A stretch of 64,000 nt of DNA from a virus (IMGVR_UViG_3300017605_000678:1-64000), one strand, 5' to 3'; counted from the stretch's first letter, positions 1 through 64,000 are shown. Program-made: numbers and translations. Notes: generated by a model not told the origin, from the letters alone.

Positions 1-1136
1 CCGCCAATGTTCAGCTCCTGAGTTAGTAGCGTCTGCGCCGCCGTCGGCGCCGTGGTTTGATCGACATAGACGACGCCCATCACAAGATCGCCAACGGCCG
101 AGGTCACGCTGACCGAACTGCTGCTTGCGTTGCCGCTCGAGAACGTGCTCGAACGGATCGGCGTGCGCGGATCCGCGTTGTAAAAACTGTAAGCCGTCAT
201 CCCGATCTCGTCGGTCGTGGCCGAGAACGTGACAACGATGTTGAACGTGCCCGAGGGCGGATCGACCAGGTACCAAATCCCTGTCTGCATGTCTCCGCCC
301 GCGTTGGCCTGGGTCGCGTGCAACGTGAGGGCAACAGAATTGTAAGTGATCCCCGTGATCGTCTTGGCCGGCGCCGCGTTCGAATTGCTCACGATGACCA
401 CGAGCAGCCGCTGGGTTTGTGTGCCCGTCAAGTGCGAGACTGTGAGCGAGGAGGAGGCCGAGCCCTGGGCCGATTCAATCGTCTCCAGTTGAATCCCGGA
501 AATGCTCCATTCAAGCGTTGCGCTGAACTCGACCCAGCCGGAGCCGTCCGTTGTCTGGGTCTCGTCCTCTGGCAGATCGGCCGAGCCACCGCCCCATTTG
601 GCCGCGGCCTCTGGCGTCGTCGCCGATGTGCTGTTGGAATAGCCGATCTCGATCAGCAGCCGGTCGCCGTCCGTGCAAGTGTAACTCGAAAGGGAATCGC
701 CGTCGGCGATCTTTTTGTTCTGGTGCGTCGCGTTGTTGATGAACTCCGCGGTCGTCGTCGCGTTGGCATGCGAGAACAGTGTCGCGCGAACGGTCCCGCC
801 GTCGTTCGAAATCACTTTCACAGCGACCCACAGCTGATCGACGTTGTCGGTCGTGGCGAACTCCCGGGTCATGATTTGCCCCTTGAAAGTGCCGCTGATC
901 GTCTGGCCCCTCAGCGGAGCGGAAATGTATTGGCGATCGAGCGCCTTCTGTCCGGCCGTGGCCGTCCACGGCCCGATCTGGGTGCCAGTCGCGATCGCGA
1001 CATCGTCCTTGACCAGGGACAACTTTCCTCTTGAGGCCTCCGTGGTGTAATTCCAGCCGGCATCAAAGCCGGGCGTCAGAGTCGCCGGCCCAGGGCTGGT
1101 CGGCTGTCGGAGCGGAAAGTATAAGCGGGTGGCCAT
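1..1136 (-). CDS. Distal tail / structural protein, 3' end beyond window
   Basis: An open frame runs from an ATG at 1136 off the left edge (at least 378 residues). It opens MATRLYFPLRQ and has two beta-rich regions: a first with GQTISGTFKGQ and a run of Val/Thr strands, and a second with repeated 'GSASSSLTVSHL' and 'SSVSVTSAVGDLVMG' patterns, as in phage surface or tail-tip proteins. No catalytic motif is visible. It follows the 135-aa structural gene by 27 bases. The structural role is inferred from position and beta-rich, low-charge composition. Confidence 0.75.
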   Translation of the reverse strand, partial: MATRLYFPLRQPTSPGPATLTPGFDAGWNYTTEASRGKLSLVKDDVAIATGTQIGPWTATAGQKALDRQYISAPLRGQTISGTFKGQIMTREFATTDNVDQLWVAVKVISNDGGTVRATLFSHANATTTAEFINNATHQNKKIADGDSLSSYTCTDGDRLLIEIGYSNSTSATTPEAAAKWGGGSADLPEDETQTTDGSGWVEFSATLEWSISGIQLETIESAQGSASSSLTVSHLTGTQTQRLLVVIVSNSNAAPAKTITGITYNSVALTLHATQANAGGDMQTGIWYLVDPPSGTFNIVVTFSATTDEIGMTAYSFYNADPRTPIRSSTFSSGNASSSSVSVTSAVGDLVMGVVYVDQTTAPTAAQTLLTQELNIG

Positions 1137-1163
1137 GGGCGCGAAGGAGGCCCCATGGCCGAT

Positions 1164-1571
1164 CTACAACTTGAAAATCTTGTTGCTGCCGTTGTCCCAG
1201 GCGATCGTCACGTCGCCGCCGTTCGTCGTCACTGGCAGCCCGGTGCCCGTGTCGAAGAAAGCGATCAAGGGGCTTGTGCCGTCGGCACCGGTGTCCTTGT
1301 AAAGGATCACGTTGCACGTATTGCCAGAGGCAGGCGTGGTGAAAGTGACGTCCGCGGCGTCGAACACGCCGGCCGTGACCGTCTTGGAACCCAGGGCTCC
1401 GGACCGGGCAATGATGTTCGCTCCAGTCAAATCCCCAATGTATTGGTTGGAGTTTGAGAAAGCCTGGGCGGTCTTGAGCAGCGCGATCTTGATCGTGTCC
1501 GTGTCCATGTCGATGGACGGGTTTTGGGAAAGAAACGATTCCCGCGCCTTGTCGTACAGTGAATTGGCCAT
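1164..1571 (-). CDS. Conserved phage structural protein (MANSLYDKARE family)
   Basis: 135 aa, beginning MANSLYDKARESFLSQ. I recognise this as a small conserved phage protein: the pattern 'LYDKARE.FL...IDMDTDTIKIALL' followed by a Gly/Thr-rich beta region recurs in siphophage tail modules. Its exact role is not known to me; virion association is likely. Its start overlaps an NcoI-like CCATGG context with no clear Shine-Dalgarno. It lies between the tape-measure group and the distal tail gene. Confidence 0.8.
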   Translation of the reverse strand: MANSLYDKARESFLSQNPSIDMDTDTIKIALLKTAQAFSNSNQYIGDLTGANIIARSGALGSKTVTAGVFDAADVTFTTPASGNTCNVILYKDTGADGTSPLIAFFDTGTGLPVTTNGGDVTIAWDNGSNKIFKL

Positions 1572-1680
1572 GGCTTAGTTAGGTTTGATCAATTGTTCAT
1601 GCAACGGGCGTTTCTCTCCAGGAACGCGGACCGATTTCGTTCCGAATAGATTGCAAAGGGCCGCGGAGCACAAGCCAAAA
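1572..1680. other. Short intergenic gap
   Basis: 109 bases between two tail genes. I see no hairpin with a U-tract, no promoter-like hexamers and no credible short reading frame. Confidence 0.4.
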
Positions 1681-2013
1681 CTAAAGCCCAGGCGCCGAGC
1701 GAGGCATGACCGACAGATCTATGTAAGCGCCCGCGCCGAGGCTGATCGTCCAGCCTCGGCGACCGTGGGGCTTGGGATTGTTGGCGTGCGGCCCTTGAAG
1801 TCCGCCGGAGGCCAGGACCAGAGCGGCCACCAGCTCCTCGGGCGGAGCCGCCTCGGCCGCCCACGGAATCGCGACCAAGTCCAGGTCCCGGGCGAGGCTC
1901 CCGTGGACCGTGAGCGCGTAGCCGAGCGGGCGAGCGGCCTCGCGAAGGATGCCGACCAACGTGACGTACACGCCGGGCGCAACGAAATGGATCCGAGCCG
2001 CTCCTTCACTCAT
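1681..2013 (-). CDS. Small conserved tail-module protein, nucleotidyltransferase-like pattern
   Basis: 110 aa. The segment LGYALTVHGSLARDLDLVAIP matches a small phage family in which 'HGS..RDLDL.A.PW' is nearly invariant. The GS plus spaced Asp pattern resembles minimal nucleotidyltransferases, but activity is unproven and that link is inference. The start ATG overlaps the tape-measure stop by four bases (2010-2013), so the two are translationally coupled. Confidence 0.75.
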   Translation of the reverse strand: MSEGAARIHFVAPGVYVTLVGILREAARPLGYALTVHGSLARDLDLVAIPWAAEAAPPEELVAALVLASGGLQGPHANNPKPHGRRGWTISLGAGAYIDLSVMPRSAPGL

Positions 2014-4622
2014 TGCACGCCCAGGATCCGACGGACCGCCGTGCGCCGCTGGCCGATCGCGTTGACGATCGCATTAGGGTTGCGAAGCATGCGCTCGTAA
2101 ATTTCCTCATCCGAAAGGCCGTTGAGGATCTCGATCTTCTGCTGCGCCGGCCGGCCCTTGCCCAGCGCCTTGCCCAGGGAATCCAGCTGCTCCGGGGTAA
2201 AGATCACTTCGCCGCGCCGCGCGTTGACCAGGACGTCCTCGCCCACGAGCCCGCCCGCGTGGAACCGCGGCAGGCTGCCCACCACGCCGCCGGCGTGACC
2301 GCGGCCGATCCCGATCGCCACGCCGCTCGTCGTGGCAGTCGTGCCCCCGCCGCCGAACAGGCCACCCAGGCTGCTGAGGATCGAGCGCACGATCAATTGT
2401 TGAACAGCGATCCGCACGAGGTCGGCCACAATGGACCGCGCCATGTCCGCGAAGGCTTGGCTGGCGCTCTTCGTGCCAGTGATCATCGCCGTGAAAGCGT
2501 CCGTGAAACCGCGGTCGAGCGCGTCCATCACTTGCGCGCCCCCGGCCGCGACCCGCTCCTGGAAAGAGCCGTAAGACTTTGCTTGCCGGCTCAAGCCCTC
2601 CTCGAACGCCTCGGCGATCGTGGCGGAGTTTGCGGCCAGCCTCCGGGTCATCTCGCCGTTCAGGTCGATTATCTTTTGGGACAGCTCCTGATACTTGCGC
2701 GCGTCGCTCTCCGTGAGCAGCGCCTTTTCGGAGGCCTCGCGTTGCTCGCGCAGATCGGCAATCGACAGGCCGGCAAAGCCGCCGCGATTGCGCGGGTCGC
2801 GCGCCTCACTCAGTAGCTTGTCTCGGCGCGAAATCAATTGATCGTAGGTCACGGCCAGATCGTTGCCAGCCTCGGACAGCTCGATCAGCACGTTCGTCTG
2901 CTCTTTGAAGTCGTCGTTAATCTTCTCGATCTGTCCGGTGGCCGTGTCGCCGTAAGCGTATTGAATCAATTCCTGTTTCGACTTCGTCAGCCTCTCTTGC
3001 TCCTTCACCAGTCTGGAAGTGATGTCGATCTGCTCTTTCATTGCCAGATGTTCAAGCGCCCGATCCCGAGCCGCTCTGGCCGCGTCGAGCGGGCCGCCCT
3101 GGGCGTTGATCTGCGATAGTTTTGCGGCGTCTTTGGTCGGATCGAAGAGCCGAAGCATCTTGTTTATACCGTCAACCTCCTTTTGAAAGTTTGACTCGAT
3201 CAACGCCTTTTCCCGCTCGAGGCCCTCTTGCGATTCCGCGTTGTACTTCTGGCGCAGCTCGATCAGCCGGGTCAGCGCGTTTTCTTGCGCCTCGGTCGCC
3301 GCCCGCTCCGTCTGCGGCGTCATGCTTTTAGTCATCGCGTCCTGAAAGGTCAGCAACCGGTTGTTCTGGGCCACACTCTCCGCCTGCATGCGCTGGTAGG
3401 TCCGCACGACGTCGATCTGTCCGCCGGCGCCCATGTCCTCGGCAAAGAATCCGGCCGAGCGCCGAGCATTTGGAAACCGCTGATTCAGGAAAGCGCCCGG
3501 GCTCGCATTGGCCTCCGGGTGCTGCTGGAAAAAGTTGGATTCCTCCGTGAGAATCCGCGCCGTCTCGCCGATCTCTTTCAGCTTGTCCACGCCCGCCTTG
3601 ATCTCCGGCGCCTTGCCGATCTCGGCCATGAATCCGGACCATGCCGTTTTCATCCGGTTGACATGACTTTCCAGGTTGTCGGCCGCCTCGGCCATGGCGC
3701 CCCCAAACGTGTTGGCCAGCTCGGCGCTAAACTTCAGGATGAACTCGTCGGCCGGCATGAGCCCTTCATGCACGAGCCGGTGGAACTCCTGGGTCGTCAA
3801 GCCCATGGCCCGCGAAGCGATCTCGAGACCTCCGGGAACCTGCATGAGCACTTGGCGCAGCTGGCGCATCTGAACGACCCCAAGGCTGGCCATTTCCTGG
3901 AAGTCGTAAAGGATCCGGCCCGTGGCCGCGCTCGACAGCCCGAGCGCCTTCGTTGCGATCGAGATCTCCGTGAACACGTCGCGCGCTTCTTTGAACGTGA
4001 ACCCGCTTTGCGTGAAGGCCGCCTCGATCTTTATGAACTCGCCGATCGTCTCCCGGAAGTTGAGCCCGAGCCGATCGACCTCTTTGGCGAAAAAGTCCGC
4101 CTCGACGCGGGCCGCCTCCCACGAGCCGGTGATCGCACGAAGGCCAAAGTCGAGCCGATCGAACTCAATTCGCAGTCGGACAACCTCTTCCGTGAGTCGG
4201 AGAGCCTGCCGGAACGTGATGATCGCGATCGCCGCCTTTAGCACGCGGTCGGCGAGATTGGTCATTTGGCCGGCCGCCCCGGCCGCCGCCCCGCCCAGGC
4301 CGCCGCCAGCCCCACCGCCTCCACTTCCCCCGCCGCCCCCGCCGGACGCGCCTCCGCCCCCGCCAAGCGCAGCGCTGGCCGTTCTGGTCGCCGTCGCCAG
4401 GGCGGTCATCTGGGGCGTGACCTTGGCAAGGGCGCCGCTCAACTGTCCGAGGGCCGCGGGCGCGTTGCCCACGCTGGCCGTGATCGTGCCCAATGCCCGG
4501 TTGGCGTCGTTGGAGGCCGTCTGCGCCGCCGGCGGGATCTTCTTCAGCTCTTCGGCCACGCTCCGGATCTCTTTGCGTGCCGCTTCTCCTTCGATCTCCA
4601 GCTGAAGTCTAGCGTTTGGCAT
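2010..4622 (-). CDS. Tail tape measure protein
   Basis: 870 aa, the largest tail protein here; it sets tail length and runs inside the tube. It has a coiled-coil/low-complexity N terminus with a Gly-rich stretch near residues 95-115, then a tape-measure N-terminal domain (about 145-330; 'ITGSWEAARVEADFFAKEVDRLG', 'MRQLRQVLMQVPGG', 'GLMPADEFILKFSAEL'), long helical segments, a Gly-rich patch and the typical C-terminal 'RGEVIFTPEQLDSLG'. It lies directly downstream of the tail chaperones and a tail-completion gene, the standard siphovirus order. Confidence 0.95.
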   Translation of the reverse strand: MPNARLQLEIEGEAARKEIRSVAEELKKIPPAAQTASNDANRALGTITASVGNAPAALGQLSGALAKVTPQMTALATATRTASAALGGGGGASGGGGGGSGGGGAGGGLGGAAAGAAGQMTNLADRVLKAAIAIITFRQALRLTEEVVRLRIEFDRLDFGLRAITGSWEAARVEADFFAKEVDRLGLNFRETIGEFIKIEAAFTQSGFTFKEARDVFTEISIATKALGLSSAATGRILYDFQEMASLGVVQMRQLRQVLMQVPGGLEIASRAMGLTTQEFHRLVHEGLMPADEFILKFSAELANTFGGAMAEAADNLESHVNRMKTAWSGFMAEIGKAPEIKAGVDKLKEIGETARILTEESNFFQQHPEANASPGAFLNQRFPNARRSAGFFAEDMGAGGQIDVVRTYQRMQAESVAQNNRLLTFQDAMTKSMTPQTERAATEAQENALTRLIELRQKYNAESQEGLEREKALIESNFQKEVDGINKMLRLFDPTKDAAKLSQINAQGGPLDAARAARDRALEHLAMKEQIDITSRLVKEQERLTKSKQELIQYAYGDTATGQIEKINDDFKEQTNVLIELSEAGNDLAVTYDQLISRRDKLLSEARDPRNRGGFAGLSIADLREQREASEKALLTESDARKYQELSQKIIDLNGEMTRRLAANSATIAEAFEEGLSRQAKSYGSFQERVAAGGAQVMDALDRGFTDAFTAMITGTKSASQAFADMARSIVADLVRIAVQQLIVRSILSSLGGLFGGGGTTATTSGVAIGIGRGHAGGVVGSLPRFHAGGLVGEDVLVNARRGEVIFTPEQLDSLGKALGKGRPAQQKIEILNGLSDEEIYERMLRNPNAIVNAIGQRRTAVRRILGVQ

Positions 4623-4634
4623 AGGCGGATCTTT

Positions 4635-5096
4635 TTAAAAGCCCCCGTTGGCTTTGGCAATGGCGCGAGCAGCGATTGACTCGACCGCCGCGACCGTCGC
4701 TTCGAAGAAGGCCGGCGGCGCCTGCCGGCTGGACCCGGCGTTCAGCTGTTCGATGTAGTCCAGATCGTTGGAAACAAAAACGCTGCCCCGGCCGGGCTCG
4801 GCCTCGAACGCCAGGGCGCGCGCTTCGTACTGCTGGTAGTAGGCTCGGGCGCCTTCCAGCTCGGCCTCGGTGGCAAGCCAATAGCGCTCTCCCAGGATCT
4901 GCGGCGGAACGGACAGGTCCGGGGCGCCCTGGGCAATGTTCCATGAGGCAGCGGCCCGACCGCTCCGTAGCGGCGTGACCTCCTGCAGCCGGACCGTAAT
5001 GTCGAGGGCGATCTTCGTTAGCACGACGTCGAGATGCTCCTCGAGCGCGCGCGCGAATAGGTCCACGTCCGAGTTGAATTTAAGATTGCTCGTCAT
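4635..5096 (-). CDS. Tail completion / HK97 gp10-like protein
   Basis: 153 aa. The N-terminal helix followed by 'ALDITVRLQEVTPLRSGRAAASW' resembles HK97 gp10-like neck/tail-completion proteins, in which a helical segment precedes a 'P.(R/K)TG.L..S' motif. Here it overlaps the end of the tail chaperone extension by four bases (5093-5096). Placement between chaperones and tape measure is unusual for gp10-like proteins but fits a tail assembly role. Confidence 0.65.
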   Translation of the reverse strand: MTSNLKFNSDVDLFARALEEHLDVVLTKIALDITVRLQEVTPLRSGRAAASWNIAQGAPDLSVPPQILGERYWLATEAELEGARAYYQQYEARALAFEAEPGRGSVFVSNDLDYIEQLNAGSSRQAPPAFFEATVAAVESIAARAIAKANGGF

Positions 5097-5829
5097 CCTG
5101 CTCCGCCGTTCGCCGCGTTCGCTTTCTTGCTGGCGTGCTCAAGGTAATGGCTGTCCAGGTCTTTTACCACGCTGATCAGCTCCTCCGGATCGGGGTATCC
5201 GAACATGAGCAAGTAAACTCTGATCTCCGACAGCGGGATCGGCGAGGGCCCAAAGCCCGAGGGCCGGCACTTGTTCAGCAGCACGTAAGCGCGCCAGCAA
5301 AACTCCCAGCGGTCCGGGACGATCGGTTCCTCGCGCAGCGCCGGAACGATCGTGCCCTCGGCGGCCAGCTGCCGGAACCAATTGAGCGCTTCGCCGTAGC
5401 GAAGGTGGAAGTCTAACTTTTTTTTAGCACGTCGGCCCCGTCGCGGATCACGCGCGCCCGGTAAACGCTTTCCTTCTGCGCGAAGTCGATGATCCGTTTG
5501 CGCAGGAAATCCGCTTGCAGCAGCTCGAGCGCTTTCTCGGCCGAGTACGGGACCGGCTTGCCGGCCTCTTCCAGGCCGTCCCAGCCCACGAGGATGGTCT
5601 TGGCCATCACTTCGTCGAGCATGGCGCGGTCCTCCTCGGGCTTCATTTCGCCAAGCGCGATCCTGCGCTGGACGTCCGGCTGCGAGGTAACCCTCTGGAG
5701 TTCCGAGAAGTATTTCGGATTGCCCCAGAGGGCGACCTTCAGCTTGACCTCGCCCAGATCGAGCACTGCCCCTTGTGTTACGAGCACGGGATCGGCAGTG
5801 TGCTCGGCCTTGAATTTCGCGAAGTCCAT
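5093..5829 (-). CDS. Tail assembly chaperone long form made by -1 frameshift (G-T type)
   Basis: Predicted fusion of 245 aa. The short chaperone frame reads GTG CTA AAA AAA AGT TAG at 5430-5413. The run of eight A's (5418-5425) contains the slippery heptamer A AAA AAA. Slipping one base back avoids the stop and continues as KLDFHLRYGEALNWF for 108 residues, ending at 5093. The downstream frame has no good start of its own: it is open right through the slip site, and a GTG at 5284 would discard 45 well-conserved-looking residues. This is the classic arrangement of lambda gpG/gpGT-like tail chaperones just upstream of the tape measure. Confidence 0.85.
5413..5829 (-). CDS. Tail assembly chaperone short form (G type)
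   Basis: 138 aa, the unshifted product. Helical and acidic, with 'AVLDLGEVKLKVALWGNPKYFSEL' near the N terminus, as in tail-assembly chaperones. A GGAG Shine-Dalgarno lies seven bases before the ATG, one of the few clear ones in this module. Short and long forms together coat the tape measure during tail assembly in characterised siphophages. Confidence 0.85.
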   Translation of the reverse strand: MDFAKFKAEHTADPVLVTQGAVLDLGEVKLKVALWGNPKYFSELQRVTSQPDVQRRIALGEMKPEEDRAMLDEVMAKTILVGWDGLEEAGKPVPYSAEKALELLQADFLRKRIIDFAQKESVYRARVIRDGADVLKKS

Positions 5830-5869
5830 AGTTTCTCCAGCTTGCTAGCGTTTTTGACTGCTTCGCTCC

Positions 5870-6400
5870 TTACGTGGTCGGAGCGGGCTCGGCCGCGCCC
5901 GGCTCGGCCGGAGTCGGAGTCGCCACCGGTGTGATCGGCTCTTCGTCGCTCACGTCGATCCCCAGGCTGTCAGCCTCCGGATCTTTGACGTGCACGAGAA
6001 CGGGCACCACGATCTCCACGACGTCCGGTCCCTTTCGCTTGTCGGCGAAGATCTCGAAATTCGTATCGCCCACGTCGCCGGTACCGAACACCCAGACGGA
6101 GAGCGGGTCGCCTTCGACGGCCGCGCCCGTGGCGCCTGAGTTGATGGTGCCGGCTTGGCGGATGTCAACGATACTGTCCAGCTCGACCGGAGCGCCCTTG
6201 GCTGTCGGGTGCGCACTGATCTTGCGTTTGAATCCCTTGGTTACTTCGATCTGTAGTCCTGGCATAGGAGGGTCTTTCTGCATTGCCACTTCCGACCCCA
6301 CCAACAGATGGAGCAGAACCGGCGGGTTTTTGTCTTCGTTGTCGGAACAGCCGAGCAGGCGACAGAGCCAGCTCGGTTTCTTTGGCTCGGAACGAGGCAT
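5870..6400 (-). CDS. Unknown tail-module protein
   Basis: 176 aa if started at 6400; an in-frame ATG at 6265 (MPGLQIEVTKG) would give 131 aa and may be the true start, since the first 45 residues look unlike the beta-rich rest. The remainder is beta-rich ('SVWVFGTGDVGDTNFEIFADK') with a Pro/Ala/Thr-rich C-terminal tail. It sits between the tail tube and the chaperones. I do not recognise the family; an Ig-like or decoration role is only a guess. Confidence 0.65.
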   Translation of the reverse strand: MPRSEPKKPSWLCRLLGCSDNEDKNPPVLLHLLVGSEVAMQKDPPMPGLQIEVTKGFKRKISAHPTAKGAPVELDSIVDIRQAGTINSGATGAAVEGDPLSVWVFGTGDVGDTNFEIFADKRKGPDVVEIVVPVLVHVKDPEADSLGIDVSDEEPITPVATPTPAEPGAAEPAPTT

Positions 6401-6411
6401 GACCGGGCTTG

Positions 6412-7956
6412 TTAGGCCATCATGTCGATTTGAGCCTGGAACGTCGATCCGTCCGGGCCCGTTCCGCGCTTGGCTTGGTACTCGAGCGGCAGCATAACGT
6501 CCGTGTTGATCCCCTGGACGCTCGGACTACCGCTCGAAAATTGCACGCTCGGATAAAACACGTTGATGTAGCGGCCGCCCGTGTCAATCATGGTCAGCTC
6601 GACGCTCTGCGCGACGTGCTGCAGGAAGGCGTCGAGTGTGCTCTTCTCCGTGAAATAGGTCTCCATGGCGCCCGTGATCTCGGCGAGCCCGCTGCCGTGC
6701 TGGATCGTGCCCTCGCGCGCAATGGCCGGCCGCTCGCGCAGATTGTTCTTGAGCGCCATTGTCCAGCGCCGGAACAGGCTCGGAGGTTTGGCCCCATTGA
6801 TCAGCAAGTTGCCCACGTTCGCGGTCGTGTTGTAGATCGGGTTCGAACTGGGCGCATTGATGGCGTTGGCAACCGTGTCCGTGCGCGTCGGCGTGATCGC
6901 CCCGTAGGCCAGCCAACCGAATTGGATCATTGCCTTGGCGCGCGATTCAAGAGTCAAAGTCATCGTGTCAACGGCGCAGCCCAGGAGCGCGATCACGGTC
7001 GCCGCCTCCACGTCCTCCTGTTCAATGATGAACGAGGAATACGTTGCCCCCTGCCGAACGTAGTTGACCGACACAATGGCCGAGACGCCGCTTTCCGCCA
7101 CGAAGGCCGAGCCGTCGAGGTTGACCACCGTAAACGTGTTTCCACTCTGTGCGATCACGCGCTTGATCCCATTGTTGACCGCGTTTACGAATCCGGAAAC
7201 TTTGATCAGCTTGCCCCCGCTCATGCCGGCCAGGAGCCCGGTCGTTTTCGTGTAAACGCCGCCCGTGGTCACGCCCCAGGTACCGGAATCGCTCAGGGAA
7301 ACGACTGGCCCTTGCATGGCCGCGGCAATGAAAGGCTGCAGGTCGCCGTAGTGCAGCTCGTGCGTCGTGTCGCCGCTCCCGCTGATCCCGACCTTGACCA
7401 GATCCTGGACAACGCGATCGGCTCGGATCTCTTCGCTCTGAACCGTGACCTTGTTGTGGCGCAGACCGGAGGAGTTGAAGCGTAGCTCCGTAGCAGCCGT
7501 GTAAAAGCCGGCCGCGCCCCCGGTCAGGTTGCCAGTGGATCCGCTGCTCAGGCCGCTCAGCGTGACCGCCGTCGAGGCCTTGGCCAGCGGCAGCGAATTG
7601 CCGACCGTGCCATGCAGCCGCGCCGTGAGCGTCACGGCGGCGCCGTTGACCGACGCAATCACGTCCACGTTGCGGGTCGTCGCGCCAAAGAAGGCCGTGC
7701 CGAGCGTGCTCTGACTGGCGTTGATCGCGTCGGCAAAGTTTTGAGCGGTCGCAGCAGCCGTGGCGCCGATCTTCACGTCGCGAGCCGCGGCAAGTGTGTT
7801 TTGGAGCGTGTAAACGACACTGTTGACCGTGATCGTGTCGGCGGCCGTGCCCGTGCCCGTGAAAGTGGCGACGCCGGTCGCGTAGGCTCCGCCTGGGTCG
7901 AGGGAAAAGGTCGCCTCTTGAATGTATCGCAGCTTGGTCTTGTTTGCGTCGCCCAT
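6412..7956 (-). CDS. Major tail tube protein
   Basis: 514 aa. The segment 'VTVQSEEIRADRVVQDLVKVG' is characteristic of siphovirus tail-tube proteins (Phage_tube-type fold), with flanking 'FIIEQEDVEA' and a Gly/Thr-rich beta architecture. It is longer than usual because a beta-domain of about 120 residues (from about 20 to 140, 'TGTGTAADTITVNSVVYTL') is inserted near the N terminus; this resembles an Ig-like or decoration insert. Gene order (tail terminator, tube, chaperones, tape measure) supports the call. Confidence 0.88.
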   Translation of the reverse strand: MGDANKTKLRYIQEATFSLDPGGAYATGVATFTGTGTAADTITVNSVVYTLQNTLAAARDVKIGATAAATAQNFADAINASQSTLGTAFFGATTRNVDVIASVNGAAVTLTARLHGTVGNSLPLAKASTAVTLSGLSSGSTGNLTGGAAGFYTAATELRFNSSGLRHNKVTVQSEEIRADRVVQDLVKVGISGSGDTTHELHYGDLQPFIAAAMQGPVVSLSDSGTWGVTTGGVYTKTTGLLAGMSGGKLIKVSGFVNAVNNGIKRVIAQSGNTFTVVNLDGSAFVAESGVSAIVSVNYVRQGATYSSFIIEQEDVEAATVIALLGCAVDTMTLTLESRAKAMIQFGWLAYGAITPTRTDTVANAINAPSSNPIYNTTANVGNLLINGAKPPSLFRRWTMALKNNLRERPAIAREGTIQHGSGLAEITGAMETYFTEKSTLDAFLQHVAQSVELTMIDTGGRYINVFYPSVQFSSGSPSVQGINTDVMLPLEYQAKRGTGPDGSTFQAQIDMMA

Positions 7957-7996
7957 AGTGTTTTGAGAGTAAGCGCACTCGTCTGCGCGTTGTCAA

Positions 7997-8416
7997 CTAC
8001 TGCAAAGCGTCGACCTGAAACGGAACGGACACGTTCTGCATCAAGGTCGACGACGTGAGGATGGCTGGCCCGTTGGATGAACTCCGGAAAACGAAGTCCA
8101 GCCCCTCGGGGCTCCGAAACGAAACCATCCGAAAGATCGCCGCGGCAAAGTCCAAGTGCCCGGCCAGGACCGCGGTCCCGGAAGTCACCGGCACAAAGGC
8201 TTGCACGACGACCAAGCCGTCGTGCCGCTCCAGCCGGAAGCCAGGAGGCCCCAGGCCGATTTGCCCGCCAATGGAACCGGCCAGCCCCAGGCGAACCCAG
8301 GCGCCCGAAGCGGGCTGCGCAAAAGGGACATTCAGATAATCGACCGGGGTCCGGTTCGCCCAGGCGCTTTGAAAGCGGCTCTCCACTGCTTTCCTTACTG
8401 CCGAGTAAATGTCCAT
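7997..8416 (-). CDS. Tail terminator protein (DUF4128-like)
   Basis: 139 aa. It begins with a helix and 'FQSAWANRTPVDYLNVPF', then 'WVRLGLAGS' and 'GLVVVQAFVPV.SGT', the order seen in DUF4128/tail-terminator proteins that cap the tail at the head interface. It is directly upstream of the tube gene, as expected. Confidence 0.8.
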   Translation of the reverse strand: MDIYSAVRKAVESRFQSAWANRTPVDYLNVPFAQPASGAWVRLGLAGSIGGQIGLGPPGFRLERHDGLVVVQAFVPVTSGTAVLAGHLDFAAAIFRMVSFRSPEGLDFVFRSSSNGPAILTSSTLMQNVSVPFQVDALQ

Positions 8417-8452
8417 TTGGTTAGTAAGGCAGCGCCCCCGCGCCCGCGGGCA

Positions 8453-8833
8453 TCACGTACGCGCCCGGCCGCGCAAAATCCAGACGTTGTCCGTTGGCTC
8501 CTGCTGGATCAGCTCCAGGTCCCAGCGCACGCCGGCGGCGTCCGTGTAGTAATCGTCTCGGCCGGGCCGCGTCGGAACGTCGGTCGTGCGCAGGATGATC
8601 TTTTTGTCCCCGGACTTCACGAGGTCGCCGCGGCCCTGCATTTCCTCTTCCGTGAACAGGCAGAAGAGCGCGGTCGCCGGCCCCGCCGTGTCCGTCGCTC
8701 CGGTCGAGCCCGTGCTGGCGTTGTAAGATCCGGCGCCGACGCGGTGATACTGGCCGGCGTCTGAGATCTGCCCGAACAGATTGTAGATCGTTCCGACGGC
8801 GTTTTTGACGATCCCTTTTAGGTCGAGTGCCAT
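8453..8833 (-). CDS. Head closure / head-tail connector protein
   Basis: 126 aa. A compact beta-rich protein with 'KKIILRTTDVPTRPGRDDYYTDAAGVRWDL', similar in pattern to head-closure proteins that contain a 'G..y.v..v......g....y.v.l' core. It is positioned between the adaptor-like gene and the tail terminator. The role is inferred from size, pattern and order. Confidence 0.65.
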   Translation of the reverse strand: MALDLKGIVKNAVGTIYNLFGQISDAGQYHRVGAGSYNASTGSTGATDTAGPATALFCLFTEEEMQGRGDLVKSGDKKIILRTTDVPTRPGRDDYYTDAAGVRWDLELIQQEPTDNVWILRGRART

Positions 8834-9442
8834 TCACTTCTTTTCGGCGGCGTAGAGGCCGGTGATGAATGCGCCGATTCCCTGGGCCACAATGGCCAGG
8901 ACGGCCACGATCTCCAGGATCGGCTGCTCCGCCAAAGGCTTTGCTGCAAAGATCGCCGCGGCCAGCATGAGGCCGCCCATGAGCGACAAGGATCCCCCCA
9001 TGGTGGTCCGCCAAGCCCGTTGGCGCAGGCCGTCGGAGAAGCCGCGCCCATACGTCGCTTTGTGGGCGCGAATCATGTTGAAGACCGCGTCATTGTCTGA
9101 ACTCGTGAAAGGTTTTTCAACGAATCCATGCGCGCCGGCCGCTACTGCTTTATCGCTCATGCATTGACCTTCCCGGCCCCTGTCGGAGCCGCTAACCGCT
9201 ATGACCACCATGCCTGGGCGCCGCTCCGTCAAATAACGGATCAAGTCGAGACCGCCCATGTCGGGCAAGTCCAGGTCTATGATCGCCGCGTCGAAATTCG
9301 CCTCGCGAACGGCCTCGAGCGCTTTCTTGCCGCTCTTCCGAACATCGACGAAGCAGGCCTTGTCCTTTCCGCCGTTCGTCAATTTTCGTTCCAGCACGTA
9401 TGAGTCGTTCACGTCGCCTTCGACGACCAGGATCGAAGTCAT
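8834..9442 (-). CDS. Phage-encoded response regulator (receiver domain) with C-terminal membrane segments
   Basis: 202 aa. Residues 1-125 form a CheY-like receiver: hydrophobic strand ILVVE with acidic E8/D10, phosphoacceptor D56 in IIDLDLPDMGG, switch S84 in VIAVSGS, and invariant K110 in FVEKPF. All phosphorylation residues are present, so it should accept phosphate from a histidine kinase. A linker is followed by two hydrophobic segments (about 150-168 and 174-197), which would anchor it in the membrane; no DNA-binding domain is present. It abuts connector genes on both sides with no gap, so it is co-transcribed with them. The function is unknown; control of host two-component signalling is possible. 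Confidence 0.85.
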   Translation of the reverse strand: MTSILVVEGDVNDSYVLERKLTNGGKDKACFVDVRKSGKKALEAVREANFDAAIIDLDLPDMGGLDLIRYLTERRPGMVVIAVSGSDRGREGQCMSDKAVAAGAHGFVEKPFTSSDNDAVFNMIRAHKATYGRGFSDGLRQRAWRTTMGGSLSLMGGLMLAAAIFAAKPLAEQPILEIVAVLAIVAQGIGAFITGLYAAEKK

Positions 9443-10012
9443 TCACGCCCTTCTGAGTTTGACGACCCCGCCCTTTGCTGAGGTCGGCTGCGAGTACTTC
9501 CACAGCGCATTCTGAACTGTGCGCGGAACCACTGGCAGCGGATCGCCCCCGCTTGCGAACTCAACCTTGACCGCCCCGGTCAACTCGACGGACTTCAGCC
9601 CGCCCTCGGCGCCGCTGGCGTCGACCGTGCGGTCCCCCTCGAGCAGGCGCATGGCCAGCTCGCACGCCGCGTCGACCACGGCCTTCGGAACCTTGTTCTC
9701 CGGCAAGTATGCTCCCTGCAGCCCGGTGCCGGCGGAGTAAATGCTCCGCTCGTCTGAATCCGGATCAGGACACTGATAGCGCGGCCACTGCAGCCCTTGG
9801 CTTTGGCTTTGCTTGTAACCGTAGAATTGAAACTCCGAATCGATCAGGCGCGACGCCTGGACGAGCGCGGCCGTCTTTTGCGTGCTGTTGGCCGCTGTCC
9901 ACTTCGTGGAATACAGATTGGCATCCGCGAAGGCGTCGCCGTCGGCCACGCTCGCGTAACTGTTCGCGTTCGGGTTGGCCGATCCGTCTTCTTTGATCAG
10001 TGTCAGCGCCAT
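9443..10012 (-). CDS. Head-tail adaptor protein (DnaT-like / gp6-like)
   Basis: 189 aa. It starts MALTLIKEDGSANPNANSYASVADGDAFADAN, the signature of phage proteins labelled 'putative DnaT-like ssDNA-binding' in databases but located in head-tail connector blocks. The helical middle 'KTAALVQASRLID..F.FYGYK' and 'VVDAACELAMRLLEG' fit a gp6-like adaptor. Assigned by motif and location; no DnaT activity is implied. Confidence 0.85.
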   Translation of the reverse strand: MALTLIKEDGSANPNANSYASVADGDAFADANLYSTKWTAANSTQKTAALVQASRLIDSEFQFYGYKQSQSQGLQWPRYQCPDPDSDERSIYSAGTGLQGAYLPENKVPKAVVDAACELAMRLLEGDRTVDASGAEGGLKSVELTGAVKVEFASGGDPLPVVPRTVQNALWKYSQPTSAKGGVVKLRRA

Positions 10013-10015
10013 TTG

Positions 10016-10432
10016 TCAGGGCACGAAGTAAGTTATCTGTTTCGGCGTAATGCAAAAAGTCTCGCCGTAGTCGTTGACGGCCGAGATGACGACCCGGTAG
10101 TTGCCGGGCAGCACGCCGGTCAGATTCAAACCCGTCGTGAGCGTGCCGTCGAGGTCGATCGTCGGATCAAACGGATTCAGCTGGACCAGCTCCAGCGGAA
10201 CGCCGGGCGCGCTCGAGCCCGCGTAAACGTAAATGAACGTCGGCTTTTGAAACGGGTTGCCGTAGTCCTTGATCGTGTAGCCAATCGAGAGCACGCCGCC
10301 CGCAATGAACTTCGCAAACATGCCCTCGGGCGGGTGCGGCGCCAGCTTCAGGTGTTGCGGCGCCTGGGGCGGGCCCTTGCGGTGAACGTCGGCAATGACC
10401 TCCCGGATCCCCTGCTCAATCCATCCTTGCAT
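10016..10432 (-). CDS. Unknown beta-sandwich protein of connector region
   Basis: 138 aa from ATG 10432; the frame stays open upstream and encodes a hydrophobic stretch (FALCLLIFLA), so a longer membrane or signal version starting inside the previous small gene is possible. The C-terminal 80 residues are Ig/fibronectin-like ('PTFIYVYAG', 'LPGNYRVVISAVNDYGE'). No enzymatic motif. It sits 12 bases after a tiny basic gene. Confidence 0.65.
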   Translation of the reverse strand: MQGWIEQGIREVIADVHRKGPPQAPQHLKLAPHPPEGMFAKFIAGGVLSIGYTIKDYGNPFQKPTFIYVYAGSSAPGVPLELVQLNPFDPTIDLDGTLTTGLNLTGVLPGNYRVVISAVNDYGETFCITPKQITYFVP

Positions 10433-10443
10433 GGCCAGAAAGA

Positions 10444-10551
10444 TCAGTAAACAGAGCGCGAACCGGAACGGGCCCGGCGGGCGGTAGCCTTGGGGCGTTT
10501 GGTTCCCACAGTCCGGACCGATTTCTTGGTCTTCTTTTTTTTCTTGTTCAT
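10444..10551 (-). CDS. Tiny lysine/arginine-rich protein
   Basis: 35 aa, starting MNKKKKKTKKSVRT and strongly basic throughout. Its ATG overlaps the TGA of the membrane gene upstream (ATGA at 10548-10551). That overlap and the extreme composition are the support. Nucleic acid binding or membrane-surface binding is inference. Confidence 0.55.
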   Translation of the reverse strand: MNKKKKKTKKSVRTVGTKRPKATARRARSGSRSVY

Positions 10552-10919
10552 GGCGTTTTGGTTTTGTCTCCGGCCCCAGGAGCGGGATCGGCAGAATCGC
10601 GAAGGAGCGGAACATACTTTTCTAGCCTCCACAAGACGGTGTTGTGAGCAGTCCAGGCGACGAAGGCAATACACAGCCCCCACATCGCGAGGATCACTTG
10701 CGGGTTGCGTTGCGTGGGATCGACCTTGCCGACGTCCCCGATCAGAAGGTTCAGTCCAGAGCCGGCGCCCAGGACGGCCAGCGGGATAAAGCGGTTTGGG
10801 AAGGCTGAGATCTTGAGCGCCCAGCCCAAGACGATCAGCACGAAAAAAAGCAGCACGGCCGATGGCCAACACTGCATTTGCTCAACGAAGGCGTGGACGA
10901 AGTCGGTGATGTCTTTCAT
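10548..10919 (-). CDS. Holin-like membrane protein
   Basis: 123 aa with three hydrophobic segments (about 20-38 'VLLFFVLIVLGWAL', 43-60, and 75-92 'VILAMWGLCIAFVAW') and a charged C-terminal tail, the size and layout of several holin families. No endolysin is next to it, so the holin label rests on topology only. Its start overlaps the preceding secreted-protein gene by four bases. Confidence 0.6.
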   Translation of the reverse strand: MKDITDFVHAFVEQMQCWPSAVLLFFVLIVLGWALKISAFPNRFIPLAVLGAGSGLNLLIGDVGKVDPTQRNPQVILAMWGLCIAFVAWTAHNTVLWRLEKYVPLLRDSADPAPGAGDKTKTP

Positions 10920-12970
10920 GGATGAGCAATGATCCCTTGGCTGCGCCCGCTCTTTCCGCGAAAGCGAACCTCAGCCGGCGGAGGAGGATTGGGCGGAGCG
11001 GTCACGCCGGCGGCGTCGTCTCGGCCCGGGAACGGATACGGAGGAACCGAAAGCACGCCCGGCGGGTTCACGAAATAAGTAATCCCTAGCTTTATGTAAT
11101 CCGAGTCGACCAGTCCACCCACGCCCTCGGAACCGCCGCCGGTCCCTCCGATCAGCGGGTCGATCGTGATCCCGTTGACCGTGTTTCGGAAATGATAACT
11201 GTTCGTATGGATCTCGGCTCCGCCGTTCTGGAAATACTGGCCTTCGTCCTGATTGGCGATCCGCAGCTGGGTGCTCCGCGTCGCGTCGCCCCCAATGAGT
11301 CCAGTCACCACGTTGCTATAACAGAGAGCCGTCCCGCCGCGCTGATCGAGCAGCCAGCTCCAGGAGGCCCCGGAAGAAAAGTTCCATTGATTGCTCGCCA
11401 GGATCGTCCCGATCACGCCGCGCGTTCCAGTCGTTGGCCCGTGCTCGTCGGCGATCGGTCCCACGTCCAGCCCGGAGCCAGTGAAGTCCCCGCGGCAATG
11501 GCGGATCATCCAGATTCCGCCCTGCTCTGAACTCACGATCACGGCGATTGGATTGACCGCGACGTTCGCCGAGACAATGCAGTCCTCCAACACCACGAAG
11601 TTGGTCGAACTCGACACAAAAGGGTAGTAGCTCGTGTAATGCTGGCCATCCGTTGCCGCGTCTCCCTGGGCTCGGAAAGCGTAATCCCCGTTGGCAAAAG
11701 AGGATTTATAGATCACGCCGAACGGCCCCTTGCAATAGACCATCCCGTTAATGAATTGGCAGTTGTGGATCCTGAACCAGTCGCCTCCGGGCGCCATGTT
11801 CAAGTGAACATTATGAATGCTCCCGTCCGCGTGATTGTCAGAAGTTCCAACGAAGCGCACGCCGTCGAACTCGATCGCAGGCGCGCTGATCGTGCTTTGG
11901 CTCACCACGCCGTCTCCAGTAGTCGTGATCGTCGTGAAGTTTGTCCCGCGCGGCGCCGAGATGTGAAGGAGCGACTTATTGAACGTCACCCCGCTGCTCC
12001 AGGTCGCGCTGCCGGCCGGCAGCCAGATCGTTTCTCCGCCCGCGGTCGCCGCCGTCACTGCTGCTTGCACGTCTGCGGTTGCCAGCGAGGCGGCGCGCCA
12101 GATCGAGCCAGGGAACATCGGGAAGTTTGCGCCCGTGTCGTCAATCACGACGTTGTCGATCCAGTGGAAAGAGTTTGGCGGCGCCAGCTGGTGCGCGTCA
12201 TAGCGGCCGATTGTCAGATCCGCACAAGTCACGTTCGCGATCTGGAGAGTCACGCGCGACCCAATAATGGTCCAGGTCGAGGGCTCCCAAACTTCCATAC
12301 TGGCCGTGAGCGCGGCCTTGTCCCAAAGGCAAGTTACCCAGTAAAGGTGGTCCCGAGCCAGCACTCCGACCGTTGAAGTGAGACTTGGGCCGTTGCCGCC
12401 CACTTCAAGGTTGACCTCGATTCCTCCTGAGATGTTGTAAAACTGGAAGCCGGCATACTGGCCGCCCCCGGTCACTTCCTCAGCGAACACCAGATCGTAA
12501 GACTGTCCGTCCGGGCTCCAGTTCCCGACCTTCACGTAAAAGCCCCAGCTGACCTTGGCCTTTGCTCCGCCATTGAAAGAGTATTGCATGGTCTCTTCCG
12601 TCTGCCCCGTGTTCGCGCAGCATGTAGAATCGTCCATCTTGAGCGACCGCTTTGATCCGTCGTCGAGCACGAGCGTTCCGTTGGGCAGCCGCGTGCGCCA
12701 CATCCGCGCCGCGATCGGGTTGTCTAGCGTCATGTGACCGCCGTGCGTCGCCCGCTTGAGCGTCCAGGTACCGGCCGCGCTGCTCTGGGTGAATCCGTCC
12801 CAGATCTGGGCGGCCGTCGGCGTGCCGGAAGTCGGATCGACCACGTCGCCGACGTTTCCATTTTCGAAGCGGATCACGGTCTGAATTCGCGCGCTCGAAT
12901 TAAGCGGAGCGGCCGCACGGACGGAGCCGGCGGCCAGGAGGAGAGCCAGGAGGGCAAAAAGGATCTTCAT
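10916..12970 (-). CDS. Secreted tail-spike-like protein: signal peptide, lectin-like domain, beta-helix
   Basis: 684 aa. A textbook Sec signal peptide opens the protein (MKILFALLALLLAAGSVRAAA). Residues of about 25-280 resemble a concanavalin/LamG beta-sandwich ('WTLKRATHGGHM', 'YSFNGGAKAKVSWGFYVKVGNW', 'FHWIDNVVIDDTGA'). About 285-630 resembles a parallel beta-helix with short strands ('IEFDGVRFVGTSDN', 'FRIHNCQFINGMVY', 'FVVLEDCIVSANVA'), as in tail spikes and pectate-lyase folds. The C terminus is Pro/Arg-rich. Virion proteins normally lack signal peptides, so export is notable. It overlaps the next upstream gene by four bases. Confidence 0.8.
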   Translation of the reverse strand: MKILFALLALLLAAGSVRAAAPLNSSARIQTVIRFENGNVGDVVDPTSGTPTAAQIWDGFTQSSAAGTWTLKRATHGGHMTLDNPIAARMWRTRLPNGTLVLDDGSKRSLKMDDSTCCANTGQTEETMQYSFNGGAKAKVSWGFYVKVGNWSPDGQSYDLVFAEEVTGGGQYAGFQFYNISGGIEVNLEVGGNGPSLTSTVGVLARDHLYWVTCLWDKAALTASMEVWEPSTWTIIGSRVTLQIANVTCADLTIGRYDAHQLAPPNSFHWIDNVVIDDTGANFPMFPGSIWRAASLATADVQAAVTAATAGGETIWLPAGSATWSSGVTFNKSLLHISAPRGTNFTTITTTGDGVVSQSTISAPAIEFDGVRFVGTSDNHADGSIHNVHLNMAPGGDWFRIHNCQFINGMVYCKGPFGVIYKSSFANGDYAFRAQGDAATDGQHYTSYYPFVSSSTNFVVLEDCIVSANVAVNPIAVIVSSEQGGIWMIRHCRGDFTGSGLDVGPIADEHGPTTGTRGVIGTILASNQWNFSSGASWSWLLDQRGGTALCYSNVVTGLIGGDATRSTQLRIANQDEGQYFQNGGAEIHTNSYHFRNTVNGITIDPLIGGTGGGSEGVGGLVDSDYIKLGITYFVNPPGVLSVPPYPFPGRDDAAGVTAPPNPPPPAEVRFRGKSGRSQGIIAHP

Positions 12971-13563
12971 TTCCGGAAAAGTAGAAAAGGCGAGAGCGGT
13001 CTTGGCTCCTGGGGCTTCATGTAGCGCATTGGCTCAACGGGGTGCGGCGCCCAGGCGAGTGTTACGGTCCCGGTCGGGCCGGCGCCCACGAGGATCAGGT
13101 CGGCCTTCGTCCAGTCCGTCACGCTGCGCGAGACGAGCGCCACGCCCGGCACTGGCACGGTGATCGCGCCCAGCTGGACGGCCCGAGGCGCCACGGGCTC
13201 GGGCGCCACTTGGAAGAGGACCCAATTGGTCAACGGCGATTCCTGGACCGCGTTCGTGCTCGTCACGGTGATCCAGTGACTCGATGCCAAGTCCCAATTG
13301 GTCAGCGTCACGCCAAGCGATTGGAAGACAAAACCGCCATTCGTGAACGTCTGGATGTTCGTCGAGGCAATGGCCCGCAGGAACACGCCCGAAACGGCGT
13401 TGCTCTCGTAAACCGTGTAGCCCGTCGGCACCATGATCCCGGGCCCGCGCGGGGGCGCGTTCCAATACAGGATCAGCTGGCCAGGGACGGGCGCGGCCGC
13501 CGTCGTGAGGAGGAGGGTTTGCGCGAGTCCAACGACGGCCACGCCGAAGAGTTTCTTGATCAT
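12967..13563 (-). CDS. Secreted fibronectin-III-like protein
   Basis: 198 aa. Signal peptide MIKKLFGVAVVGLAQTLLLT, then an FN3-like domain ('LILYWNAP', 'GYTVYESNAVSGVF', 'WITVTSTNAVQESPLTN') and a second beta region. FN3 domains commonly mediate carbohydrate or protein contacts on virions and secreted proteins. It is coupled to genes on both sides by ATGA overlaps (12967-12970 and 13560-13563). The start was chosen for the signal peptide and the overlap. Confidence 0.75.
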   Translation of the reverse strand: MIKKLFGVAVVGLAQTLLLTTAAAPVPGQLILYWNAPPRGPGIMVPTGYTVYESNAVSGVFLRAIASTNIQTFTNGGFVFQSLGVTLTNWDLASSHWITVTSTNAVQESPLTNWVLFQVAPEPVAPRAVQLGAITVPVPGVALVSRSVTDWTKADLILVGAGPTGTVTLAWAPHPVEPMRYMKPQEPRPLSPFLLFRK

Positions 13564-14339
13564 GATGGGTTGCTCCCGAGGTCGCCCGTGTTGCCCAGGC
13601 GGATCTTGTCGTAAACGATCTTCCCGCTGCCAGAGTTTCCGAACGCGTCGAGGATCTCGATCTTGTCGATCGTTCGCTGCCCCGTGCCCGTCGCCGCCTT
13701 GGCGTGGTTGTTCGAGCCGTCCGCCGGCTTGGTCGCGCTCGTGTTGAACCAAATCTCGGAAATGTCCTCGCCCGCATTGGCGCCTTGCTTGTAGTGGAAC
13801 CAAAGATGGTAGGTCGTGTCCGGCGAGACCGTCGCTACTGTCGAAACGAGCGGGCTCCCGCCGTCTCCGTACACGCGAAAAAGGTTCCCGTTCAGATCCA
13901 CCGTGAAAGCCGGGTTTCCGCTGGAGTCGAGCAGCTCGAGCAAGGTCGTTCCGCCGTCCGCAATGGTCACGAAGCGGATCATCATGTAACCCCAGACTTC
14001 CGGATTGTTGCCGAGGCTGCTCTTCGTGACGATCGAGTTATTCGCAGCCGGCATGCTCAAACTTTGGCTGCCAGCCAGCGGCGCCGGCGCCGCCGTGTCG
14101 TCCCAATTGGCCGCTCCGGCATCCAGCGTCCAGCCGCTGGGCGTGCCCGTGCCCTCGGCGTCCTCGCTCACGAGGTTTGCCGTCCCGTTGCCGCCGCCTC
14201 CGCCCGTGGGCGCGGCGCCTGGGCTCGGCAAGAGACGATTGATAAAGAGGCCGCCCGATCCCGCGGCAGCTCCGCGCACGCGCTGGAGAGGAACGAGCGC
14301 AAAAGCCAAGAGAAGGGCGGCGAAAAGTAGGCGATTCAT
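13560..14339 (-). CDS. Secreted lectin-like (concanavalin fold) protein
   Basis: 259 aa. Signal peptide MNRLLFAALLLAFALVPLQ. The mature protein resembles a LamG/polysaccharide-lyase-like jelly roll: 'SEDAEGTGTPSGWTL', 'VWGYMMIRFVTIADGGTTLLELLDSSG', 'TYHLWFHYKQGANAG', 'DKIRLGNTGD'. Carbohydrate binding at the cell surface is the likely role (inference). It starts four bases after the long fibre gene ends and overlaps the FN3-like gene. Confidence 0.75.
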   Translation of the reverse strand: MNRLLFAALLLAFALVPLQRVRGAAAGSGGLFINRLLPSPGAAPTGGGGGNGTANLVSEDAEGTGTPSGWTLDAGAANWDDTAAPAPLAGSQSLSMPAANNSIVTKSSLGNNPEVWGYMMIRFVTIADGGTTLLELLDSSGNPAFTVDLNGNLFRVYGDGGSPLVSTVATVSPDTTYHLWFHYKQGANAGEDISEIWFNTSATKPADGSNNHAKAATGTGQRTIDKIEILDAFGNSGSGKIVYDKIRLGNTGDLGSNPS

Positions 14340-14343
14340 ACGA

Positions 14344-17300
14344 TCAGAATTTTCGGACTTCGACCTTGAAGGTTCCACTGGCCGGATTCTGTGACGCGGC
14401 CACCGGGATGAAGCGTACCCAGACAAAATCGTTGCTCGCCCAGGCCATATACGACCCAAGGATCGGCATCACGGCCACGGGCGGAACGCCGAGCACGACC
14501 GGATCCCCGGGCAGAGCGCCAGTGACGGCGATCGATAGATCGGCCACAGCTCCGGAGCTTGTGATCGGGAAGTCGAGCGCCGCGGAGGCCGTCAAGTTGG
14601 TTGTGGTCAGCAGCAGGGTTGCCGAGGCCGTCGCCGTGTTTGTCACGATCGCCAGCCCAGGATTCACTTGCAGCGCCAAGTCCGGGATCGCCTCCTCCCA
14701 GGCGTTGGTCCACGTTCCGCGCTTGACGAAATGGTAGCGGCTGACCGCGTTCGTGGGAACGAGCGCTTGCGTGAGCGGATGATTGATCCAGGAGGCCGCC
14801 GCGATCGGCTGCCAGACAACGGCGTTCTGCCCGCTGTTCGTGATTTCAAGGGTTACGTCCACGTTGGGCGAAAAGTTGGTCAGGACGATCGTCGTATTGG
14901 CCGAAATGGCGATTGAGTAAAAGTTGTTCGTGCCGTTCAGCTGAACGACGTTCGCATCGTTCTGCGGCGTGACGACCTTGTTACTGATCGCGCCGTCGGC
15001 GAAGAACCAGCCCTCGTTGAAAATGTTAGTGACCAGCGCATTGGCCTTGATGTTCGTTTGGCTGCCGCTGGCGTCGAACTGGTTCAAGTTGAACGGACCG
15101 CCGCCACCGCCGCCTCCGCCGCTGCTGGCAATTGTCGCCGTGCCCGCGGCCGTGTTAGTCGTGATCGTGATGTTCGGTCCGGCCACGAGCGCCAGACTCG
15201 GAGTCGCCTCTTCCCAGGCATTGGTCCACGTCCCACGCTTCACGAAGTGATAAAAGCTGGTCGCGTTCGTAGGAACGCTTGCCTGCGCGTTCGGATGAGT
15301 CACCCAGGAGGAGGCGCCGATCGGCTGCCACGTCACGACAAATTGCCCTGAATTTGTGATCTCCAGGTAGAGATCTACGTTTGGCGACAGATTGGTCAGG
15401 ACGATCGTCGCGTCGGCTCCCAGCACGATCCGCCAGTTCTGATTCGTCCCATTGACCTGATACACGCTCCCGTTGAGCGTCGGCAGAAAGAGAGAATTGC
15501 TCAGCGCGCCGTCGAGCGTGATGAATCCGGCATTGTGAATGTTCGTGAGCAGCGGGCCGTTGCGGATGTTGGTCAAGCTGCCGGATCCGTCGAAGACGTC
15601 GGTATTGAACGAGCCCCCGCCGCCTCCGCCTCCGCCCGTGGCCCACTTAATGCCGGCCGGTTGCGTTGAGTCCGCTTGCAACGTCGTTCCATTGGCGCCC
15701 ACGGCCACGCGGACCAAATGCGCGCCGTCATAGGCGAAGAGGTCGCCCTTGGAAAGTCCGCTGAGGGCCGCCATGTCCTGCAGGATCATCGCGTCGGCGC
15801 TCATGTTCCAACCGTAAATCGTGCCGGACAGCTGCGCGAAGCGGAACCACGTAACATAGTTAGGCGTCTGATTCGCTTGGCCAGGATCGACTTGGTTCGT
15901 TGCCGTCACCCACTTGATCCCGCTCGGCCACGTCACGCTTCGGCCGCCCGTGCCGTCCTGGACGAGGAGAACATCGATCTGCTTGCCATTGCCGGCGTTG
16001 TTGAAAGTAAAGGTCGTGTTCACCCCAAGCGTTTTCGACCGCATGCTCGAGAGCGCCCAATCGATCGCAGTGCCCGAGATCGCCGCCTCTTGCCGATTGA
16101 TCGGCCCGGAGAAAGTCTGCTCGAGCGAGAAGTTGTTTGCAGCATCCTGATAGGCCGTCGCCGCCGCCACGTTCCCGCGGGCAAGGATCCCGCTCACGGC
16201 GTTTGCGCTCGAAAGATCGATCGCGCCCCATGCCAGGGCGGAGGCCGCTCGGCGCAGCACTTGACCGTCCGCGCTCGAGGACATGTCTCCAGGCACTCCG
16301 GTCGAATTGGCCGCCCGACCGATCACGGAGAGCGCCGCGGAGTTTCGCAGCTTCGTGTCCGTCACGACGCCGGTATCAATCGTAAAGATCGTTCCGGAAC
16401 TTGAAACCGTGATGTCTGTCTTGTCGCCGTCCGTGAGCGTGCCGGCGTTCACCCAGCTCACGTCCGCCCCCGTGCCGCCAGAGCGCAGCAGTTGGCCGAG
16501 CGTGCCCGGCCCCAGGGCGGTCCAGCCGGAGGCGCCGCGGAAGAGGACCGTGCCCTGGGCGCTCCCGGCCCAGTCGAGCAGCTGCGAGAGCGTGACCTCC
16601 TCAGTCACGCCGGCGGCCGCCGTGTTGCGGCCCAAGACGCGCTGGCTAGCCGAAATGTTCTGCAGCTTGGAATAGCTCACGACGCCCGGATCGATCACCC
16701 AGGTCGCCCCGCCGCCGCTGACCGTGATGTCGGTCTTGTCGCCGTCCGTCACTCCGGCGCCCGAGGCCCAGCTCGGGTCCGCGCCGGCGCCGCCCGTGCG
16801 CAGGAAGTTTCCAGCCGTGCCCGGCGCCAATGCCACCCAGCCACCCAGGCCGCGGTAGAGCACGCTTCCGCGCACGCTGGAAAGCCATTCCAGCAGCTGG
16901 CCAGGGTTGAGCGCCTCTGGCGGCCCGCTGCCGGCCGTCTGGCGCCCGAGGAACGTCTGGTTGGCAATGTTCGCGATCTTGCCCAGGCTCACGGCGCCGG
17001 CGTCAATCGTCCACGTCGCGCCGCCTCCTGAAACCGTTATGTCGGTCTTGTCGCCGTCCGTCACGGGCGAGACGGTCAAGGGCACAATGTTTGCCGAGGC
17101 GTCGAATCCAAGCACCTTGCCGGCGGCCCATGACGTCGCCGGCCAGTTGAAGAGCGTGGTCGGCGCAATCACAAACTGCTCGAAAATCTGCGCGTTCGTG
17201 AGGTTCACCCCGTTCTTGAGCGAGATCAGGCCCATAGTCGGTCCGAATCCAAGCGGAGAATAGAATTGGTCGGAGTTCAGCATTGTCCACTGGATCCCGA

Positions 17301-17907
17301 CCTCTGTGCCCTGCAAGAACCAACCGTTGTGGTTGGCCGGCGGGTCCAGAGTCTCCCAGACGACGCCGTCGGAGAACAGGACGGAGCCCGCGGGCGCCTT
17401 GGCCCCAGTGAGCGAGTAAATCATGTTTAGGATATCGGAGGCAGCGATTGCCTCAGGGGCGCCAGTGCCGACCGAATAGCGGCCGAGGATCGTATTGCGC
17501 GCTTGGCTTTGCATTTTGGCCAGCGTCACGGCCGAGTTATTGATCGTCCAGGTCGAGCCGCCTCCGCTGACCGTGATGTCGGTCTTGTTTCCGTCCGAGA
17601 CGCCGCCGCCGGTGCCCACCCCGCCGTGCGTTTCCCATCCGGTCGTCGTGGCCGTGCCGTTTGTCTTCACGAAGAGCGTTCCAGCGCCCACGCTATTGGT
17701 CCGGATCCAGATGTCGCCAACGGAGCCGCTGATCGCGCCCTCGGGCGCCACGTTGCCGGCTTGAATCGTCCCGGGCTTGCCCAGCTTGACCGAAAGGTTG
17801 GCGTCGGAGTTTGTCGTGTTCCGGTTCTTGAGGATGGGCGGCCCGAACTGGGCCGCGGCCGGAAAGCAGATCGAAAGGAGGAGCGCGAGGCGCAAGATCG
17901 TCTTCAT
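14344..17907 (-). CDS. Very long secreted repeat-rich tail fibre
   Basis: 1187 aa. Signal peptide MKTILRLALLLSICFPAAA. The middle contains at least four modules of the phage-fibre repeat 'DG(D/N)KTDITVSGGG..WTID..(A/V)V' spaced by 60-100 residues, each followed by 'LGR....G.PE'. A capsid-proximal-type 'AWNMSADAMILQDMAALSGLSKGD' segment follows. The C-terminal third holds two copies of a domain of about 150 aa with 'NLSPNVDLYLEITNSGQ' and 'FVKRGTWTNAWEEA', each after a poly-Gly linker. The ATG at 17907 was chosen because the upstream frame is an Arg-rich artefact; GAACGAAATAAC precedes it. Confidence 0.88.
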   Translation of the reverse strand: MKTILRLALLLSICFPAAAQFGPPILKNRNTTNSDANLSVKLGKPGTIQAGNVAPEGAISGSVGDIWIRTNSVGAGTLFVKTNGTATTTGWETHGGVGTGGGVSDGNKTDITVSGGGSTWTINNSAVTLAKMQSQARNTILGRYSVGTGAPEAIAASDILNMIYSLTGAKAPAGSVLFSDGVVWETLDPPANHNGWFLQGTEVGIQWTMLNSDQFYSPLGFGPTMGLISLKNGVNLTNAQIFEQFVIAPTTLFNWPATSWAAGKVLGFDASANIVPLTVSPVTDGDKTDITVSGGGATWTIDAGAVSLGKIANIANQTFLGRQTAGSGPPEALNPGQLLEWLSSVRGSVLYRGLGGWVALAPGTAGNFLRTGGAGADPSWASGAGVTDGDKTDITVSGGGATWVIDPGVVSYSKLQNISASQRVLGRNTAAAGVTEEVTLSQLLDWAGSAQGTVLFRGASGWTALGPGTLGQLLRSGGTGADVSWVNAGTLTDGDKTDITVSSSGTIFTIDTGVVTDTKLRNSAALSVIGRAANSTGVPGDMSSSADGQVLRRAASALAWGAIDLSSANAVSGILARGNVAAATAYQDAANNFSLEQTFSGPINRQEAAISGTAIDWALSSMRSKTLGVNTTFTFNNAGNGKQIDVLLVQDGTGGRSVTWPSGIKWVTATNQVDPGQANQTPNYVTWFRFAQLSGTIYGWNMSADAMILQDMAALSGLSKGDLFAYDGAHLVRVAVGANGTTLQADSTQPAGIKWATGGGGGGGGSFNTDVFDGSGSLTNIRNGPLLTNIHNAGFITLDGALSNSLFLPTLNGSVYQVNGTNQNWRIVLGADATIVLTNLSPNVDLYLEITNSGQFVVTWQPIGASSWVTHPNAQASVPTNATSFYHFVKRGTWTNAWEEATPSLALVAGPNITITTNTAAGTATIASSGGGGGGGGPFNLNQFDASGSQTNIKANALVTNIFNEGWFFADGAISNKVVTPQNDANVVQLNGTNNFYSIAISANTTIVLTNFSPNVDVTLEITNSGQNAVVWQPIAAASWINHPLTQALVPTNAVSRYHFVKRGTWTNAWEEAIPDLALQVNPGLAIVTNTATASATLLLTTTNLTASAALDFPITSSGAVADLSIAVTGALPGDPVVLGVPPVAVMPILGSYMAWASNDFVWVRFIPVAASQNPASGTFKVEVRKF

Positions 17908-17968
17908 GTTATTTCGTTCGGCCGGTCCAGAGCGGAGCGCGCTCCCGGCCCAGCGCGCGCAAAAAGAA

Positions 17969-18172
17969 TTAAGCCTGCAAGACGAGGTTCCACCCCGTGT
18001 TCCCGGAACCGCCCGAAAACTTGAAGTAAAGGAACCCGGTCGCCGTGTCGCCGTACCACGATCCTTGCGCAGCAGCGACCACGCCCTCGGGCGCGCCCGA
18101 GCCAGTGAGATTGCTCCCGCTGCCCGTGATCGTCGTCCCGCCGGCGCCGGTCGTGCCATGCCGGATCATCAT
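17969..18172 (-). CDS. Small structural / fibre accessory protein
   Basis: 67 aa from ATG 18172 (MMIRHGTTGAGG). The C terminus, 'GSGAPEGVVAAAQGSWYGDTATGFLYFKFSGGSGNTGW', is a widespread fibre-associated motif (GS.PEGVV.A..GS.Y...) that often forms a beta-prism-like tip in phage structural proteins. It sits directly upstream of the long fibre. The later of the possible starts avoids overlap with the preceding gene. Confidence 0.7.
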   Translation of the reverse strand: MMIRHGTTGAGGTTITGSGSNLTGSGAPEGVVAAAQGSWYGDTATGFLYFKFSGGSGNTGWNLVLQA

Positions 18173-18191
18173 GGGGATCGACCGGCCGACT

Positions 18192-18407
18192 CTAACTCTC
18201 GACGGACGATGGATGTAGGCCACGGGCTCCTTTCCGGCGCCCAGGGCGCCAGGGCTTGGATTGCTCGGGCTCAGGCGCGGCCGCCGGCGCAGAGGGCGCC
18301 GTTGCCACGGCCGGGACCACGACAATCGGGATCGGGAAATGACGTTCCCGCCGGCCGACGTGCTCGGCGAGCGGGATGCGTACGCGGCGAATGAATTGCA
18401 GAGGCAT
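18192..18407 (-). CDS. Small Arg/Pro-rich protein
   Basis: 71 aa, MPLQFIRRVRIPLAEH then Ala/Pro-rich and ending RKGARGLHPSSVES. The ATG abuts the stop of the upstream 71-aa gene exactly. No family recognised; gene context suggests a structural-module accessory. Confidence 0.5.
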   Translation of the reverse strand: MPLQFIRRVRIPLAEHVGRRERHFPIPIVVVPAVATAPSAPAAAPEPEQSKPWRPGRRKGARGLHPSSVES

Positions 18408-18623
18408 TTAGATGGCGTTCGCGCCGATCGCGATCTGCTTCCAGTTGGTCCCGTCGCTCACTGCCAAGCAGGCAACGGAGCCAGTGCCGCCCGCAGTCAG
18501 CTTGATGATCCGGTTTTTGTTCGTCTTGGCCGGAGGCGCATTGGCAACCACACTGAACTCTGCCACCGGAGCGTTGAGGGTCCCTTTGTAAAGGCCCGCG
18601 TCGCGTGCTGTTTTGTTGGCCAT
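18408..18623 (-). CDS. Small beta-rich protein downstream of capsid
   Basis: 71 aa, MANKTARDAGLYKGTLNAPVAEFSVVANA, rich in Ala/Gly/Thr with alternating strands and ending 'DGTNWKQIAIGANAI'. The 'SDGTNWK' ending is common in phage decoration or fibre-like proteins. Decoration of the capsid is plausible from position but unproven. Confidence 0.6.
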   Translation of the reverse strand: MANKTARDAGLYKGTLNAPVAEFSVVANAPPAKTNKNRIIKLTAGGTGSVACLAVSDGTNWKQIAIGANAI

Positions 18624-18645
18624 AAGAGATCGTTTTTGATTCTGC

Positions 18646-18674
18646 GCCCCAGGCCGGCCCCACCGGCCCAGGGC
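18646..18674 (-). other. Stable intercistronic hairpin after major capsid gene
   Basis: On the minus strand GGCCGG pairs with CCGGCC around a TGGGG loop, and the stem extends outward by GCCCTG against TGGGGC with two G-U pairs, giving about 12 pairs. No U-tract follows, so it is not a standard intrinsic terminator. An RNA-processing or stability role for the capsid message is possible. Confidence 0.6.
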
Positions 18675-18702
18675 TTTGTTTTAGAAACTCGCGAGCCCGG
18701 TC

Positions 18703-19776
18703 CTAGTTGTTATGCGTGATGCCGACAAACCGGATGTTCTTGTAAACGTAAACCGGAGGCGTGGCCGCGCCGTCGTAGCCCGTCACCCAGATCGGGGTCC
18801 AACGGGCCGCCGTGGCCAGCTGCGCGTCGGTCGCGCCGCCGTCGGCAGTCGCGCCGCCCGTCGTGTCGTTCCACTGGAAGCCGCGCGGATGCTTGATCCA
18901 GCGGCGCCGATTGATAAGCACGTCGTCGTGAGCCAGCGAAACGCGGCTCAACTCGACGCCCTTCGTACCGAACCCGCCGGACAGCGGCTCATTCAAGCGC
19001 TGATTTCCGAACCCGAACACGCCCGGCCCGTAGAGGACCGAAGTGTAAACCACGCCGTCGGTCGAGCCGGCACGCGTCGGCATCTGGTCGGTGATGATCA
19101 CGCGCCGGCCCTGGAAGACCGCGATCGTCGGCTTGCCTTCAGAGTCGGGCAAGTAGTCGATCAAATCCTGCTTCTTAAGCGCCGCCTCCGTCGCCGAGTG
19201 CATGGAGATCGCCACGAGGTCGCGGTTGGCGTCGCCCAGCTTCTGGACGGCGTCCACGAAGGTCGAGCCGTTCAGCTTCGTCGCCGACGTCTGCGCGGCA
19301 ATCGATTCCGAATGAATGGCCAGCAAGTTGGGGTCGCCAGTCACGGCGTCGAGCGCGCCAATGATCCCTTTGACGGAAGCGATCACGATCGATTGGTCGA
19401 TCTCCGTCCAGTAAGTGGCGACGAAGTCGGCGATCGCCATCATCGGATCGTCGCCGGCCAGCAGCGCGGCCAGGAGGGTCACGCTCCAGGCGTTGCCGTC
19501 ATTGTGAATCCGCGCCACGTCGGTCGACGTGTTGATCGAATTCACAGAGAACGAGCCGGAGTCCGAGATCAACTGCCGGGCCGCGAGCGAGACCGTGCCC
19601 TGCTTCCACGCGGGCATTGAAACGATCTTGCCGCCGTCGGAGATGAGCGCGTCGTACTGCGGGCCGACCTCGATAATGTCGGATTGCCCGAAAGAAGTAT
19701 TGATGACCGATCGCTCGATCACGTAGTCCTCAAAAATGCTCGGGACGAGGACGTCGGAAACCAGTGTTTTCGCCAT
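18703..19776 (-). CDS. Major capsid protein
   Basis: 357 aa. The opening MAKTLVSDVLVPSIFEDYVIERS plus 'VSMPAWKQGT', 'DDPMMAIADFVATYW' and 'VFGFGNQRLNEPL.GGFGTKGVEL' matches the Gp13-like / 'coat protein' major capsid family. It follows the scaffold gene by about 60 bases. It forms the HK97-fold icosahedral shell in related phages. Confidence 0.92.
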   Translation of the reverse strand: MAKTLVSDVLVPSIFEDYVIERSVINTSFGQSDIIEVGPQYDALISDGGKIVSMPAWKQGTVSLAARQLISDSGSFSVNSINTSTDVARIHNDGNAWSVTLLAALLAGDDPMMAIADFVATYWTEIDQSIVIASVKGIIGALDAVTGDPNLLAIHSESIAAQTSATKLNGSTFVDAVQKLGDANRDLVAISMHSATEAALKKQDLIDYLPDSEGKPTIAVFQGRRVIITDQMPTRAGSTDGVVYTSVLYGPGVFGFGNQRLNEPLSGGFGTKGVELSRVSLAHDDVLINRRRWIKHPRGFQWNDTTGGATADGGATDAQLATAARWTPIWVTGYDGAATPPVYVYKNIRFVGITHNN

Positions 19777-19837
19777 AAAATCCGCAATTTGCTGTTATGG
19801 CGAAGGTCCGCTTTTTGGGTGCGTGGCCCGCGCCGGT

Positions 19838-20662
19838 TTACGCGATCCGGGCTTCCCGCTGCGCCTGTTCTTTCATGCGTCGGGCCAGTTCCGGATTCTC
19901 TTTCGTGATCTTCCCTTGCAGCGTCAAGTTGAAGGTCTTCTTAGACCATGGATTGACGTTGGGGGTTCCGGATCCGCTGGACCCGCTTCCGCTCGCTCCG
20001 GCGCCGGAAGACTCTTTGGCAAGATACGTGTGCTGCTTCAGCAGCTCATCCTGCAACCACTCGGTGATTCCAAGATTGCTCGTGCCGTCACGATTGGAGC
20101 GAGGGTTGCCGTTCCTGTCAAGCGCCACGAGGTTTCCATCCTTCAGGCTCCACACGCCGTCCGCGAAACGTAGGATCGCCATTTCCGCCCCAGGCTGGAG
20201 CGACAGCTGCCGGCACGCGTTCAGGATCGAGTTTTCGATCGTCGTCTTTTCCAGCTTCGCCTGGGCCGCGTCGGCCCTGGAATTGGCCTGTTTGAGCTTG
20301 TTCTCCATGTCCTCTTTGATCGCCTTCGTGCGCTCGACGATCATCGCGTCCACGCCGCCCTTGCGGAGGTACTGCTCGGCGTCATCCAGCTCGACGCCCT
20401 TAGAAACATTCAGCAGCGCGCGCGCTCGGTCCGGGTCTTCGATCCCCTTGAATTTTTCCTTGAGCGAATCGTTTTCGGATTTCAGAGCGCGGTTGTTCTC
20501 GCGGAACTCGACGAAGCGCCCCTTGGGGACCACGTCTTCGACGTCAAGCACCCACATCTTCACTTTCGTTCCGTTGGCCAGCTCGACCTCGCGTTCGTGG
20601 TAAAGGCTCTTGTGTTCGGCTGGAACCTCGGTCTCCTTCTCAACGTGATATTTCAGGGGCAT
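19838..20662 (-). CDS. Capsid scaffolding protein
   Basis: 274 aa, highly charged and helical, with a long coiled-coil-like middle (about 60-140, 'RAIKEDMENKLKQANSRADAAQAKLEK'), and a Gly/Ser linker before a basic C terminus. This is typical of phage scaffolds encoded just before the major capsid protein. ATG 20662 was preferred over the TTG six bases upstream. Confidence 0.85.
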   Translation of the reverse strand: MPLKYHVEKETEVPAEHKSLYHEREVELANGTKVKMWVLDVEDVVPKGRFVEFRENNRALKSENDSLKEKFKGIEDPDRARALLNVSKGVELDDAEQYLRKGGVDAMIVERTKAIKEDMENKLKQANSRADAAQAKLEKTTIENSILNACRQLSLQPGAEMAILRFADGVWSLKDGNLVALDRNGNPRSNRDGTSNLGITEWLQDELLKQHTYLAKESSGAGASGSGSSGSGTPNVNPWSKKTFNLTLQGKITKENPELARRMKEQAQREARIA

Positions 20663-20728
20663 AAACAAGCGGTTCTCGCCAGCTCGACGGAGCCAGCGGC
20701 CCGGCGCTTCGGCGCCCAGGTCTTTCTT

Positions 20729-21286
20729 TCAGTGACGTTGCCGATCGTATTTCGGGCGCAGCAGCGCCAGAACGTCGGCCCCGGGGGCAACCTCCCGAGG
20801 CAGTAAATTGTCCATGCGAGCCAGGATGGCCTCTTGGATCGCCGTGGCATGCTCGACGGGCAGGCCCATTTCGGAGGAGTCCAGCAAGCGGATCTTGCCG
20901 TGGTCGCGGCGCGCTTTCTCCTGGGCCACCATGAGGAGCGCGAACACGAGCGAGGCCGTGTCATCCCGCAGGCGCACGACCTCGGGCCGCTGCGCCAAAT
21001 AAATAACTTCCCACCACGCTCGGTACTTCGCCGCCTCGCGGCCGTTGATCTGCTTCGCTATGGCCCACCATTTCTCAGTCTGGGTCCATAAATCCCAGGT
21101 TGGGATCAAGTGGGCCACGCGAAAAGTCCGCTGATCCCGACAAATGATCGGCAGCAAATGGCTTTCGTTTCCGATGATCGTGTGCCAGTCCTGCCGGAGG
21201 CCTTTGTTGATCGCGGCCGCCGTGTGAAGGCTCGTCGAGAGATCGGAGGCGACGTTGACGCGCTTTTTCTGATAGTTCTCGCTCAT
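20729..21286 (-). CDS. Unknown helical head-module protein
   Basis: 185 aa, MSENYQKKRVNVASDLSTSLHTAAAINKGLRQDWH. Helical with scattered Trp. No recognised motif. It sits between the CxxC membrane protein and the scaffold. The ATG overlaps the previous stop (21283-21286). Confidence 0.7.
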   Translation of the reverse strand: MSENYQKKRVNVASDLSTSLHTAAAINKGLRQDWHTIIGNESHLLPIICRDQRTFRVAHLIPTWDLWTQTEKWWAIAKQINGREAAKYRAWWEVIYLAQRPEVVRLRDDTASLVFALLMVAQEKARRDHGKIRLLDSSEMGLPVEHATAIQEAILARMDNLLPREVAPGADVLALLRPKYDRQRH

Positions 21287-21555
21287 CGCTTGCGCGCTTC
21301 GTGCTGGATCTTTTCGGCCTCTTTGTTCAAAGCGACCATGCTCTCGTGCTCGGCGCCCAGGCAACTGGTGCAGACGCGAACCCCGGGCTGGCCGGGCCGG
21401 CCGTGCACGATGTGGCCCTCGAACTCGCTCCGGGATTTCTTGCAGCGCGGGCAAATGAACTGGTCCTTGCCGACTGCGCGCATGATCGAGACGACGACCG
21501 CCACCATGCCGGCCAGGAGCGCCCCCAGGATCACGAGTGAAACCTTCAGCGTCAT
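21283..21555 (-). CDS. Membrane-anchored zinc-ribbon protein
   Basis: 90 aa. One N-terminal transmembrane helix (VSLVILGALLAGMVAVVVSIM) followed by a soluble part with two CxxC pairs (CPRCKK and CTSC) about 30 residues apart, suggesting one zinc site. Overlaps both neighbours by four bases. Confidence 0.7.
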   Translation of the reverse strand: MTLKVSLVILGALLAGMVAVVVSIMRAVGKDQFICPRCKKSRSEFEGHIVHGRPGQPGVRVCTSCLGAEHESMVALNKEAEKIQHEARKR

Positions 21556-21917
21556 TTGCCGTAGGCTTTCGAGAGCGCTTGCTCCTCGCGCTCAAAGGCC
21601 GCCTTGGCTTTGTCGATCTTCCGCTGCGATCCAAGTGTGCCGTAGGAATGCGAGCCCATGAGCGCGACCGGGGGCTGAGTGCTTCCGGAGAAAATGTCAA
21701 CCCAGACGCGGCCAAAGAACAGGATCGAGAGCCGCTCGCGCCAGCTCGGGCGCCAACAGGAAATACAGCGCTTGCCGTCGGCCGTCCGGTGCACGACCAG
21801 CGCGCCGCAGTTGTTCATTCCGGGCGGAGCGTGCAACGTCATATTGCTACCAGCCCATTTCGGGACCGTAGTCATAGGCTCAGGAGTGACCGTCCAAAAC
21901 TTGTCGTGAGCGAACAC
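21552..21917 (-). CDS. Conserved small phage protein (CWRPSWRERL family)
   Basis: 121 aa from a GTG at 21917, or 107 aa from the ATG at 21875. The core 'KRCISCWRPSWRERLSILFFGRVWVDIFSG.TQPPV' is a recurrent short phage protein of unknown function, with an amphipathic/hydrophobic middle that may associate with membrane. A helical charged tail follows. Confidence 0.7.
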   Translation of the reverse strand: MFAHDKFWTVTPEPMTTVPKWAGSNMTLHAPPGMNNCGALVVHRTADGKRCISCWRPSWRERLSILFFGRVWVDIFSGSTQPPVALMGSHSYGTLGSQRKIDKAKAAFEREEQALSKAYGK

Positions 21918-21920
21918 GGT

Positions 21921-22634
21921 TCAGAGTTTGATCGTGAGGCGCGGGCCCGCGAAGAAACGGCCGAACGCGGCGCCGGCCTTCCCGTTGCCGGACACGTCGA
22001 AGGCGTACGCAACGAAGATATCCCCAGAAACGTATTTGCTCTTCAGGAGGTTCACGGAGGCGCCCAGGGGCACGCGGCAGAACACGGAAAGATCGGTGCC
22101 GTGATTGGCGCTCGAGGCGCCTTCTATGTCGTAACCCAGGCCGATTCCGGCGTTGAGGCGCACGCGCGGTCCGACCGGCGCTTCCAGGCGCAGGCCGCCG
22201 CCGGCACGATCGATCACAGCGTGGGCCGTGTTGTCGCTCTCGCCAAATCCCCAGAGCGACAGATACCCGGTCAAGTGCGCGACCACGTTCGCGCCGGCGC
22301 CCGTGACGGCCCGGCCGTCGAGCCCGCTCCAGCTTACGGTCCCGTATGGCTCCAGCGAGACGTCGGCCAGGAACGGGTTTGCCTTCTCGTCGCGCGTCGG
22401 CGCCTTGGCCTTTGGCGCGGCCGTCAACTCCTCCGGCTTGCCCTGGGGCGGAGCGCCCGCGGGCGCCTGGGCAATGTCAAATTCGGAGCCGCCGCGCAGT
22501 GTCACATCGCCTTTGTCGCCGTCGCTCAAGACGTCGTGAAACGTGGGAAGCAGGTTCGGAGTTTGGGTTTGCGCGGGCGCGAGCCGAACGAAGGAAAGCG
22601 CCGCGATGGTAGCCAGCAGGAGGATTTTGCGCAT
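21921..22634 (-). CDS. Secreted outer-membrane-barrel-like protein
   Basis: 237 aa. Signal peptide MRKILLLATIAALSFVRLAPAQ, then one 'LSDGDKGDVTLRGG' motif like the repeats of the long fibre, a Pro/Lys/Ala linker, and from about 95 a series of alternating amphipathic strands ('YGTVSWSGLDG', 'VVAHLTGYLSLWGFGE', 'RVRLNAGIGLGYDIEG', 'DIFVAYAFDVSG') ending in 'GPRLTIKL', as in small outer-membrane beta-barrels. The barrel call is by pattern only. It is the first gene after a terminator in the structural block. Confidence 0.7.
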   Translation of the reverse strand: MRKILLLATIAALSFVRLAPAQTQTPNLLPTFHDVLSDGDKGDVTLRGGSEFDIAQAPAGAPPQGKPEELTAAPKAKAPTRDEKANPFLADVSLEPYGTVSWSGLDGRAVTGAGANVVAHLTGYLSLWGFGESDNTAHAVIDRAGGGLRLEAPVGPRVRLNAGIGLGYDIEGASSANHGTDLSVFCRVPLGASVNLLKSKYVSGDIFVAYAFDVSGNGKAGAAFGRFFAGPRLTIKL

Positions 22635-22892
22635 ATTGGAGCCAGTCTCTACACCCAGGGCCGTTTGGCCTTCAAGACAAAAAGCGGACGGGCGACAGCG
22701 CGAAGCGAAACGCGAATACCGCCACCCGCCGCGCCCTTCCGCGTCCGGACAGCCCACACGGGCGCCGGCACAGCGAAAAAATAAACGAGGCCGCCCCTTC
22801 CCCCTGGACGAAAGGTCGAGACGGCCTCTCGCGGCGCCGGGCAAGTCGGAAAAGTCTGCATTCCCCCGAAAAGCCGTTGAGCATCCGCAAAT
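22635..22892. other. Intergenic region between structural block and winged-helix gene
   Basis: 258 bases. Apart from the terminator at 22775-22828 I see no reading frame with a plausible start and no copy of the reiterated promoter module. A promoter for the barrel-like gene would be expected upstream of 22634 but none is obvious. Confidence 0.4.
22775..22828 (-). terminator. Intrinsic terminator downstream of winged-helix gene
   Basis: Minus-strand stem GAGGCCG (22828-22822) pairs with CGGCCTC (22792-22786) over a purine-rich loop and is followed by GTTTATTTTTT. It lies in the 258-base gap after the winged-helix gene and would separate portal/head-morphogenesis transcripts from the structural block. 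Confidence 0.6.
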
Positions 22893-23669
22893 TCAGTATT
22901 GGCCGGCATCTGGATCGCGCGGAACGCTGACCTTCAGCGGCTCGGCCTCCGCCGCCTGGGGCTTGCGCACGATCCGCTTGTAAAACGCGCAGGCACCGGT
23001 GCCACGGCGATCGATCTTTCCGTTGCGCGCCAAGTCGATCAGACGCACGCGCAGATCCTGTTCCTGAGTCTGGCGCGCCACGAGCGCGGGATGCCTCTCC
23101 TTCAGCCATACGATCAGCTCGGTCACTTGGAACCAATCGGCTTCGGATTCCAGGAACTCGAACACGGCGCCCACTTGAGGAGAGATTGGCCCGGCATGGT
23201 GGCCGTTCAGCCGGATCGGAGCAGCCGGCGCCGGCGGCGCCTTGGGCTCCTGGGCCGGCTCCTTCGTCGGCTCCTTCGTCGGCTCGGGATCCGGAGCAGC
23301 CGCCGAAGGCACCCCATACGTCCCTGTGCCGAGGCGCACGGCCTCGCCGCGCGAGACCATCGCGTTCAGCGCCGAGTAAGCGGTCCCCAGCTTCAGCCCG
23401 GTCAGCTTGGCGACCTCGTTCAGGCGCCGCGGTACCGAAAGGATCTTGAGCAGGTCCTCACGCGAAACGCGCGGAGGCCTCCCGGAGGAACCGCCGGCAG
23501 GCTTGGACTTACCGGGCTTGCTAGTCGCCGCCTTGCTCTTCGGCCCGCTGGCGAGCGTGCCACGATCGACCAGGGTATCGATCATGCCGTCCAGGCTAGT
23601 GAGCACTCCTTGCAACTCTTCAAGTCGAGCCGCCACTTCGGCCCGCGCGTGTCGCAGTGCTTCAATCAT
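22893..23669 (-). CDS. Tandem winged-helix DNA-binding protein
   Basis: 258 aa. N-terminal coiled helix (MIEALRHARAEVAARLEELQGVL), a Lys/Ser/Gly linker, a winged helix at about 70-120 ('LLKILSVPRRLNEVAKLTGLKLGTAYSALNAMVSRGEAVRLGTGTYG'), a Pro/Glu repeat linker (EPTKEPTKEP), and a second helical DNA-binding-like domain ('VFEFLESEADWFQVTELIVWL'). A late-gene regulator or DNA-packaging accessory is possible. The ATG lies between the previous stop and a GTG two codons upstream. Confidence 0.7.
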   Translation of the reverse strand: MIEALRHARAEVAARLEELQGVLTSLDGMIDTLVDRGTLASGPKSKAATSKPGKSKPAGGSSGRPPRVSREDLLKILSVPRRLNEVAKLTGLKLGTAYSALNAMVSRGEAVRLGTGTYGVPSAAAPDPEPTKEPTKEPAQEPKAPPAPAAPIRLNGHHAGPISPQVGAVFEFLESEADWFQVTELIVWLKERHPALVARQTQEQDLRVRLIDLARNGKIDRRGTGACAFYKRIVRKPQAAEAEPLKVSVPRDPDAGQY

Positions 23670-23671
23670 GG

Positions 23672-23866
23672 TCACTTTCGCTTGCGGTTCGCCTTGCGCG
23701 CATTCAAAGCAGCCTGGGCTTCATGCTGGAGCCGTCGATTGTGGGAGTGTGCTGCTTTCCGGAGTTTGCCGGCCGCGATCGGCTGGCCTTTCTTGGCCCC
23801 CAGTTTGCGCCGAAGTTGGCCGTGAGCGTTCGCGAAGGCTTTGCCCATCCAGTTTTTCTTGGCCAT
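23672..23866 (-). CDS. Small basic conserved phage protein
   Basis: 64 aa, MAKKNWMGKAFANAHGQLRRKLGAKKGQPIAAGKLRKAAHS. This matches the recurrent short phage/prophage pattern 'KW...A...G.LR..LG...G..I...KL..A', of unknown function. Highly basic. A start 11 codons upstream is possible, but this one aligns with the family. Confidence 0.75.
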   Translation of the reverse strand: MAKKNWMGKAFANAHGQLRRKLGAKKGQPIAAGKLRKAAHSHNRRLQHEAQAALNARKANRKRK

Positions 23867-23902
23867 GACGATCGCCGTTGTCGCATGCTCGATACCCACG
23901 CG

Positions 23903-24919
23903 TCAAGCGGGAAGCGGCAACGGCGCCTTGGCCAGCTTCGCGAAGTCGTCCAGAGAGAGCGGCCGGCCCGCTTGCCGAATCAAATCCGTGTCCCCGAGTT
24001 TCTTTGCGCGCCACAGCCGCACGCGCTCGGCTCCGAACAGTTCATCGCGGACCGCGGGCGCCAGTCGGTCGAGCAGCTGGCCCAGGTTGATCTGCTCGGG
24101 CGCCGGCTCGTCGAGGTCGAGCATCACGACACGGCTCCTGCAGTTGTAATGAAGCGGGGGCTGTTCAAACTTCAGCTTGTGCCCGATCGGCTTGTACTCG
24201 GCGTCCCAGCGCTTCCAGGCGCGCGCGCGACAGATCTCCGTCGTCCGGTTGTCCAGGACGGAAACGTGTTGCCATCCGTAGTTGAAGCCGTCGGAGGAGC
24301 CGAGCAGGACCGCGCTGTTTGCCGCGTCGTCAACGGAGGTACGGATCACGGTCTCCAGCTGACCGGCGGAGCGCTCCACCGCCCCCGGGCGCTTGACTTT
24401 GCCCGGCTCCTCGCCGCGGAGGATCGCTCCTATTTCCGAGGCCGTCTGGCCGCTGCGGGTCCCGCTCGACACTGTCGAGGTCGTTCGGTAGACCAAATCT
24501 TCGTACACTTTATCGAGCGCGTCGCGCACGCGCGTTCCGAGCACTGTCGGCTTGCCCACCACGCCGGCGGGAACGTCCGCCAAGTCGATCACGCGGTCCG
24601 CCACGGCCAGCCATGCAGCTTTCTCCATGTCGCCGGAGGCAGAGCGAAGCAGCGCAAGCCAGCCCTCCAGGTCGCCGGACATGTCGCGGAACACGCCCCG
24701 CAAGAGGGAAGCCAGGGCGGCCGAGAAGTCGTTAATCCGAGCGGCCCGGGTCGAGGGCCGGACCGGAGCGGTTGGGTCGAAGCGAAAGAGCAGGCCGACG
24801 ATCTCGGCGTCGAGGCCTTCCAGCTGGGCCAGCAGCTGCGCCGTCATCCAGGTCGCAACACGCTGCAGCTGGGCTTGACGCACGAGGGCCAGCAGGACGA
24901 TCTGGTCCGCGTCGCTCAC
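23903..24919 (-). CDS. Head morphogenesis protein (SPP1 gp7 / Mu F type)
   Basis: 338 aa from GTG 24919, which overlaps the previous TGA. The C-terminal half carries the gp7/MuF signature: 'TVIRTSVDDAANSAV', 'YGWQHVSVLDNRTTEICRARAWKRW', and 'PPLHYNCRSRVVML', with the conserved Cys and His. The helical N terminus probably binds the portal. It is one gene after the portal gene, the usual place. Confidence 0.9.
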   Translation of the reverse strand: MSDADQIVLLALVRQAQLQRVATWMTAQLLAQLEGLDAEIVGLLFRFDPTAPVRPSTRAARINDFSAALASLLRGVFRDMSGDLEGWLALLRSASGDMEKAAWLAVADRVIDLADVPAGVVGKPTVLGTRVRDALDKVYEDLVYRTTSTVSSGTRSGQTASEIGAILRGEEPGKVKRPGAVERSAGQLETVIRTSVDDAANSAVLLGSSDGFNYGWQHVSVLDNRTTEICRARAWKRWDAEYKPIGHKLKFEQPPLHYNCRSRVVMLDLDEPAPEQINLGQLLDRLAPAVRDELFGAERVRLWRAKKLGDTDLIRQAGRPLSLDDFAKLAKAPLPLPA

Positions 24920-25332
24920 TTCGACTTGTCGAAGCGCCGGGCAAAGTCCGCCGGCTTGACCAGCTCGCAAGAGCCGTCGCCGAACGTGACGATCCAGTCC
25001 CCTGGGCACACGCGCAGCGTCCCGGCCTTCGTGTCGACCCAGCCGTGCGCATGGAGCCGAAAGCCCTTGTGCGTGTTCGCCTCGTTCGGCTGGCTACGTG
25101 CGTGATTGCGAGCCGCCTTCTCGCGCTGGGCGGGATCCGCGATCCCCGAGAAGTCCGGCGCCGGCTCCGGAGCATAGTCCGGGTCGAGGCACAAATTGCA
25201 GCGCACTTGCGGATCCTGATCGGGCTTGTCCTTGCGCATGAGCCGCACGGCCGGGACGAACCCGTGCGCCGTGAATAACTCGGCTTTGACTTTTTCCGGC
25301 TTGGTTTGGAAATAGGAGGGTCCGGTCGGCAT
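24916..25332 (-). CDS. Unknown protein with CxxC and PGDWIVT motif
   Basis: 138 aa. It contains 'VRCNLCLDPDY', and 'RVCPGDWIVTFGDGSCELVKPADFARRF', which resembles a widespread small phage family with 'PGDWI.TG..G..Y..KPD.F...Y'. It is inserted between portal and head-morphogenesis genes, with a GTGA overlap with the latter. The function is unknown. Confidence 0.75.
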   Translation of the reverse strand: MPTGPSYFQTKPEKVKAELFTAHGFVPAVRLMRKDKPDQDPQVRCNLCLDPDYAPEPAPDFSGIADPAQREKAARNHARSQPNEANTHKGFRLHAHGWVDTKAGTLRVCPGDWIVTFGDGSCELVKPADFARRFDKSK

Positions 25333-25338
25333 AGGATT

Positions 25339-26835
25339 TTATTGGTTCGCAGGATTGCCGTTGCCTGGGCCAGGAGGAGGAGGCTCGCCCGGCAAAGGCG
25401 AGCGTTGCGCCCGGATCATGTCGGTCAGCATCGGCATTTCGTCTTCGATCAATTGCCTTTCCTCGTCGTCCGTCAAGTCCGGAGGATACAGCTCGCCGCG
25501 GCGCAAGTTGAAATTCAGGGTCGTCCGGCTGATCGCCCCCTGCAGCCACGAGGCCACGAGCGCGGTCAAGACGTCGCTTCCCATTTGGCTCTCGATGAAA
25601 TCCTTGTTGATCCGCACGCTGGCCGCGTCGTCTGAAACGTCGGTCGGCTCTCCCATTGTGCCAGCCCACCAACCGGCCATTTTCCACGCGCGCGTCAAAG
25701 TCTTCGACAAGTTGTCCGAAATGTTCACGAGGATGCTTGTCTCTCCGGTCTGGCGCAACCGCACGGTCTCCGTTGCCTCCGTGTCGCGCTTCTGCTCCTC
25801 GAGGAGCCGCGCGCCGAGGATCGCCATCTCCGATTTGTCGTCGTTGAGCGCTTGGCGGATCGGCTCGATCCCTTGGCCCGAGTATTCGAGATAACCCGCT
25901 TTCGCGGCCACGTTCTCAGAGACCCACGCCACGGACGAGCCGACGGCCAGCTTCGACTCTTTCGGGAAGCCGGCCACCCAGGCAGTCGGGCAGGCCGAGA
26001 AGTGCAACGCGTGGTTGTAGTCAGCGCTCACGCGGTAATGGTGGAGGTTGACCGTGATGATGTCGTCGAGCGGCGGAGGCGCGCAACACTCGTCGGTCGT
26101 GGTCGCGTTGTGAAACACGAAGGGAATAAACGTGAGCGCCTTCCCGCGGCGCTTGGGCACGCGAACTTCGGCCAGCATCCAATCGGCCAGCTCCTCGCCC
26201 GTCGCGCCGGTCTTCGTCCAGATCTGAACCTCGTAAAAGCCCTGGGCGTTCATTTGGCAAACGAGGATCCGCTCGTACGGCTCCCGGTCCGGCGGGTCGT
26301 TCGGATTGAACACGGCCACGGGCGGAGGCACGCACTCGCGCAGGACCACCCGAGTGAGCGTCATTGCCCCGCCGATCCGGCGCATTTCCCAGTCCACGAT
26401 GTCTTCGGCGCAGTAGAAAATCAGGAACGGCCTCAGCTCGTCGTCGCTCCAGTCGACCAGCGTGCCGGCCCGGCCGACGTCCAGGATTTCCTTGGCCGTG
26501 TCTTTGGCGTACTCGCCCAGGCTCTTGCCGCCCAGGTCGCAATCGGGCTCGAACTTTGCCAGCTCGGCCAGGGATTTGATCTCGGGCGCCTTGCGGAAGA
26601 GCAGCCCGTTCAGGCCGGCGCTCGTGCGCGCGGTCGCGCCGAAAAACTTCGCGCGCGTTTTATAGGCTTGGTAGTCCTCCTCCGACTGCTCCGGCAGCTT
26701 TGGCAAGTATTCGATCCCGGCCGCTTTGATCCTGTCCTCGCCGGCGATCACGTCCCGGGCCCGGCGCCATTTGGCGCAAGTGTCGTTGTACTCATCGTGT
26801 CGGGCGTAGGAAGTAGTTGAGGCTTCAGTCGGCAC
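25339..26835 (-). CDS. Portal protein (DUF4055 family)
   Basis: 498 aa from GTG 26835. 'WRRARDVIAGEDRIKAAGIEYLPKL', 'LFRKAPEIK', 'GRAGTLVDW', 'IPFVFHNATTTDE', 'YRVSADYNHALHFSACPTAWVAG' and 'YLEYSGQGIEPI' follow the DUF4055 portal pattern. The portal is the dodecameric vertex through which DNA enters. A frame-open TTG at 26874 overlaps a terminator and was rejected. It is the first gene of its transcription unit after that terminator. Confidence 0.92.
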   Translation of the reverse strand: MPTEASTTSYARHDEYNDTCAKWRRARDVIAGEDRIKAAGIEYLPKLPEQSEEDYQAYKTRAKFFGATARTSAGLNGLLFRKAPEIKSLAELAKFEPDCDLGGKSLGEYAKDTAKEILDVGRAGTLVDWSDDELRPFLIFYCAEDIVDWEMRRIGGAMTLTRVVLRECVPPPVAVFNPNDPPDREPYERILVCQMNAQGFYEVQIWTKTGATGEELADWMLAEVRVPKRRGKALTFIPFVFHNATTTDECCAPPPLDDIITVNLHHYRVSADYNHALHFSACPTAWVAGFPKESKLAVGSSVAWVSENVAAKAGYLEYSGQGIEPIRQALNDDKSEMAILGARLLEEQKRDTEATETVRLRQTGETSILVNISDNLSKTLTRAWKMAGWWAGTMGEPTDVSDDAASVRINKDFIESQMGSDVLTALVASWLQGAISRTTLNFNLRRGELYPPDLTDDEERQLIEDEMPMLTDMIRAQRSPLPGEPPPPGPGNGNPANQ

Positions 26836-26871
26836 GCTTGGCTTTCTAACCAGAGCGGGTCGCGCGCACAA

Positions 26872-26910
26872 CAAAAAACGGCCCCCAGGCTCGCGAAAGC
26901 CTGAGGGCCG
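26872..26910 (-). terminator. Strong intrinsic terminator before the portal gene
   Basis: On the minus strand CGGCCCTCAGGCT pairs with AGCCTGGGGGCCG around TTCGCG, followed by TTTTTTGTTG. It has the GC-rich stem and U-tract of a Rho-independent terminator. It ends the ParB-domain/small gene unit and sits 37 bases before the portal start. Confidence 0.85.
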
Positions 26911-26927
26911 AGAGGACCGCTCTGCTG

Positions 26928-27161
26928 TTAAGTTGAAGCCTCGGTCAAGATCCCGAGCACTTTCGAATCGATCAGCCTCCAGGACACGGGCGCAGAGATC
27001 TGCGCGCCGCTGTTGTTGAGTTTCCGCCTCACTTCACCAATCGCATCCTCGGCGCCTTGCTTGTGCAATTGGCCGATCGTGCAATTGTCGCCCCAGGTCG
27101 TAGCCAGCTCGACCTCGATCGTGAGTTGAACCCTCGCTTTGCCTGTGATCTTTGCGCTCAT
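26928..27161 (-). CDS. Small conserved phage protein
   Basis: 77 aa, MSAKITGKARVQLTIEVELATTWGDNCTIGQLHKQGAEDA. The strand-strand-helix pattern 'QLTIEVEL....WG..C...Q...QA...A' recurs in small phage proteins of unknown role. The ATG overlaps the preceding TGA. Confidence 0.65.
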   Translation of the reverse strand: MSAKITGKARVQLTIEVELATTWGDNCTIGQLHKQGAEDAIGEVRRKLNNSGAQISAPVSWRLIDSKVLGILTEAST

Positions 27162-27532
27162 GGCTTGGTCATGTCGGGGCGGAAACAATGCGCAGAATCA
27201 CGCGGCAGATCTCCGCACGCCCTCAGATGCGCATGATAGTTGTCGCGCCAGCGCGCCGCGGCCTCGCGCCACTCCGGGCTCTCTTTCTCCCAGTTGCCGC
27301 CGCCGGCATTGGCCAGGATCGCCCAGGCGTCGGCCAGCTGGTCGCCGCGCTCGTGCTTCAGCAGCTCGAGCCGTTGAATGTAGGCCTCCACGTATCGCGC
27401 TTCAGGATGATCGTCCGCCTCGATCCCGCGAAGGACCGCGCGCGCCGCCTCCTGGACTTGCGCCAGCGTCCTGGGCTCTCCGTGAATTACGGTCGGCGTG
27501 CCGACCGACAGTTGCGACGGGATGCCACTCAT
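27158..27532 (-). CDS. Unknown helical protein
   Basis: 124 aa, MSGIPSQLSVGTPTVIHGEPRTLAQVQEAARAVLRGIEADD. Helical and Glu/Arg/Trp rich; no motif recognised. Coupled by four-base overlaps to both neighbours. Confidence 0.6.
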   Translation of the reverse strand: MSGIPSQLSVGTPTVIHGEPRTLAQVQEAARAVLRGIEADDHPEARYVEAYIQRLELLKHERGDQLADAWAILANAGGGNWEKESPEWREAAARWRDNYHAHLRACGDLPRDSAHCFRPDMTKP

Positions 27533-28341
27533 ACGGGGATCTGCTGAAGTGAGATCTCCAGGACGTCTCGCAGCCCCTGATACACGACGCGCGGGCAGGC
27601 TGCAGGATGACTCTCCCAGTTGCGCTTGCGCTCCTCCCAAGCGGCGTCGAACGCGTCCAGGATCGGATGGCTCTCGCCGGCGCCGTTCTCCGTGCGCGGC
27701 ATTGGCGCGCTCGGGCGCTCCGCCTCTTTGGCGATCTCGGCCAGCCCGCCTCTAGGCTTGTGCCCCATCTGCGCGGCCTTGCGCTGGAGCGCGCGGCCTC
27801 CTTGCTTGGCCAGCTTGTCCTGCTGCGCCTTGGGCAGCTTCACGATCCGCTCTGCGGCCTTCAGCTTCAGCTTGCCGGCCTTCACGGCCGCGACCACTTT
27901 CTTGGATCCCTTGGCCTTGACCTTGCGGGCGCGTTGGATCGACCTCTTCGACACTTCCATCTTGTTTGCAACACTTTCGGTCGAAAAGGTGCCCGCGGGC
28001 ACCTTTTTCTTGTCGCTCGGCCGGCCGGCCAGCAGAGCGTCGAACTCGGCCGCGCACATCGCCGCCTGGGCCGGCGTCAAATGACGTCGCTTCGTGTTGC
28101 GCGAGATCACGAACCCGAGCGGGTCCGGCCCTTCGTACGTTTCGAAGTCGCCCTCGGCCAGGACCGCTCCGGCGACCGCGGCGCCCAGGTAGCGATTGCG
28201 TCCGTCGAGGATCTTCCCCTCGAACATGGTGATCGGCTCCAGCAGCCCTTTGTCCTTTATGTCGGCGCCCAGGGCGTCGATCTCTTCTTGCGTTGCCTGA
28301 GGCAGGACAAGGCAAAACTTGTGGAACTCCAGCTTTTTCAT
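27529..28341 (-). CDS. ParB N-terminal-domain protein with HTH-like region
   Basis: 270 aa. Residues of about 1-90 form a ParB/Srx-like domain ('LGADIKDKGLLEPITMFEGKILDGRNRYLGA', 'FVISRNTKRRHLTPAQ'), which in this fold can bind CTP or act as a nuclease. The middle has 'STESVANKMEVSKRSIQRARKVK', a helix-turn-helix, and the rest is Lys/Arg-rich. Probably a DNA-binding regulator. GAACGAAAGGTCACG precedes the start. Confidence 0.8.
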   Translation of the reverse strand: MKKLEFHKFCLVLPQATQEEIDALGADIKDKGLLEPITMFEGKILDGRNRYLGAAVAGAVLAEGDFETYEGPDPLGFVISRNTKRRHLTPAQAAMCAAEFDALLAGRPSDKKKVPAGTFSTESVANKMEVSKRSIQRARKVKAKGSKKVVAAVKAGKLKLKAAERIVKLPKAQQDKLAKQGGRALQRKAAQMGHKPRGGLAEIAKEAERPSAPMPRTENGAGESHPILDAFDAAWEERKRNWESHPAACPRVVYQGLRDVLEISLQQIPV

Positions 28342-28355
28342 CGTGACCTTTCGTT

Positions 28356-28448
28356 CTAGTTGCCCGCCCCGCTCGACACGGGTGCAGCAAGCGGGCGCGA
28401 ACACGCCGCAACTCGAAAACCCAACGGGGCAGGCAAGGATCGTTTCAT
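28356..28448 (-). CDS. Possible 30-aa leader peptide
   Basis: MKRSLPAPLGFRVAACSRP and a short tail. It is preceded by AACGAACG immediately before the ATG, the same motif found before many confirmed starts here, and ends 14 bases before the ParB-domain start. It has no other support. Confidence 0.3.
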   Translation of the reverse strand: MKRSLPAPLGFRVAACSRPLAAPVSSGAGN

Positions 28449-28525
28449 CGTTCGTTGTGCTTCGGCCGGTCGAGGCCTTCGCCCAGGACCTTGCCCGCGG
28501 GCGCCGGGCTTGTAAAGCGGTCAAA
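28449..28525 (-). other. Leader region upstream of ParB-domain gene
   Basis: 77 bases between the lipoprotein stop and the possible leader peptide. It has TTTACA and, 17 bases on, CAAGGT, faintly like the reiterated promoter module but without the A-tract hairpin or the CCCGTAA loop. It also contains GCCCGCGGGC (28493-28502). Promoter activity is uncertain. Confidence 0.3.
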
Positions 28526-28705
28526 TCACCGTTTCGGGCTCAACTTGTCCAGCCCCATGCCGGCGCCCTCGATCTTGTCGGCGCTCGATTCAATGGTCCG
28601 GACCGTGCCGTCCGTGCTCGTGATCGTTTCTTTGACATAGGGGCGCTCGATCCGCGCGACGCAACCGGCCAGGAGGAGGAACGGGAGAAGCAAAAAGATT
28701 CGCAT
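28526..28705 (-). CDS. Small lipoprotein
   Basis: 59 aa with a lipoprotein signal: MRIFLLLPFLLLAGC, in which LLAGC is a good lipobox. The mature part is about 45 residues and polar. Outer-spanin or superinfection-exclusion roles are possible for phage lipoproteins; none is shown here. Confidence 0.75.
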   Translation of the reverse strand: MRIFLLLPFLLLAGCVARIERPYVKETITSTDGTVRTIESSADKIEGAGMGLDKLSPKR

Positions 28706-28737
28706 GGGGCAAGTTGTGACCACGGGCGCGCTGTCGG

Positions 28738-28941
28738 TCAATGATGGAAAAAGCCGTACAGCGTAAACGTGAGAAAGATCCAGAGGCCGAGCCAGAAGAG
28801 CCCCCAGCTGATTTGCTCGCCCGCATGCGCGATCGCGTCCTCCAGCGTGCGCGGCGCACGGCCGGACCGCCGGCTGCGCCGCTCCTCCTCCGCCTGCGCC
28901 TCGATCCTCTTTCGGAACTCGCTCTTGTCGTCGTCGCTCAT
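28738..28941 (-). CDS. Small tail-anchored membrane protein
   Basis: 67 aa: highly charged N-terminal half (MSDDDKSEFRKRIEAQAEEERRSRRSGRA) and one C-terminal hydrophobic helix (WGLFWLGLWIFLTFTLYGFF). It lies next to the lipoprotein gene, but its topology (anchor at the C terminus) does not fit an inner spanin. Confidence 0.7.
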   Translation of the reverse strand: MSDDDKSEFRKRIEAQAEEERRSRRSGRAPRTLEDAIAHAGEQISWGLFWLGLWIFLTFTLYGFFHH

Positions 28942-29165
28942 ACCTGTTTCACACAATGACTGTTGCCTTCCGCTCGGAAATCGATCCCGCAGATCGGGCA
29001 GAGGATCGGCTGGCTCGGGCCGCTCGGGTACGGCTGGACCACAAGCTGGATCTGGCAGCGGCAGCTGTTGCACGTTATTTTCCAGACTGAGACCATGGTC
29101 AAATAACCGCTTCGCACGGTCTCTTTGCCAGTGGACAAGTCTGAACTTCGTGTTTTCTGGTCCAT
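28938..29165 (-). CDS. Small zinc-ribbon protein
   Basis: 75 aa from ATG 29165 (an internal ATG at 29096 is possible). 'KITCNSCRCQIQLVVQP' and 'PILCPICGIDFRAEG' give two CxxC knuckles. AAAGGA precedes the start. Function unknown. Confidence 0.65.
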   Translation of the reverse strand: MDQKTRSSDLSTGKETVRSGYLTMVSVWKITCNSCRCQIQLVVQPYPSGPSQPILCPICGIDFRAEGNSHCVKQV

Positions 29166-29176
29166 GGGTTTCCTTT

Positions 29177-29965
29177 CTACATTGTCCAGCTTTGCACGTT
29201 TTTCGGTTCGTAGCCCGAAGCGATCGCCTCCTGGACTTCGGCGATCTTGAATCCGTTCCGGAACGTGTGCCCGATCTTTTGCTCGACCGCCACGTACTGC
29301 GCCAGCAGCTCGGGATTGGCCCGCCCGGCGATCACGAGCGCATCCTTGGGAGCGAACACGCAAAAGCAACAGGAGAGCCGCGGCATGCCCAGGTCATAGG
29401 CCGCGTGGTGACGGACGCCCGAGGCGCGGATCGCGGCCCAGACTTGGTCCACGCTCCAGGAGAGGATCGGATGCCACTGAGTGACCGCCCGCTTGCCGTT
29501 CGAGGCGCGGGTGTTCGGGGCAATCTCGGGCAGCTTGGCGCGCGCGGTCGATTCCTGGGCGCGCATGCCCAGGCAATTGAGGATCCGCACGGGCCGGCCC
29601 AGGCCGGCGAACTCGCGGCCGAACTTCGTGAACAGCTTTGCGATCTGGTCGCGCTTCTGATCGCTCGTGCAATAGCGGTTGCCCTGATCGGGCCACATCC
29701 CGCGCTCCTCGACTTGCTGGAGCAAGTCGCCCTTCTCGCGGCGCACGACGGTCAGCGCAACGCCGTAGTGGGCGCATTGCTCCTCGGCCAGCTCGCGGGT
29801 CCCGCGCCACTCGACGCGGCCGAGGTCGGCATGCACTGCGCGCACGCGGTCGAGCACCCCGGCCTCGCGCGCCAGCCGGCAGACGTAGTCCAGCATTGCC
29901 TGCGAGTCCTTGCCGGCGCTCGTGTTCACGACGATCACGTCAAATTCAGCAAGGTTCGGGATCAC
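29177..29965 (-). CDS. PP-loop ATPase of the PAPS reductase family (first copy)
   Basis: 262 aa from GTG 29965 (GTGA overlap). The N-terminal PP-loop 'VVNTSAGKDSQAMLDYV' is the ATP-pyrophosphatase signature, followed by 'HADLGRVEW' and, near the C terminus, 'MPRLSCCFCVFAPKDAL', the paired Cys motif typical of phage PAPS-reductase-like and DndC-like proteins. Such enzymes adenylate or transfer sulfur to small molecules, tRNA or DNA. The substrate here is unknown. Confidence 0.88.
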   Translation of the reverse strand: MIPNLAEFDVIVVNTSAGKDSQAMLDYVCRLAREAGVLDRVRAVHADLGRVEWRGTRELAEEQCAHYGVALTVVRREKGDLLQQVEERGMWPDQGNRYCTSDQKRDQIAKLFTKFGREFAGLGRPVRILNCLGMRAQESTARAKLPEIAPNTRASNGKRAVTQWHPILSWSVDQVWAAIRASGVRHHAAYDLGMPRLSCCFCVFAPKDALVIAGRANPELLAQYVAVEQKIGHTFRNGFKIAEVQEAIASGYEPKNVQSWTM

Positions 29966-30207
29966 AGCGCGCCTCCTCGGTAATCGCCCAGCGCTTGGTC
30001 CGGCTGCTCTGAATTAATAAAAAAAGCGCCCTCCTCCATGCCTGCTCCGAATCCGAGAGCCTCAATCGCCGCGCGCTCCGCGTCGCTCAAGTTGCGCGAC
30101 CATGCGGCCCAGTACTCGTCCGCCTCGATCAGGGGCACATCCGCGCCCGTTGCGAAACCGCGGAGGAACTCCAGGAGGCTGCCGTTTTTGGGAAAGTTGT
30201 TGTTCAT
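29962..30207 (-). CDS. Small acidic protein
   Basis: 81 aa, MNNNFPKNGSLLEFLRGFATGADVPLIEADEYWAAWSRNLSDAERAAIE. Acidic and helical, with no recognised domain. Coupled to the downstream PP-loop gene. Confidence 0.6.
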   Translation of the reverse strand: MNNNFPKNGSLLEFLRGFATGADVPLIEADEYWAAWSRNLSDAERAAIEALGFGAGMEEGAFFINSEQPDQALGDYRGGAL

Positions 30208-30215
30208 GGCTCGCC

Positions 30216-30434
30216 TCAAAACATCACACTGGTTGCGGTTTCCAGCCCATAGTTCCGGATCACTTCGACGCCGTGCCCGGGGAAGCGCACGACCATCACG
30301 CTGGCGATCACCGTAGCTTTGTGGCACGTCACGATCCGCGCGTCCGGAAACTCAGGCGAGAAGTTAAAGGAGCCAGTCCAAAAACCGAAGGTTCCATCCG
30401 GAGAGGTTTTTACCACCACAGAATTTTCTTTCAT
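30216..30434 (-). CDS. Small protein under promoter-module copy 1
   Basis: 72 aa, MKENSVVVKTSPDGTFGFWTGSFNFSPEF, beta-rich. No family recognised. GCGAACGAAAA lies directly before the ATG, and the promoter module at 30435-30532 is immediately upstream. Probably the first gene of a PP-loop transcript. Confidence 0.65.
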   Translation of the reverse strand: MKENSVVVKTSPDGTFGFWTGSFNFSPEFPDARIVTCHKATVIASVMVVRFPGHGVEVIRNYGLETATSVMF

Positions 30435-30532
30435 TTTTCGTTCGCCGGGCGGACTTACGGGGTCCGCCGCTCTTTCTGACCAGACTGTCGGCGATCCCCC
30501 GTAAGAAGTAAAGAGCTTTTTTGCTCTTTTTT
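30435..30532 (-). promoter_or_regulatory. Reiterated promoter-leader module, copy 1
   Basis: -35-like TTTACT at 30512-30507, 17-bp spacer, -10-like GACAGT at 30489-30484, with an A-tract hairpin (AAAGAGC with GCTCTTT) upstream. The leader has a perfect hairpin, stem GGCGGAC with GTCCGCC around CCCGTAA. The stem differs from the other copies but stays paired. Confidence 0.75.
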
Positions 30533-31536
30533 CACTTTTCTTTTGAGGCCTCGATCAGGCCATGAATCCAGGCTTGCCAGTCGCTCGCGCCCAGGGTTTC
30601 GGCCGTCAACGTCTCCGTGGGCGTCGCCTCGATCAGCCGGGCAATGTCAGCCGCCGGCAGCAGCTGCTTTTCCCGGATAAACTCCGTCATGGACCCGGGC
30701 TTGGGCGTGGCCCCGCGGAAGCCCTTTACGCGCTTGCGCCAGAGGCCCTCCGTAATCGGCTTGCCGACACCAGCCGGCCAGCCCTTTGACTCCGCGTAGG
30801 CCAGATTGCGGCGCGCCACGCGTGCTTCCAGGATGACAATGCGGCGCAGCTTGTCGTCCTCCAGGTCGAGCACTTCGGCCGGCTTCATCGCCGTGCAAAA
30901 GTAGCAGCTGGACTTGGGCGGTACCGGGAGGCCGGCCGCGTCGATCTCCGCTTCGCAGCGCTCGCGGTTCCAGCCCCAATCTTGCAGCGGGAACCAGAGG
31001 TCGGCCTTGGACGCCTCGTCGGCTGCCATGGCGAACGTGTCGCAGTTCCGCTTTGCCCGGCCGCGCTCGTGCGCGGAGTCCTCGAACCCGATCGCCTTGC
31101 GGATCTTCACGCCGCGGCGGAGGGCGGCCACGGCCGGCGCCCAGGTGTCGAGGTAGCGGCTGATCGGCGCGATCTTCCACTTGGCCGAGCACGTATGCGA
31201 GCCGTAGGCGATCGAGGGCAAGGTGACGTTCGTTAGGAGGTTCTCCTCCAGGGTCCGGTACGGCGGGAAATGCTTGAAGTTTTTAGGCTCATACCGAACG
31301 ACCGTGACGAGCGGCCAGCCGCGCTCGGCAAGCCATGCGTTGATCGTCGCCAAGTAGGCCATCGTCGCCGTGCGCTCGGCGCCCACGTCGGCGAAAATGA
31401 TCAGGTCCGGCCGGATCCCGCGGGCGTAGAGGCCCACGAGCACAGCGGTCGAATCGACGCCCAGCCCGTAGCAGACCACGAGCGGGGAAGGAGGCGGAGG
31501 CAAAACCTCCGCCCGGTATTCAAGAGACAATTCCAT
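30532..31536 (-). CDS. PP-loop ATPase of the PAPS reductase family (second copy)
   Basis: 334 aa. 'PLVVCYGLGVDSTAVLVGLYARGIRPDLIIFADVGAE' is the PP-loop region. 'YGSHTCSAKWKIAPISRYL' and 'KSSCYFCTAMKPAEVLDLE' supply conserved Cys motifs. It is divergent from the first copy at 29177, so the two are separate families rather than a recent duplication. It lies two bases downstream of the RadC-domain gene. A sulfur or nucleotide-modification role is inferred from the fold. Confidence 0.85.
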   Translation of the reverse strand: MELSLEYRAEVLPPPPSPLVVCYGLGVDSTAVLVGLYARGIRPDLIIFADVGAERTATMAYLATINAWLAERGWPLVTVVRYEPKNFKHFPPYRTLEENLLTNVTLPSIAYGSHTCSAKWKIAPISRYLDTWAPAVAALRRGVKIRKAIGFEDSAHERGRAKRNCDTFAMAADEASKADLWFPLQDWGWNRERCEAEIDAAGLPVPPKSSCYFCTAMKPAEVLDLEDDKLRRIVILEARVARRNLAYAESKGWPAGVGKPITEGLWRKRVKGFRGATPKPGSMTEFIREKQLLPAADIARLIEATPTETLTAETLGASDWQAWIHGLIEASKEK

Positions 31537-31538
31537 AA

Positions 31539-32207
31539 TCAGGCTTGGTAGAAGTAGCCCAGCTCGCGAAGCGAGGAGCGCTTGCCCTCGCCGACCACGA
31601 CGTGATCCAGCACTTCGATCTTGAGCAGTTGCCCGCCGCGGATCAAGTCCCGCGTCACTTTGATGTCAGCCTCGCTCGGCGTCGGATCGCCGCTGGGGTG
31701 ATTGTGCATGAGGATCACGGCCGCGGCATTGTCCACGATCGCCGCGCGGAAGACTTCGCGAGGATGAACTAGGATCGTGTCGAGCGTGCCCGTCGAGACG
31801 AGCCGGTGGGAGATCGCCCGGCGGCGCGTGTTCAAGTGGATCACGGCGAAGGATTCCACGTCCGCGTTGAACCACGGAGCGGTCGCGATCTGCTCGCGCC
31901 AGTAGGCCGCGGCCTTGTCGGGCGTGTCGATCGTGAGCGCGTCCGGCGTGCTCGGCGTTTCGCGCAGCGTGACCAGCTTGACCTCGACGGCGTAAGCCGG
32001 GCGCGCGGCCTTCGCCGGCTTGGCAACGGGCGCCTCGAGGGAAACAGGCGCCGGGCTCTCGCTCACCGTCGCCGCGCTCGAGCGACGGACCAGCGTGCGG
32101 ACCGCGTTGTGAGTGACGCCCGGGAAAAGCGCCAGCGTGCGCTCGATCAAACCCAGGGCATGGCCGGCGGCGATTTCCGCTCGGATGTAGGAAACGTGAG
32201 GCTTCAT
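31539..32207 (-). CDS. radC: RadC-family JAMM metalloprotease-like protein
   Basis: 222 aa. The C-terminal 120 residues are a RadC/JAB domain: 'HLNTRRRAISHRLVSTGTLDTILVHPREVFRAAI', and the zinc motif 'ILMHNHPSGDPTPSEAD'. The N terminus is a divergent Ala/Pro-rich region. The biochemical role of RadC proteins is unsettled; they occur in mobile elements and sulfur-related clusters. AACGAACGAACGAAA and module copy 2 precede it. Confidence 0.9.
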   Translation of the reverse strand: MKPHVSYIRAEIAAGHALGLIERTLALFPGVTHNAVRTLVRRSSAATVSESPAPVSLEAPVAKPAKAARPAYAVEVKLVTLRETPSTPDALTIDTPDKAAAYWREQIATAPWFNADVESFAVIHLNTRRRAISHRLVSTGTLDTILVHPREVFRAAIVDNAAAVILMHNHPSGDPTPSEADIKVTRDLIRGGQLLKIEVLDHVVVGEGKRSSLRELGYFYQA

Positions 32208-32310
32208 TTTCGTTCGTTCGTTGGAGCGCCTTACGGGGGCGGCCCCTCTGTCTGGTCCGACCATCGGCGATCGCCGGCCGGAAGTAAAGAGTTTTTTTGC
32301 TCTTTTTGAA
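32208..32310 (-). promoter_or_regulatory. Reiterated promoter-leader module, copy 2
   Basis: TTTACT at 32288-32283, 17-bp spacer, GATGGT at 32265-32260. An AAAGAGC A-rich hairpin lies upstream. The leader has the hairpin with the CCCGTAA loop and a G-U pair in the outer stem, then AACGAACGAACGAAA and the RadC start. It lies just after the terminator of the upstream gene, which supports promoter function. Confidence 0.8.
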
Positions 32311-32336
32311 GATTTCTTTTTGGGCGCTAAGCAGGC

Positions 32337-32376
32337 ACTAAAAAGGCGGCCACCAGCCCGAGGCCAGCGGCCGCCC
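32337..32376 (-). terminator. Intrinsic terminator after zinc-finger gene
   Basis: Minus-strand GGCGGCC (32375-32369) pairs with GGCCGCC (32351-32345) over a 17-base loop, followed by TTTTTAG. It ends the 184-aa gene's transcript just upstream of promoter-module copy 2. Confidence 0.75.
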
Positions 32377-32388
32377 TGGGCCAGCCCC

Positions 32389-32943
32389 CTATGGGGCGAA
32401 CTCGGCGCCGGGGGCGAATTTGCCGCCCGGGCGGAGCGCCTTAAGCAGCCATTCTCGGCCCGAGGCGCCGGAGTTATTGAACAGCCATTCCACTTGATCC
32501 AGGAGAGTGAGCGCCGCGCCCGTCTTGCGATCCACGAAACCCCGGGGGTGCGGGCTCGACTGGAGCCATGCACGGGCGTTCGAGTCGGCCAGCAGGGTCT
32601 TCAGCGCTTCCGTCACGGCCGCGGCCTTGGCGGCCCGTTTCTGCGCCTGGGCGGCCCGGTATTCAGGGCTGGTCCGGTAGGCCTTCAGGATCCCCTCGTC
32701 CCCGACCTTCTCGATACAGTTGCAGCCCACTTTGGAGCAACGGCCGTCCGCGCTCTTGATGTGGAATTCCCACTGGATCCCGTTGCCGCAGTAGTCGCAA
32801 GTCCCGCCGGGCTTGCGTACGCTGCCGTCTCCGGAGACCCAGACGTTCTCGCGGATCCCTACGTAGCGGAAGGGCGCCTTGCCCAGGCCCGCGGCCTCGA
32901 ACTTGTGCACGCCCACCAGTGTCGCGTCGTCGGTTTTGCTCAT
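32389..32943 (-). CDS. Zinc-finger phage protein
   Basis: 184 aa. 'KPGGTCDYCGNGIQWEFHIKSADGRCSKVGCNCIEKVGD' provides four or more Cys ligands, and this 'GG.C.YCG..I...F.I.S.DG..F.VGC.C' pattern is a recurrent phage/plasmid protein of unknown function. A helical Ala-rich region follows. Confidence 0.78.
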   Translation of the reverse strand: MSKTDDATLVGVHKFEAAGLGKAPFRYVGIRENVWVSGDGSVRKPGGTCDYCGNGIQWEFHIKSADGRCSKVGCNCIEKVGDEGILKAYRTSPEYRAAQAQKRAAKAAAVTEALKTLLADSNARAWLQSSPHPRGFVDRKTGAALTLLDQVEWLFNNSGASGREWLLKALRPGGKFAPGAEFAP

Positions 32944-32950
32944 AAATGCC

Positions 32951-33166
32951 TTAGTTGTTCTCGATGAACAGGACGTTGCTCACGCTCTTGGACCGGTAGC
33001 TTGCGCCGGCCTTCGTGGCCCAACGGCGATCGAAAGTGACTCCGGACAGCTCGATCTGAGTCGGCCATTGCTCCGGGCTCTTGGGGAACTCCAGATTCGA
33101 AGCATGGGCCAGGAGGCTAAAATCTTCGCGCACGCTGACCTCTTCTTTGGGAATCGTGACTTTCAT
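32951..33166 (-). CDS. Small protein under promoter-module copy 3
   Basis: 71 aa, MKVTIPKEEVSVREDFSLLAHASNLEFPKSPEQWPTQIEL. No family recognised. Directly preceded by ACGAACGAAAGAAAAA and module copy 3, so probably early. Confidence 0.65.
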   Translation of the reverse strand: MKVTIPKEEVSVREDFSLLAHASNLEFPKSPEQWPTQIELSGVTFDRRWATKAGASYRSKSVSNVLFIENN

Positions 33167-33273
33167 TTTTTCTTTCGTTCGTGGGGCGCCTTACGGGGGC
33201 GGCCCTTTGTCTGAGAAGACCATCGCCTATTTGCGACCAGGAGTAAAGAGCTTTTTTGCTCTTTTTTCAAATT
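33167..33273 (-). promoter_or_regulatory. Reiterated promoter-leader module, copy 3
   Basis: TTTACT at 33247-33242, 17-bp spacer, GATGGT at 33224-33219, with AAAGAGC/GCTCTTT A-tract hairpin upstream and the leader hairpin with CCCGTAA loop. The 3' end of the preceding gene runs through the -35 and stops inside the spacer. Confidence 0.8.
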
Positions 33274-33499
33274 TCTTTCTGGCCGACAAAACAGCCTCTA
33301 ACCCAGTAGTTTTGAAGCGACCCGGAGGCCTTCCACGGCCACCCGGGCGCCATGACTTAAAGCCATTCTTTAGCCTCTTACGCTCCATAAACTTCCCGTG
33401 ACAACTCAGGCAATGATTCGCCGTGACGCGCGGTTGTCCGCATTGCGCGCAGAGTCCGTTTTTAACTTTCTTCAACTGCCACCTTCGTTGTCTCGTCAT
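33227..33499 (-). CDS. Small basic CxxC protein
   Basis: 90 aa, MTRQRRWQLKKVKNGLCAQCGQP with a second pair CLSC, then a basic region. 'MTRQRRWQ....GLC..CG.P' recurs in small phage proteins. Its last residues (RAKKLFTPGRK) are encoded by the promoter module, so the true C terminus has probably been replaced by the inserted element. Confidence 0.7.
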   Translation of the reverse strand: MTRQRRWQLKKVKNGLCAQCGQPRVTANHCLSCHGKFMERKRLKNGFKSWRPGGRGRPPGRFKTTGLEAVLSARKKFEKRAKKLFTPGRK

Positions 33500-33503
33500 A
33501 AGT

Positions 33504-34970
33504 TTAACCCCGCAGTTTGCGCATTTCTACTCGGCCAGGAGCCGAGGCAACGAAGTAGCGGAGCGCGTCCGCGGCGTCATCGCCGCCTTCGCCCTCCTCA
33601 TCCACGTCGACCTTTAGCACGTCCTCCGGATGCTTGGGGTCGTGCTGCATGAGCGGAAGCTGTTCGAGGAGCAGCTTGCAGCGCTCGTGAATAAAGAGCC
33701 GAGGCCGGATCCCGCGGTCCTGATCGCCCAGGCGTTCTAGGATCGCGCTCCAGCCGTTCACCCGCTCCGTGTTCGCCGGCGTGAGCGGAATCCCGGCCGC
33801 GTCGAACTGCTTCGCGACGCTCGTCCCGCTGGTCGGGTCGTCGGCGAAAACGTCCGTGCCGGCCACGAAGGACCCGAGGTTCGCGCGAGTGAGCAGCGCG
33901 CCCGCGGGCGTCTTGTGCCGGGCAATGGCAACGTGGATGTGGGCCGCTTGCTGGCTCGGCAGCAGCTCGGCCGCCGCGTGCTCGTCCAGGATCCATTCGT
34001 TGCCGTCGGAGTCTTCGCCGCCCAGGAGCGCGACCGTGAAATGCTTCCGGCCCCAATCGAGCGAGCCGCGCCAGCCCAGGACCCGCTTGTCTTGGTCGCC
34101 CGTCACGACGTGCACGTCTTGGCGGAACGTGGTGAAGTATTGGCCGGCCGCAATGTCCCAATCGCCAAGGCGCCACGCGCGGTGCTTCCAGCCGACCAGC
34201 CCGTCGAGGACCCGAACGTAGTCGCGCCGGATGAACCGATTGTCGTCGACCGTCGAGGGAATGAAGCGGGTCGTTGTCTCGCGGCCGGCCCGGAAGGGCA
34301 GAATGAACTTTGCGCGAAAGTGGGCGTGCCCAACTCCGCCGGGGTTGGTCGAGTAGTAGATCCGCGCGCGCCAGCCGTCCTTGCTCGTGCGGCAAGTCGT
34401 CGTGATGTCGCGGATCTTTCCGCTCGTGAGCGTGGTCGCCTCCTCGATCAGGATCAGGTCGTATTCCAGCCCGAGGTAAGTATCAATGTCCCGCTCGTGC
34501 TGGAAGTGGCCGGCAAAGATTTTCGAGCCGTTGGCGAAAGTCAGCTGGCCCCCGCCGCGGTTCGTGAAAGTATGCTCGAGCGAGGAGAACAGGCGCAGCC
34601 GAAGATCTTGGAAGTGCTCCAGGTTGGCCTTGCCGACTTTGCGCAGCAGCAAAACCTTCAACCCCGGGAAGCGCTGGCAGTCGTCGGCGCCGGCCTGGGC
34701 CAAGAGCACGTACGACTTGCCTCCGCCGCGCGCGCCGCCAAAGCCAATCTCGAAAGGGCCGTCTGGCCGATCGCACGCGCGAGCCGCCGCGGCAAACTTC
34801 AGCTGCTTCGGTTGGAGCGCCAGCCCGGCCCGAGTGAAGTTTTGGATTTGCTCGCGCGGACAGCCGGCCGCGTGGATCGCCCGGATGTATTCAGCCTCCA
34901 GCCGCGCTCGCAGGGCCGGATCAATTCCGGTCGGCCGCACCGGCGGCTGGAGCGTCGTCTCTTGGGGCAT
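33504..34970 (-). CDS. terL: Terminase large subunit
   Basis: 488 aa. Walker A GGARGGGKS at 78-86, Walker B LILIEEAT, then motif III-like 'YYSTNPGGVGH'. The nuclease domain begins 'LGWRGSLDWGRKHFTVALLGG' and has further acidic residues ('DVFADDPTSG', 'GEGGDDAADALRYFV'). It translocates and cuts DNA during packaging. It overlaps the small subunit's 3' end by 50 bases. Confidence 0.95.
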   Translation of the reverse strand: MPQETTLQPPVRPTGIDPALRARLEAEYIRAIHAAGCPREQIQNFTRAGLALQPKQLKFAAAARACDRPDGPFEIGFGGARGGGKSYVLLAQAGADDCQRFPGLKVLLLRKVGKANLEHFQDLRLRLFSSLEHTFTNRGGGQLTFANGSKIFAGHFQHERDIDTYLGLEYDLILIEEATTLTSGKIRDITTTCRTSKDGWRARIYYSTNPGGVGHAHFRAKFILPFRAGRETTTRFIPSTVDDNRFIRRDYVRVLDGLVGWKHRAWRLGDWDIAAGQYFTTFRQDVHVVTGDQDKRVLGWRGSLDWGRKHFTVALLGGEDSDGNEWILDEHAAAELLPSQQAAHIHVAIARHKTPAGALLTRANLGSFVAGTDVFADDPTSGTSVAKQFDAAGIPLTPANTERVNGWSAILERLGDQDRGIRPRLFIHERCKLLLEQLPLMQHDPKHPEDVLKVDVDEEGEGGDDAADALRYFVASAPGRVEMRKLRG

Positions 34971-35526
34971 AGGATTTTAAAAGCGCCTCTTCGAAGGAAT
35001 GCACGAGCACGGGCCCGCCCTGGGGACCGCTGATCTCCGTGCGGACCGGAGTGTCGAGGCCCAGCAGCTCGCAGCGCCGCTTGATACACTGAAGAATAAT
35101 CTGCAAGTAAATGGCCGCGCCGCCCGTGTCACGGACCACCATCGCCCGCTTCAGCTCGGCGGCCGCCGCGCGCTTGGCTTTGCGCGGAAGCGCGCCCGTG
35201 CGTTGCTCCGTCGTCGTGCGAACGCGCTCCTTCAGAAAGGCATCGTGCGCGAGGCGCTCGACGTTATTGATCGCCATGACCTCGCGGGCCCGTTGCGTGA
35301 CCAAGTGATCCTTCTGCTCCTCCTGCAGCCGGCCGATCAACTCCTGGACGTCGAGGTACACTTGCGAGCGTGAGATCGAATAGTCGCGCGTCGCGCTCAC
35401 TGCCTCGGCGATCTGCTGGAGCGTCTTGCGCTCGCAGTAGAGGCGCGCGATCAAGGTCAGGTCGACCTCGCGTTGCACGACGTTTCGCTTGTGCGCAAAT
35501 TTGGACGGACCACCCAGCTTGGCCAT
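34921..35526 (-). CDS. Terminase small subunit / packaging DNA-binding protein
   Basis: 201 aa, MAKLGGPSKFAHKRNVVQREVDLTLIARLYCERKTLQQIAEAVSATRDYSISRSQVYLDVQEL: an N-terminal helix-turn-helix followed by long helices. Position immediately upstream of terL with overlap fits a small terminase. The family was not specifically recognised, so the call rests mainly on context and the HTH. Confidence 0.7.
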   Translation of the reverse strand: MAKLGGPSKFAHKRNVVQREVDLTLIARLYCERKTLQQIAEAVSATRDYSISRSQVYLDVQELIGRLQEEQKDHLVTQRAREVMAINNVERLAHDAFLKERVRTTTEQRTGALPRKAKRAAAAELKRAMVVRDTGGAAIYLQIILQCIKRRCELLGLDTPVRTEISGPQGGPVLVHSFEEALLKSYAPRDDAPAAGAADRN

Positions 35527-35530
35527 AATT

Positions 35531-36862
35531 TCAGGATTTGAGTTTAGGTACCAACAGCTCCGGCTCTTGTCCCGTGTGCTCGGCCCAGCGCTCGAGCACG
35601 ACCGCAACGTAGGCCGGGTCGATCTCGACGCCGTAGCAGACGCGGTCGAGGTTCTCGCAGGCGATCAGCGTCGAGCCCGAGCCCAGGAATCCGTCGAACA
35701 CGAGGGCGCCCGGCTTGCTGCTGTGCCGGATCGCGTGCGCCGGAACTTCGATCGGTTTCTCGGTCGGGTGCTCCGTCTCGCGAGTCTTGGCGATCGTCCA
35801 GACGGACAGCGCGTGGCCCTCGTCCGGGAAATTGAACGTGTGCTTTCCGCGCGTGGCGTAAGCGATCAACTCCGTGCTCCAGGTCCAATGACGTTTCGTG
35901 AGCGAGGGCATCGGCGCCGGCTTGCTGAAGACGCAATACGAGAAGTGATCGGACCAAGTGGCCATCCATGCCCAGATCTCGCCGGCCAGATGATGGCTCG
36001 TGCAAACGTAGACCGTCACGTCGTCGGCCATTGGCAGCGCGCGCATGAACTGGCCGGGCTTGAAATCCTTGTCCCACTTGGCCGCCTTCAGGCCGGCCAT
36101 GGCCGGACTCCAGGCCGCGGCGATCAGTCCGTTTTTCCCTGCGAGATTGTATGGCGGGTCCGTGAACACGATGTCGGCCTTGTTGCCGCGCATGAACGCG
36201 TTCAGCTCCTCGGGCTTGCTGGAATCGCCGCACCAGACCCGGTGCTGCTCGAGGGCCCAGACTTGGCCGGGCTTTGTGCGCCACTTCTTTTGCAGAGCCA
36301 GCGCCTCGGCCGTGCGCGGCTCCGTCTCTTTCTCGCAAGTGCGCGCGTCGTGGGCGTCGGCCAGGAGCCGGCGCAGCTCGTCGCCGGAGATCCCCGTGAT
36401 TGGGTCCATGTCGGCCACTTCGGCGAGCAGCTGGGCCAGCAGCGCGTCGTCGTCGGCGCCGTTCTGGTAGTTGCCGCTCACGAGGCGCGCCAAGTGGGTC
36501 GGCTCGTCATAATTCACCACCACGCAATCGGCCGAAGAAAAGCCCAGCTCCGCCAGCACTTTTGCGCGTAAATGCCCAGAAACTAGGAGCCCGTTGCGCC
36601 GGTTCCACACCAGGGGATCGAAGTAATCGTGCTGGAGTGAATCTCGCAGGGCGCTCCATTCCGGCGAGCCGGGCTCGGGGTGCTGGCGCGGATTGCGAGG
36701 GTGAGGCTTGAGCCGGGCCAGCTCGAGGCGCTCGATCGTGAGCGTTGCAGATTTGGATTCCGGCCGCGCGCGCCGGACGCGGCCGGGAGGAGTAGAAGGC
36801 CGCGCGGCGGTCCCGTTGGCGGAGCGGCCGGCCGAACGGAGCGAGGGTTTCGAGCGAGGCAT
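35531..36862 (-). CDS. ParB-domain plus DNA methyltransferase (N4/N6 type)
   Basis: 443 aa from ATG 36862. N-terminal ParB-like domain ('LKPHPRNPRQHPEPGSPEWSALRDSLQHD', 'GLLVSGHLRAKVLAELGF') at about 45-150, then a beta-class amino-methyltransferase with 'DIVFTDPPYN' (motif IV) and 'VFDGFLGSGSTLIAC' (motif I). Such ParB-MTase fusions are frequent in phages, where they modify DNA to evade restriction. No cognate nuclease is adjacent. Confidence 0.92.
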   Translation of the reverse strand: MPRSKPSLRSAGRSANGTAARPSTPPGRVRRARPESKSATLTIERLELARLKPHPRNPRQHPEPGSPEWSALRDSLQHDYFDPLVWNRRNGLLVSGHLRAKVLAELGFSSADCVVVNYDEPTHLARLVSGNYQNGADDDALLAQLLAEVADMDPITGISGDELRRLLADAHDARTCEKETEPRTAEALALQKKWRTKPGQVWALEQHRVWCGDSSKPEELNAFMRGNKADIVFTDPPYNLAGKNGLIAAAWSPAMAGLKAAKWDKDFKPGQFMRALPMADDVTVYVCTSHHLAGEIWAWMATWSDHFSYCVFSKPAPMPSLTKRHWTWSTELIAYATRGKHTFNFPDEGHALSVWTIAKTRETEHPTEKPIEVPAHAIRHSSKPGALVFDGFLGSGSTLIACENLDRVCYGVEIDPAYVAVVLERWAEHTGQEPELLVPKLKS

Positions 36863-36897
36863 TGCGCCGCCCGTTGTATCGGGCCAGGGCCAGCCGG

Positions 36898-37005
36898 TCA
36901 AGGTCGCTCGCGCAGGCGCCAGAAACGGCGCACGCCCCAGGCGTCGCCCTCCGTGTAGCGGAGCCCGTCACGGTAAGGGCCCGTCGTCGTCGAAATTATC
37001 CTCAT
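36898..37005 (-). CDS. Possible 35-aa protein
   Basis: MRIISTTTGPYRDGLRYTEGDAWGVRRFWRLRERP. It overlaps the 3' end of the preceding Cys-rich gene by 38 bases and fills an otherwise empty gap. Support is weak. Confidence 0.35.
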   Translation of the reverse strand: MRIISTTTGPYRDGLRYTEGDAWGVRRFWRLRERP

Positions 37006-37219
37006 CCCTTTCGCAGTCCTCGCAGCCTGGGCATTCAACTTCTCCGTGATTATGGCAGACGCAAAAGTCGCCACCGCAATAACAGGCAATTGAGCCAAGA
37101 CCGCCGCACGAGCCGCGAACGGGCTGGAATAATTGGGCAACTGTGCCACTCGCCCCGCACCAGCATTGCACCACGTCGTTGCAGGGATCCTTCTCTTCGA
37201 TTTTCTTGTTCTCGCTCAC
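36968..37219 (-). CDS. Cysteine-rich acidic small protein
   Basis: 83 aa with about ten Cys ('CWCGASG', 'IACYCGGDFCVCHNHGEVECPGCEDCER') and an Asp-rich tail. Probably binds two zinc ions. Function unknown. Overlaps the start of the previous gene's neighbour by four bases. Confidence 0.75.
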   Translation of the reverse strand: MSENKKIEEKDPCNDVVQCWCGASGTVAQLFQPVRGSCGGLGSIACYCGGDFCVCHNHGEVECPGCEDCERDEDNFDDDGPLP

Positions 37220-37560
37220 TTGAAAGCCTCGGCGCGCAGCCGCTGGAGCCCGTCGCGCAGCTCCTCGACCCGCTCCGTGATGATTGAGTGCGGACGCTCG
37301 ACGGCGGAGGCTCGGAATGCTTCCAGCGCGCCCAGCGCATAGATCAGCACGTCCAGGTCCTCGACGGTGGCCAGGATGGCCACCTTGCTTTTGTCTTCCA
37401 GAGAATTGAGCAGCTGCCGTTCAATCACTGGGCGCGTTGTCTTTTCGATTTTCATAGAGTTTTCGCGTGCCTGATCGCCGAGACCACTTGCTACCTTAGA
37501 AAGCCACCAGATCAGGAGTAAAACAAACGCTGCCGGATAAAGGAAATCGGCCGCGCTCAT
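37216..37560 (-). CDS. Small membrane-anchored helical protein
   Basis: 114 aa from ATG 37560 (ATGA overlap): one hydrophobic helix (FLYPAAFVLLLIWWL) then a soluble helical domain (MKIEKTTRPVIERQLLNSLEDKSKVAILATVEDLDVLIYAL). A start at 37455 would drop the helix. Function unknown. Confidence 0.6.
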   Translation of the reverse strand: MSAADFLYPAAFVLLLIWWLSKVASGLGDQARENSMKIEKTTRPVIERQLLNSLEDKSKVAILATVEDLDVLIYALGALEAFRASAVERPHSIITERVEELRDGLQRLRAEAFK

Positions 37561-37751
37561 GGCGTTAGAGAAGTGAGCAGTCCCGCAAAAGCGACCCACT
37601 TCGTGGTTCGTGCACTTCCCTCCCAATAGCTGACCAGGAGGGCTTTCTTTCTCTCGTTCTTGGCGACGACGAACCAAAGCCGGCCGTCGAACTGGAAAGA
37701 GTCGCCGAGTTTGATCTCGTGGAAAGTCGGCAGGCTGTATTTTTCGCTCAT
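37557..37751 (-). CDS. Small beta-rich protein
   Basis: 64 aa, MSEKYSLPTFHEIKLGDSFQFDGRLWFVVAKNERKKALLV. A compact beta-barrel-like pattern ('I.LGD.F.F.G..W.V'), seen in many small phage proteins. ATG 37751 was chosen over a longer frame because it fits the gene packing. Confidence 0.6.
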   Translation of the reverse strand: MSEKYSLPTFHEIKLGDSFQFDGRLWFVVAKNERKKALLVSYWEGSARTTKWVAFAGLLTSLTP

Positions 37752-37755
37752 GGCT

Positions 37756-37977
37756 TCAATTGCCAGGATTTGCCGGCGGAGAGTTTTTGAAATAGTCGAT
37801 CCGACGCGCGTGCCTCGCCTTGTAAGCCAGGAAAATTTCCCGCTGTCCATGCTCGCCTGAGGACCAGCGGCTCCAGCACTCGGCACAAAGCAAAAGACCG
37901 TCCTGGCCAGCGCAAGGAACTTTCAAAATGTACGTCCCAGGGCGGTCCGGATGTTGAAAGCAAAGTTTCGCGCTCAT
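37756..37977 (-). CDS. Small zinc-ribbon protein
   Basis: 73 aa, MSAKLCFQHPDRPGTYILKVPCAGQDGLLLCAECWSRW. 'FQHPDRPG...C.....LLCAECW' gives Cys/His ligands for zinc. Function unknown. Confidence 0.6.
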   Translation of the reverse strand: MSAKLCFQHPDRPGTYILKVPCAGQDGLLLCAECWSRWSSGEHGQREIFLAYKARHARRIDYFKNSPPANPGN

Positions 37978-38492
37978 GGCTTGTGCCTCATTTGCCAGGG
38001 CTGAGAGTTTGAGCCGTTCGGATCTGGGCGCCATTCCCATTTCTCGACGTCGAAGAACCAGCCCGGAGGATACGGTACCTCGTGCGGCGTCCGCAGCTCG
38101 CCCGGGTCGCGCCCGAGGACCGTGCCCGCGGGCAACGGCGGAATAGGCGGATGTCGCTCGATCGGCAAATCGGGGATCCCATTGTCGAGCGCCTCGATTT
38201 TGAACTGGGAATGATTTAAACGATTCGAATACGTGACGGAGTTTGAGGAGCGCTCGACCCACACGCCGGGCCCGACCATGACGTGGTCCCCGGGCCGGCA
38301 GAGAAATAGCGCGTTGCTCATGCCCACGGCGTCCGAGGAGTTGACGTGGATCACGCGGAACGGCTCGGTCGACTCCTTGGCAGAATCGACTTGTGAGCGC
38401 CAGCCTAGGAACACGCCGGCGCCGAGGCCGAACAGGACAAGGCCAAGACCCAGGCAGATCCAGAAAACGTCTTTTGCATGATTGTGGTTCAT
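37974..38492 (-). CDS. Membrane protein with soluble periplasmic-type domain
   Basis: 172 aa from ATG 38492: MNHNHAKDVFWICLGLGLVLFGLGAGVFLGW (one TM helix) followed by 135 polar residues ('FRVIHVNSSDAVGMSNALFLCRPGDHVMVGPGVWVERSSN'). The tail is Pro/Trp-rich. AAGGGAAAACAAA precedes the start. Function unknown. Confidence 0.65.
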   Translation of the reverse strand: MNHNHAKDVFWICLGLGLVLFGLGAGVFLGWRSQVDSAKESTEPFRVIHVNSSDAVGMSNALFLCRPGDHVMVGPGVWVERSSNSVTYSNRLNHSQFKIEALDNGIPDLPIERHPPIPPLPAGTVLGRDPGELRTPHEVPYPPGWFFDVEKWEWRPDPNGSNSQPWQMRHKP

Positions 38493-38704
38493 TTTGTTTT
38501 CCCTTCGTTTCCGCACATCCAGCAGCGTTTTTGCCGCGGTCGGCCCGCGCTCTGTTTGGCGACCAGCTCGTGGCCGCATTCCAAAAAATAGCGCCTGCTT
38601 CCGCCCCAACTCCATGGACCGACCTTTCTGTCGTGATCCACTGTCTTGACGATTTTGCGGAGCGGGTGCGGCGTCGGCCGCCAGATAGTTTCTTGGTCAG
38701 TCAT
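38489..38704 (-). CDS. Small CxxC protein
   Basis: 71 aa, MTDQETIWRPTPHPLRKIVKTVDHDRKVGPW, with 'YFLECGHELVAKQSAGRPRQKRCWMCG'. Cys/His ligands for one zinc. Overlaps the methyltransferase stop by four bases. Confidence 0.65.
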   Translation of the reverse strand: MTDQETIWRPTPHPLRKIVKTVDHDRKVGPWSWGGSRRYFLECGHELVAKQSAGRPRQKRCWMCGNEGKTK

Positions 38705-40026
38705 AAAAGGAGGCCGGGCGTCACGGCGCAACGGGCGCGCGCTTGCTCGGCATAGTCGGGGTTCAACTCCAGGAGGAGCGCAGAGCGGCCCAGCTCGAGC
38801 GCTACGGCGCCGGTCGTGCCGCTCCCGGCAAATGGGTCCAGGACGATCGCCCGGCCCGTGGGCGCCCCGCCGGAGCACTTGCAGGTCGGGCGCCAGCCCA
38901 CGGTCTTGCGCTCGCGCATGCCGGCCAGGATCCGCGCCTTCGTCGCGCTGGCATCCTGGGCGCCGGCGGCGCCGAAGTCTTTGGTCGCTTTGCCGGAGTA
39001 TTCGCCGTTGGCGTCGCCGCCGCACGCGCGCTGGTGCTCCAGGTCTGGCTTGCCCTTGCGCACGATCCGAACGTACGGCGCCGCGCAGACGGAGCAGCAG
39101 CCTCCGGCCGACGTGCCGGCCAGGATGCACGGTTTGACCAAGTCCGGCGGGAACGTCGCGAAATGGGCGCCGGGGTAAGCGTAAGTCGTGATCGTCCACA
39201 CGCTCCGCTTGTTTCGGTCAGGAACAAGATCGATCACGGCCGCGCTGAAACTTGAATTCTGTTTTGAGCCGTTGGCGCCGTTATTGGCCGCCGCCTTTGG
39301 ATTCAAGCCGGCGATCCGCGAGTAAGCCGATTGTTCCGGAGCATGGTACCCGCGCCCGCGGGCGGCGCGCGCGTGCGAATCCGGGCTGCTAGCCTCTTTA
39401 ATCGCCTCGCCATCGTAAAAGTAGCGCGCGGACTTCGTGAGCAGAAACACGTACTCGTGCGCCTTCGTCGGCCGGTCCGTGACACTCTCCGGCATCGGGT
39501 TTGGCTTGTGCCAAATGACGTCCGCGCGCAGCACCCAGCCGGCCGCCTGGAGCGCGAACGCCACGCGCCAAGGAATGCCGATCAAGTTTTTCGTCGCGAG
39601 CCGTCCGGCGCCCTTGTGCTGTTCGTCCTGCCGAGGAGCACGGTCGCGCCGGAACGAAGACCGGTGGCCGACGCGCGGGCCACTGCTGCGCAGCTTGCGA
39701 GCGGCGCGCTCCTGGGCGTGCTGGGTGCCGTCGAGCGCGCTCTTCGTGCCCACACTGCCGCCCCAGCCGCTCGCCGTGTAGCAGTCCCCGAGGTTCAGCC
39801 AGAGCGTTCCATCATCCCGGAGCACGCGCGCCACTTCGTCGAAGATCTCGACCAGCTTTTGCACGTAGGCCTCGACCGTCCGCTCGCGCCCGATCTGCCC
39901 TGGATGATTGTAGTCGCGGACCGCCCAGTAGGGTGGAGAAGTGACCACGCAATGCACGGAGGCCTCGGGCAGCGCGCGCAGCAGGGCCAGGGCGTCGCCC
40001 ACGCGCAGATCAAGGGTTGGGCTCAT
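38701..40026 (-). CDS. Second DNA methyltransferase (N4/N6 type) with zinc insertion
   Basis: 441 aa from ATG 40026. 'HCVVTSPPYWAVRDY' is motif IV (SPPY, typical of N4-cytosine and some N6 enzymes) near residue 30 and 'VLDPFAGSGTTGAVALELGR' is motif I near the C terminus, so motif order is beta-like. The middle carries 'GCCSVCAAPYVRI' and 'PTCKCSGG', a zinc site found in a subfamily of phage MTases. Probably protects phage DNA. Confidence 0.92.
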   Translation of the reverse strand: MSPTLDLRVGDALALLRALPEASVHCVVTSPPYWAVRDYNHPGQIGRERTVEAYVQKLVEIFDEVARVLRDDGTLWLNLGDCYTASGWGGSVGTKSALDGTQHAQERAARKLRSSGPRVGHRSSFRRDRAPRQDEQHKGAGRLATKNLIGIPWRVAFALQAAGWVLRADVIWHKPNPMPESVTDRPTKAHEYVFLLTKSARYFYDGEAIKEASSPDSHARAARGRGYHAPEQSAYSRIAGLNPKAAANNGANGSKQNSSFSAAVIDLVPDRNKRSVWTITTYAYPGAHFATFPPDLVKPCILAGTSAGGCCSVCAAPYVRIVRKGKPDLEHQRACGGDANGEYSGKATKDFGAAGAQDASATKARILAGMRERKTVGWRPTCKCSGGAPTGRAIVLDPFAGSGTTGAVALELGRSALLLELNPDYAEQARARCAVTPGLLL

Positions 40027-40277
40027 TTCGATTTCGCGATGAACTCGATCCGCGGGAAATAGCTCCCGGAGATCGTGACCGTATTCGTCTTGCAGCTCGT
40101 GCAACGGTGGGGATACTGCGCCGGGCTGCTCGTGAGCACGACGCCGTCGTGCACCATTTCGCCGCCGCACTTCTCGCAGCGCAAGGTCAGGCGCACGGCC
40201 TGGACTTCGTTTGTGATGACGGTCTGGCCAGGAGCGGCCAGAGCGGTAAGAACAAGGATCGGAAGTAATGGTTTCAT
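40023..40277 (-). CDS. Secreted zinc-ribbon protein
   Basis: 84 aa. Signal peptide MKPLLPILVLTALAAPGQT, then 'TLRCEKCGGEMVHDGVVLTSSPAQYPHRCTSCKTNTVT': two CxxC knuckles. An exported small zinc protein between a methyltransferase and a Gp37/Gp68 gene is odd. The start was chosen for the signal peptide and the ATGA overlap with the upstream gene. Confidence 0.7.
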   Translation of the reverse strand: MKPLLPILVLTALAAPGQTVITNEVQAVRLTLRCEKCGGEMVHDGVVLTSSPAQYPHRCTSCKTNTVTISGSYFPRIEFIAKSK

Positions 40278-41221
40278 GTAATTTTCGGAAACTCGCGCAC
40301 GCGCAGATCGGCCGGCCACTCCAACGGATCTCCGCCTTTCTTGTCCATCCAGGCGCCGCGCTCGCGCGCGAAATCACTGTGAATTGACTTTCCGTTGTCG
40401 TGGCGGTTGCTGCCCAATTGCTTTACGAAAGGAGCGACGCCCGCGGCCCGGCACTGGCGTACGCCGTCGCGGATCCACTCGACATTGCACGGGCGCGCCC
40501 CTGGGCCACTTTCGCCGCCGAAAATAACCCAATGAATGCCCGGCATGCTGCCGAACGAATCGGCTCCGTTGAAAGCAGCAGCCGCAAGATCGATCGGACC
40601 CAGCATTGGCTCGACGGAGAGGAACCGCACGCGCGCCGGGATCCGGACCAGCTCCGGGATCCGCTCGTCCGCATATTTTTGGTTTCCAGCGCTGGCGCCC
40701 ATCCAGACGTGCGGCGGAGGATTCCCCTCAAGCCATTGCGGAACCATGTCTTCGCGGCTGAAGATCTTCGGCACAGCGTCGGCCAGCAGTTTGTACCAAC
40801 TCTGCGGACGTTTCGAAAGCAAGAGCCAGTCGAGGTTTCGGGTCTTGTCGATCAGGTTCAGCAAGTCGGCGCGGATGTTCTTGTCGACCTCCTCGTCGAG
40901 CCAGTCAGCCATCGAAGCGCAGAAGACACGCGGACGGTTTGGAAGATTCGAGTGCTCGCAGCTCGGGCAGTCCTCATATAGGCACGGCCCGTGCACTGGA
41001 CAACGGAAAGGATACCGTGCCGCCGTACGGTTCCAATTGATCGGCCCTCGCCAGTTGTCCTCACTCGTCCGCCTCCGCGGCGCGCCCTTGCCCCAGTTGC
41101 CGCCGCCGAACCGTTCGTTGAACGTCTCGGCATAGCAATTAAGGCACTCGGTAGAAACTTTAGTACAACCGATCCAGCCGTTGAACGTGTGATCGGTCCA
41201 TTCGATGTTGCTGTTTTGCAT
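40274..41221 (-). CDS. Phage Gp37/Gp68 family protein (DUF5131)
   Basis: 315 aa. 'IEWTDHTFNGWIGCTKVSTECLNCYAETFNERFG' is the family signature with three Cys (C-x7-C-x2-C), and 'VFCASMADWLDEEVD', 'WLLLSKRPQSW', 'VWMGASAGNQKYADERIP', 'RFLSVEPMLGPIDL' and 'WVIFGGESGPGARPC' follow in order. The fold is a TIM barrel distantly related to radical-SAM proteins. Function is unknown. AAAGGATAA precedes the ATG. Confidence 0.93.
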   Translation of the reverse strand: MQNSNIEWTDHTFNGWIGCTKVSTECLNCYAETFNERFGGGNWGKGAPRRRTSEDNWRGPINWNRTAARYPFRCPVHGPCLYEDCPSCEHSNLPNRPRVFCASMADWLDEEVDKNIRADLLNLIDKTRNLDWLLLSKRPQSWYKLLADAVPKIFSREDMVPQWLEGNPPPHVWMGASAGNQKYADERIPELVRIPARVRFLSVEPMLGPIDLAAAAFNGADSFGSMPGIHWVIFGGESGPGARPCNVEWIRDGVRQCRAAGVAPFVKQLGSNRHDNGKSIHSDFARERGAWMDKKGGDPLEWPADLRVREFPKIT

Positions 41222-41347
41222 TTATCCTTTCAGCACGTCGATCCCGGCGGCGCGCGCCAGTTCAAGGATGTTCTCCCATGACAAGGTGAACCATTGGCCT
41301 GTCTGGCAACTTTGAACTACCGGAGTGCCAATCATCAGCGTGCTCAT
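41222..41347 (-). CDS. Small protein following the tRNA-like sequence
   Basis: 41 aa, MSTLMIGTPVVQSCQTGQWFTLSWENILELARAAGIDVLKG. The frame is open further upstream to 41647 but that longer version would be translated across the tRNA-like sequence; the short version is preferred. Its stop abuts the Gp37/Gp68 start. Confidence 0.45.
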   Translation of the reverse strand: MSTLMIGTPVVQSCQTGQWFTLSWENILELARAAGIDVLKG

Positions 41348-41433
41348 CTTGTAACTGAGTTTCCCACGGGTCGCCTCGCCGACGTGGTTCCGCAGAAACA
41401 AGGTCCTGGGCTTGTGGATCTCGCCAATTGACT

Positions 41434-41508
41434 TGGACGCGGCCGGACTCGAACCGGCTTTCGGGTCTCCTCGATTCGAAGTCGAGGGCCGCAGACTGGA
41501 TTCCGTCC
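41434..41508 (-). tRNA. tRNA-like sequence with anticodon TCG and poor D-arm
   Basis: Minus strand. A T-arm of GCCGG with CCGGC around TTCGAGT, and an anticodon arm of CTCGA with TCGAG around CTTCGAA (anticodon TCG, Arg) are both perfect. The acceptor pairs GGACG with CGTCC, then two mismatches. Positions 10-25 do not form a canonical D-stem or GG loop, and no CCA is encoded. Length is 75. Either a degenerate phage tRNA or a tRNA mimic. Confidence 0.45.
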
Positions 41509-41643
41509 CGGGACGTTTACCCAGCGCTGACTGCTTCCGCGCAGCTGTCGCGCCCTTCAGAGGCGCGGCTGCCCCAGCCTGGGGCGCTTCCTCCGGTCCG
41601 TAATTCCGGAGGCGGCCAGAGCAACCGCGAGATTGTTTGCGTT
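41509..41643. other. Region upstream of the tRNA-like sequence
   Basis: 135 bases between the ASCH gene stop and the tRNA-like 5' end. A Lys/Arg-rich frame starting at 41647 (MKRKQSRGCSGRLRNYG) overlaps the ASCH stop but leads straight into the tRNA-like sequence; I regard its coding potential as low. Confidence 0.3.
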
Positions 41644-42108
41644 TCATGGGAGCAGCGCCGCGGGCACGTCGAGGCGAAAGATCCCTTGCAGGCCGCCGGC
41701 GAAGATCGGCGCGTCGAACTGCTGCGCCGCCTCCAGGAGCCAAGCAAAGCGAAGCGCCGAGTAGTCGCCAAGCGATCGCTCTTCGTAGGAAACTCCGCGC
41801 TTCAAAGCGTCCTCGGTCGTGCGAAAGCCGGTCAACCGGACCGTGCCGATCAGCGCTCCGAACTCCATTGCGTAAGCCTCGACGCGACGGAACGGCTCCA
41901 GCTCCATGAGTTTCTTTTGTTCAGGGCGCCAGACTTTGGCCGCGTGGATCCCGATCGTCTTGCCGATCAATTTCGACGGCGGGCGCCAGTTGCGGGTCTC
42001 GATCTTCTTAATCCCCAGGACGACCAGCAACGCCCAGGGCTGCCAGAGCGTGAGGCAGGGCAGAGCAACGGTCTCGCTCGGCGCAGGAGGCTGAGGCGCG
42101 GCGCTCAT
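41644..42108 (-). CDS. ASCH-domain protein
   Basis: 154 aa. 'LPCLTLWQPWALLVVLGIKKIETRNWRPPSKLIGKTIGIHAAK' is the ASCH opening, followed by 'FGALIGTVRLTGFR' and the aromatic end 'FAWLLEAAQQFD.PIFAGG.QGIFR'. ASCH domains bind RNA or modified nucleotides. Frequent in phages with unknown targets. Confidence 0.88.
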   Translation of the reverse strand: MSAAPQPPAPSETVALPCLTLWQPWALLVVLGIKKIETRNWRPPSKLIGKTIGIHAAKVWRPEQKKLMELEPFRRVEAYAMEFGALIGTVRLTGFRTTEDALKRGVSYEERSLGDYSALRFAWLLEAAQQFDAPIFAGGLQGIFRLDVPAALLP

Positions 42109-42524
42109 CCGTTCCCCCTCGGGCTCGTCTCATTGTGCAACGGAAGCACTCCGTGGGAGGCAATTTCCTCGGCCTTGTCCATGGCTTCCCGCTGAAACCA
42201 ATCGACAAACTCGCCGACCTCGAACTCCAGGCGGTCGGCCGCGGTCAGCACAGAGAGGCGCCACGGCGCCCCGACCAGCCCGTCCTCGGCATAACGGTCG
42301 CGCGCCCGTGAGGCCACGATCCGGCCGTAGTTCTGGAGCGCCAACACGTCGCCGGCATCCCACTCGCCGCAAGTGATCCGGTTGTAGGCGGTACGGAACG
42401 GGTCCTTTTCTTTGGCGTCGCGCAGCTCGGGCGCGAATGTCTCCAGCATGTTAAAGGCCTCGCCGAGCCGCTTTTCCCAGCAGGGATCGTCCGCTTCGTG
42501 TCTGTAGATCGTTCGTGATGTCAT
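42105..42524 (-). CDS. Unknown helical protein
   Basis: 139 aa, MTSRTIYRHEADDPCWEKRLGEAFNMLETFAPELRDAKEKDPFRTAYNRITCGEWDAGDVLALQNYGRIVASRARDRYAED. Helical, no motif recognised. Overlaps both neighbours by four bases. Confidence 0.6.
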   Translation of the reverse strand: MTSRTIYRHEADDPCWEKRLGEAFNMLETFAPELRDAKEKDPFRTAYNRITCGEWDAGDVLALQNYGRIVASRARDRYAEDGLVGAPWRLSVLTAADRLEFEVGEFVDWFQREAMDKAEEIASHGVLPLHNETSPRGNG

Positions 42525-42736
42525 AGGGTTTTCTCCACTTTCGGAAACACAAATTTGCCGTTGCTGCAGTCCGTTCCGGTATAGCACAGCCAGCCGGACT
42601 CCACAGCCCGGTCCAGGCTCTTCCACGGGCGCAGGCCGGCCTTGCCCAGGGCGGCCAGGATCTCGCCGCGGCTGAACTCGGTCCGGCCCGTGGCGCGCAG
42701 CTTGGCCAGGACGGCATCGATCGCAGGAGTGCTCAC
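42521..42736 (-). CDS. Small winged-helix-like protein
   Basis: 71 aa, MSTPAIDAVLAKLRATGRTEFSRGEILAALGKAGLRPWKSLDRAVESGWLCYTGTDCSNGKFVF. The three-helix plus beta-hairpin pattern fits a winged helix. A DNA-binding accessory is likely. Confidence 0.65.
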   Translation of the reverse strand: MSTPAIDAVLAKLRATGRTEFSRGEILAALGKAGLRPWKSLDRAVESGWLCYTGTDCSNGKFVFPKVEKTL

Positions 42737-42957
42737 TCTTGACCTCCTGCTTCCAGATCAGCGCGCGCCGCATTGGCAGAGTACGGCTCATCAAAATACG
42801 GACCGTCGTCATGGTAGCTCGCGATCGCGACAAGAGCGCGGACCAATCGTCGCACTTGCTTTGCTGAATACCGGCCTCCGAACCTCAGCTTGCCGCCGGC
42901 GCATGTTCGCACGCTCCTGATCTCGACCGTCTGTTCTTTCTTAACTTTGGATTTCAT
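42733..42957 (-). CDS. Small basic protein
   Basis: 74 aa, MKSKVKKEQTVEIRSVRTCAGGKLRFGGRYSAKQVRRLVRALVAIASYHDDGPYFDE. Preceded by ACGAGCGAAC and the leader hairpin at 42970-42995. No family recognised. Confidence 0.6.
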   Translation of the reverse strand: MKSKVKKEQTVEIRSVRTCAGGKLRFGGRYSAKQVRRLVRALVAIASYHDDGPYFDEPYSANAARADLEAGGQE

Positions 42958-42969
42958 GTTCGCTCGTTT

Positions 42970-42995
42970 GGAGCGGCCCACGAAAGGGCCGCCCC
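42970..42995 (-). promoter_or_regulatory. Leader hairpin without promoter hexamers
   Basis: Minus-strand GGGGCGGCCC pairs with GGGCCGCTCC (one G-U pair) around TTTCGT, 12 bases before a start codon that follows ACGAGCGAAC. It resembles the structured leader of the reiterated module but lacks its -35/-10 part and the CCCGTAA loop. Confidence 0.6.
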
Positions 42996-43006
42996 GGTTC
43001 AATGAT

Positions 43007-43372
43007 TCAAAACGGGATCCCGTGATCCGGGCCGGACAGCTCTGGCGCCGGAGCGAGCACGGGCTGGCTCGGCCAGATTTCGATCCGAACCTCAGGGTCG
43101 ATTTGTTCCGGCCGCAAAGAGTTGACGGCGGAGCGGACGATCTCGGGGCTGGATCCGGAGGAAATAATCCGGAGCCCCTCGCCGAGTAACCCATCAGTGA
43201 TCGGGCAGTATTCCGGGAACAGCGCGACCGCGACCGTGTAACCATCCTTCACGAGGGCCATCGCGCGGGCGCGTTGGCTGTTGTCGCGGCGCATGGAGGA
43301 AACCGCGTGCGCGCGCTGATAGTCGTTCCGGTACCCGTCGTCCTCCGCTTCCAGTTCAAATCGTTCGTTCAT
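43007..43372 (-). CDS. Unknown protein
   Basis: 121 aa, MNERFELEAEDDGYRNDYQRAHAVSSMRRDNSQRARAMALVKDGYTVAVALFPEYCPIT. Mixed helix/strand. No domain recognised. The leader hairpin at 43389-43408 precedes it. Confidence 0.6.
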   Translation of the reverse strand: MNERFELEAEDDGYRNDYQRAHAVSSMRRDNSQRARAMALVKDGYTVAVALFPEYCPITDGLLGEGLRIISSGSSPEIVRSAVNSLRPEQIDPEVRIEIWPSQPVLAPAPELSGPDHGIPF

Positions 43373-43388
43373 TTGGTTTTTGAAGTTT

Positions 43389-43408
43389 GGGGCGGCGCAG
43401 GCCGCCCC
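43389..43408 (-). promoter_or_regulatory. Perfect leader hairpin
   Basis: GGGGCGGC pairs perfectly with GCCGCCCC around a four-base loop (CTGC on the minus strand), 16 bases before the next start. No U-tract follows, so it is a leader structure rather than a terminator. Confidence 0.6.
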
Positions 43409-43421
43409 GGTTGTCGTCGAG

Positions 43422-43718
43422 TTACAGTCCCGGGTCCGCGTCGCTCGTCACGCTGAATCCGTCGAACACGCCGCCGCAGTCGGCCTCGTTGAATGCCACC
43501 GGCGCCGGCCGCTGGTCCCAAGTGACCTCCGCGCTCAGCGGCAGGCCGTCCGCCGACTGCCGGCGGTTGGTGCCCGTGATGTAGGCCCAGCCGGGCGAGG
43601 AGTTGATCACGCGGCCGCCGATCTTGGCCACGACAGCGCGGAGGGTTTCGCCGACCACGGTCAGCTCTTCGCGGAAAAAGCCGGCCGACGCCTGGAAGGT
43701 TACGTTGAAGGTTTTCAT
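43422..43718 (-). CDS. Small beta-rich protein under promoter-module copy 4
   Basis: 98 aa, MKTFNVTFQASAGFFREELTVVGETLRAVVAKIGGRVINSSPGWAYITGTNRRQSADG. Beta-rich. No family recognised. ACGAACGAAA precedes the ATG and module copy 4 lies upstream. Confidence 0.65.
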   Translation of the reverse strand: MKTFNVTFQASAGFFREELTVVGETLRAVVAKIGGRVINSSPGWAYITGTNRRQSADGLPLSAEVTWDQRPAPVAFNEADCGGVFDGFSVTSDADPGL

Positions 43719-43822
43719 TTTCGTTCGTTCGTGGGGCGCCTTACGGGGGCGGCCCCTCTTTCTGGTTGTGACCATCGTCGATTTCCGCCGCCAAGTAAAG
43801 AGTTTTTTTACTCTTTTTTTAG
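43719..43822 (-). promoter_or_regulatory. Reiterated promoter-leader module, copy 4
   Basis: TTTACT at 43799-43794, 17-bp spacer, GATGGT at 43776-43771, A-tract hairpin (AAAGAGT with ACTCTTT) upstream, and leader hairpin with CCCGTAA loop in a stem of GGGG...CCCC. The preceding gene ends at 43819 within its upstream edge. Confidence 0.8.
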
Positions 43823-44313
43823 GCCCCAGAATCTGGCCGTTTATGGCCGTTTCTGAACTTCAGCAGCCTCTCGGCCGCCATTTTCAAAGGTCCCCCAGAC
43901 AGCGCCTTGGCCGCGGCCTTCTCCAGCCAGCCCTTGCGCTTTGGGTCCCGTGCGCCGGCGGCGCGGTCGATCGCCTCGACCCAGCGGATCGCCACGGCCG
44001 CCACTTGCAGCAGCTCGGCCCGGCGCTTCTGCGGGTCTGGCTCCGTGATGGCCTCGAAATGCTCCTCGCTCAAGATCATTGCCCAAGTCTGCTCGCCCGC
44101 CTGCATGAGCCGGTTCACTTCGGCCTTTAGTGCGGCCATCTCCTCGAGCAGGTCCAGGCGCACGCCGTCGGCGTTTTCGTTTCCATGGAGCGAACTCGCG
44201 CGAGCAGCCTCCGCCGCCACGTCATGGAACACGCGGGTCCGAATCGACAGGAAACGGTCCGCGTTCCCGAGCCGGCCAGGACGGCTCCGATCTGGTAGCT
44301 CGCCATCGCTCAT
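43819..44313 (-). CDS. Unknown helical protein
   Basis: 164 aa from ATG 44313 (ATGA overlap). 'DLLEEMAALKAEVNRLMQAGEQTWAMILSEEHFEAI' and 'RRAELLQVAAVAIRWVEAIDRA' suggest helical bundles. The pattern recurs in small phage proteins annotated as hypothetical. Function unknown. Confidence 0.65.
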   Translation of the reverse strand: MSDGELPDRSRPGRLGNADRFLSIRTRVFHDVAAEAARASSLHGNENADGVRLDLLEEMAALKAEVNRLMQAGEQTWAMILSEEHFEAITEPDPQKRRAELLQVAAVAIRWVEAIDRAAGARDPKRKGWLEKAAAKALSGGPLKMAAERLLKFRNGHKRPDSGA

Positions 44314-45449
44314 TTGCTTTTCCATTTGAATCCTTGCTGGCGCTCGGATCGCTCGCCGTCGAATCCGACCGAATAGCCGAGCCGGCGGTAAAACTCCATC
44401 CTGGCCAATGAATGCTTCGTCATAAGCGGGTGCGCCGTGTCGTGGAAATCGTAGATCAAACCGTGGTTCTTGCCTACGTTTCCGCGCAGCACGCGGCCCG
44501 TGCGTTGCTCCGTTTTTGCGCTCGAGCGACCACCGCATGCCAGGATCAGCACGTTCGCGTTTGGCAGGTCCAGGCCCTCGTCGGCGAGGCTGGTCGCCAC
44601 GAGGCACTGTATCGCCCCGGCCCGGAAGCCGTCCATTGCCGCGCGGCGCGCCTTGGCTCCCATCTTCGAAAAGCAGACAACGGCGCCCGGGATTCTCTCT
44701 CCGAGAAACTGGCCGTGCTCGACCTTATTGACGAGGATCAGCACTTGGTCGGTAGCATGCTGTAGCGCCTTCGTGATCACGTAGCCATTGCGGCCGACGT
44801 TCTGGACAATGCCGACATCGATACAGACGCGGAACGCAATTTGCCCCCACAGCTCTTGCTCCGGGATCTGGGAGAAACGGCGCCGCCGGCTCAGCTCACG
44901 GTTGATCAACTTGTCCATGCCAGCGGTCAAACTCTGGTCCGAAGTGGCGATCATGCGCACGAAAGCCGGCACCATCATTTCCTCGACCTCCTCGCGCTCG
45001 ACCCAGAGCGCCTCACTGAACAGCTCCAGCAGCCGAGCCAGCTCGTCCTTGTCCTCCGGAGGCGTCGCCGTAAAGCCCCAGCGGGCGCCCTGGGCCGCGG
45101 CGATCTGGCCAGCCCAGGAGGGCGCCAGGGCGTGGTGCGCCTCGTCCACGATCAAGACGTCGGCGGACGTCCAGTCCTGGCAGCCGGCCGCGCAAGCAAC
45201 CGTGCACTCGGCCTCAACTCCGACGCGCGCGATCGCTTCGCGCGCTTGCTCGACCTGCTCCTGGGTATTGGCGATCCAGCCCACGCGCACGGCTCGCGCC
45301 CGAAAGCGCGCTTCGATCACGCGGCGCAGGGCGGCCGCGGCAATGATCGTCTTGCCGCTCCCGGCCGGAGAGACCACGAGGCCACGCCGGCGCCCCGCCA
45401 GCCATTCCACGGCCTCTTGCTGGTGGGGCTTCAGCTCGAGAGCATTCAT
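44310..45449 (-). CDS. SF2 DEAH-type helicase
   Basis: 379 aa from ATG 45449. Walker A SPAGSGKT near 27-34, DEAH box 'LIVDEAHHALAPSW', motif III 'GFTATPP', and C-terminal motifs 'CLVATSLADEGLDLPNANVLI' and 'QRTGRVLRG' (motif VI). Compact compared with full helicases. Likely a replication/recombination branch-migration or repair helicase. Coupled to zinc-ribbon gene upstream. Confidence 0.9.
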   Translation of the reverse strand: MNALELKPHQQEAVEWLAGRRRGLVVSPAGSGKTIIAAAALRRVIEARFRARAVRVGWIANTQEQVEQAREAIARVGVEAECTVACAAGCQDWTSADVLIVDEAHHALAPSWAGQIAAAQGARWGFTATPPEDKDELARLLELFSEALWVEREEVEEMMVPAFVRMIATSDQSLTAGMDKLINRELSRRRRFSQIPEQELWGQIAFRVCIDVGIVQNVGRNGYVITKALQHATDQVLILVNKVEHGQFLGERIPGAVVCFSKMGAKARRAAMDGFRAGAIQCLVATSLADEGLDLPNANVLILACGGRSSAKTEQRTGRVLRGNVGKNHGLIYDFHDTAHPLMTKHSLARMEFYRRLGYSVGFDGERSERQQGFKWKSK

Positions 45450-45628
45450 GCTTCGATCAATTTCGTAAGGTCGCGCCATGCGCCGTCGTCCAGGTCCGCG
45501 TCGTAATCGACATTCAAAAGCGCATTGCAGTTTGGACAGCGGACGTGCTTTGGCGATTGTTCATAGTCGACCGGAACGTCTGATCCGCAGCAGGGACACT
45601 CGTGTTCCACGGTGGTAGTTCTGGCGCT
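45446..45628 (-). CDS. Small zinc-ribbon protein
   Basis: 60 aa, MSARTTTVEHECPCCGSDVPVDYEQSPKHVRCPNCNALLNVDYD. Two CxxC pairs of a classic zinc ribbon. Overlaps the helicase start by four bases; may be an accessory. Confidence 0.7.
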   Translation of the reverse strand, partial: SARTTTVEHECPCCGSDVPVDYEQSPKHVRCPNCNALLNVDYDADLDDGAWRDLTKLIEA

Positions 45629-46035
45629 CATCGATAGCCCTTGCTCTTCATCCAGGCTTGTTTTTGCTGGGCGACATGTCGGCACGTCGCGCGCAAAGTT
45701 TCAAGAGAAACGGTGCCGGCCCTGAATCCGTCCAGAGCGGTGATCATCTGATCGTCCCACTTGCTCAAATAAGCCTTGCCGCGAGCCGCCTTCATTTTCT
45801 TTTCGAGCGCTCGCTCGCATTGCACGGCGCAGAAGTCCCGCGCGAAACTGTTCAGGCATCCCTTCATCATGCCCTTGGTCGTCCCGTCCGACATAAGCGC
45901 AGTGAAGACGTAGCGGCCCTCTGCGCCGCAATGCGGACAGCGCGCACTCGGCTCCGGATCGCAGGGCCCGAAGTCTTCGCAGCCGAGGACCGCAATTACC
46001 GACGGACGCGGGGTTGTGTTCAGCGTGGTCGTCAT
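45628..46035 (-). CDS. Zinc-finger phage protein
   Basis: 135 aa from ATG 46035. 'ARCPHCGAEGRYVFTALMSDGTTKGMMKGCLNSF' gives Cys ligands, then a helical Lys-rich domain. This 'CPHCGA.GRY...F...DG....M.GC...F' pattern is recurrent in phages. Function unknown. Abuts the next gene exactly. Confidence 0.72.
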   Translation of the reverse strand: MTTTLNTTPRPSVIAVLGCEDFGPCDPEPSARCPHCGAEGRYVFTALMSDGTTKGMMKGCLNSFARDFCAVQCERALEKKMKAARGKAYLSKWDDQMITALDGFRAGTVSLETLRATCRHVAQQKQAWMKSKGYR

Positions 46036-46048
46036 GGCGCGCTCTGAG

Positions 46049-46321
46049 TTAGTTATTGTCCCACGCATCCTCACGCGCCAGCACGATCTCGCGCATGACC
46101 GCGGCCTCGATCTCCGCCTCGCCCTCGTCGGACTTCATCCAGGCCAGCGCGGCCTCTCGGGAGCAGCCCTCGACGGTGCGCAGCTCCGGGTCGATCTCCA
46201 GCTCGTCGGCCGTGCCCGGGCTCCAGCGCGTTTGCCGTTCGCCGGGGAAAAAGCGGACCTCGGTCTCCAGGTCAATGATCACGTCTTCGCCGCCGATCGT
46301 GGGTTCCAGTTGGATTTTCAT
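46049..46321 (-). CDS. Acidic small protein under promoter-module copy 5
   Basis: 90 aa, MKIQLEPTIGGEDVIIDLETEVRFFPGERQTRWSPGTADELEID. No family recognised. GAACGAACGAAA precedes the start. Confidence 0.62.
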   Translation of the reverse strand: MKIQLEPTIGGEDVIIDLETEVRFFPGERQTRWSPGTADELEIDPELRTVEGCSREAALAWMKSDEGEAEIEAAVMREIVLAREDAWDNN

Positions 46322-46423
46322 TTTCGTTCGTTCCGGGCGCCCTTACGGGGGGCGGCCCTCTTTCTGAGAAGACAATCGGCGATCGGCCTCCGGAAGTAAA
46401 GAGCTTTTTTACTCTTTTTTTGA
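46322..46423 (-). promoter_or_regulatory. Reiterated promoter-leader module, copy 5
   Basis: TTTACT at 46400-46395, 17-bp spacer, GATTGT at 46377-46372. The leader hairpin has one extra C on the left arm matched by one extra G on the right arm, while the CCCGTAA loop is unchanged: compensatory change supporting a real RNA hairpin. GGAACGAACGAAA follows. Confidence 0.82.
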
Positions 46424-46723
46424 GGCGGTTTTCCTGGGCTTTTTGCTGCTTTTTGGCGACCTCAGCGCAACGTCTGCCTCTGGCACTCCGGACATTTTCC
46501 GGTAAATCTCCAGGAGCATGAGGCCGACGCCCAGGCGCGGCTCGGCCCGCTGGCAGTAGTCCGGGAAAAGCCATTGGCGGATGTTCCCAGGGTACTGGCG
46601 CCGGCCCGTCATCCTGGACAGTTCCGAGCATACGTAAGCCATGGATCCGCGGTTGGCCCGCACGTACTCAGCCAGCGGCGCAAGGGCCGCGTCGCTCCGT
46701 TCTTGTGTTGGGTCTTTAGTCAT
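46409..46723 (-). CDS. Putative HTH regulator-like protein
   Basis: 104 aa. 'PLAEYVRANRGSMAYVCSELSRMTGRRQYPGNIRQWLFPDYCQRAEPRLGVGLMLL' resembles small phage Cro/YdaS-like DNA-binding proteins (helix-turn-helix with a WL.P end and a final GLLLL). Its Lys/Ser-rich C terminus ends SKKE, encoded by the A-tract of promoter-module copy 5. Confidence 0.6.
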   Translation of the reverse strand: MTKDPTQERSDAALAPLAEYVRANRGSMAYVCSELSRMTGRRQYPGNIRQWLFPDYCQRAEPRLGVGLMLLEIYRKMSGVPEADVALRSPKSSKKPRKTASKKE

Positions 46724-46774
46724 AAATCGTTTGTGGCGCTCTGGGTCTCGTGGTCCTCTGGCGCTCTATCTTTC

Positions 46775-46990
46775 TCAGCCGACAGCCGGCAGAGGCCACG
46801 CTCCAGGCTGCTGGAGAAAGGCCGCGATGTTGTTCTCTGCCTTGTCGATCGCGCGGACGTATTCGACCCGCGCTTCCGCTCTTGCCCAGGCGTCGCCGCC
46901 TCGCTCTTGGTCGAGGAGCGCGACCCTGGCCGTGTTCTCGGCGATCAGTCGGACATTTTCCGCGATCCCTTTTGCGAACTTTGATTGCAT
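46775..46990 (-). CDS. Small helical protein
   Basis: 71 aa, MQSKFAKGIAENVRLIAENTARVALLDQERGGDAWARAEARVEYVRAID. Helical and acidic. AAAGGAAAAC precedes the ATG, a clear Shine-Dalgarno. No family recognised. Confidence 0.62.
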   Translation of the reverse strand: MQSKFAKGIAENVRLIAENTARVALLDQERGGDAWARAEARVEYVRAIDKAENNIAAFLQQPGAWPLPAVG

Positions 46991-46999
46991 GTTTTCCTT

Positions 47000-47545
47000 T
47001 CATTCCCCCTCAGTCCAGCGGCCCCGCGGATGAGCCTGGGGCGGAGCGGACGCGTTCGCGTTCAGCGTCCGGTCCTCTGCTCGCATAAACAGCTTCTCCT
47101 TCAGAAAAATTGCCTCATATGCGGATCCGACGGTCCACGACTTATTGCCAGCCGGGTTCTTGACAGGGATCGAGTAAGAGCCGCTGCTGTTACGTAGAAT
47201 CGGCCGGCTCCTGTCCAGGAACAGCAGCCCGTCGTCGCTCGTCCAGGGCTTGCCAGCGCGCGCGCTCCAATCGCTCAGCGCGATCTCGTCGTCCATGTCG
47301 TTGGAGTAGTAGCGGTGGCCCTCCTCCTTGATCAGCTTCCACATCCGAACGGGAAGATCGCCATGCATGCGAGAGGAAGCAACCGACGCCAAGTGATCGT
47401 GCGCCTTCTCGATCCACAGCTGCCGATCCCGTTTGAAACAAGCCAGGATGAATTCCGCGGCGGCCGCCCGGCCGACTTCGGCCGAGCGCTCCGCGTTCGC
47501 CTGGGCGCAAATCGTGCGCGCCAGCTCTTCGATTCGCTCGCTCAC
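47000..47545 (-). CDS. Unknown protein
   Basis: 181 aa from GTG 47545 (GTGA overlap): 'SERIEELARTICAQANAERSAEVGRAAAAEFILACFKRDRQLW'. A helical N terminus followed by a mixed region 'YYSNDMDDEIALSDWSARAGKPWTSDDGL'. No domain recognised. Confidence 0.6.
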   Translation of the reverse strand: MSERIEELARTICAQANAERSAEVGRAAAAEFILACFKRDRQLWIEKAHDHLASVASSRMHGDLPVRMWKLIKEEGHRYYSNDMDDEIALSDWSARAGKPWTSDDGLLFLDRSRPILRNSSGSYSIPVKNPAGNKSWTVGSAYEAIFLKEKLFMRAEDRTLNANASAPPQAHPRGRWTEGE

Positions 47546-47793
47546 TTGGCGCCTCCTTCGAAGCGCACACACGGCGCAAAGTGGATCTCGCTCAGGCCCT
47601 CCGCGGCAGTCATAGACCCGTCGGAAATAAAGTCGGAATTGAGATCGGCGGAAACCTCTAGCTCGCTTGCCGCGTCGATCTCAAAATTCTGCTCGCCCTT
47701 CAGCTTCTCGCAATCGGCGCAGTCGGCCGCATGCACCACAAACTGGCCCTTGCTCTGGTCCCGCAAGTTGGGTCCGAAGATTTTCAGCTTCAT
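47542..47793 (-). CDS. Small protein with CxxC
   Basis: 83 aa from ATG 47793: MKLKIFGPNLRDQSKGQFVVHAADCADCEKLKGEQNFEIDAASELEVSADLNSDFI. One CxxC; acidic. This 'FGP.L....KG.FHVH..C.DC....' pattern recurs in short phage/plasmid proteins of unknown function. Confidence 0.65.
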   Translation of the reverse strand: MKLKIFGPNLRDQSKGQFVVHAADCADCEKLKGEQNFEIDAASELEVSADLNSDFISDGSMTAAEGLSEIHFAPCVRFEGGAK

Positions 47794-48197
47794 CGGGCAC
47801 CTCCGATCCAGCGATCGACGCTCGGCGCGCTCGGCAGCGCAACGGCCCAGTGAGTCTCGCGCCGGCACTTGCCGTCCACGATCCCGGCCTCGGCGCGCAG
47901 CGCGTATTCCAGCTGATCAAGGTCGTTTGAGTTGAAGTCACGGCACGCGGCGAAAGAGCGGACCAGCTCGCCGGCCTTCATGCCCACGGACATCGTGCCC
48001 GAACCGCTCTTGACGTAGAAGCAAACGAAGTCGGCCCCGTGCACGTCCGTTCCGCGGGCGAAGATCTCGGTCACTTCAGAGAGCCCGAAGCAGCTCGGGA
48101 CAACGTCGCCGACTTTCAGGTTCGCGACGTCGGAGGCCTCGGGCAGATACAGCGTGACGCTCTCGTACCGTTTGTTCTGGTAGGTTTTGGTTTTCAC
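47790..48197 (-). CDS. Unknown protein under promoter-module copy 6
   Basis: 135 aa from GTG 48197: 'KTKTYQNKRYESVTLYLPEASDVANLKVGDVVPSCFGLSEVTEIFARGTDVHGADFVCF'. Beta-rich. GAACGAACGAAA precedes the GTG, an instance of the motif with a non-ATG start. Confidence 0.62.
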   Translation of the reverse strand: MKTKTYQNKRYESVTLYLPEASDVANLKVGDVVPSCFGLSEVTEIFARGTDVHGADFVCFYVKSGSGTMSVGMKAGELVRSFAACRDFNSNDLDQLEYALRAEAGIVDGKCRRETHWAVALPSAPSVDRWIGGAR

Positions 48198-48300
48198 TTT
48201 CGTTCGTTCCGGGCGCCTTACGGGGGCGGCCCTCTTTCTGGTGAAGACCATCGGCGATCTGGCGCCGGAAGTAAAGAGTTTTTTTACTCTTTTTTTGAGG
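48198..48300 (-). promoter_or_regulatory. Reiterated promoter-leader module, copy 6
   Basis: TTTACT at 48275-48270, 17-bp spacer, GATGGT at 48252-48247, A-tract hairpin (AAAGAGT with ACTCTTT) upstream, leader hairpin GGGCCGCC with GGCGCCC around CCCGTAA, then GAACGAACGAAA. Confidence 0.82.
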
Positions 48301-48685
48301 CCGTTTTATTGGGGTTTTCAGCGATTTTTGGAACGTCTCCCAAATGAACGGCCACGAGCAAACCCGCGACCAGCTCGGCCCGCACGAATGTCCCGGCCAA
48401 TCGGCCGCAATAAACAAACTCTCCGGAGGCAGACAGCGACAGGGAAAAAAGACGGTGGTCGCCAAAGTACCACTCGAAAGAGATGTCGCCGTCCGGATCA
48501 GCTGCCAGCGACGGGCTCGGAAATAGTGGCGAGAGGCCTTGCAGGAATGCGCGCGCCGCGGCCACCGTCTCCGCCGAGATCGCGACCGCACTATGGGCAT
48601 CCCAGCCCGGGAGCGAGCACTCGTCCGCGAGCCGCTCCAGCTCGAGGAACGCCTCGGATCGATCTGCAAAGTTTGGTTCGATCAT
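48284..48685 (-). CDS. Unknown protein
   Basis: 133 aa, MIEPNFADRSEAFLELERLADECSLPGWDAHSAVAISAETVAAARAFLQGL, beta-rich later ('DISFEWYFGDHRLFSLSLSASGEFVYCG'). The pattern W+D...... plus 'P.S..DPDG.ISFEW' is known from toxin-antitoxin-associated or hypothetical phage proteins. It ends SKKE in the A-tract of copy 6. Confidence 0.65.
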   Translation of the reverse strand: MIEPNFADRSEAFLELERLADECSLPGWDAHSAVAISAETVAAARAFLQGLSPLFPSPSLAADPDGDISFEWYFGDHRLFSLSLSASGEFVYCGRLAGTFVRAELVAGLLVAVHLGDVPKIAENPNKTASKKE

Positions 48686-49203
48686 AACGATTCCAGCATT
48701 GTCTCGCGAAAGTCCCAGGGCACTTTGGCTTGGTTGTCGCCGCGAGGAACCGGCCAGCGCACATCGCGAAAATGAAGCGTTCGCGTTCCTTCGCCGTTTT
48801 GGGCCCGCCGGCGTAAGTCGGCAATGTCCCGGCCCGTGAGCAACGCGCAGCCATTGGGGCAGCGCCAGAGCACGAAGGCCACGGCGCCGGCGATCCGCCA
48901 GTGGATGATCGCGTCCGCTTGTTTCTCCGTGACGCCGCCGTCGCGGTCGACCGCAAGTTTCGGCTCCGTCGTGGACTTGGCCTCGATGAACACGGCCCGG
49001 CCGTGGCGCTCCGTCCAGACGCCGGCGAAGTCCAGCCAGGGGTTCTCCAGAAAGATCACGCGCCGGCCGGCGCCGCCGCCGATCACGCGCGAGGGCGGGT
49101 CCACTTTGCGGAGGCGCATCCAGCCGCGGTAAAGATACTCGTTTGCGGAACGCTGGATCTCAGCCTGGAAGTCGCGCCCGTCGTTGTTTTGGTTCGTTCT
49201 CAT
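48682..49203 (-). CDS. RecU-like Holliday-junction resolvase
   Basis: 173 aa from ATG 49203. 'FQAEIQRSANEYLYRGWMRLRKVDPP' then 'NPWLDFAGVWTERHGRAVFIEAKSTTEPKL', the acidic-K catalytic core (D...E.K) of PD-(D/E)XK resolvases, followed by 'TEKQADAIIHWRIAGAVAFVLWRC'. Length fits RecU. It would resolve recombination or packaging intermediates. Confidence 0.85.
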   Translation of the reverse strand: MRTNQNNDGRDFQAEIQRSANEYLYRGWMRLRKVDPPSRVIGGGAGRRVIFLENPWLDFAGVWTERHGRAVFIEAKSTTEPKLAVDRDGGVTEKQADAIIHWRIAGAVAFVLWRCPNGCALLTGRDIADLRRRAQNGEGTRTLHFRDVRWPVPRGDNQAKVPWDFRETMLESL

Positions 49204-49412
49204 TCGTACTTGCTCCCGGCCATGACGGCCAGTACCGCTTTCAGTAGCGGGATTCGGTAGATCCGGCGCCGCTTCAGGAGCCGAAAGTGTAGTGCGTTTT
49301 TGGTCATCCAGAGCGTGCCGCGGCAAGCCCCGTCCACGTAGTCTCCAATCTCGACGCGCACGCGGCCGAAAACTTTCCGGGCCCGAGTCTTGGGTTTTTT
49401 CTTCTCGCTCAT
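49200..49412 (-). CDS. Small basic protein
   Basis: 70 aa, MSEKKKPKTRARKVFGRVRVEIGDYVDGACRGTLWMTKNALHFRLLKRRRIYRIPLLKAVLAVMAGSKYE. The strand-rich core 'VEIG.YVDG...GTLWMT..ALHFR..KRRR.Y.IPLL' looks like a fold of its own. Basic; function unknown. Coupled to RecU-like gene. Confidence 0.62.
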   Translation of the reverse strand: MSEKKKPKTRARKVFGRVRVEIGDYVDGACRGTLWMTKNALHFRLLKRRRIYRIPLLKAVLAVMAGSKYE

Positions 49413-49966
49413 GTGATCGAAAGCATGATCCGGCGCAGGCCCTCCGTGTGCTGATCGCGCGGCGGCCGGTTCCATTCGCCGGCAGCGCACAGCCAGCCGG
49501 CCCGGCGAGCCTGGAGCGGGTGATCGTCGATCCAGCGGTGGGCAGCGCGCGAGACGGGAAGCCAAAAGCGCTCGTCCAGGAGCAAGGTACCGGCGCGCCC
49601 GCGGGCGTGGTGAATGTCGGTCGCCGGCTTGCTGGGGAAGACGACGCAACGGGGATGGAGTGCCAGGAACACAAGGCGCCGGTGCAAGTAGATCCGCATT
49701 TGGCCGGACCGGAGTTTGGAGCGCGCGCGGAGCGGCCGCCTCGGCCACTGTCCTACCTTCTTGAAACCGGCCGAAGTTTTGACCCAGCTGTTTCCAAATT
49801 TGTTCGTGAAGATTGCCCCAATTGGAGCGGCGTCGAAAACTTGCTTTGTCCATTTTTCCTTGCTCGATCGTGCTGGCGAAAATGGACACGCCTCTGTCTT
49901 GAGCGCCTCGTCGCGGGCTCGCACCCAGGGCGCCTTGGGCCAGGGCGTCTTGCGGCGGCGGCTCAT
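49409..49966 (-). CDS. HNH-like nuclease or HNH-derived protein
   Basis: 185 aa from ATG 49966. 'KPATDIHHARGRAGTLLLDERFWLPVSRAAHRWIDDHP' matches the phage 'HH.RGR.G.LL.DERFWIPVSR..H.WI..HP' family, an HNH-fold variant. The N-terminal half is basic. The nuclease call is by motif only. Confidence 0.7.
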   Translation of the reverse strand: MSRRRKTPWPKAPWVRARDEALKTEACPFSPARSSKEKWTKQVFDAAPIGAIFTNKFGNSWVKTSAGFKKVGQWPRRPLRARSKLRSGQMRIYLHRRLVFLALHPRCVVFPSKPATDIHHARGRAGTLLLDERFWLPVSRAAHRWIDDHPLQARRAGWLCAAGEWNRPPRDQHTEGLRRIMLSIT

Positions 49967-50250
49967 AAGCCAATGGCGGAGCGCAGGAGGCTGCGCACTT
50001 CGCGCTTCCCGTCGGCCAGCCCGGCGGCATAGATCCGGACCACAAGATCGCCGACCGTCTCGACCGGGTCGTTTGCGCTCGTGAAGTCCAGCAAGCAACG
50101 GTCGCCGAGATCCTCGTGCCACCACTTTCCGTCGACCTTAGACTCTCGAAAGCCCAGCTTGCGCGCCAGCGCCTCGGCCTTGGCTTGCGCCGCGGCCCGC
50201 CGGCGCCGCTCGCCCGCGTCCAGTTCCTTCAGCGTGATCGGAGTGTTCAT
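49963..50250 (-). CDS. Small helical protein
   Basis: 95 aa, MNTPITLKELDAGERRRRAAAQAKAEALARKLGFRESKVDGKWWHEDLGDRCLLDFTSANDPVETVGDLVVRIYAAGLADG. Helical N-terminus, conserved-looking C-terminal half. No family recognised. Confidence 0.6.
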   Translation of the reverse strand: MNTPITLKELDAGERRRRAAAQAKAEALARKLGFRESKVDGKWWHEDLGDRCLLDFTSANDPVETVGDLVVRIYAAGLADGKREVRSLLRSAIGL

Positions 50251-50753
50251 GCTGGGTTGGTGCAAGAGCAGGGCTTGAAGCGCCGACTGAAGAGACCGCG
50301 CTTCAGGTACCCACGCCCCAGGCAGATCGGGCACGTCGCGGCCGGCAGGTTGCCGACAGGCACGAGCCGCGCGGCCGGCACCTTGAATTGCTTCTCTATC
50401 TCGACTGGCGTTCCCTCGTAAAACTTTCCGGTTCTTGTGTCCATGTTTCCTTTGGTTGAGACGGCGCAGATAGTGCCGCGCCGCCATCCTTTGAACTCCA
50501 CCCCGCCGTCCCAGGCCTTCAGGAACTCCGGGACATAAGCCGGGCATTCCCACGAAGGATCCCCGATCATGTCAAAGCACGGAGACCAGCCCTCGCACTC
50601 CAGCGCTAAAGTCATGCGCGAGAATCCAGCTCGCAGCACGATCACGGTCCCGAACATCTTCAGCAGCGCAGCGCCAGCCCTTGGCTCCTTTAGAAGGAAC
50701 TCGCCCACGACGAAACGACCGGGCCGCTTGGAAAGCTCGTTCCACTCGCTCAC
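50247..50753 (-). CDS. Unknown protein with C-terminal zinc ribbon
   Basis: 168 aa from GTG 50753 (GTGA overlap): 'SEWNELSKRPGRFVVGEFLLKEPRAGAALLKMFGTVIVLRAGF'. The C-terminal 'TCPICLGRGYLKRGLFSRRFKPCSC' looks like a DnaJ-type CxxC zinc module. An internal ATG at about 50442 could mark a separate small gene. Confidence 0.6.
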   Translation of the reverse strand: MSEWNELSKRPGRFVVGEFLLKEPRAGAALLKMFGTVIVLRAGFSRMTLALECEGWSPCFDMIGDPSWECPAYVPEFLKAWDGGVEFKGWRRGTICAVSTKGNMDTRTGKFYEGTPVEIEKQFKVPAARLVPVGNLPAATCPICLGRGYLKRGLFSRRFKPCSCTNPA

Positions 50754-51073
50754 TTTTTCCTCCAAGGTTTTTCCCGAGCCCATTCCAAATAATCTCCGTA
50801 CAGCTTACGGTCGCGGGCTTTCGGATCCGTTTCAGGATAGGGCGCTAACACCCACGCTCGAACGATCTCGACCAGCTTCTCCAAACTCTGTCGCAACTCC
50901 GCGTTCGTGCAACGCGGCTCGCTTGCGATCTTGCCGAGCGGACACGGGGTGGAACAATCGCAGCTACATTCCGTCTCCTTCCACTTCTCGCGCCATTTGG
51001 CCAGCTCGGCCGCCTGCTTCTCCAGCTGCGCCCGCTGCAGGTCGATCACGTCCTCGAACGGCAGCTTGCTCAC
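50750..51073 (-). CDS. Coiled-coil protein with Cys cluster
   Basis: 107 aa from GTG 51073 (GTGA overlap): coiled 'DLQRAQLEKQAAELAKWREKWKE' then 'TECSCDCSTPCPLG'. Function unknown. Confidence 0.6.
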   Translation of the reverse strand: MSKLPFEDVIDLQRAQLEKQAAELAKWREKWKETECSCDCSTPCPLGKIASEPRCTNAELRQSLEKLVEIVRAWVLAPYPETDPKARDRKLYGDYLEWAREKPWRKK

Positions 51074-51420
51074 GTCCGGCCCTCCTGGGGCTGGCGCCCG
51101 TGCATGACCAGCACGCGCAGGCACAGCTCGCCGTGATACTCCAGGGCCCGCCGGATGTGCTCGCAGCGGTGTTTCCTGGGGTGGACCGCGCCGCGCGCCT
51201 CGGCCAGGAACGCGGGGTGGCAGCGATACTCGAACTGCTCGCAGCAGCATTGCCCGTTAAAGCCCAGCTCGGTCAGGTCCACGATATGGCGCACGTTCGG
51301 CCGGCTCTTGCTTTGCACGTAGTAGCGGCCGGGCTCGCCGGGGATCGGCGCCACGCCCCAGGGCAGCGCCACGTCCCGGTCGAAGGAATTCGTGCGCGGC
51401 GCCGCCGGCGCCGAGCGCAT
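51070..51420 (-). CDS. SWIM zinc-finger-like protein
   Basis: 116 aa from ATG 51420 (TAATG junction; ATG 51432 also possible). 'YYVQSKSRPNVRHIVDLTELGFNGQCCCEQFEYRCHP' followed by 'HRCEHIRRA' gives the CxC...CxH arrangement of SWIM domains, which bind DNA or protein. Confidence 0.7.
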   Translation of the reverse strand: MRSAPAAPRTNSFDRDVALPWGVAPIPGEPGRYYVQSKSRPNVRHIVDLTELGFNGQCCCEQFEYRCHPAFLAEARGAVHPRKHRCEHIRRALEYHGELCLRVLVMHGRQPQEGRT

Positions 51421-51644
51421 TACGTAGTCCATAGGTCCTTCACAAGTTTGAGGATCTCTTCCGGGGTTTCTTTGACGTGGATCTTTCCGTCTTCAAACTC
51501 GCTTTGTGCGGAAAAAAGAACCGTGCACTCGCCGTGTATTGTCCCGAACCGGCCGCGGCTCATAAAGCGGATCCGATCCAGGTTTACAAAAATCGTCGCG
51601 CTTCCGTGCGTCGGCTCCAGCCGTGTGAGTTCAAGCCAGTGCAT
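51420..51644 (-). CDS. Small protein, unknown
   Basis: 74 aa from ATG 51644: MHWLELTRLEPTHGSATIFVNLDRIRFMSRGRFGTIHGECTVLFSAQSEFEDGKIHVKETPEEIL. The pattern 'MI.LT......I.VN...I.....' is typical of small flagellar FlbD-like proteins, but too weak to assign. Six bases upstream lies the SSB stop. Confidence 0.6.
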   Translation of the reverse strand: MHWLELTRLEPTHGSATIFVNLDRIRFMSRGRFGTIHGECTVLFSAQSEFEDGKIHVKETPEEILKLVKDLWTT

Positions 51645-51649
51645 AAAGG

Positions 51650-52105
51650 TCAAAACGGCACATCGTCCTCATCGTCCGGAGGCGGCGCCTTGCTGCTCGC
51701 GGCCACGCCCGCGGGCGCCGGTTGTCCTCTGCGCGGCGCAGGCTCCGACCCGCCGCCGTCTTTGCCTTTGCCCTTGCCATCGCCGCAGAAGTGGAACTTT
51801 TCCACGATGATCTTGATCTTGTATCGGGGCTTGCCTGTTTGCTTGTCCTCCCAGCTTTCTTGCTTCAGCCGGCCCTCGACGCAAATCGCTCCGCCCTTGC
51901 CGAAGTATTGGCTGATCGTCTCGGCCGGCTTTCCGAAGGCCACGCAATCGAAGTAATTGACCTCTTCTTGCAGATCTCCGGCCTCGTCGTACCAGTTGCG
52001 ATTGTTGGCCACTCCGAAGTCAGTCACGGCCGTTCCCTTGGGCGTGTAGCGCAGCTCCGGGTCGCGCGTGAGATTCCCGCCGACTGAAACGTGGTTCATG
52101 TTCAT
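51650..52105 (-). CDS. ssb: Single-stranded DNA-binding protein
   Basis: 151 aa. OB-fold 'VSVGGNLTRDPELRYTPKGTAVTDFGVANNRNW' and 'VNYFDCVAFGKPAETISQYFGKGGAICVEGRLKQESWEDKQTGKPRYKIKIIVEKFHF', Gly-rich linker, and acidic tip ending DDEDDVPF. It coats ssDNA at replication and recruits partners through the tip. Confidence 0.95.
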   Translation of the reverse strand: MNMNHVSVGGNLTRDPELRYTPKGTAVTDFGVANNRNWYDEAGDLQEEVNYFDCVAFGKPAETISQYFGKGGAICVEGRLKQESWEDKQTGKPRYKIKIIVEKFHFCGDGKGKGKDGGGSEPAPRRGQPAPAGVAASSKAPPPDDEDDVPF

Positions 52106-52698
52106 CGGTCAACCTCCCCAGTGTAGCGGCCGCGCGCGCTGTCGGGCTGAGGCCGGGCGGCCAGCAGCTTGGTAAAGGAAATCGAAATGCTCGTGCGGTT
52201 GTTCGTGCCGATCGCCGTGAACAACGTCTTGATCGAGGCCTCCGCCTGGGTCCGGACCGCGTCGTCGGCGATCCCCAGCTCGGCCATCAACCCGTCGTCG
52301 TCCACGACCTCGACCACCCAGGCCCCGGGCTCCAGCTCGCAGACAGCTTGCACGCAACGCACGAGCAGAGCGGAGATCTCCTCCGGCGACATCGGGTTGT
52401 TCTTGCGCCCGCGGAGCGGCGCCTCGGCCACGCCGCGCTCTGGCTCCAGGATTGGCGCCAGCGAGACCAGATCGCTTGCCCGGGCACTGGCCAGGGCCAC
52501 GAGCCCCTCGAGCGCGCGAAAGTTGCGGCCGCCCTTGCCGATCAATACGCGCGTGTCGGCCGCGTGGGCTCGCAGTGAAACGACGTGTGAGGCCGGCAGC
52601 TTGCGCAATTCGGTCTCTACCAAATCTGTCCGCTCGACCAGCGCCCGCGCAAGATCGCCGATCAGCAGTTCAATATCTTTGGGAGTTAATTTGTTCAT
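52102..52698 (-). CDS. KhpA-like KH-domain RNA-binding protein
   Basis: 198 aa. Residues 8-75 align in pattern with bacterial KhpA: 'IELLIGDLARALVERTD', and 'VVSLRAHAADTRVLIGKGGRNFRALEGLVALA' with the GxxG loop GKGG at 54-57. The C-terminal 100 residues are unrecognised. KhpA proteins bind RNA and control small-RNA networks. It overlaps SSB by four bases and has a hairpin leader. Confidence 0.75.
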   Translation of the reverse strand: MNKLTPKDIELLIGDLARALVERTDLVETELRKLPASHVVSLRAHAADTRVLIGKGGRNFRALEGLVALASARASDLVSLAPILEPERGVAEAPLRGRKNNPMSPEEISALLVRCVQAVCELEPGAWVVEVVDDDGLMAELGIADDAVRTQAEASIKTLFTAIGTNNRTSISISFTKLLAARPQPDSARGRYTGEVDR

Positions 52699-52718
52699 TT
52701 GAGTTTTTGTAAAGTCGC

Positions 52719-52755
52719 GCCGGCCGGCTCCGTGCGCGCTGTCGAGCCGGCCGGC
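52719..52755 (-). promoter_or_regulatory. Large perfect hairpin before KH-domain gene
   Basis: A 12-bp perfect stem, GCCGGCCGGCTC with GAGCCGGCCGGC, around 13 bases, 20 bases before the KH-domain start. No U-tract follows. Could be an autoregulatory leader or an attenuator. Confidence 0.65.
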
Positions 52756-52770
52756 CTTGTTTTGTAAGAA

Positions 52771-53196
52771 TCACTCGTCGTTTCGCGCAGCCGCCGCCTT
52801 GCCGTCTTTCTTGGCACGGCCGCGACCCTTGACCTTGGGAAGCACGCGCTCGGTCACGGCGCCGACGTGCTCGGCCTCGCCGTTGGCGTCGCCTTCCAGG
52901 GGCAAGCGCGGCTCGCGCGGGTCGTCGAGTTTCACCCGCGCTTTGTCCGAGTAGTTTTTCGTCACGTCCATTCCGTCTTCAACCGTCACGTCTTTAAATC
53001 CGATCCGAGTCGTCACCACTGGCGCGTTGTCCGAAAGGTCCAGCGTCACTCGGAAATTGAGCATGAGGGTTTTCTTGTCGTTGGCCTCTAGGGCGTCCAT
53101 AAAGCGGCGCTCGTGCGCGGTGTATAGCTGTTCAACGTGCCGGGCGACGACTTCGAACACCTCGGCATTTTCGATCTCTTTTTCTTTTTTGCTCAT
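52771..53196 (-). CDS. Unknown protein near SSB
   Basis: 141 aa from ATG 53196: MSKKEKEIENAEVFEVVARHVEQLYTAHERRFMDALEANDKKTLMLNFRVTLDLSDNAPVVTTRIGFKDVTVEDGMDVT, ending basic. Pattern recalls the small conserved phage proteins near recombination genes. No assignment. Confidence 0.62.
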   Translation of the reverse strand: MSKKEKEIENAEVFEVVARHVEQLYTAHERRFMDALEANDKKTLMLNFRVTLDLSDNAPVVTTRIGFKDVTVEDGMDVTKNYSDKARVKLDDPREPRLPLEGDANGEAEHVGAVTERVLPKVKGRGRAKKDGKAAAARNDE

Positions 53197-53666
53197 GATG
53201 GGTTTGAGTTCTCGGACCCGGCCGGGAGCAAGGATGGCTGGCCCGCGGGCGCACACGCGACCGCGGGTAATAATAGGTCAGCACTTCCAGACTTTGCCCG
53301 ACCGGGTTCCGAAAATTTTCTTGCCAGGTACCGGAAGACGTAGTCCGGAACGGAGTCGGCCCAGGGCAGCTCCGGATTGATCGTGAAGCCGTACGGCTGA
53401 AATTTCTGGCCCTCGAATTTGGAAGCAAGGACCGACAAGGGAACGCCACTTTGAAAGGCCACGCTGGCCAGGATGGCGATCCCATCCATGAGACCGCTAA
53501 TCGTCGAACCGGCCTTGCTCATTTCGATAAAGATCTCGCCGGGCGTTCCGTCTTCGAACAAGCCGACGCGCAGATATCCCTCGTGATCGCCAATGCGGAA
53601 CTTGTGCACGAGCGCGGCCCGGGTTGTTGGCAGGCGTCGGCGGCGGGCTTGGTATTTCTCGATCAT
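53193..53666 (-). CDS. Stand-alone TSCPD domain (NrdJ C-terminal-like)
   Basis: 157 aa from ATG 53666. 'LPTTRAALVHKFRIGDHEGYLRVGLFEDGTPGEIFIEMSKAGSTISGLMDGIAILASVAFQSGVPLSVLASKFEGQKFQPYGFT' matches the TSCPD domain normally at the C terminus of B12-dependent ribonucleotide reductase, including 'Y.F.YLARKF'. No reductase is in the window. Role unknown: perhaps modulating host reductase. Confidence 0.85.
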   Translation of the reverse strand: MIEKYQARRRRLPTTRAALVHKFRIGDHEGYLRVGLFEDGTPGEIFIEMSKAGSTISGLMDGIAILASVAFQSGVPLSVLASKFEGQKFQPYGFTINPELPWADSVPDYVFRYLARKFSEPGRAKSGSADLLLPAVACAPAGQPSLLPAGSENSNPS

Positions 53667-53730
53667 CGTTCGTTCGCTGGCAGGATTAAAAGCAGGAGCG
53701 GGCATCATGGTAAAGCGTTTTTTTGCTTTT
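53667..53730 (-). promoter_or_regulatory. Degenerate copy of the promoter-leader module
   Basis: TTTACC at 53714-53709, 17-bp spacer, TTTTAA at 53691-53686, preceded by AAAGCAAAAAAACGCTTT and followed by GCGAACGAACG before the ATG. It lacks the CCCGTAA leader hairpin. The spacing matches the seven main copies. Confidence 0.55.
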
Positions 53731-53998
53731 TTTCCAGTTCCTCCTGTAGGCCGCGCAGCCCTGGAATGTCCTTGGCTGCCGCCGCCGCTCTTGCCTTTCC
53801 TGCAAGCGTGCGCCGGATGCCCTCCTGTAATCCGATCTCGTAAGCGCACAGCAAGAGCCGCGCTTCGTTCGTTTCGCCACTCAGCCAGAGATTGACCAGC
53901 CGAGTTTGACTTTCCTCCACTGAATCCGGCGGCAGTCCGTCGGATCCAGTTAAGTCCCGGAACATGTCAAAGTTCAGGTCGCGCAATTTGGTACTCAT
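53705..53998 (-). CDS. Unknown helical protein
   Basis: 97 aa, MSTKLRDLNFDMFRDLTGSDGLPPDSVEESQTRLVNLWLSGETNEARLLLCAYEIGLQEGIRRTL, then Ala/Lys-rich. The end overlaps the degenerate promoter module. No assignment. Confidence 0.6.
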   Translation of the reverse strand: MSTKLRDLNFDMFRDLTGSDGLPPDSVEESQTRLVNLWLSGETNEARLLLCAYEIGLQEGIRRTLAGKARAAAAAKDIPGLRGLQEELEKKQKNALP

Positions 53999-54351
53999 CG
54001 TTCACAGTTCCCATCGCATTTGTGGATCCGCGCCCACTCCTCGGGCGAGTAGCCAAACTGAGGGTCTCGCGCTTGCAGAGTGCGGATTATTTCCGCAGCA
54101 ATGTACTCGCCCAGCTGCCGAGACCAGTGCATCCGATCGTTGGCCATGCGAGCGGCGCGATCCTGCGCCTCAACTGCAAAGGGCACCTCGCGCTCGCGCG
54201 GCAGCGGCGCAAAAGTTTTCGCCCATTGCTCCGGGCTGATCGTGACCTCGTGCACAGCGGTTCGAACTGACTCCGACCAATCGGCGCCGACGCCAGTGCG
54301 GCTCGGCGGCCGCAACTCAACCCGAAGTATTCCGAAGGCTCCTCGGCTCAT
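53995..54351 (-). CDS. Unknown protein
   Basis: 118 aa, MSRGAFGILRVELRPPSRTGVGADWSESVRTAVHEVTISPEQWAKTFAPLPREREVPFAVEAQDRAARMANDR. Conserved-looking but no domain recognised. ATGA overlaps at both ends. Confidence 0.6.
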   Translation of the reverse strand: MSRGAFGILRVELRPPSRTGVGADWSESVRTAVHEVTISPEQWAKTFAPLPREREVPFAVEAQDRAARMANDRMHWSRQLGEYIAAEIIRTLQARDPQFGYSPEEWARIHKCDGNCER

Positions 54352-54566
54352 AATTTTTCCCTTTCAGCGATCCAAAGGTCCATCTCGACCGTGCACGGCA
54401 CCCAGCCATTGGCCAGGGGCGCCTCGCGCGAAACGTGGTGAAGAGCCGAGCGCGGGATCCAGACGCGGCGCGCCGTGACGTCCTCCTGGGGCATTGTCGA
54501 AAACTGGATCGCCTTTTCAGTCTGCCGAATCTGCCAGAGGCGCTCGCGGGTCGTTTCGTTTCTCAT
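54348..54566 (-). CDS. Unknown small protein
   Basis: 72 aa from ATG 54566: MRNETTRERLWQIRQTEKAIQFSTMPQEDVTARRVWIPRSALHHVSREAP. Mixed; 'ARRVWIPRSALHHVSR' resembles a small beta-rich phage protein. Overlaps the CsrA-like gene by four bases. Confidence 0.6.
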   Translation of the reverse strand: MRNETTRERLWQIRQTEKAIQFSTMPQEDVTARRVWIPRSALHHVSREAPLANGWVPCTVEMDLWIAEREKL

Positions 54567-55006
54567 GCTTCCCCCATCCTCGCCGACTGGCACGCCGGGC
54601 AGCAGCGCTCCGAACTGGGCCGCCCGCAGCTCTCGCAAAGTTTGCTCGCTTCGACCGGCTCCGAGTGCGTGCGGATCCATTCAAGGAAACGGCACGCTGG
54701 GCAGCCTCCGCCGAGCGCGATTCTCTCCGGCTCCATGAGCGGGCCGTGATTGTGCGGAACGCGAGCCAGGATGTTGCACAGCTCTGCCACTTTGGTGTCG
54801 TCGGAATTGCCATTGATAAAGATCTGCTCCGGGCCAGCCGGCGCCCGTTGCTTGTGCACTTCTTCCCGGTCGACCACCACGTCGCGCGGCGCTTCGACAT
54901 CCAGGACGGCGCAGCCGCTGCGCGGGTCGAACCGGACAAATTCAACAAACGACTTGCCGTCAATCACGAAGCGCTGCCCAGGCTTACGCTTAAAAACGAG
55001 TCCCAT
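54563..55006 (-). CDS. CsrA-like translational regulator fused to zinc-binding tail
   Basis: 147 aa. Residues 3-53 fit CsrA in length and pattern: 'LVFKRKPGQRFVIDGKSFVEFVRF' then 'AVLDVEAPRDVVVDREEVHKQ'. The 'AP..V.V.REE' signature with R47, the residue equivalent to RNA-contacting R44 of E. coli CsrA, is kept. After a linker, the C terminus has three CxxC pairs (CPAC, CESC, CPAC), so probably a zinc domain, absent from normal CsrA. AAGGA precedes the start. Confidence 0.72.
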   Translation of the reverse strand: MGLVFKRKPGQRFVIDGKSFVEFVRFDPRSGCAVLDVEAPRDVVVDREEVHKQRAPAGPEQIFINGNSDDTKVAELCNILARVPHNHGPLMEPERIALGGGCPACRFLEWIRTHSEPVEASKLCESCGRPSSERCCPACQSARMGEA

Positions 55007-55035
55007 ATTTGTGTTCCTTTCCTTGTTCCGTTATT

Positions 55036-55602
55036 TCACGCCGGCGGCGCCGACCAGCTTGGCGCCCCGCTCAAGTCGAGCAGCTCGGTCTGGCGCCAGA
55101 AACGATCCGACACGCGCGGATCGAAGCGCCGCGCCCAATCGTCTGGCCCGTAATTCATGCTGATAACCGTCCAGCGGCCCTCGCGCCGGGAGAGCAGCTG
55201 GCAAATCGCATCCACTGTTTCGCCCGTCTTGAACTTGTCGCTTTCCGCGCCCACGTCGTCCAGGAACAGCAGGTCCGCGGTCATGCTCTCCTCGAGCACG
55301 TCGGCCATTGGCGTACGGCCCTCGACAATGCGCCGCGCCATTTCCGGCCACTGCCCCCACCAGATCTGCGCCGGCCACCGCCAGTAGGCGCGCTCTGCCG
55401 CGGCCACGGCGGCCGCTACGGCGAAACGGTGGGCGCCGAGCATGCCACGAGTTTTCCCGCAGCCTGGGTCGCCGGCCAGGAGGAGCGTCCGGCGATCGCG
55501 ATTGCGGAACCAATCCATGCAGAAGCGCTGCAGGCCCTCGGCCAGCTCGTCAACGACCGGCCCGTTAGGCTCCAGTCGGAGCCACTTCTCCCGCCACCCC
55601 AC
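55036..55602 (-). CDS. DnaC-like AAA+ helicase loader
   Basis: 188 aa from GTG 55602. Walker A 'LLLAGDPGCGKTRGMLG', 'DLLFLDDVGAESDKFK' (Walker B), sensor 'WTVISMNY' and 'ARRFDPRVSDRFW' (arginine finger region). A frame-open start at 55758 would put a lipoprotein-like sequence in front and a 194-base overlap, and is rejected. The loader probably acts with the DnaD-like protein upstream. Confidence 0.85.
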   Translation of the reverse strand: MGWREKWLRLEPNGPVVDELAEGLQRFCMDWFRNRDRRTLLLAGDPGCGKTRGMLGAHRFAVAAAVAAAERAYWRWPAQIWWGQWPEMARRIVEGRTPMADVLEESMTADLLFLDDVGAESDKFKTGETVDAICQLLSRREGRWTVISMNYGPDDWARRFDPRVSDRFWRQTELLDLSGAPSWSAPPA

Positions 55603-56494
55603 TGGCCCCGCTTGCCGCGCGCCTTGCTTCTCGTTTGGCTTTCCAGGCTGCAACGCCGGCTTGGTACCGGGCGTCGTCGTAGAGCATGCCTGCGCCCCGG
55701 TCAGGACCGCCGCCGCGAGCGTCGCGACCGAAGCCGTTTTGAGTGTTTGATTTTTCATTGTGTAGTTCCGCTACGATGTCGTTGTAAGCACTGCAAAATC
55801 CCGCGATCGTCTTCGTCTTGTTCTCGCACGCCCAAAAGCCGCGCCCGCGGACATTCCAGGCCCGTTGAACGATTGCCATCAGCTCCTCGGCATTTTTTCC
55901 GGCCGAGCCCAGGAGGCGCTTCAAGCCGGCAGCGTCCGGACCGCTCACAGCGTATTTCGCGCCGAAGCGCGCGCCCCAGGCGTTGAAGAAAAGGTCGATA
56001 AACTTGTTGTGCTCCGGGTTTTTCGGCGCCTCGGATTTCTTCGCCTTGGGCTTGCTTGGCTTTCGGCTCTTTTCCCCAGTGCATTCCGCGCCAGCGGAAA
56101 GGGGTACTGTACTATCTGAAAGGTTAGTGACCTCCCCGTTTGGGCAGCTCTGAGGTTCCGGTTCGGGCTCCTCGACCTTCCCGTTTGGGAAGATCGAGTT
56201 TTGTTGAAGAAACTCATCGGTCAGAGCGTAGCTTTTTGTCCGATCCCAGCGGTTGCTGTTCTGTTCGGAAACGATCACAACGCCGGCCTCGACAAGCCCG
56301 GCCAGGATCCTGCGCACTTGTTTCTCGGTCCAATAGGGATACGTCGCCTGGACTTGCTCCGCGCTCATGCGGACCCACTTCGTGCCTGGGCCGACATGCC
56401 GTCCGCTCATCACGCCCAAGTAAGTCAGCAGGATCGCGCCGTCCACGCCGTAGCGGGCCGCATGCTCGACGGAAAAGGCGTGAGAAAAACTCAC
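55565..56494 (-). CDS. DnaD-like replication initiator (winged helix)
   Basis: 309 aa from GTG 56494 (GTGA overlap). 'SFSHAFSVEHAARYGVDGAILLTYLGVM' then 'AEQVQATYPYWTEKQVRRILAGLVEAGVVIVSEQNSN' is the phage replication-protein winged helix, and the C-terminal half 'ELMAIVQRAWNVRGRGFWACENK.TIAGFCSAYNDIV' is DnaD-like. Pairs with the loader gene. Confidence 0.8.
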   Translation of the reverse strand: MSFSHAFSVEHAARYGVDGAILLTYLGVMSGRHVGPGTKWVRMSAEQVQATYPYWTEKQVRRILAGLVEAGVVIVSEQNSNRWDRTKSYALTDEFLQQNSIFPNGKVEEPEPEPQSCPNGEVTNLSDSTVPLSAGAECTGEKSRKPSKPKAKKSEAPKNPEHNKFIDLFFNAWGARFGAKYAVSGPDAAGLKRLLGSAGKNAEELMAIVQRAWNVRGRGFWACENKTKTIAGFCSAYNDIVAELHNEKSNTQNGFGRDARGGGPDRGAGMLYDDARYQAGVAAWKAKREARRAASGASGVAGEVAPTGA

Positions 56495-56742
56495 GCGATG
56501 CCCTCCAGAATTCCGCTCCGACTTGCGCAGACTAAAAGATCCTTCTCTTGCCAGGATCGGCAATGCTTAAGGTGCAGTGAATTACTTAGAACCGAATAAA
56601 TCGCCCTAGATTCGACCGGCTTTTGGCACACAAAAAGGAAGGCGGCTCGAACGTCTGAAGCGGTAAATCCTCGCCCATGCATGGAGATCAAGGCGTCTAG
56701 AAAATGGCGATCTTGAAGGATCTTTTTTGCCCGTGGGTTCAT
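56491..56742 (-). CDS. Small protein of replication block
   Basis: 83 aa, MNPRAKKILQDRHFLDALISMHGRGFTASDVRAAFLFVCQKPVESRAIYSVLSNSLHLKHCRSWQEKDLLV. Helical; winged-helix-like pattern possible. GTGA overlap with the initiator gene. Confidence 0.62.
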   Translation of the reverse strand: MNPRAKKILQDRHFLDALISMHGRGFTASDVRAAFLFVCQKPVESRAIYSVLSNSLHLKHCRSWQEKDLLVCASRSGILEGIA

Positions 56743-56745
56743 TTG

Positions 56746-56856
56746 TCAGGGACGGAGATCCGGCCGAGCCGCGGAGCGGTGAAAGTAGGGAATCAGCTCG
56801 CCCTTGCCGCCCGTCACCGGGAAGCGCCGCTCCGCGATCGACCGAAAGTTACTCAT
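56746..56856 (-). CDS. Tiny conserved-looking protein
   Basis: 36 aa, MSNFRSIAERRFPVTGGKGELIPYFHRSAARPDLRP. ATG overlaps the previous TGA (56853-56856), the main support. Confidence 0.5.
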   Translation of the reverse strand: MSNFRSIAERRFPVTGGKGELIPYFHRSAARPDLRP

Positions 56857-57287
56857 TGCCTGATTTTTTTCGTGTCGGCCCCTTTCAGAAGGCCGGCGCC
56901 CGGGGGCGCGTTGGAGACCGTAGCCAAAGACAGCGGCGCACGTCCAGGACTTTTCCAGAAACAATCTCCGCACTGCAAAACGCCGCCCTGGAGCGCGCCC
57001 AGCACGCCCAGGTGAGTGCTCCCGCACAGCGGGCACGCCAGATAGTTGCAAGCCGGGCACACGAGCGCTCCGATCGGCGGCTCAACGACGAAGAGGCAGC
57101 GGCAGCGCGGGCAATTGGCGGGCAGGCCGGCCGCGCGCTTTGCCTTGGCCTCCAGGCGCCGGGCCAACCGGGCGCGCAGCACGTCAAGCCGTTGCTCCAG
57201 GCGCTTGATCGCCGCGTCCAAGTGTTTGTTGGCCGGCAGCTGTCGGGCCGCGTCGATCACGGTTGAGGTTGCGTCCAGGAGTGTCAT
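56853..57287 (-). CDS. Zinc-ribbon protein
   Basis: 144 aa from ATG 57287. Helical N-terminus ('MTLLDATSTVIDAARQLPANKHLDAAIKRLEQRLDVLRARL') then a row of zinc knuckles (CPRC, CPAC, CPLC, CGDC). Function unknown. Confidence 0.7.
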   Translation of the reverse strand: MTLLDATSTVIDAARQLPANKHLDAAIKRLEQRLDVLRARLARRLEAKAKRAAGLPANCPRCRCLFVVEPPIGALVCPACNYLACPLCGSTHLGVLGALQGGVLQCGDCFWKSPGRAPLSLATVSNAPPGAGLLKGADTKKIRQ

Positions 57288-57562
57288 CGCTTCAGGGCTT
57301 TCTGTGCTTCTTTGAACGCCTGCAGGGGAAACGGCACACTTACCAGCGTTCCGCCGCCCACGCTGTCGAGCGGCCCTTCGAAGTGCGAAGCGAACGGTCT
57401 CAAAGCATGCTCCAGCTCCGCGATCCGGCTCGATCGCCACAGCTCGATCTCTTGCTCGAGCAGTTCCTCGATTGCGTTCTCGATCGCCGCGCGGCCCCAG
57501 TTTCCGCTGCCGATCCCGCTCTGGATGTCAGCGGCCAGCTCCGCGATCTTTTTGTTGCTCAC
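57284..57562 (-). CDS. Tandem paralogue 1
   Basis: 92 aa from GTG 57562 (GTGA overlap). Helical start 'SNKKIAELAADIQSG' and end 'ELEHALRPFASHFEGPLDSVGGGTLVSVPFPLQAFKEAQKALKR'. The end is closely similar to the next upstream gene, so this is a tandem duplication. Confidence 0.65.
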   Translation of the reverse strand: MSNKKIAELAADIQSGIGSGNWGRAAIENAIEELLEQEIELWRSSRIAELEHALRPFASHFEGPLDSVGGGTLVSVPFPLQAFKEAQKALKR

Positions 57563-57825
57563 TGGCACCCCTTCAGCGCTTTTTGAGCGTCCTTGAAAAA
57601 CTGCATCGGGAATGGCCGGCTGACCAGCGCTCCGCCTTCCAAATTTTGGAGATTTCCAGCAAAGTGTTTGGCGAACGGAATCAACGCGTCCTCCAGCTGT
57701 GCGATGCGCTTAGCCTGCATGCGCAACAGCTCCACCGCCTCCTCGAAAGCCTCGCAGCGCTCGGTCTCTGTGCGAACAGCGGATCGCATTTCGTCTGCCA
57801 TTGCAGCGATCTGTTCAATAGTCAC
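57559..57825 (-). CDS. Tandem paralogue 2
   Basis: 88 aa from GTG 57825 (GTGA overlap). 'TIEQIAAMADEMRSAVRTETERCEAFEEAVELLRMQAKRIAQLEDALIPFAKHFAGNLQNLEGGALVSRPFPMQFFKDAQKALKGCQ'. Shares 'PFA.HF.G......GG.LVS.PFP.Q.FK.AQKALK' with the downstream gene. Confidence 0.65.
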   Translation of the reverse strand: MTIEQIAAMADEMRSAVRTETERCEAFEEAVELLRMQAKRIAQLEDALIPFAKHFAGNLQNLEGGALVSRPFPMQFFKDAQKALKGCQ

Positions 57826-58136
57826 TGGTCGCCCCTCCATTCCGGCGGCCGCTCGCCGCGTTTCCACCACTCGTCGTCCGCCCTGGGCGGCTCCGCCAGA
57901 GGCGGCAGCTCCTCCGTCGGCACGGTCCCGCCCTTCGTCGCCTCCAGGCAGCGCAACTGCCATGCCGCGGCGGCCTCGTTCGCCTCCTGGGCCAAATGCT
58001 TTTGAACTTCCAGGTCGGCGCGCAGCATCCAAACTCGGACCCGCCAATAGCCAGTTGCCACGCCAGAGCCGATCGAGAATCCAAGCCAGAGCAGCGCGAC
58101 CGTCGCGACGCCCCCGTAAATGCCAAGCCAGATCAT
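57822..58136 (-). CDS. Small membrane protein
   Basis: 104 aa from ATG 58136: MIWLGIYGGVATVALLWLGFSIGSGVATGYW (one TM helix), then a helical soluble part and Pro/Glu/Trp tail. Coupled to UvrD-like gene by ATGA overlap. Confidence 0.68.
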   Translation of the reverse strand: MIWLGIYGGVATVALLWLGFSIGSGVATGYWRVRVWMLRADLEVQKHLAQEANEAAAAWQLRCLEATKGGTVPTEELPPLAEPPRADDEWWKRGERPPEWRGDQ

Positions 58137-59827
58137 ACCTTGTTCCCTTTCATTTCCACGACGAACCGGCTCGGCCACAGTTCCGAGCCCATCTTGTCCC
58201 ACGCGCTAAGCTGGCGCCGTTTCACTGTCGAGACGATCAGGCTCCGCCGGGCGCGCGTGACCGCCACGAAGCACAGCCGGCGCTCCTCCTCCGGATCCGT
58301 CTCTTTCAGCGTCGAGGGCAGAAGGCCGTCCTCGGCGCCGGCCAGGATCACGACGTCCCACTCTCGGCCCTTGGCGCGATGAATTGTCCCGCACCAGACG
58401 GACCCGGGAGTCTCCTCCGGGGGCGCGCTGGCCTCCGGCCGCGCCATGGCCAGCGAAAGGTCCTCCATGCTCGCCCCAGGCCCCAGAGCGACGACCAGGG
58501 CCCGCACAGCCCGGGAAGCGTCGGTAGCGCCTCCCATTGCGCGCAGGACGGCCTCAGGAGCGGCCGACGGCGGCAGACCGCTCTCTACCTGCAGGAATGC
58601 CTTGTTGATGCTGGTAAAGGCCTCGCCGGCCTTCAGCGCCAGATCGTTCGCCACAGCCTGTCCGCGAGTCAGCTCGAGGAACCAGCGCGCCGAGGAGTCG
58701 CGCTCCGGGTCGGCCAGGAACGCCACGAGGGCGCGGGCAATTTGCCAGCCGTCCGGAACGTGCCAGCGATCCGTTTCCGTGAGGCGTCCGGCCGCGCGAA
58801 GCGCCTCGCCGAGTTTGTCGGCCACGAAGTTGGTCCGCGCCAGGACGGCCACGGAGAGCGAGCACAAGACCGCGTCGTTTACTGCTGCGATCACTTTCGT
58901 TGCCTCCTGGGCTTCATTGTCGCTCTGTAAGAACGTGACGGCGCCGATCGTTTTCAGGGCCGGCTCGACCGCCTTTGGAATCCGGCGCCGATTGTGAGTG
59001 ATCAGGTTCGAGGCCGCCGTGCACACGTTGATCGGACAGCGATAGCTTTTGGACAGGACAAAGCCAGCGCGGTTCGCGTTGCGCATGGGCCCAGGCCACA
59101 GCGAGAGCAGCGCCGACGGGTTTCCGCCGGCAAAAGCCATGATGCTCTGATCCAGGTCGCCGACGTAAAACTTCGATCGCGCCCGGGCAGTCGCGCACAG
59201 CCGGTGCGTGTCGCTTCCGCAATCTTGGTACTCGTCCACGAGGATCGCGCCGGCCACGGGCCGGCCCAGCTGCGCCAGCGTGTCGACCACGAGGATCGCC
59301 GCCTTAAGGATCATTGCATACGACAGGAACCCGTCCCGCAGCATGGACCGTTGAGCGTCGGCCACGACCGCGCGTTCCATGTCGTAGCCTCCTGGGGACG
59401 TGGGCAGCTCGGCCTCTGCCGCCTGCCGGGAGAGGTCGCGCACGGATCCGCGGTAGCCCATCGTCATGGCCGAACGGCGAAGTATCGTCTCCGCCTGTGC
59501 CTCGTCGATCACGACCCAGTGGCGCGCGTCGCCCATGCCGATCTCGGCGCCGAACCGGCGAACCAGCTTCAGCGCCCATGAATGGATCGTGCCGCAGTGG
59601 CCGAGCATCACGCCTGGGCGGAGCCGGCGAGAGATCTCGCCGGCGGCCGCGTTCGTGTAAGTGACGGCCACGATGTCCTCTGGAAGCATTCCGCCATCGA
59701 TCAGCCAGTGAATCCTCGCCACGAGCACGCGGGTCTTGCCCGAGCCGGGCCCGGCCAGGACCACGGTCGATTCCGCATGCGAGGCCACGGCGGCAGCCTG
59801 CTCTGGGTCTAGTGATTGATTTTCCAT
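58133..59827 (-). CDS. UvrD/PcrA-type SF1 helicase
   Basis: 564 aa from ATG 59827. 'LDPEQAAAVASHAESTVVLAGPGSGKTRVLVARI' (Q motif and Walker A), 'VAVTYTNAAAGEISRRL' (Ia), 'ILVDEYQDC' (II), 'YVGDLDQSIMAFAGG' (III), 'LSKSYRCP' (IV), 'TIHRAKGREWDVVILAG' (V) and 'RLCFVAVTRARRSLIVS' (VI). Shorter than full UvrD; unwinds DNA in repair or recombination. AAAGGAAAT precedes the start. Confidence 0.94.
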   Translation of the reverse strand: MENQSLDPEQAAAVASHAESTVVLAGPGSGKTRVLVARIHWLIDGGMLPEDIVAVTYTNAAAGEISRRLRPGVMLGHCGTIHSWALKLVRRFGAEIGMGDARHWVVIDEAQAETILRRSAMTMGYRGSVRDLSRQAAEAELPTSPGGYDMERAVVADAQRSMLRDGFLSYAMILKAAILVVDTLAQLGRPVAGAILVDEYQDCGSDTHRLCATARARSKFYVGDLDQSIMAFAGGNPSALLSLWPGPMRNANRAGFVLSKSYRCPINVCTAASNLITHNRRRIPKAVEPALKTIGAVTFLQSDNEAQEATKVIAAVNDAVLCSLSVAVLARTNFVADKLGEALRAAGRLTETDRWHVPDGWQIARALVAFLADPERDSSARWFLELTRGQAVANDLALKAGEAFTSINKAFLQVESGLPPSAAPEAVLRAMGGATDASRAVRALVVALGPGASMEDLSLAMARPEASAPPEETPGSVWCGTIHRAKGREWDVVILAGAEDGLLPSTLKETDPEEERRLCFVAVTRARRSLIVSTVKRRQLSAWDKMGSELWPSRFVVEMKGNKV

Positions 59828-59916
59828 ATTTCCTTTGACACAAGCCAGACGAGGATCGACGCCGTCGCCAAGGCGAAAGAGAGGAACCAAGTCTGAATTT
59901 TGATCCGGGTTTTCAT
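59809..59916 (-). CDS. Possible 35-aa membrane peptide
   Basis: MKTRIKIQTWFLSFALATASILVWLVSKEIWKINH: one transmembrane helix. The ATG is preceded by GAACGAACGAACG. It overlaps the helicase start by 19 bases. Support is the shared pre-start motif and the clean TM helix. Confidence 0.5.
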   Translation of the reverse strand: MKTRIKIQTWFLSFALATASILVWLVSKEIWKINH

Positions 59917-59943
59917 CGTTCGTTCGTTCGTTTTTGTTCGTTC

Positions 59944-61893
59944 TTAGGCCACGTCGATCATGGCCGTGCTCGGCGTCTTTTTTCGCAATTCGCGGGAGGC
60001 TCCGAGCAGTTGCGACCACCATTTAGACGAGCGGACGTCACAGCCAATAAATTGATCGATGTGGCCCTTGTCGACCAGCTCAATCATGCGTTCCACAACA
60101 CGCACGCGGACTAGCTCGTCCATGATCCCCAGCTCGTCGATCAGCACGAGCCGGAACGGAGCGCCCAGCGTGAGCGCCACTGCAAGCCCCGCGTACGTGA
60201 TCGCTTTCTCCGTGCCCGAAAACGTCTCGTGACTCACCCAGGTCCCGGTCTCGTCTTCGTAGCCGAACTCGCCGTTGCGATACTCCAACGGCCGGTCCAG
60301 GATCCCGTCGGTAAACCGGTTCGCGGCCTCCATGACGGTACCCACGGCCCGGGCAATCGCCTCCTGCTGCGCAGCCTGGATCTCTTCGACGACCGCCCCG
60401 TAAACGGCCGCCAGCTCGCGAGTCTTCTCCAGCAGCTCCGCCGCGCGGTTGCGCGCGTTGACCTGGGCTTGCTCGGCGATCCAGCGCGTATGCGTGGCGT
60501 TCAGCTCCTCGACGCGCTCGCGCGCCTTGGCCATCGTGGCCAGGAGCAAATCGATCGGAGCAGGCTCGCCCAGCTCAGTCAGCCGGGCTTGCAGCTGCGC
60601 CCGGTCCTTCTGGACATCGACACGGGCCAGTAGGTCGGCCAAATCCTCGTGAGCCTGCGCGATCTGCGCGCCCATGTTTCCGACCTTTTGAACGCGTGCG
60701 AACTCGGCTTGCTCGGCCTTGCTCGCAGCCTCCAGTTCCTTGGCCAGCTCCTTCTCGCGTTTCACAAGCCCATGGCGCACGAGCAAGAGAGAATCCAGCT
60801 CCTCCGTCAAATGGCCCTCGATTTTCTTCCGCCAGCCTGGAGCCGAGGCCATGCAATGCGGGCAACACTTTTCGGCCTTCAGCCCTTCAATGTCTTCGCG
60901 GATCTTGGTCGCCTTGTCGAGGTTGTCGCGCGTGTCGGCCCGGGCGCCCTCCAGCGCAGAGGAGGCCTTGCGCGCCGCCGCCACGATCTTTGCGTCGATC
61001 TTGCTGGATCCCAGCTTCGTCTGCTGGGCTTCCAGGTCGGACAGCCGGCGCTTCGCTTCGTCGAGCGCGCCCGCCGGCGGGGGCAAGTTTGGCATCCGCT
61101 CCAGCTGCGCCAGTAATGACTTGCGCGCCTCGATCACGTTCTGGGCCCGGTCGTGTTCGAGGATCACGCTGGAGAGCCCCTCTCTGGCCATGGCCAGCTC
61201 TGCCGCGCAGTTGCGCGCCGGGAAGGCTCCGAACTGTCCGGTCAGAGCGGCCGTCGTGGCCGACCCTTCGCTGGCCCGAGCCGCCGCCAGCGCCTCCTTA
61301 CGCGCCGTGGCGAACGCTTTATGCAGCGCCTCGGCAAACTCCTGGGGCGTTGGCTCTTCGTCGTCCTCCAGATAACTCTTCAAAATGTTCTCGACGTCGG
61401 TCCGGATGTGTTCCGGCCGGCCCACCGCAATGCCACGCACGCGCGCCGCCAGCCCTTGCGGCGTGAGTTTGGTCAGCTCCGGGCTCACGCGCCCGAAAAT
61501 GTAGTTGAGCCGCTGGGCGGCCGTGAGGCTGAAAAACTCTCGGATGTCCAGCGAGAGCGCCGGCAGCATGGTAGGCAGGTCGGTCCCGACCCGAACGGAG
61601 CCGCCTTCGCGCGTCCAGGAACGATCGATGCGTTGCCCGCTCGGCTCTCCGATCATGGACAGGGTCGCGCGCTCCAGCGTCACGCCCAGGACGGAGCCCG
61701 AGCACAGCCGGAACGTGTCGCCAGCTCGCTTGCCCAGGGCCGGGTGGTAGCCCAGCAGGCCCAAGCGGATCGCGTCGAGCACTCCGGTCTTGCCGGAGAA
61801 GGAGGGCCCACAAACGATCGTGACGGGCGCAAGGTCGTAGTCGAAGCAGCGGCCTTTCAAGTTGCGCGCTGCGATTTTGGTGATGTGGTTCAT
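59944..61893 (-). CDS. Rad50/SbcC-like ATPase
   Basis: 649 aa. Walker A GPSFSGKTG at 29-37, long coiled coils interrupted by a central Cys motif (KCCPHC) like a zinc hook, then 'SHETFSGTEKAITYAGLAVAL' (ABC signature) and 'LVLIDELGIMDELVRVRVVERM' (Walker B). Such ATPases pair with an Mre11/SbcD nuclease, which is not in this window. GAACGAACGA precedes the ATG. Confidence 0.88.
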   Translation of the reverse strand: MNHITKIAARNLKGRCFDYDLAPVTIVCGPSFSGKTGVLDAIRLGLLGYHPALGKRAGDTFRLCSGSVLGVTLERATLSMIGEPSGQRIDRSWTREGGSVRVGTDLPTMLPALSLDIREFFSLTAAQRLNYIFGRVSPELTKLTPQGLAARVRGIAVGRPEHIRTDVENILKSYLEDDEEPTPQEFAEALHKAFATARKEALAAARASEGSATTAALTGQFGAFPARNCAAELAMAREGLSSVILEHDRAQNVIEARKSLLAQLERMPNLPPPAGALDEAKRRLSDLEAQQTKLGSSKIDAKIVAAARKASSALEGARADTRDNLDKATKIREDIEGLKAEKCCPHCMASAPGWRKKIEGHLTEELDSLLLVRHGLVKREKELAKELEAASKAEQAEFARVQKVGNMGAQIAQAHEDLADLLARVDVQKDRAQLQARLTELGEPAPIDLLLATMAKARERVEELNATHTRWIAEQAQVNARNRAAELLEKTRELAAVYGAVVEEIQAAQQEAIARAVGTVMEAANRFTDGILDRPLEYRNGEFGYEDETGTWVSHETFSGTEKAITYAGLAVALTLGAPFRLVLIDELGIMDELVRVRVVERMIELVDKGHIDQFIGCDVRSSKWWSQLLGASRELRKKTPSTAMIDVA

Positions 61894-61916
61894 TCGTTCG
61901 TTCAGAGTTGAGGGTT

Positions 61917-62720
61917 TTACTTTTTCGCAGTCTCGGGCGCCGGTGCTGGATCGACGTTCGCGCCGTCGTTGTCGCTCGGCTCGGGCTTTGGATCCGCCGG
62001 TGCCGAAGTGCGCAAGCGTAATTGCAGCACAGAGGTCGGCATGAACCGGTGCATACCGTCCTTTTCAAGCTGGATCAAGATCGTTGTCGCCAGCGCCTGA
62101 AATTGTGCATCCGGCAGCTCGTAACCGAACTGGAGCCGCACAGCGTCTTTGGCCTGGAGCGCAGCCGCAAAGGCCACAAGGAAAGCGTTGCCGACTTTCA
62201 TCGCGTGCTTTTTGGCGCGCAGGATCTCGTCCGGGTTGGGTTCCTCGCCGGCAGCCAGGGCGCCTTGCCGCGCCGCGTCTTGGCCGGGCCGGGCCGGAGG
62301 ATTCTGTTGCTGGCGCTGGGGCTGTTGCTGCTGAGGAGGCGCCGCGTTGCGGGCCGGAGGAGGAGCGGTGTTGCGCGCCGGAGGCTTGGCGGCCGCCGGC
62401 TTGCGCCCACGGGCCGGAGGATTGGCCGTGTTACGCTTGGCCGGCTCGGGCTCCGGTTCCGCCGCGCTCTCGCCACAATAGCCAAGCGTTGCATCCTCCT
62501 TCGTGCCCTCGGCAGACAGCGTGAAAGTTTGCCCCTCTTGGCCGCGGAAAAAGTCGGCGCACCGATCGTTCTCTGCTGAATAAGTCCGCTCTTGCCCGTC
62601 GATCTCCAGGATAATGTACGGCGGACGGTTTGGGTATTTGGATTCCCTTACGTCGGACTTGACCGTCACTTCAACTGGGCCCATGTGACGAAGTTCCGAG
62701 TGATACAGTGTTTTTCCCAT
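61917..62720 (-). CDS. Unknown protein with Pro/Gln-rich linker
   Basis: 267 aa. N-terminal beta domain ('MGKTLYHSELRHMGPVEVTVKSDVRESKYPNRPPYIILEIDGQERTY') of about 90 residues, a low-complexity Pro/Ala/Gln/Arg linker, and a helical C-terminal domain ('RAKKHAMKVGNAFLVAFAAALQAKDAV') with acidic tail. Position before the Rad50-like gene suggests a DNA-metabolism accessory. Promoter-module copy 7 precedes it. Confidence 0.7.
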   Translation of the reverse strand: MGKTLYHSELRHMGPVEVTVKSDVRESKYPNRPPYIILEIDGQERTYSAENDRCADFFRGQEGQTFTLSAEGTKEDATLGYCGESAAEPEPEPAKRNTANPPARGRKPAAAKPPARNTAPPPARNAAPPQQQQPQRQQQNPPARPGQDAARQGALAAGEEPNPDEILRAKKHAMKVGNAFLVAFAAALQAKDAVRLQFGYELPDAQFQALATTILIQLEKDGMHRFMPTSVLQLRLRTSAPADPKPEPSDNDGANVDPAPAPETAKK

Positions 62721-62878
62721 AACGGTTCTCTTTCGTTCGCTCGGGTCCGTCGCCCCGCTTCTACGTTCGTCGGAAGCTGCCGGGCCGACCCGTTTTGTGT
62801 GCCCGCTTCACGGGCCACAGCCAGACCATCGGCAATCGTCCTCCAGAAGTAAAGAGTTTTTTTGCTTCTAAACTCAAT
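62721..62878 (-). promoter_or_regulatory. Reiterated promoter-leader module, copy 7
   Basis: TTTACT at 62853-62848, 17-bp spacer, GATGGT at 62830-62825. The leader is longer than in other copies (about 100 bases) and has a different hairpin (GCCCG with CGGGC) in place of the CCCGTAA one, then GCGAACGAAAG before the gene. The promoter part is conserved. Confidence 0.75.
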
Positions 62879-62939
62879 TGGGAATAAACCTGGGGAAAAG
62901 TTGGGCCGCGGGCCAATTGGGAATAAACCTGGGGAAAAG
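62875..62939. repeat. Two 26-bp direct repeats
   Basis: The sequence beginning CAATTGGGAATAAACC and ending GGGGAAAAG occurs at 62875-62900 and again, identically, at 62914-62939, a period of 39. They overlap the upstream edge of promoter-module copy 7 and could be a protein-binding array. Confidence 0.85.
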
Positions 62940-62952
62940 GTGCCCGCGGGCG

Positions 62953-63321
62953 CTATTTCGGCGGAAGGTCCTCGTGCGGAGCCGTGTGCAATTTTTCGAA
63001 CGCTTCGGCGGCGTCCTCGCGCACGCGCGGATTGTAGTCTTTCCAGTTGCCTTTATGGCCGAGCCGAAAATGGTCGTTGCCCTCGGCCTTCTGCTCGCAA
63101 AGGGAAATCAGATTCGCGTCGACCAGCTCCAGCTCGGGCCACAAATGAAAGGGCCGAACGTGGTGCACTTGGACGTGATCGGCCTGTCCGCAGGCCGCGC
63201 AGTTTGGATTTTTCTGGAGATGTTCGCGCCGCTTCGCGGGCCAATGCGGCGAGCGCAGCGGATGAAAGATCGTCTTGTTTCTCCAGGCGTCCTTAGTCCA
63301 TTCCGCGAGTCGCGCGATCAT
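62953..63321 (-). CDS. HNH endonuclease
   Basis: 122 aa from ATG 63321. 'WPAKRREHLQKNPNCAACGQADHVQVHHVRPFHLWPELELVDANLISLCEQK' has CxxC, 'VHHV' and 'N..SLC' of a classic HNH domain. Small; possibly a packaging or homing-type nuclease. ATGA overlap. Confidence 0.88.
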   Translation of the reverse strand: MIARLAEWTKDAWRNKTIFHPLRSPHWPAKRREHLQKNPNCAACGQADHVQVHHVRPFHLWPELELVDANLISLCEQKAEGNDHFRLGHKGNWKDYNPRVREDAAEAFEKLHTAPHEDLPPK

Positions 63322-63575
63322 TCCGGTCCCTTCAGCGCTTCGTGTCGGGCGATCTCTTTCTGCTCTTGCAGCCAATGGCTCACTTGCCCGAACTGGGCGA
63401 ACCAATTGCCAATGCCCTGCGAGATGTGCCAAGTGCCGCGGCCGCCGTCCGTGCGTTTTTTCGTCACGAAGATCAGAACAGAATCGACGTGCTCGCCGAT
63501 CTCTTGGACCGCGCGCTCGACCGCGCGTTTGGCTTCTTCGCAGTCCTCCGGAAGTTCAGGCGTGACCTCGCTCAT
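63318..63575 (-). CDS. Small conserved-looking protein
   Basis: 85 aa, MSEVTPELPEDCEEAKRAVERAVQEIGEHVDSVLIFVTKKRTDGGRGTWHISQGIGNWFAQFGQVSHWLQEQ. Pattern 'V.IFVT....' + 'T....G.GN..A..GQV..W' recurs in small phage proteins. Unknown function. Confidence 0.68.
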   Translation of the reverse strand: MSEVTPELPEDCEEAKRAVERAVQEIGEHVDSVLIFVTKKRTDGGRGTWHISQGIGNWFAQFGQVSHWLQEQKEIARHEALKGPE

Positions 63576-63823
63576 TAGTTTTTCGAGATCGAGGCCTCCA
63601 CGCGCACGAGGATACCGCCCTGCATTGGCAGACGAGCCGCAACCGTGATCTCAGGAAAGCGTTCCGTGAGTTTGGCGCAGTAGCGATCGGCCTTGGCGTC
63701 GTCGTCGACCAGGAATCCGACGGACTTTCCAAGCTGCAGCACGGTCCGGGCAATGGTCGCGATCCGATCATCTTCGGCAAGGGCTTTCAAATCGCAGTAG
63801 GGAATCACTTTTGGCGTGTTCAT
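63575..63823 (-). CDS. Small protein
   Basis: 82 aa, MNTPKVIPYCDLKALAEDDRIATIARTVLQLGKSVGFLVDDDAKADRYCAKLTERFPEITVAARLPMQGGILVRVE. Alpha/beta pattern. No family recognised. Confidence 0.62.
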   Translation of the reverse strand: MNTPKVIPYCDLKALAEDDRIATIARTVLQLGKSVGFLVDDDAKADRYCAKLTERFPEITVAARLPMQGGILVRVEASISKN

Positions 63824-64000
63824 ATATTCATGGTGATCGTTGGCCAGTCTGCTCCGACTTCGCCCGCTTGGGCTTCACTGCCGATCCGGTAGGCAATGCC
63901 AGCCCGCTGCAGGGCCGGGGGCGTGCCGTTGCGCATGAGCGCGCGCGGGAAGGAGAGCCGGAGCAGCTGGCCGGCGGCCGGAGTGACGTCGAACTGTTGG
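63820..64000 (-). CDS. Partial gene at right edge (3' end only)
   Basis: A minus-strand frame enters from the right edge and stops at 63820-63822, giving at least 59 residues ending 'EVGADWPTITMNI'. Its TGA overlaps the next ATG by four bases, supporting it as real. Too little is seen to identify it. Confidence 0.55.
   Translation of the reverse strand, partial: QQFDVTPAAGQLLRLSFPRALMRNGTPPALQRAGIAYRIGSEAQAGEVGADWPTITMNI

Follow-up and report, generated by a model that had tools for sequence, protein, structure and literature searches.

A tandem run of four predicted Sec-exported fibre-, lectin- and beta-helix-type proteins in a probably verrucomicrobial phage

The window analysed here, the first 64 kb (64,000 nucleotides) of a 75,536-bp IMG/VR record, carries a tandem run of four genes on the minus strand, descending from position 17907 to 10916, each encoding a protein with a Sec-type signal at its N-terminus. 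Sec export of these four predicted proteins is well supported, because two other phages have such signals both on every homologous protein and on neighbours that are not homologous. With moderate confidence, we propose that the exported set, which would bind or cleave glycans, acts on the envelope of the infected cell and not as virion fibres fitted in the cytoplasm.

A 141-bp direct repeat is common to both ends of the record, indicating that the genome (G000) is complete, and nearly all of its genes lie on the minus strand. No integrase or resolvase match was found in the genome, which makes lysogenic conversion unlikely. The capsid relatives at about 50% identity come from MAGs of Verrucomicrobia subdivision 3 and similar, and the host is probably verrucomicrobial.

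Layout and signals of the four-gene set

The upstream neighbour of the set is the gene of the major capsid protein (SPP1 gp13-like; 18703..19776, minus strand), which bears no signal. Two small ORFs lie between them, one of which encodes a signal-free 67-aa protein (17969..18172, minus strand). Directly below the set is a gene for a holin-like membrane protein (10548..10919, minus strand; phrog_1129 holin, E=5.4e-4; Phage_holin_5_2, E=0.007, below the cut-off). The first recognised structural gene after the set is that of the head-tail adaptor Ad1 (9443..10012, minus strand; phrog_477, E=4.6e-39; no signal), separated from the holin-like gene by one ORF (10016-10432).

The preliminary description had reported four adjacent, translationally coupled or nearly coupled genes with signal peptides. 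All four were found on the minus strand with their coordinates correct, the first ORF beginning at 17907. At 12970 and 13563, the start shares a four-base ATGA with the stop of the gene before it, and the start at 14339 lies 4 bases past the preceding stop; the choice of start is therefore not a weak point. The start of the holin-like gene (10919) likewise lies in an ATGA overlap with the last gene of the set. The SignalP-type check proposed at that stage was carried out with a rule calibrated on E. coli and not with SignalP itself, requiring a positive n-region, an h-region and a cleavage site. With two of the four starts fixed by overlaps, all four proteins were positive, satisfying the positive n-region, the hydrophobic h-region and the small residues at -3/-1. 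No clear second membrane segment was found in them, the best 19-residue mean hydropathy past residue 35 being 1.2-1.7. For calibration, the rule was applied to two E. coli K-12 segments of 49 kb each, with protein classes assigned from gene names; it flagged all 18 exported proteins or lipoproteins, 1 of 45 cytosolic proteins and 7 of 23 integral membrane proteins.

The predicted exported repeat fibre (1187 aa; 14344..17907, minus strand) begins with the signal MKTILRLALLLSICFPAAA, cut before QFG, and contains phage-type shaft repeats (DGDKTDITVSGGGATW...). It matched DUF5907 (E=2.4e-5, under the curated cut-off) and phrog_9017 tail fiber (E=6.6e-4), along with short matches to annotated phage proteins; its shaft repeats and fibre domains are those expected of a tail fibre. 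No N-terminal tail-attachment domain was recognised in it; the signal is followed by an APEG...TGW motif that, in a comparison by eye, also occurs in the 67-aa protein. The 259-aa protein (13560..14339, minus strand) carries the signal MNRLLFAALLLAFALVPLQRVRGAAAG, also given as MNRLLFAALLLAFALVPLQRVRG(A). It had no match in Pfam, PHROG or PDB sequence searches, and its sequence pattern suggests a LamG/ConA-like fold. The 198-aa FN3-like protein (12967..13563, minus strand; signal MIKKLFGVAVVGLAQTLLLTTAAAPVPG, also given as MIKKLFGVAVVGLAQTLLLTTAAA) had no match to the fn3 profile. The last protein (684 aa; 10916..12970, minus strand) bears the signal MKILFALLALLLAAGSVRA, cut before AAP, and its AlphaFold model has a mean pLDDT of 32. 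The domain labels of the preliminary description were right in part: the 684-aa protein combines the beta-helix named there, in its C-terminal half, with a LamG-like N-terminal half. The LamG, FN3 and beta-helix labels are read from homologues and patterns, Pfam giving no match for three of the four set proteins. No catalytic motif or enzyme family match was found in the set by Pfam, PHROG and PDB sequence searches.

The same genome also encodes tail proteins of virion type, outside the window. They are a tail-tip protein (67889-70825; phrog_1101, E=1e-62) and two proteins without a signal, a tail fibre (66989-67885) and a virion-type LamG-like protein (phrog_10356; 64925-65629). The rule was positive for the tail-tip protein as well, whose N-terminus is hydrophobic. 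In our judgement this is the usual start of such proteins and not a Sec signal, because the succession of charged residues, hydrophobic stretch and AxA seen in the four is missing. The exported and non-exported fibres share 41% identity over 61 residues. Since this phage thus has fibre and LamG-like domains on signal-free proteins too, the exported proteins may be modified virion parts.

Recurrence of the set and linkage with an outer-membrane barrel gene

A homologous set was found in contig 3300017605_000811 (G001, also L028), in the same gene order: fibre, LamG-like, FN3 and LamG/beta-helix. The two exported fibres share 42% identity across 458 residues, and the 259-aa protein shares 50% identity across 204 aa with its G001 homologue, which also bears a signal. 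The only viral relative of the 684-aa protein is in G001, with 53% identity over its full length. The protein occupying the slot of the 198-aa protein gave an fn3 Pfam match above the cut-off, and the two have no direct sequence similarity. The G001 set adds one LamG-like protein, absent from the window, between the shaft fibre and the LamG-like homologue, and is preceded by a 130-aa protein and a YadA-head protein, both with signals. This makes seven signal genes in a row, two of which score slightly under the strict threshold. The whole follows genes of tape-measure and tail-tip type, and a holin-like gene and then a signal-bearing barrel homologue come after it.

A third carrier, G387, has a podovirus-like gene order, in which the capsid gene is followed by genes for a 531-aa protein, a fibre, a LamG-like protein, a beta-helix protein, an FN3 protein (weak fn3 match, E=0.022), a holin and a barrel. 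Its fibre starts at a GTGA overlap with the signal MKTKLVLLAVLLVASGAIMLA, cut before Q; signals are also present on the 531-aa, beta-helix and FN3 proteins, and the LamG-like protein has a hydrophobic N-terminus. Apart from the barrel, this set has no BLAST similarity to the window proteins, and the properties held in common are therefore protein type and export. Across the carriers, virion types differ, as do the capsid genes and the gene order around the set; the export signals persist. All three phages have a holin-like gene immediately or soon after the set. Automatic start calls had missed the signals of G001 22095, of G387 6817, 9144 and 10067, and of L027, which came to light when upstream in-frame starts were checked.

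The barrel is the partner gene common to all phages compared. In the window it lies 4 kb upstream of the set (21921..22634, minus strand) and encodes a protein with the signal MRKILLLATIAALSFVRLAPA, cut before QTQ, and a predicted 8-stranded outer-membrane beta-barrel. The AF2 model, of moderate confidence, gives eight strands, with most barrel blocks above pLDDT 60, and its structure matches were OmpA, Ail, OprF, OmpX and phage-encoded outer-membrane barrels. Signal and predicted strands are consistent with a Lom/Ail/OmpX-like barrel; no named sequence family was found for it in Pfam or PHROG, and it is classed by barrel fold only. Homologues occur in G001, L182 (G388), L184 (G387) and L197. 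In L197 the signal-bearing barrel adjoins a terminase-type gene, and another signal-bearing gene directly follows the capsid gene. Six more contigs have a signal-bearing fibre and no barrel was seen in them, several being fragments, which suggests that fibre export is independent of the barrel.

The set was not seen in the fetched flanks of the capsid relatives L003-L017, and its absence from L003-L013 indicates that it is dispensable; nor was it seen in the fetched flanks of the prophages L033-L050 in Verrucomicrobia MAGs. An apparent giant signal-bearing fibre after the capsid gene of L033 was dropped as a candidate, since the prophage part ends before this 2966-aa protein, which was taken for a host gene. 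G215, considered as a carrier for its G387-like tail protein, proved to be a remnant that lacks the set. No prophage copy emerged from genome scans with the beta-helix family; among 384 genomes the barrel profile had no match and the fibre profile detected only one short signal-free fibre ORF, in one genome. The beta-helix half of the 684-aa protein is akin to secreted, signal-bearing proteins from two genomes that belong to the same class as G003; their genes adjoin polysaccharide deacetylase and glycosyltransferase-type genes. The window protein differs from these secreted Verrucomicrobia-class proteins in its extra LamG-like half and in its place among phage structural genes.

The preliminary description had taken virion fibres to lack signals. 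This holds for most: among 113 complete ORFs chosen only by the shaft motif DGDKGDITV, with N-termini ignored, 109 had no signal, despite shaft repeats like those of the window fibre. The other four carry one, three of them (L068, L106 and L156) forming a single family, to which L018 also belongs, with a signal followed by Q(I)...TA.IPYT. Signals are thus not generic to phage fibres and are rare rather than unique. DGR target proteins of phages have been reported without signals (PMC6199706), and a general rule that Verrucomicrobia phages have signal peptides was rejected, as SignalP predicts none in the isolated phage P8625 (PMC4642752).

Proposed action at the cell envelope and alternative explanations

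In the reading that we favour, the four genes would form one translationally coupled, probably late-expressed and Sec-exported set that, together with the outer-membrane barrel, works in the periplasm or on the surface of the infected cell, outside its cytoplasm. The proteins would first enter the periplasm and would then pass to the surface, either via the barrel or when lysis sets in; there the lectin-like and beta-helix types may bind or cut host polysaccharide and the long fibre may serve as a scaffold or spacer. The benefit in lytic growth could be the masking of receptors against re-adsorption and competitors, the clearing of envelope glycans for release, or both. Sequence comparison supports the predicted signals, their conservation, the linkage with the barrel and holin-like genes and the separate tail genes. 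That unrelated viruses carry matching blocks beside an outer-membrane protein gene suggests action on the outer side of the infected cell and not as ordinary virion components. The preliminary description had offered two readings, namely that the proteins are exported during infection or that virions pick them up outside the cytoplasm. The export part is upheld by the recurrent signals. We infer action on the cell in preference to virion acquisition because of the barrel linkage, the differing virion types and the separate tail-tip, tail-fibre and lectin-like genes without Sec signals.

Virion acquisition would make the set an adhesion device assembled outside: Sec would export the proteins, which would fold in the periplasm or beyond it, join the virions while lysis proceeds or afterwards, and so be virion parts after all. 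The phage-type shaft repeats, and the domain common to the exported fibre and the signal-free tail fibre of the same genome, agree with such a role. So do the positions of the set, right after the tail-tip genes in G001, the usual place of tail fibres, and near the capsid gene in G000 and G387, the usual place of decoration genes; in L106 and L018, moreover, a fibre with a signal immediately follows tail genes. We nevertheless consider it rather improbable, given that no common attachment domain was found beside the signals, that phages with different virion types carry the set, that an outer-membrane barrel travels with it and that G000 has separate tail-fibre genes without signals. The holin-like gene that follows the set in all three phages, and the closeness of beta-helix relatives to polysaccharide-type genes in host-class genomes, would also fit exported polysaccharide-degrading enzymes that clear the envelope, acting with the holin and barrel in lysis or dispersal; the lack of any catalytic motif or enzyme family match, and a long fibre left unexplained, make this unlikely.

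It is very unlikely that the hydrophobic N-termini are uncleaved anchors or assembly handles, for instance for membrane-associated virion assembly. The LamG-like protein of G387, with its poor cleavage site, may be an anchor, but most of the others show Ala-x-Ala-like sites and a normal n/h/c signal layout, and unrelated proteins are alike in this layout only and not in sequence. Identity between homologues falls at the N-terminus (7/19 and 7/17, against 54% and 50% elsewhere), a small drop that is a weak test alone. Chance or a start-site artefact is exceedingly improbable. GC-rich, Ala/Leu-rich proteins do raise false positives, and several of the 11 rule-positive genes among the 85 of the window's genome are evidently untrue; a run of at least four such genes has P = 0.012 by permutation of these 11 positives. 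From the base rate of 3% (18/583) among phage proteins of at least 100 aa, four signals in a row would arise by chance at about 1e-6 per position. Recurrence in other phages is stronger evidence than these statistics, and the conserved signal-bearing homologues, their presence in three phages and the ATGA-fixed starts contradict an artefact.

Relation to known phage systems and implications

Exported phage proteins, phage-encoded outer-membrane barrels and fibre-type proteins on cell surfaces are already known. T5 Llp and the Cor proteins of phi80 and N15 are phage lipoproteins that block adsorption. They resemble the window set in envelope export during infection and in the proposed benefit, but are single small (lipo)proteins, whereas the set consists of large multi-domain fibre and glycan-binding types with mostly Sec type I signals. 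Lambda Lom, whose gene lies between those of the tail spike and the tail fibre, inserts into the host membrane (PMC12309495). The window barrel is, like Lom-type barrels, a phage-encoded, signal-bearing small outer-membrane barrel, but has no sequence family match and travels with the exported run of fibre, lectin-like, FN3 and beta-helix genes. PblA and PblB of Streptococcus phage SM1 are tail- or fibre-type proteins that end on bacterial surfaces (PMC3675006), and a signal peptide has been predicted for pneumococcal PblB (PMC4508584). The SM1 proteins are also virion parts, the free proteins bind the wall of non-induced cells, the hosts are Gram-positive, and neither a barrel nor a multi-gene exported run accompanies them. 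No report of an exported fibre/lectin-like/beta-helix run linked to a barrel was found in the literature searched, which covered few subscription journals.

More speculatively, the set may represent a mobile multi-gene system of tailed phages with differing virion types, in which fibre genes have turned from virion parts into secreted surface proteins and which dresses the infected diderm cell with fibres and lectins that a dedicated outer-membrane barrel holds or exports. Fibres are generally taken as virion parts assembled in the cytoplasm, and genes of this kind are labelled tail fibres by annotation pipelines. Were the proteins exported as a set, fibre genes would give wrong host-range predictions for these phages, and the set would represent a multi-protein strategy of envelope remodelling, of which single small proteins are the main examples so far.

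Long fibres with predicted signals in other contigs

Four of the compared contigs (L018, L068, L106 and L156) encode members of a single long-fibre family, in which a predicted Sec signal is followed by the pattern Q(I)...TA.IPYT. Tail genes directly precede the signal-bearing long fibre in L018 and L106, and the signal-bearing outer-membrane barrel was not found in any of the four contigs. Separately, a fibre of 2339 aa encoded on the AT-rich, 63-kb contig L027 (gene end at 14809) displays the signal MKKIILFLLISMTAMTGVKAQS when an upstream in-frame start is used.

Other contigs carrying the outer-membrane barrel

In the barrel-carrying contig L184, a single open frame (4620-5438) containing an internal start codon covers both the holin-like protein and the signal-bearing barrel, whereas the corresponding genes of contig G001 are separate and lie in different frames. 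In L197, a signal-bearing protein (16349-16969) resembling a decoration protein is encoded directly after a major capsid gene.

Additional genes of the viral genome

Among the head-tail connector genes of the window lies a minus-strand gene (8834-9442) whose product begins with a response-regulator receiver domain (Pfam match at E=1e-15) and has a hydrophobic C-terminal portion. A small minus-strand lipoprotein gene (28526-28705; lipobox LLAG|C) possibly encodes an outer spanin. Outside the window, in the remainder of the genome, an apparent radical-SAM type protein, judged by eye, is encoded between tail-fibre genes (65656-66486), and a minor tail protein (72856-74730) contains many IASGEAFGTLQ-type repeats.

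Capsid blocks in Verrucomicrobia subdivision 3

Short repeated blocks were observed in MAGs of Verrucomicrobia subdivision 3 (L035, L036, L044, L045, L047, L049 and L050), comprising portal-type, scaffold-type, SPP1-like capsid and Ad1 genes, frequently together with a small lipoprotein gene. The genes that follow these blocks encode integrases or are of host type, and tail genes are lacking. The blocks may represent either remnants or capsid-only, satellite-like elements.
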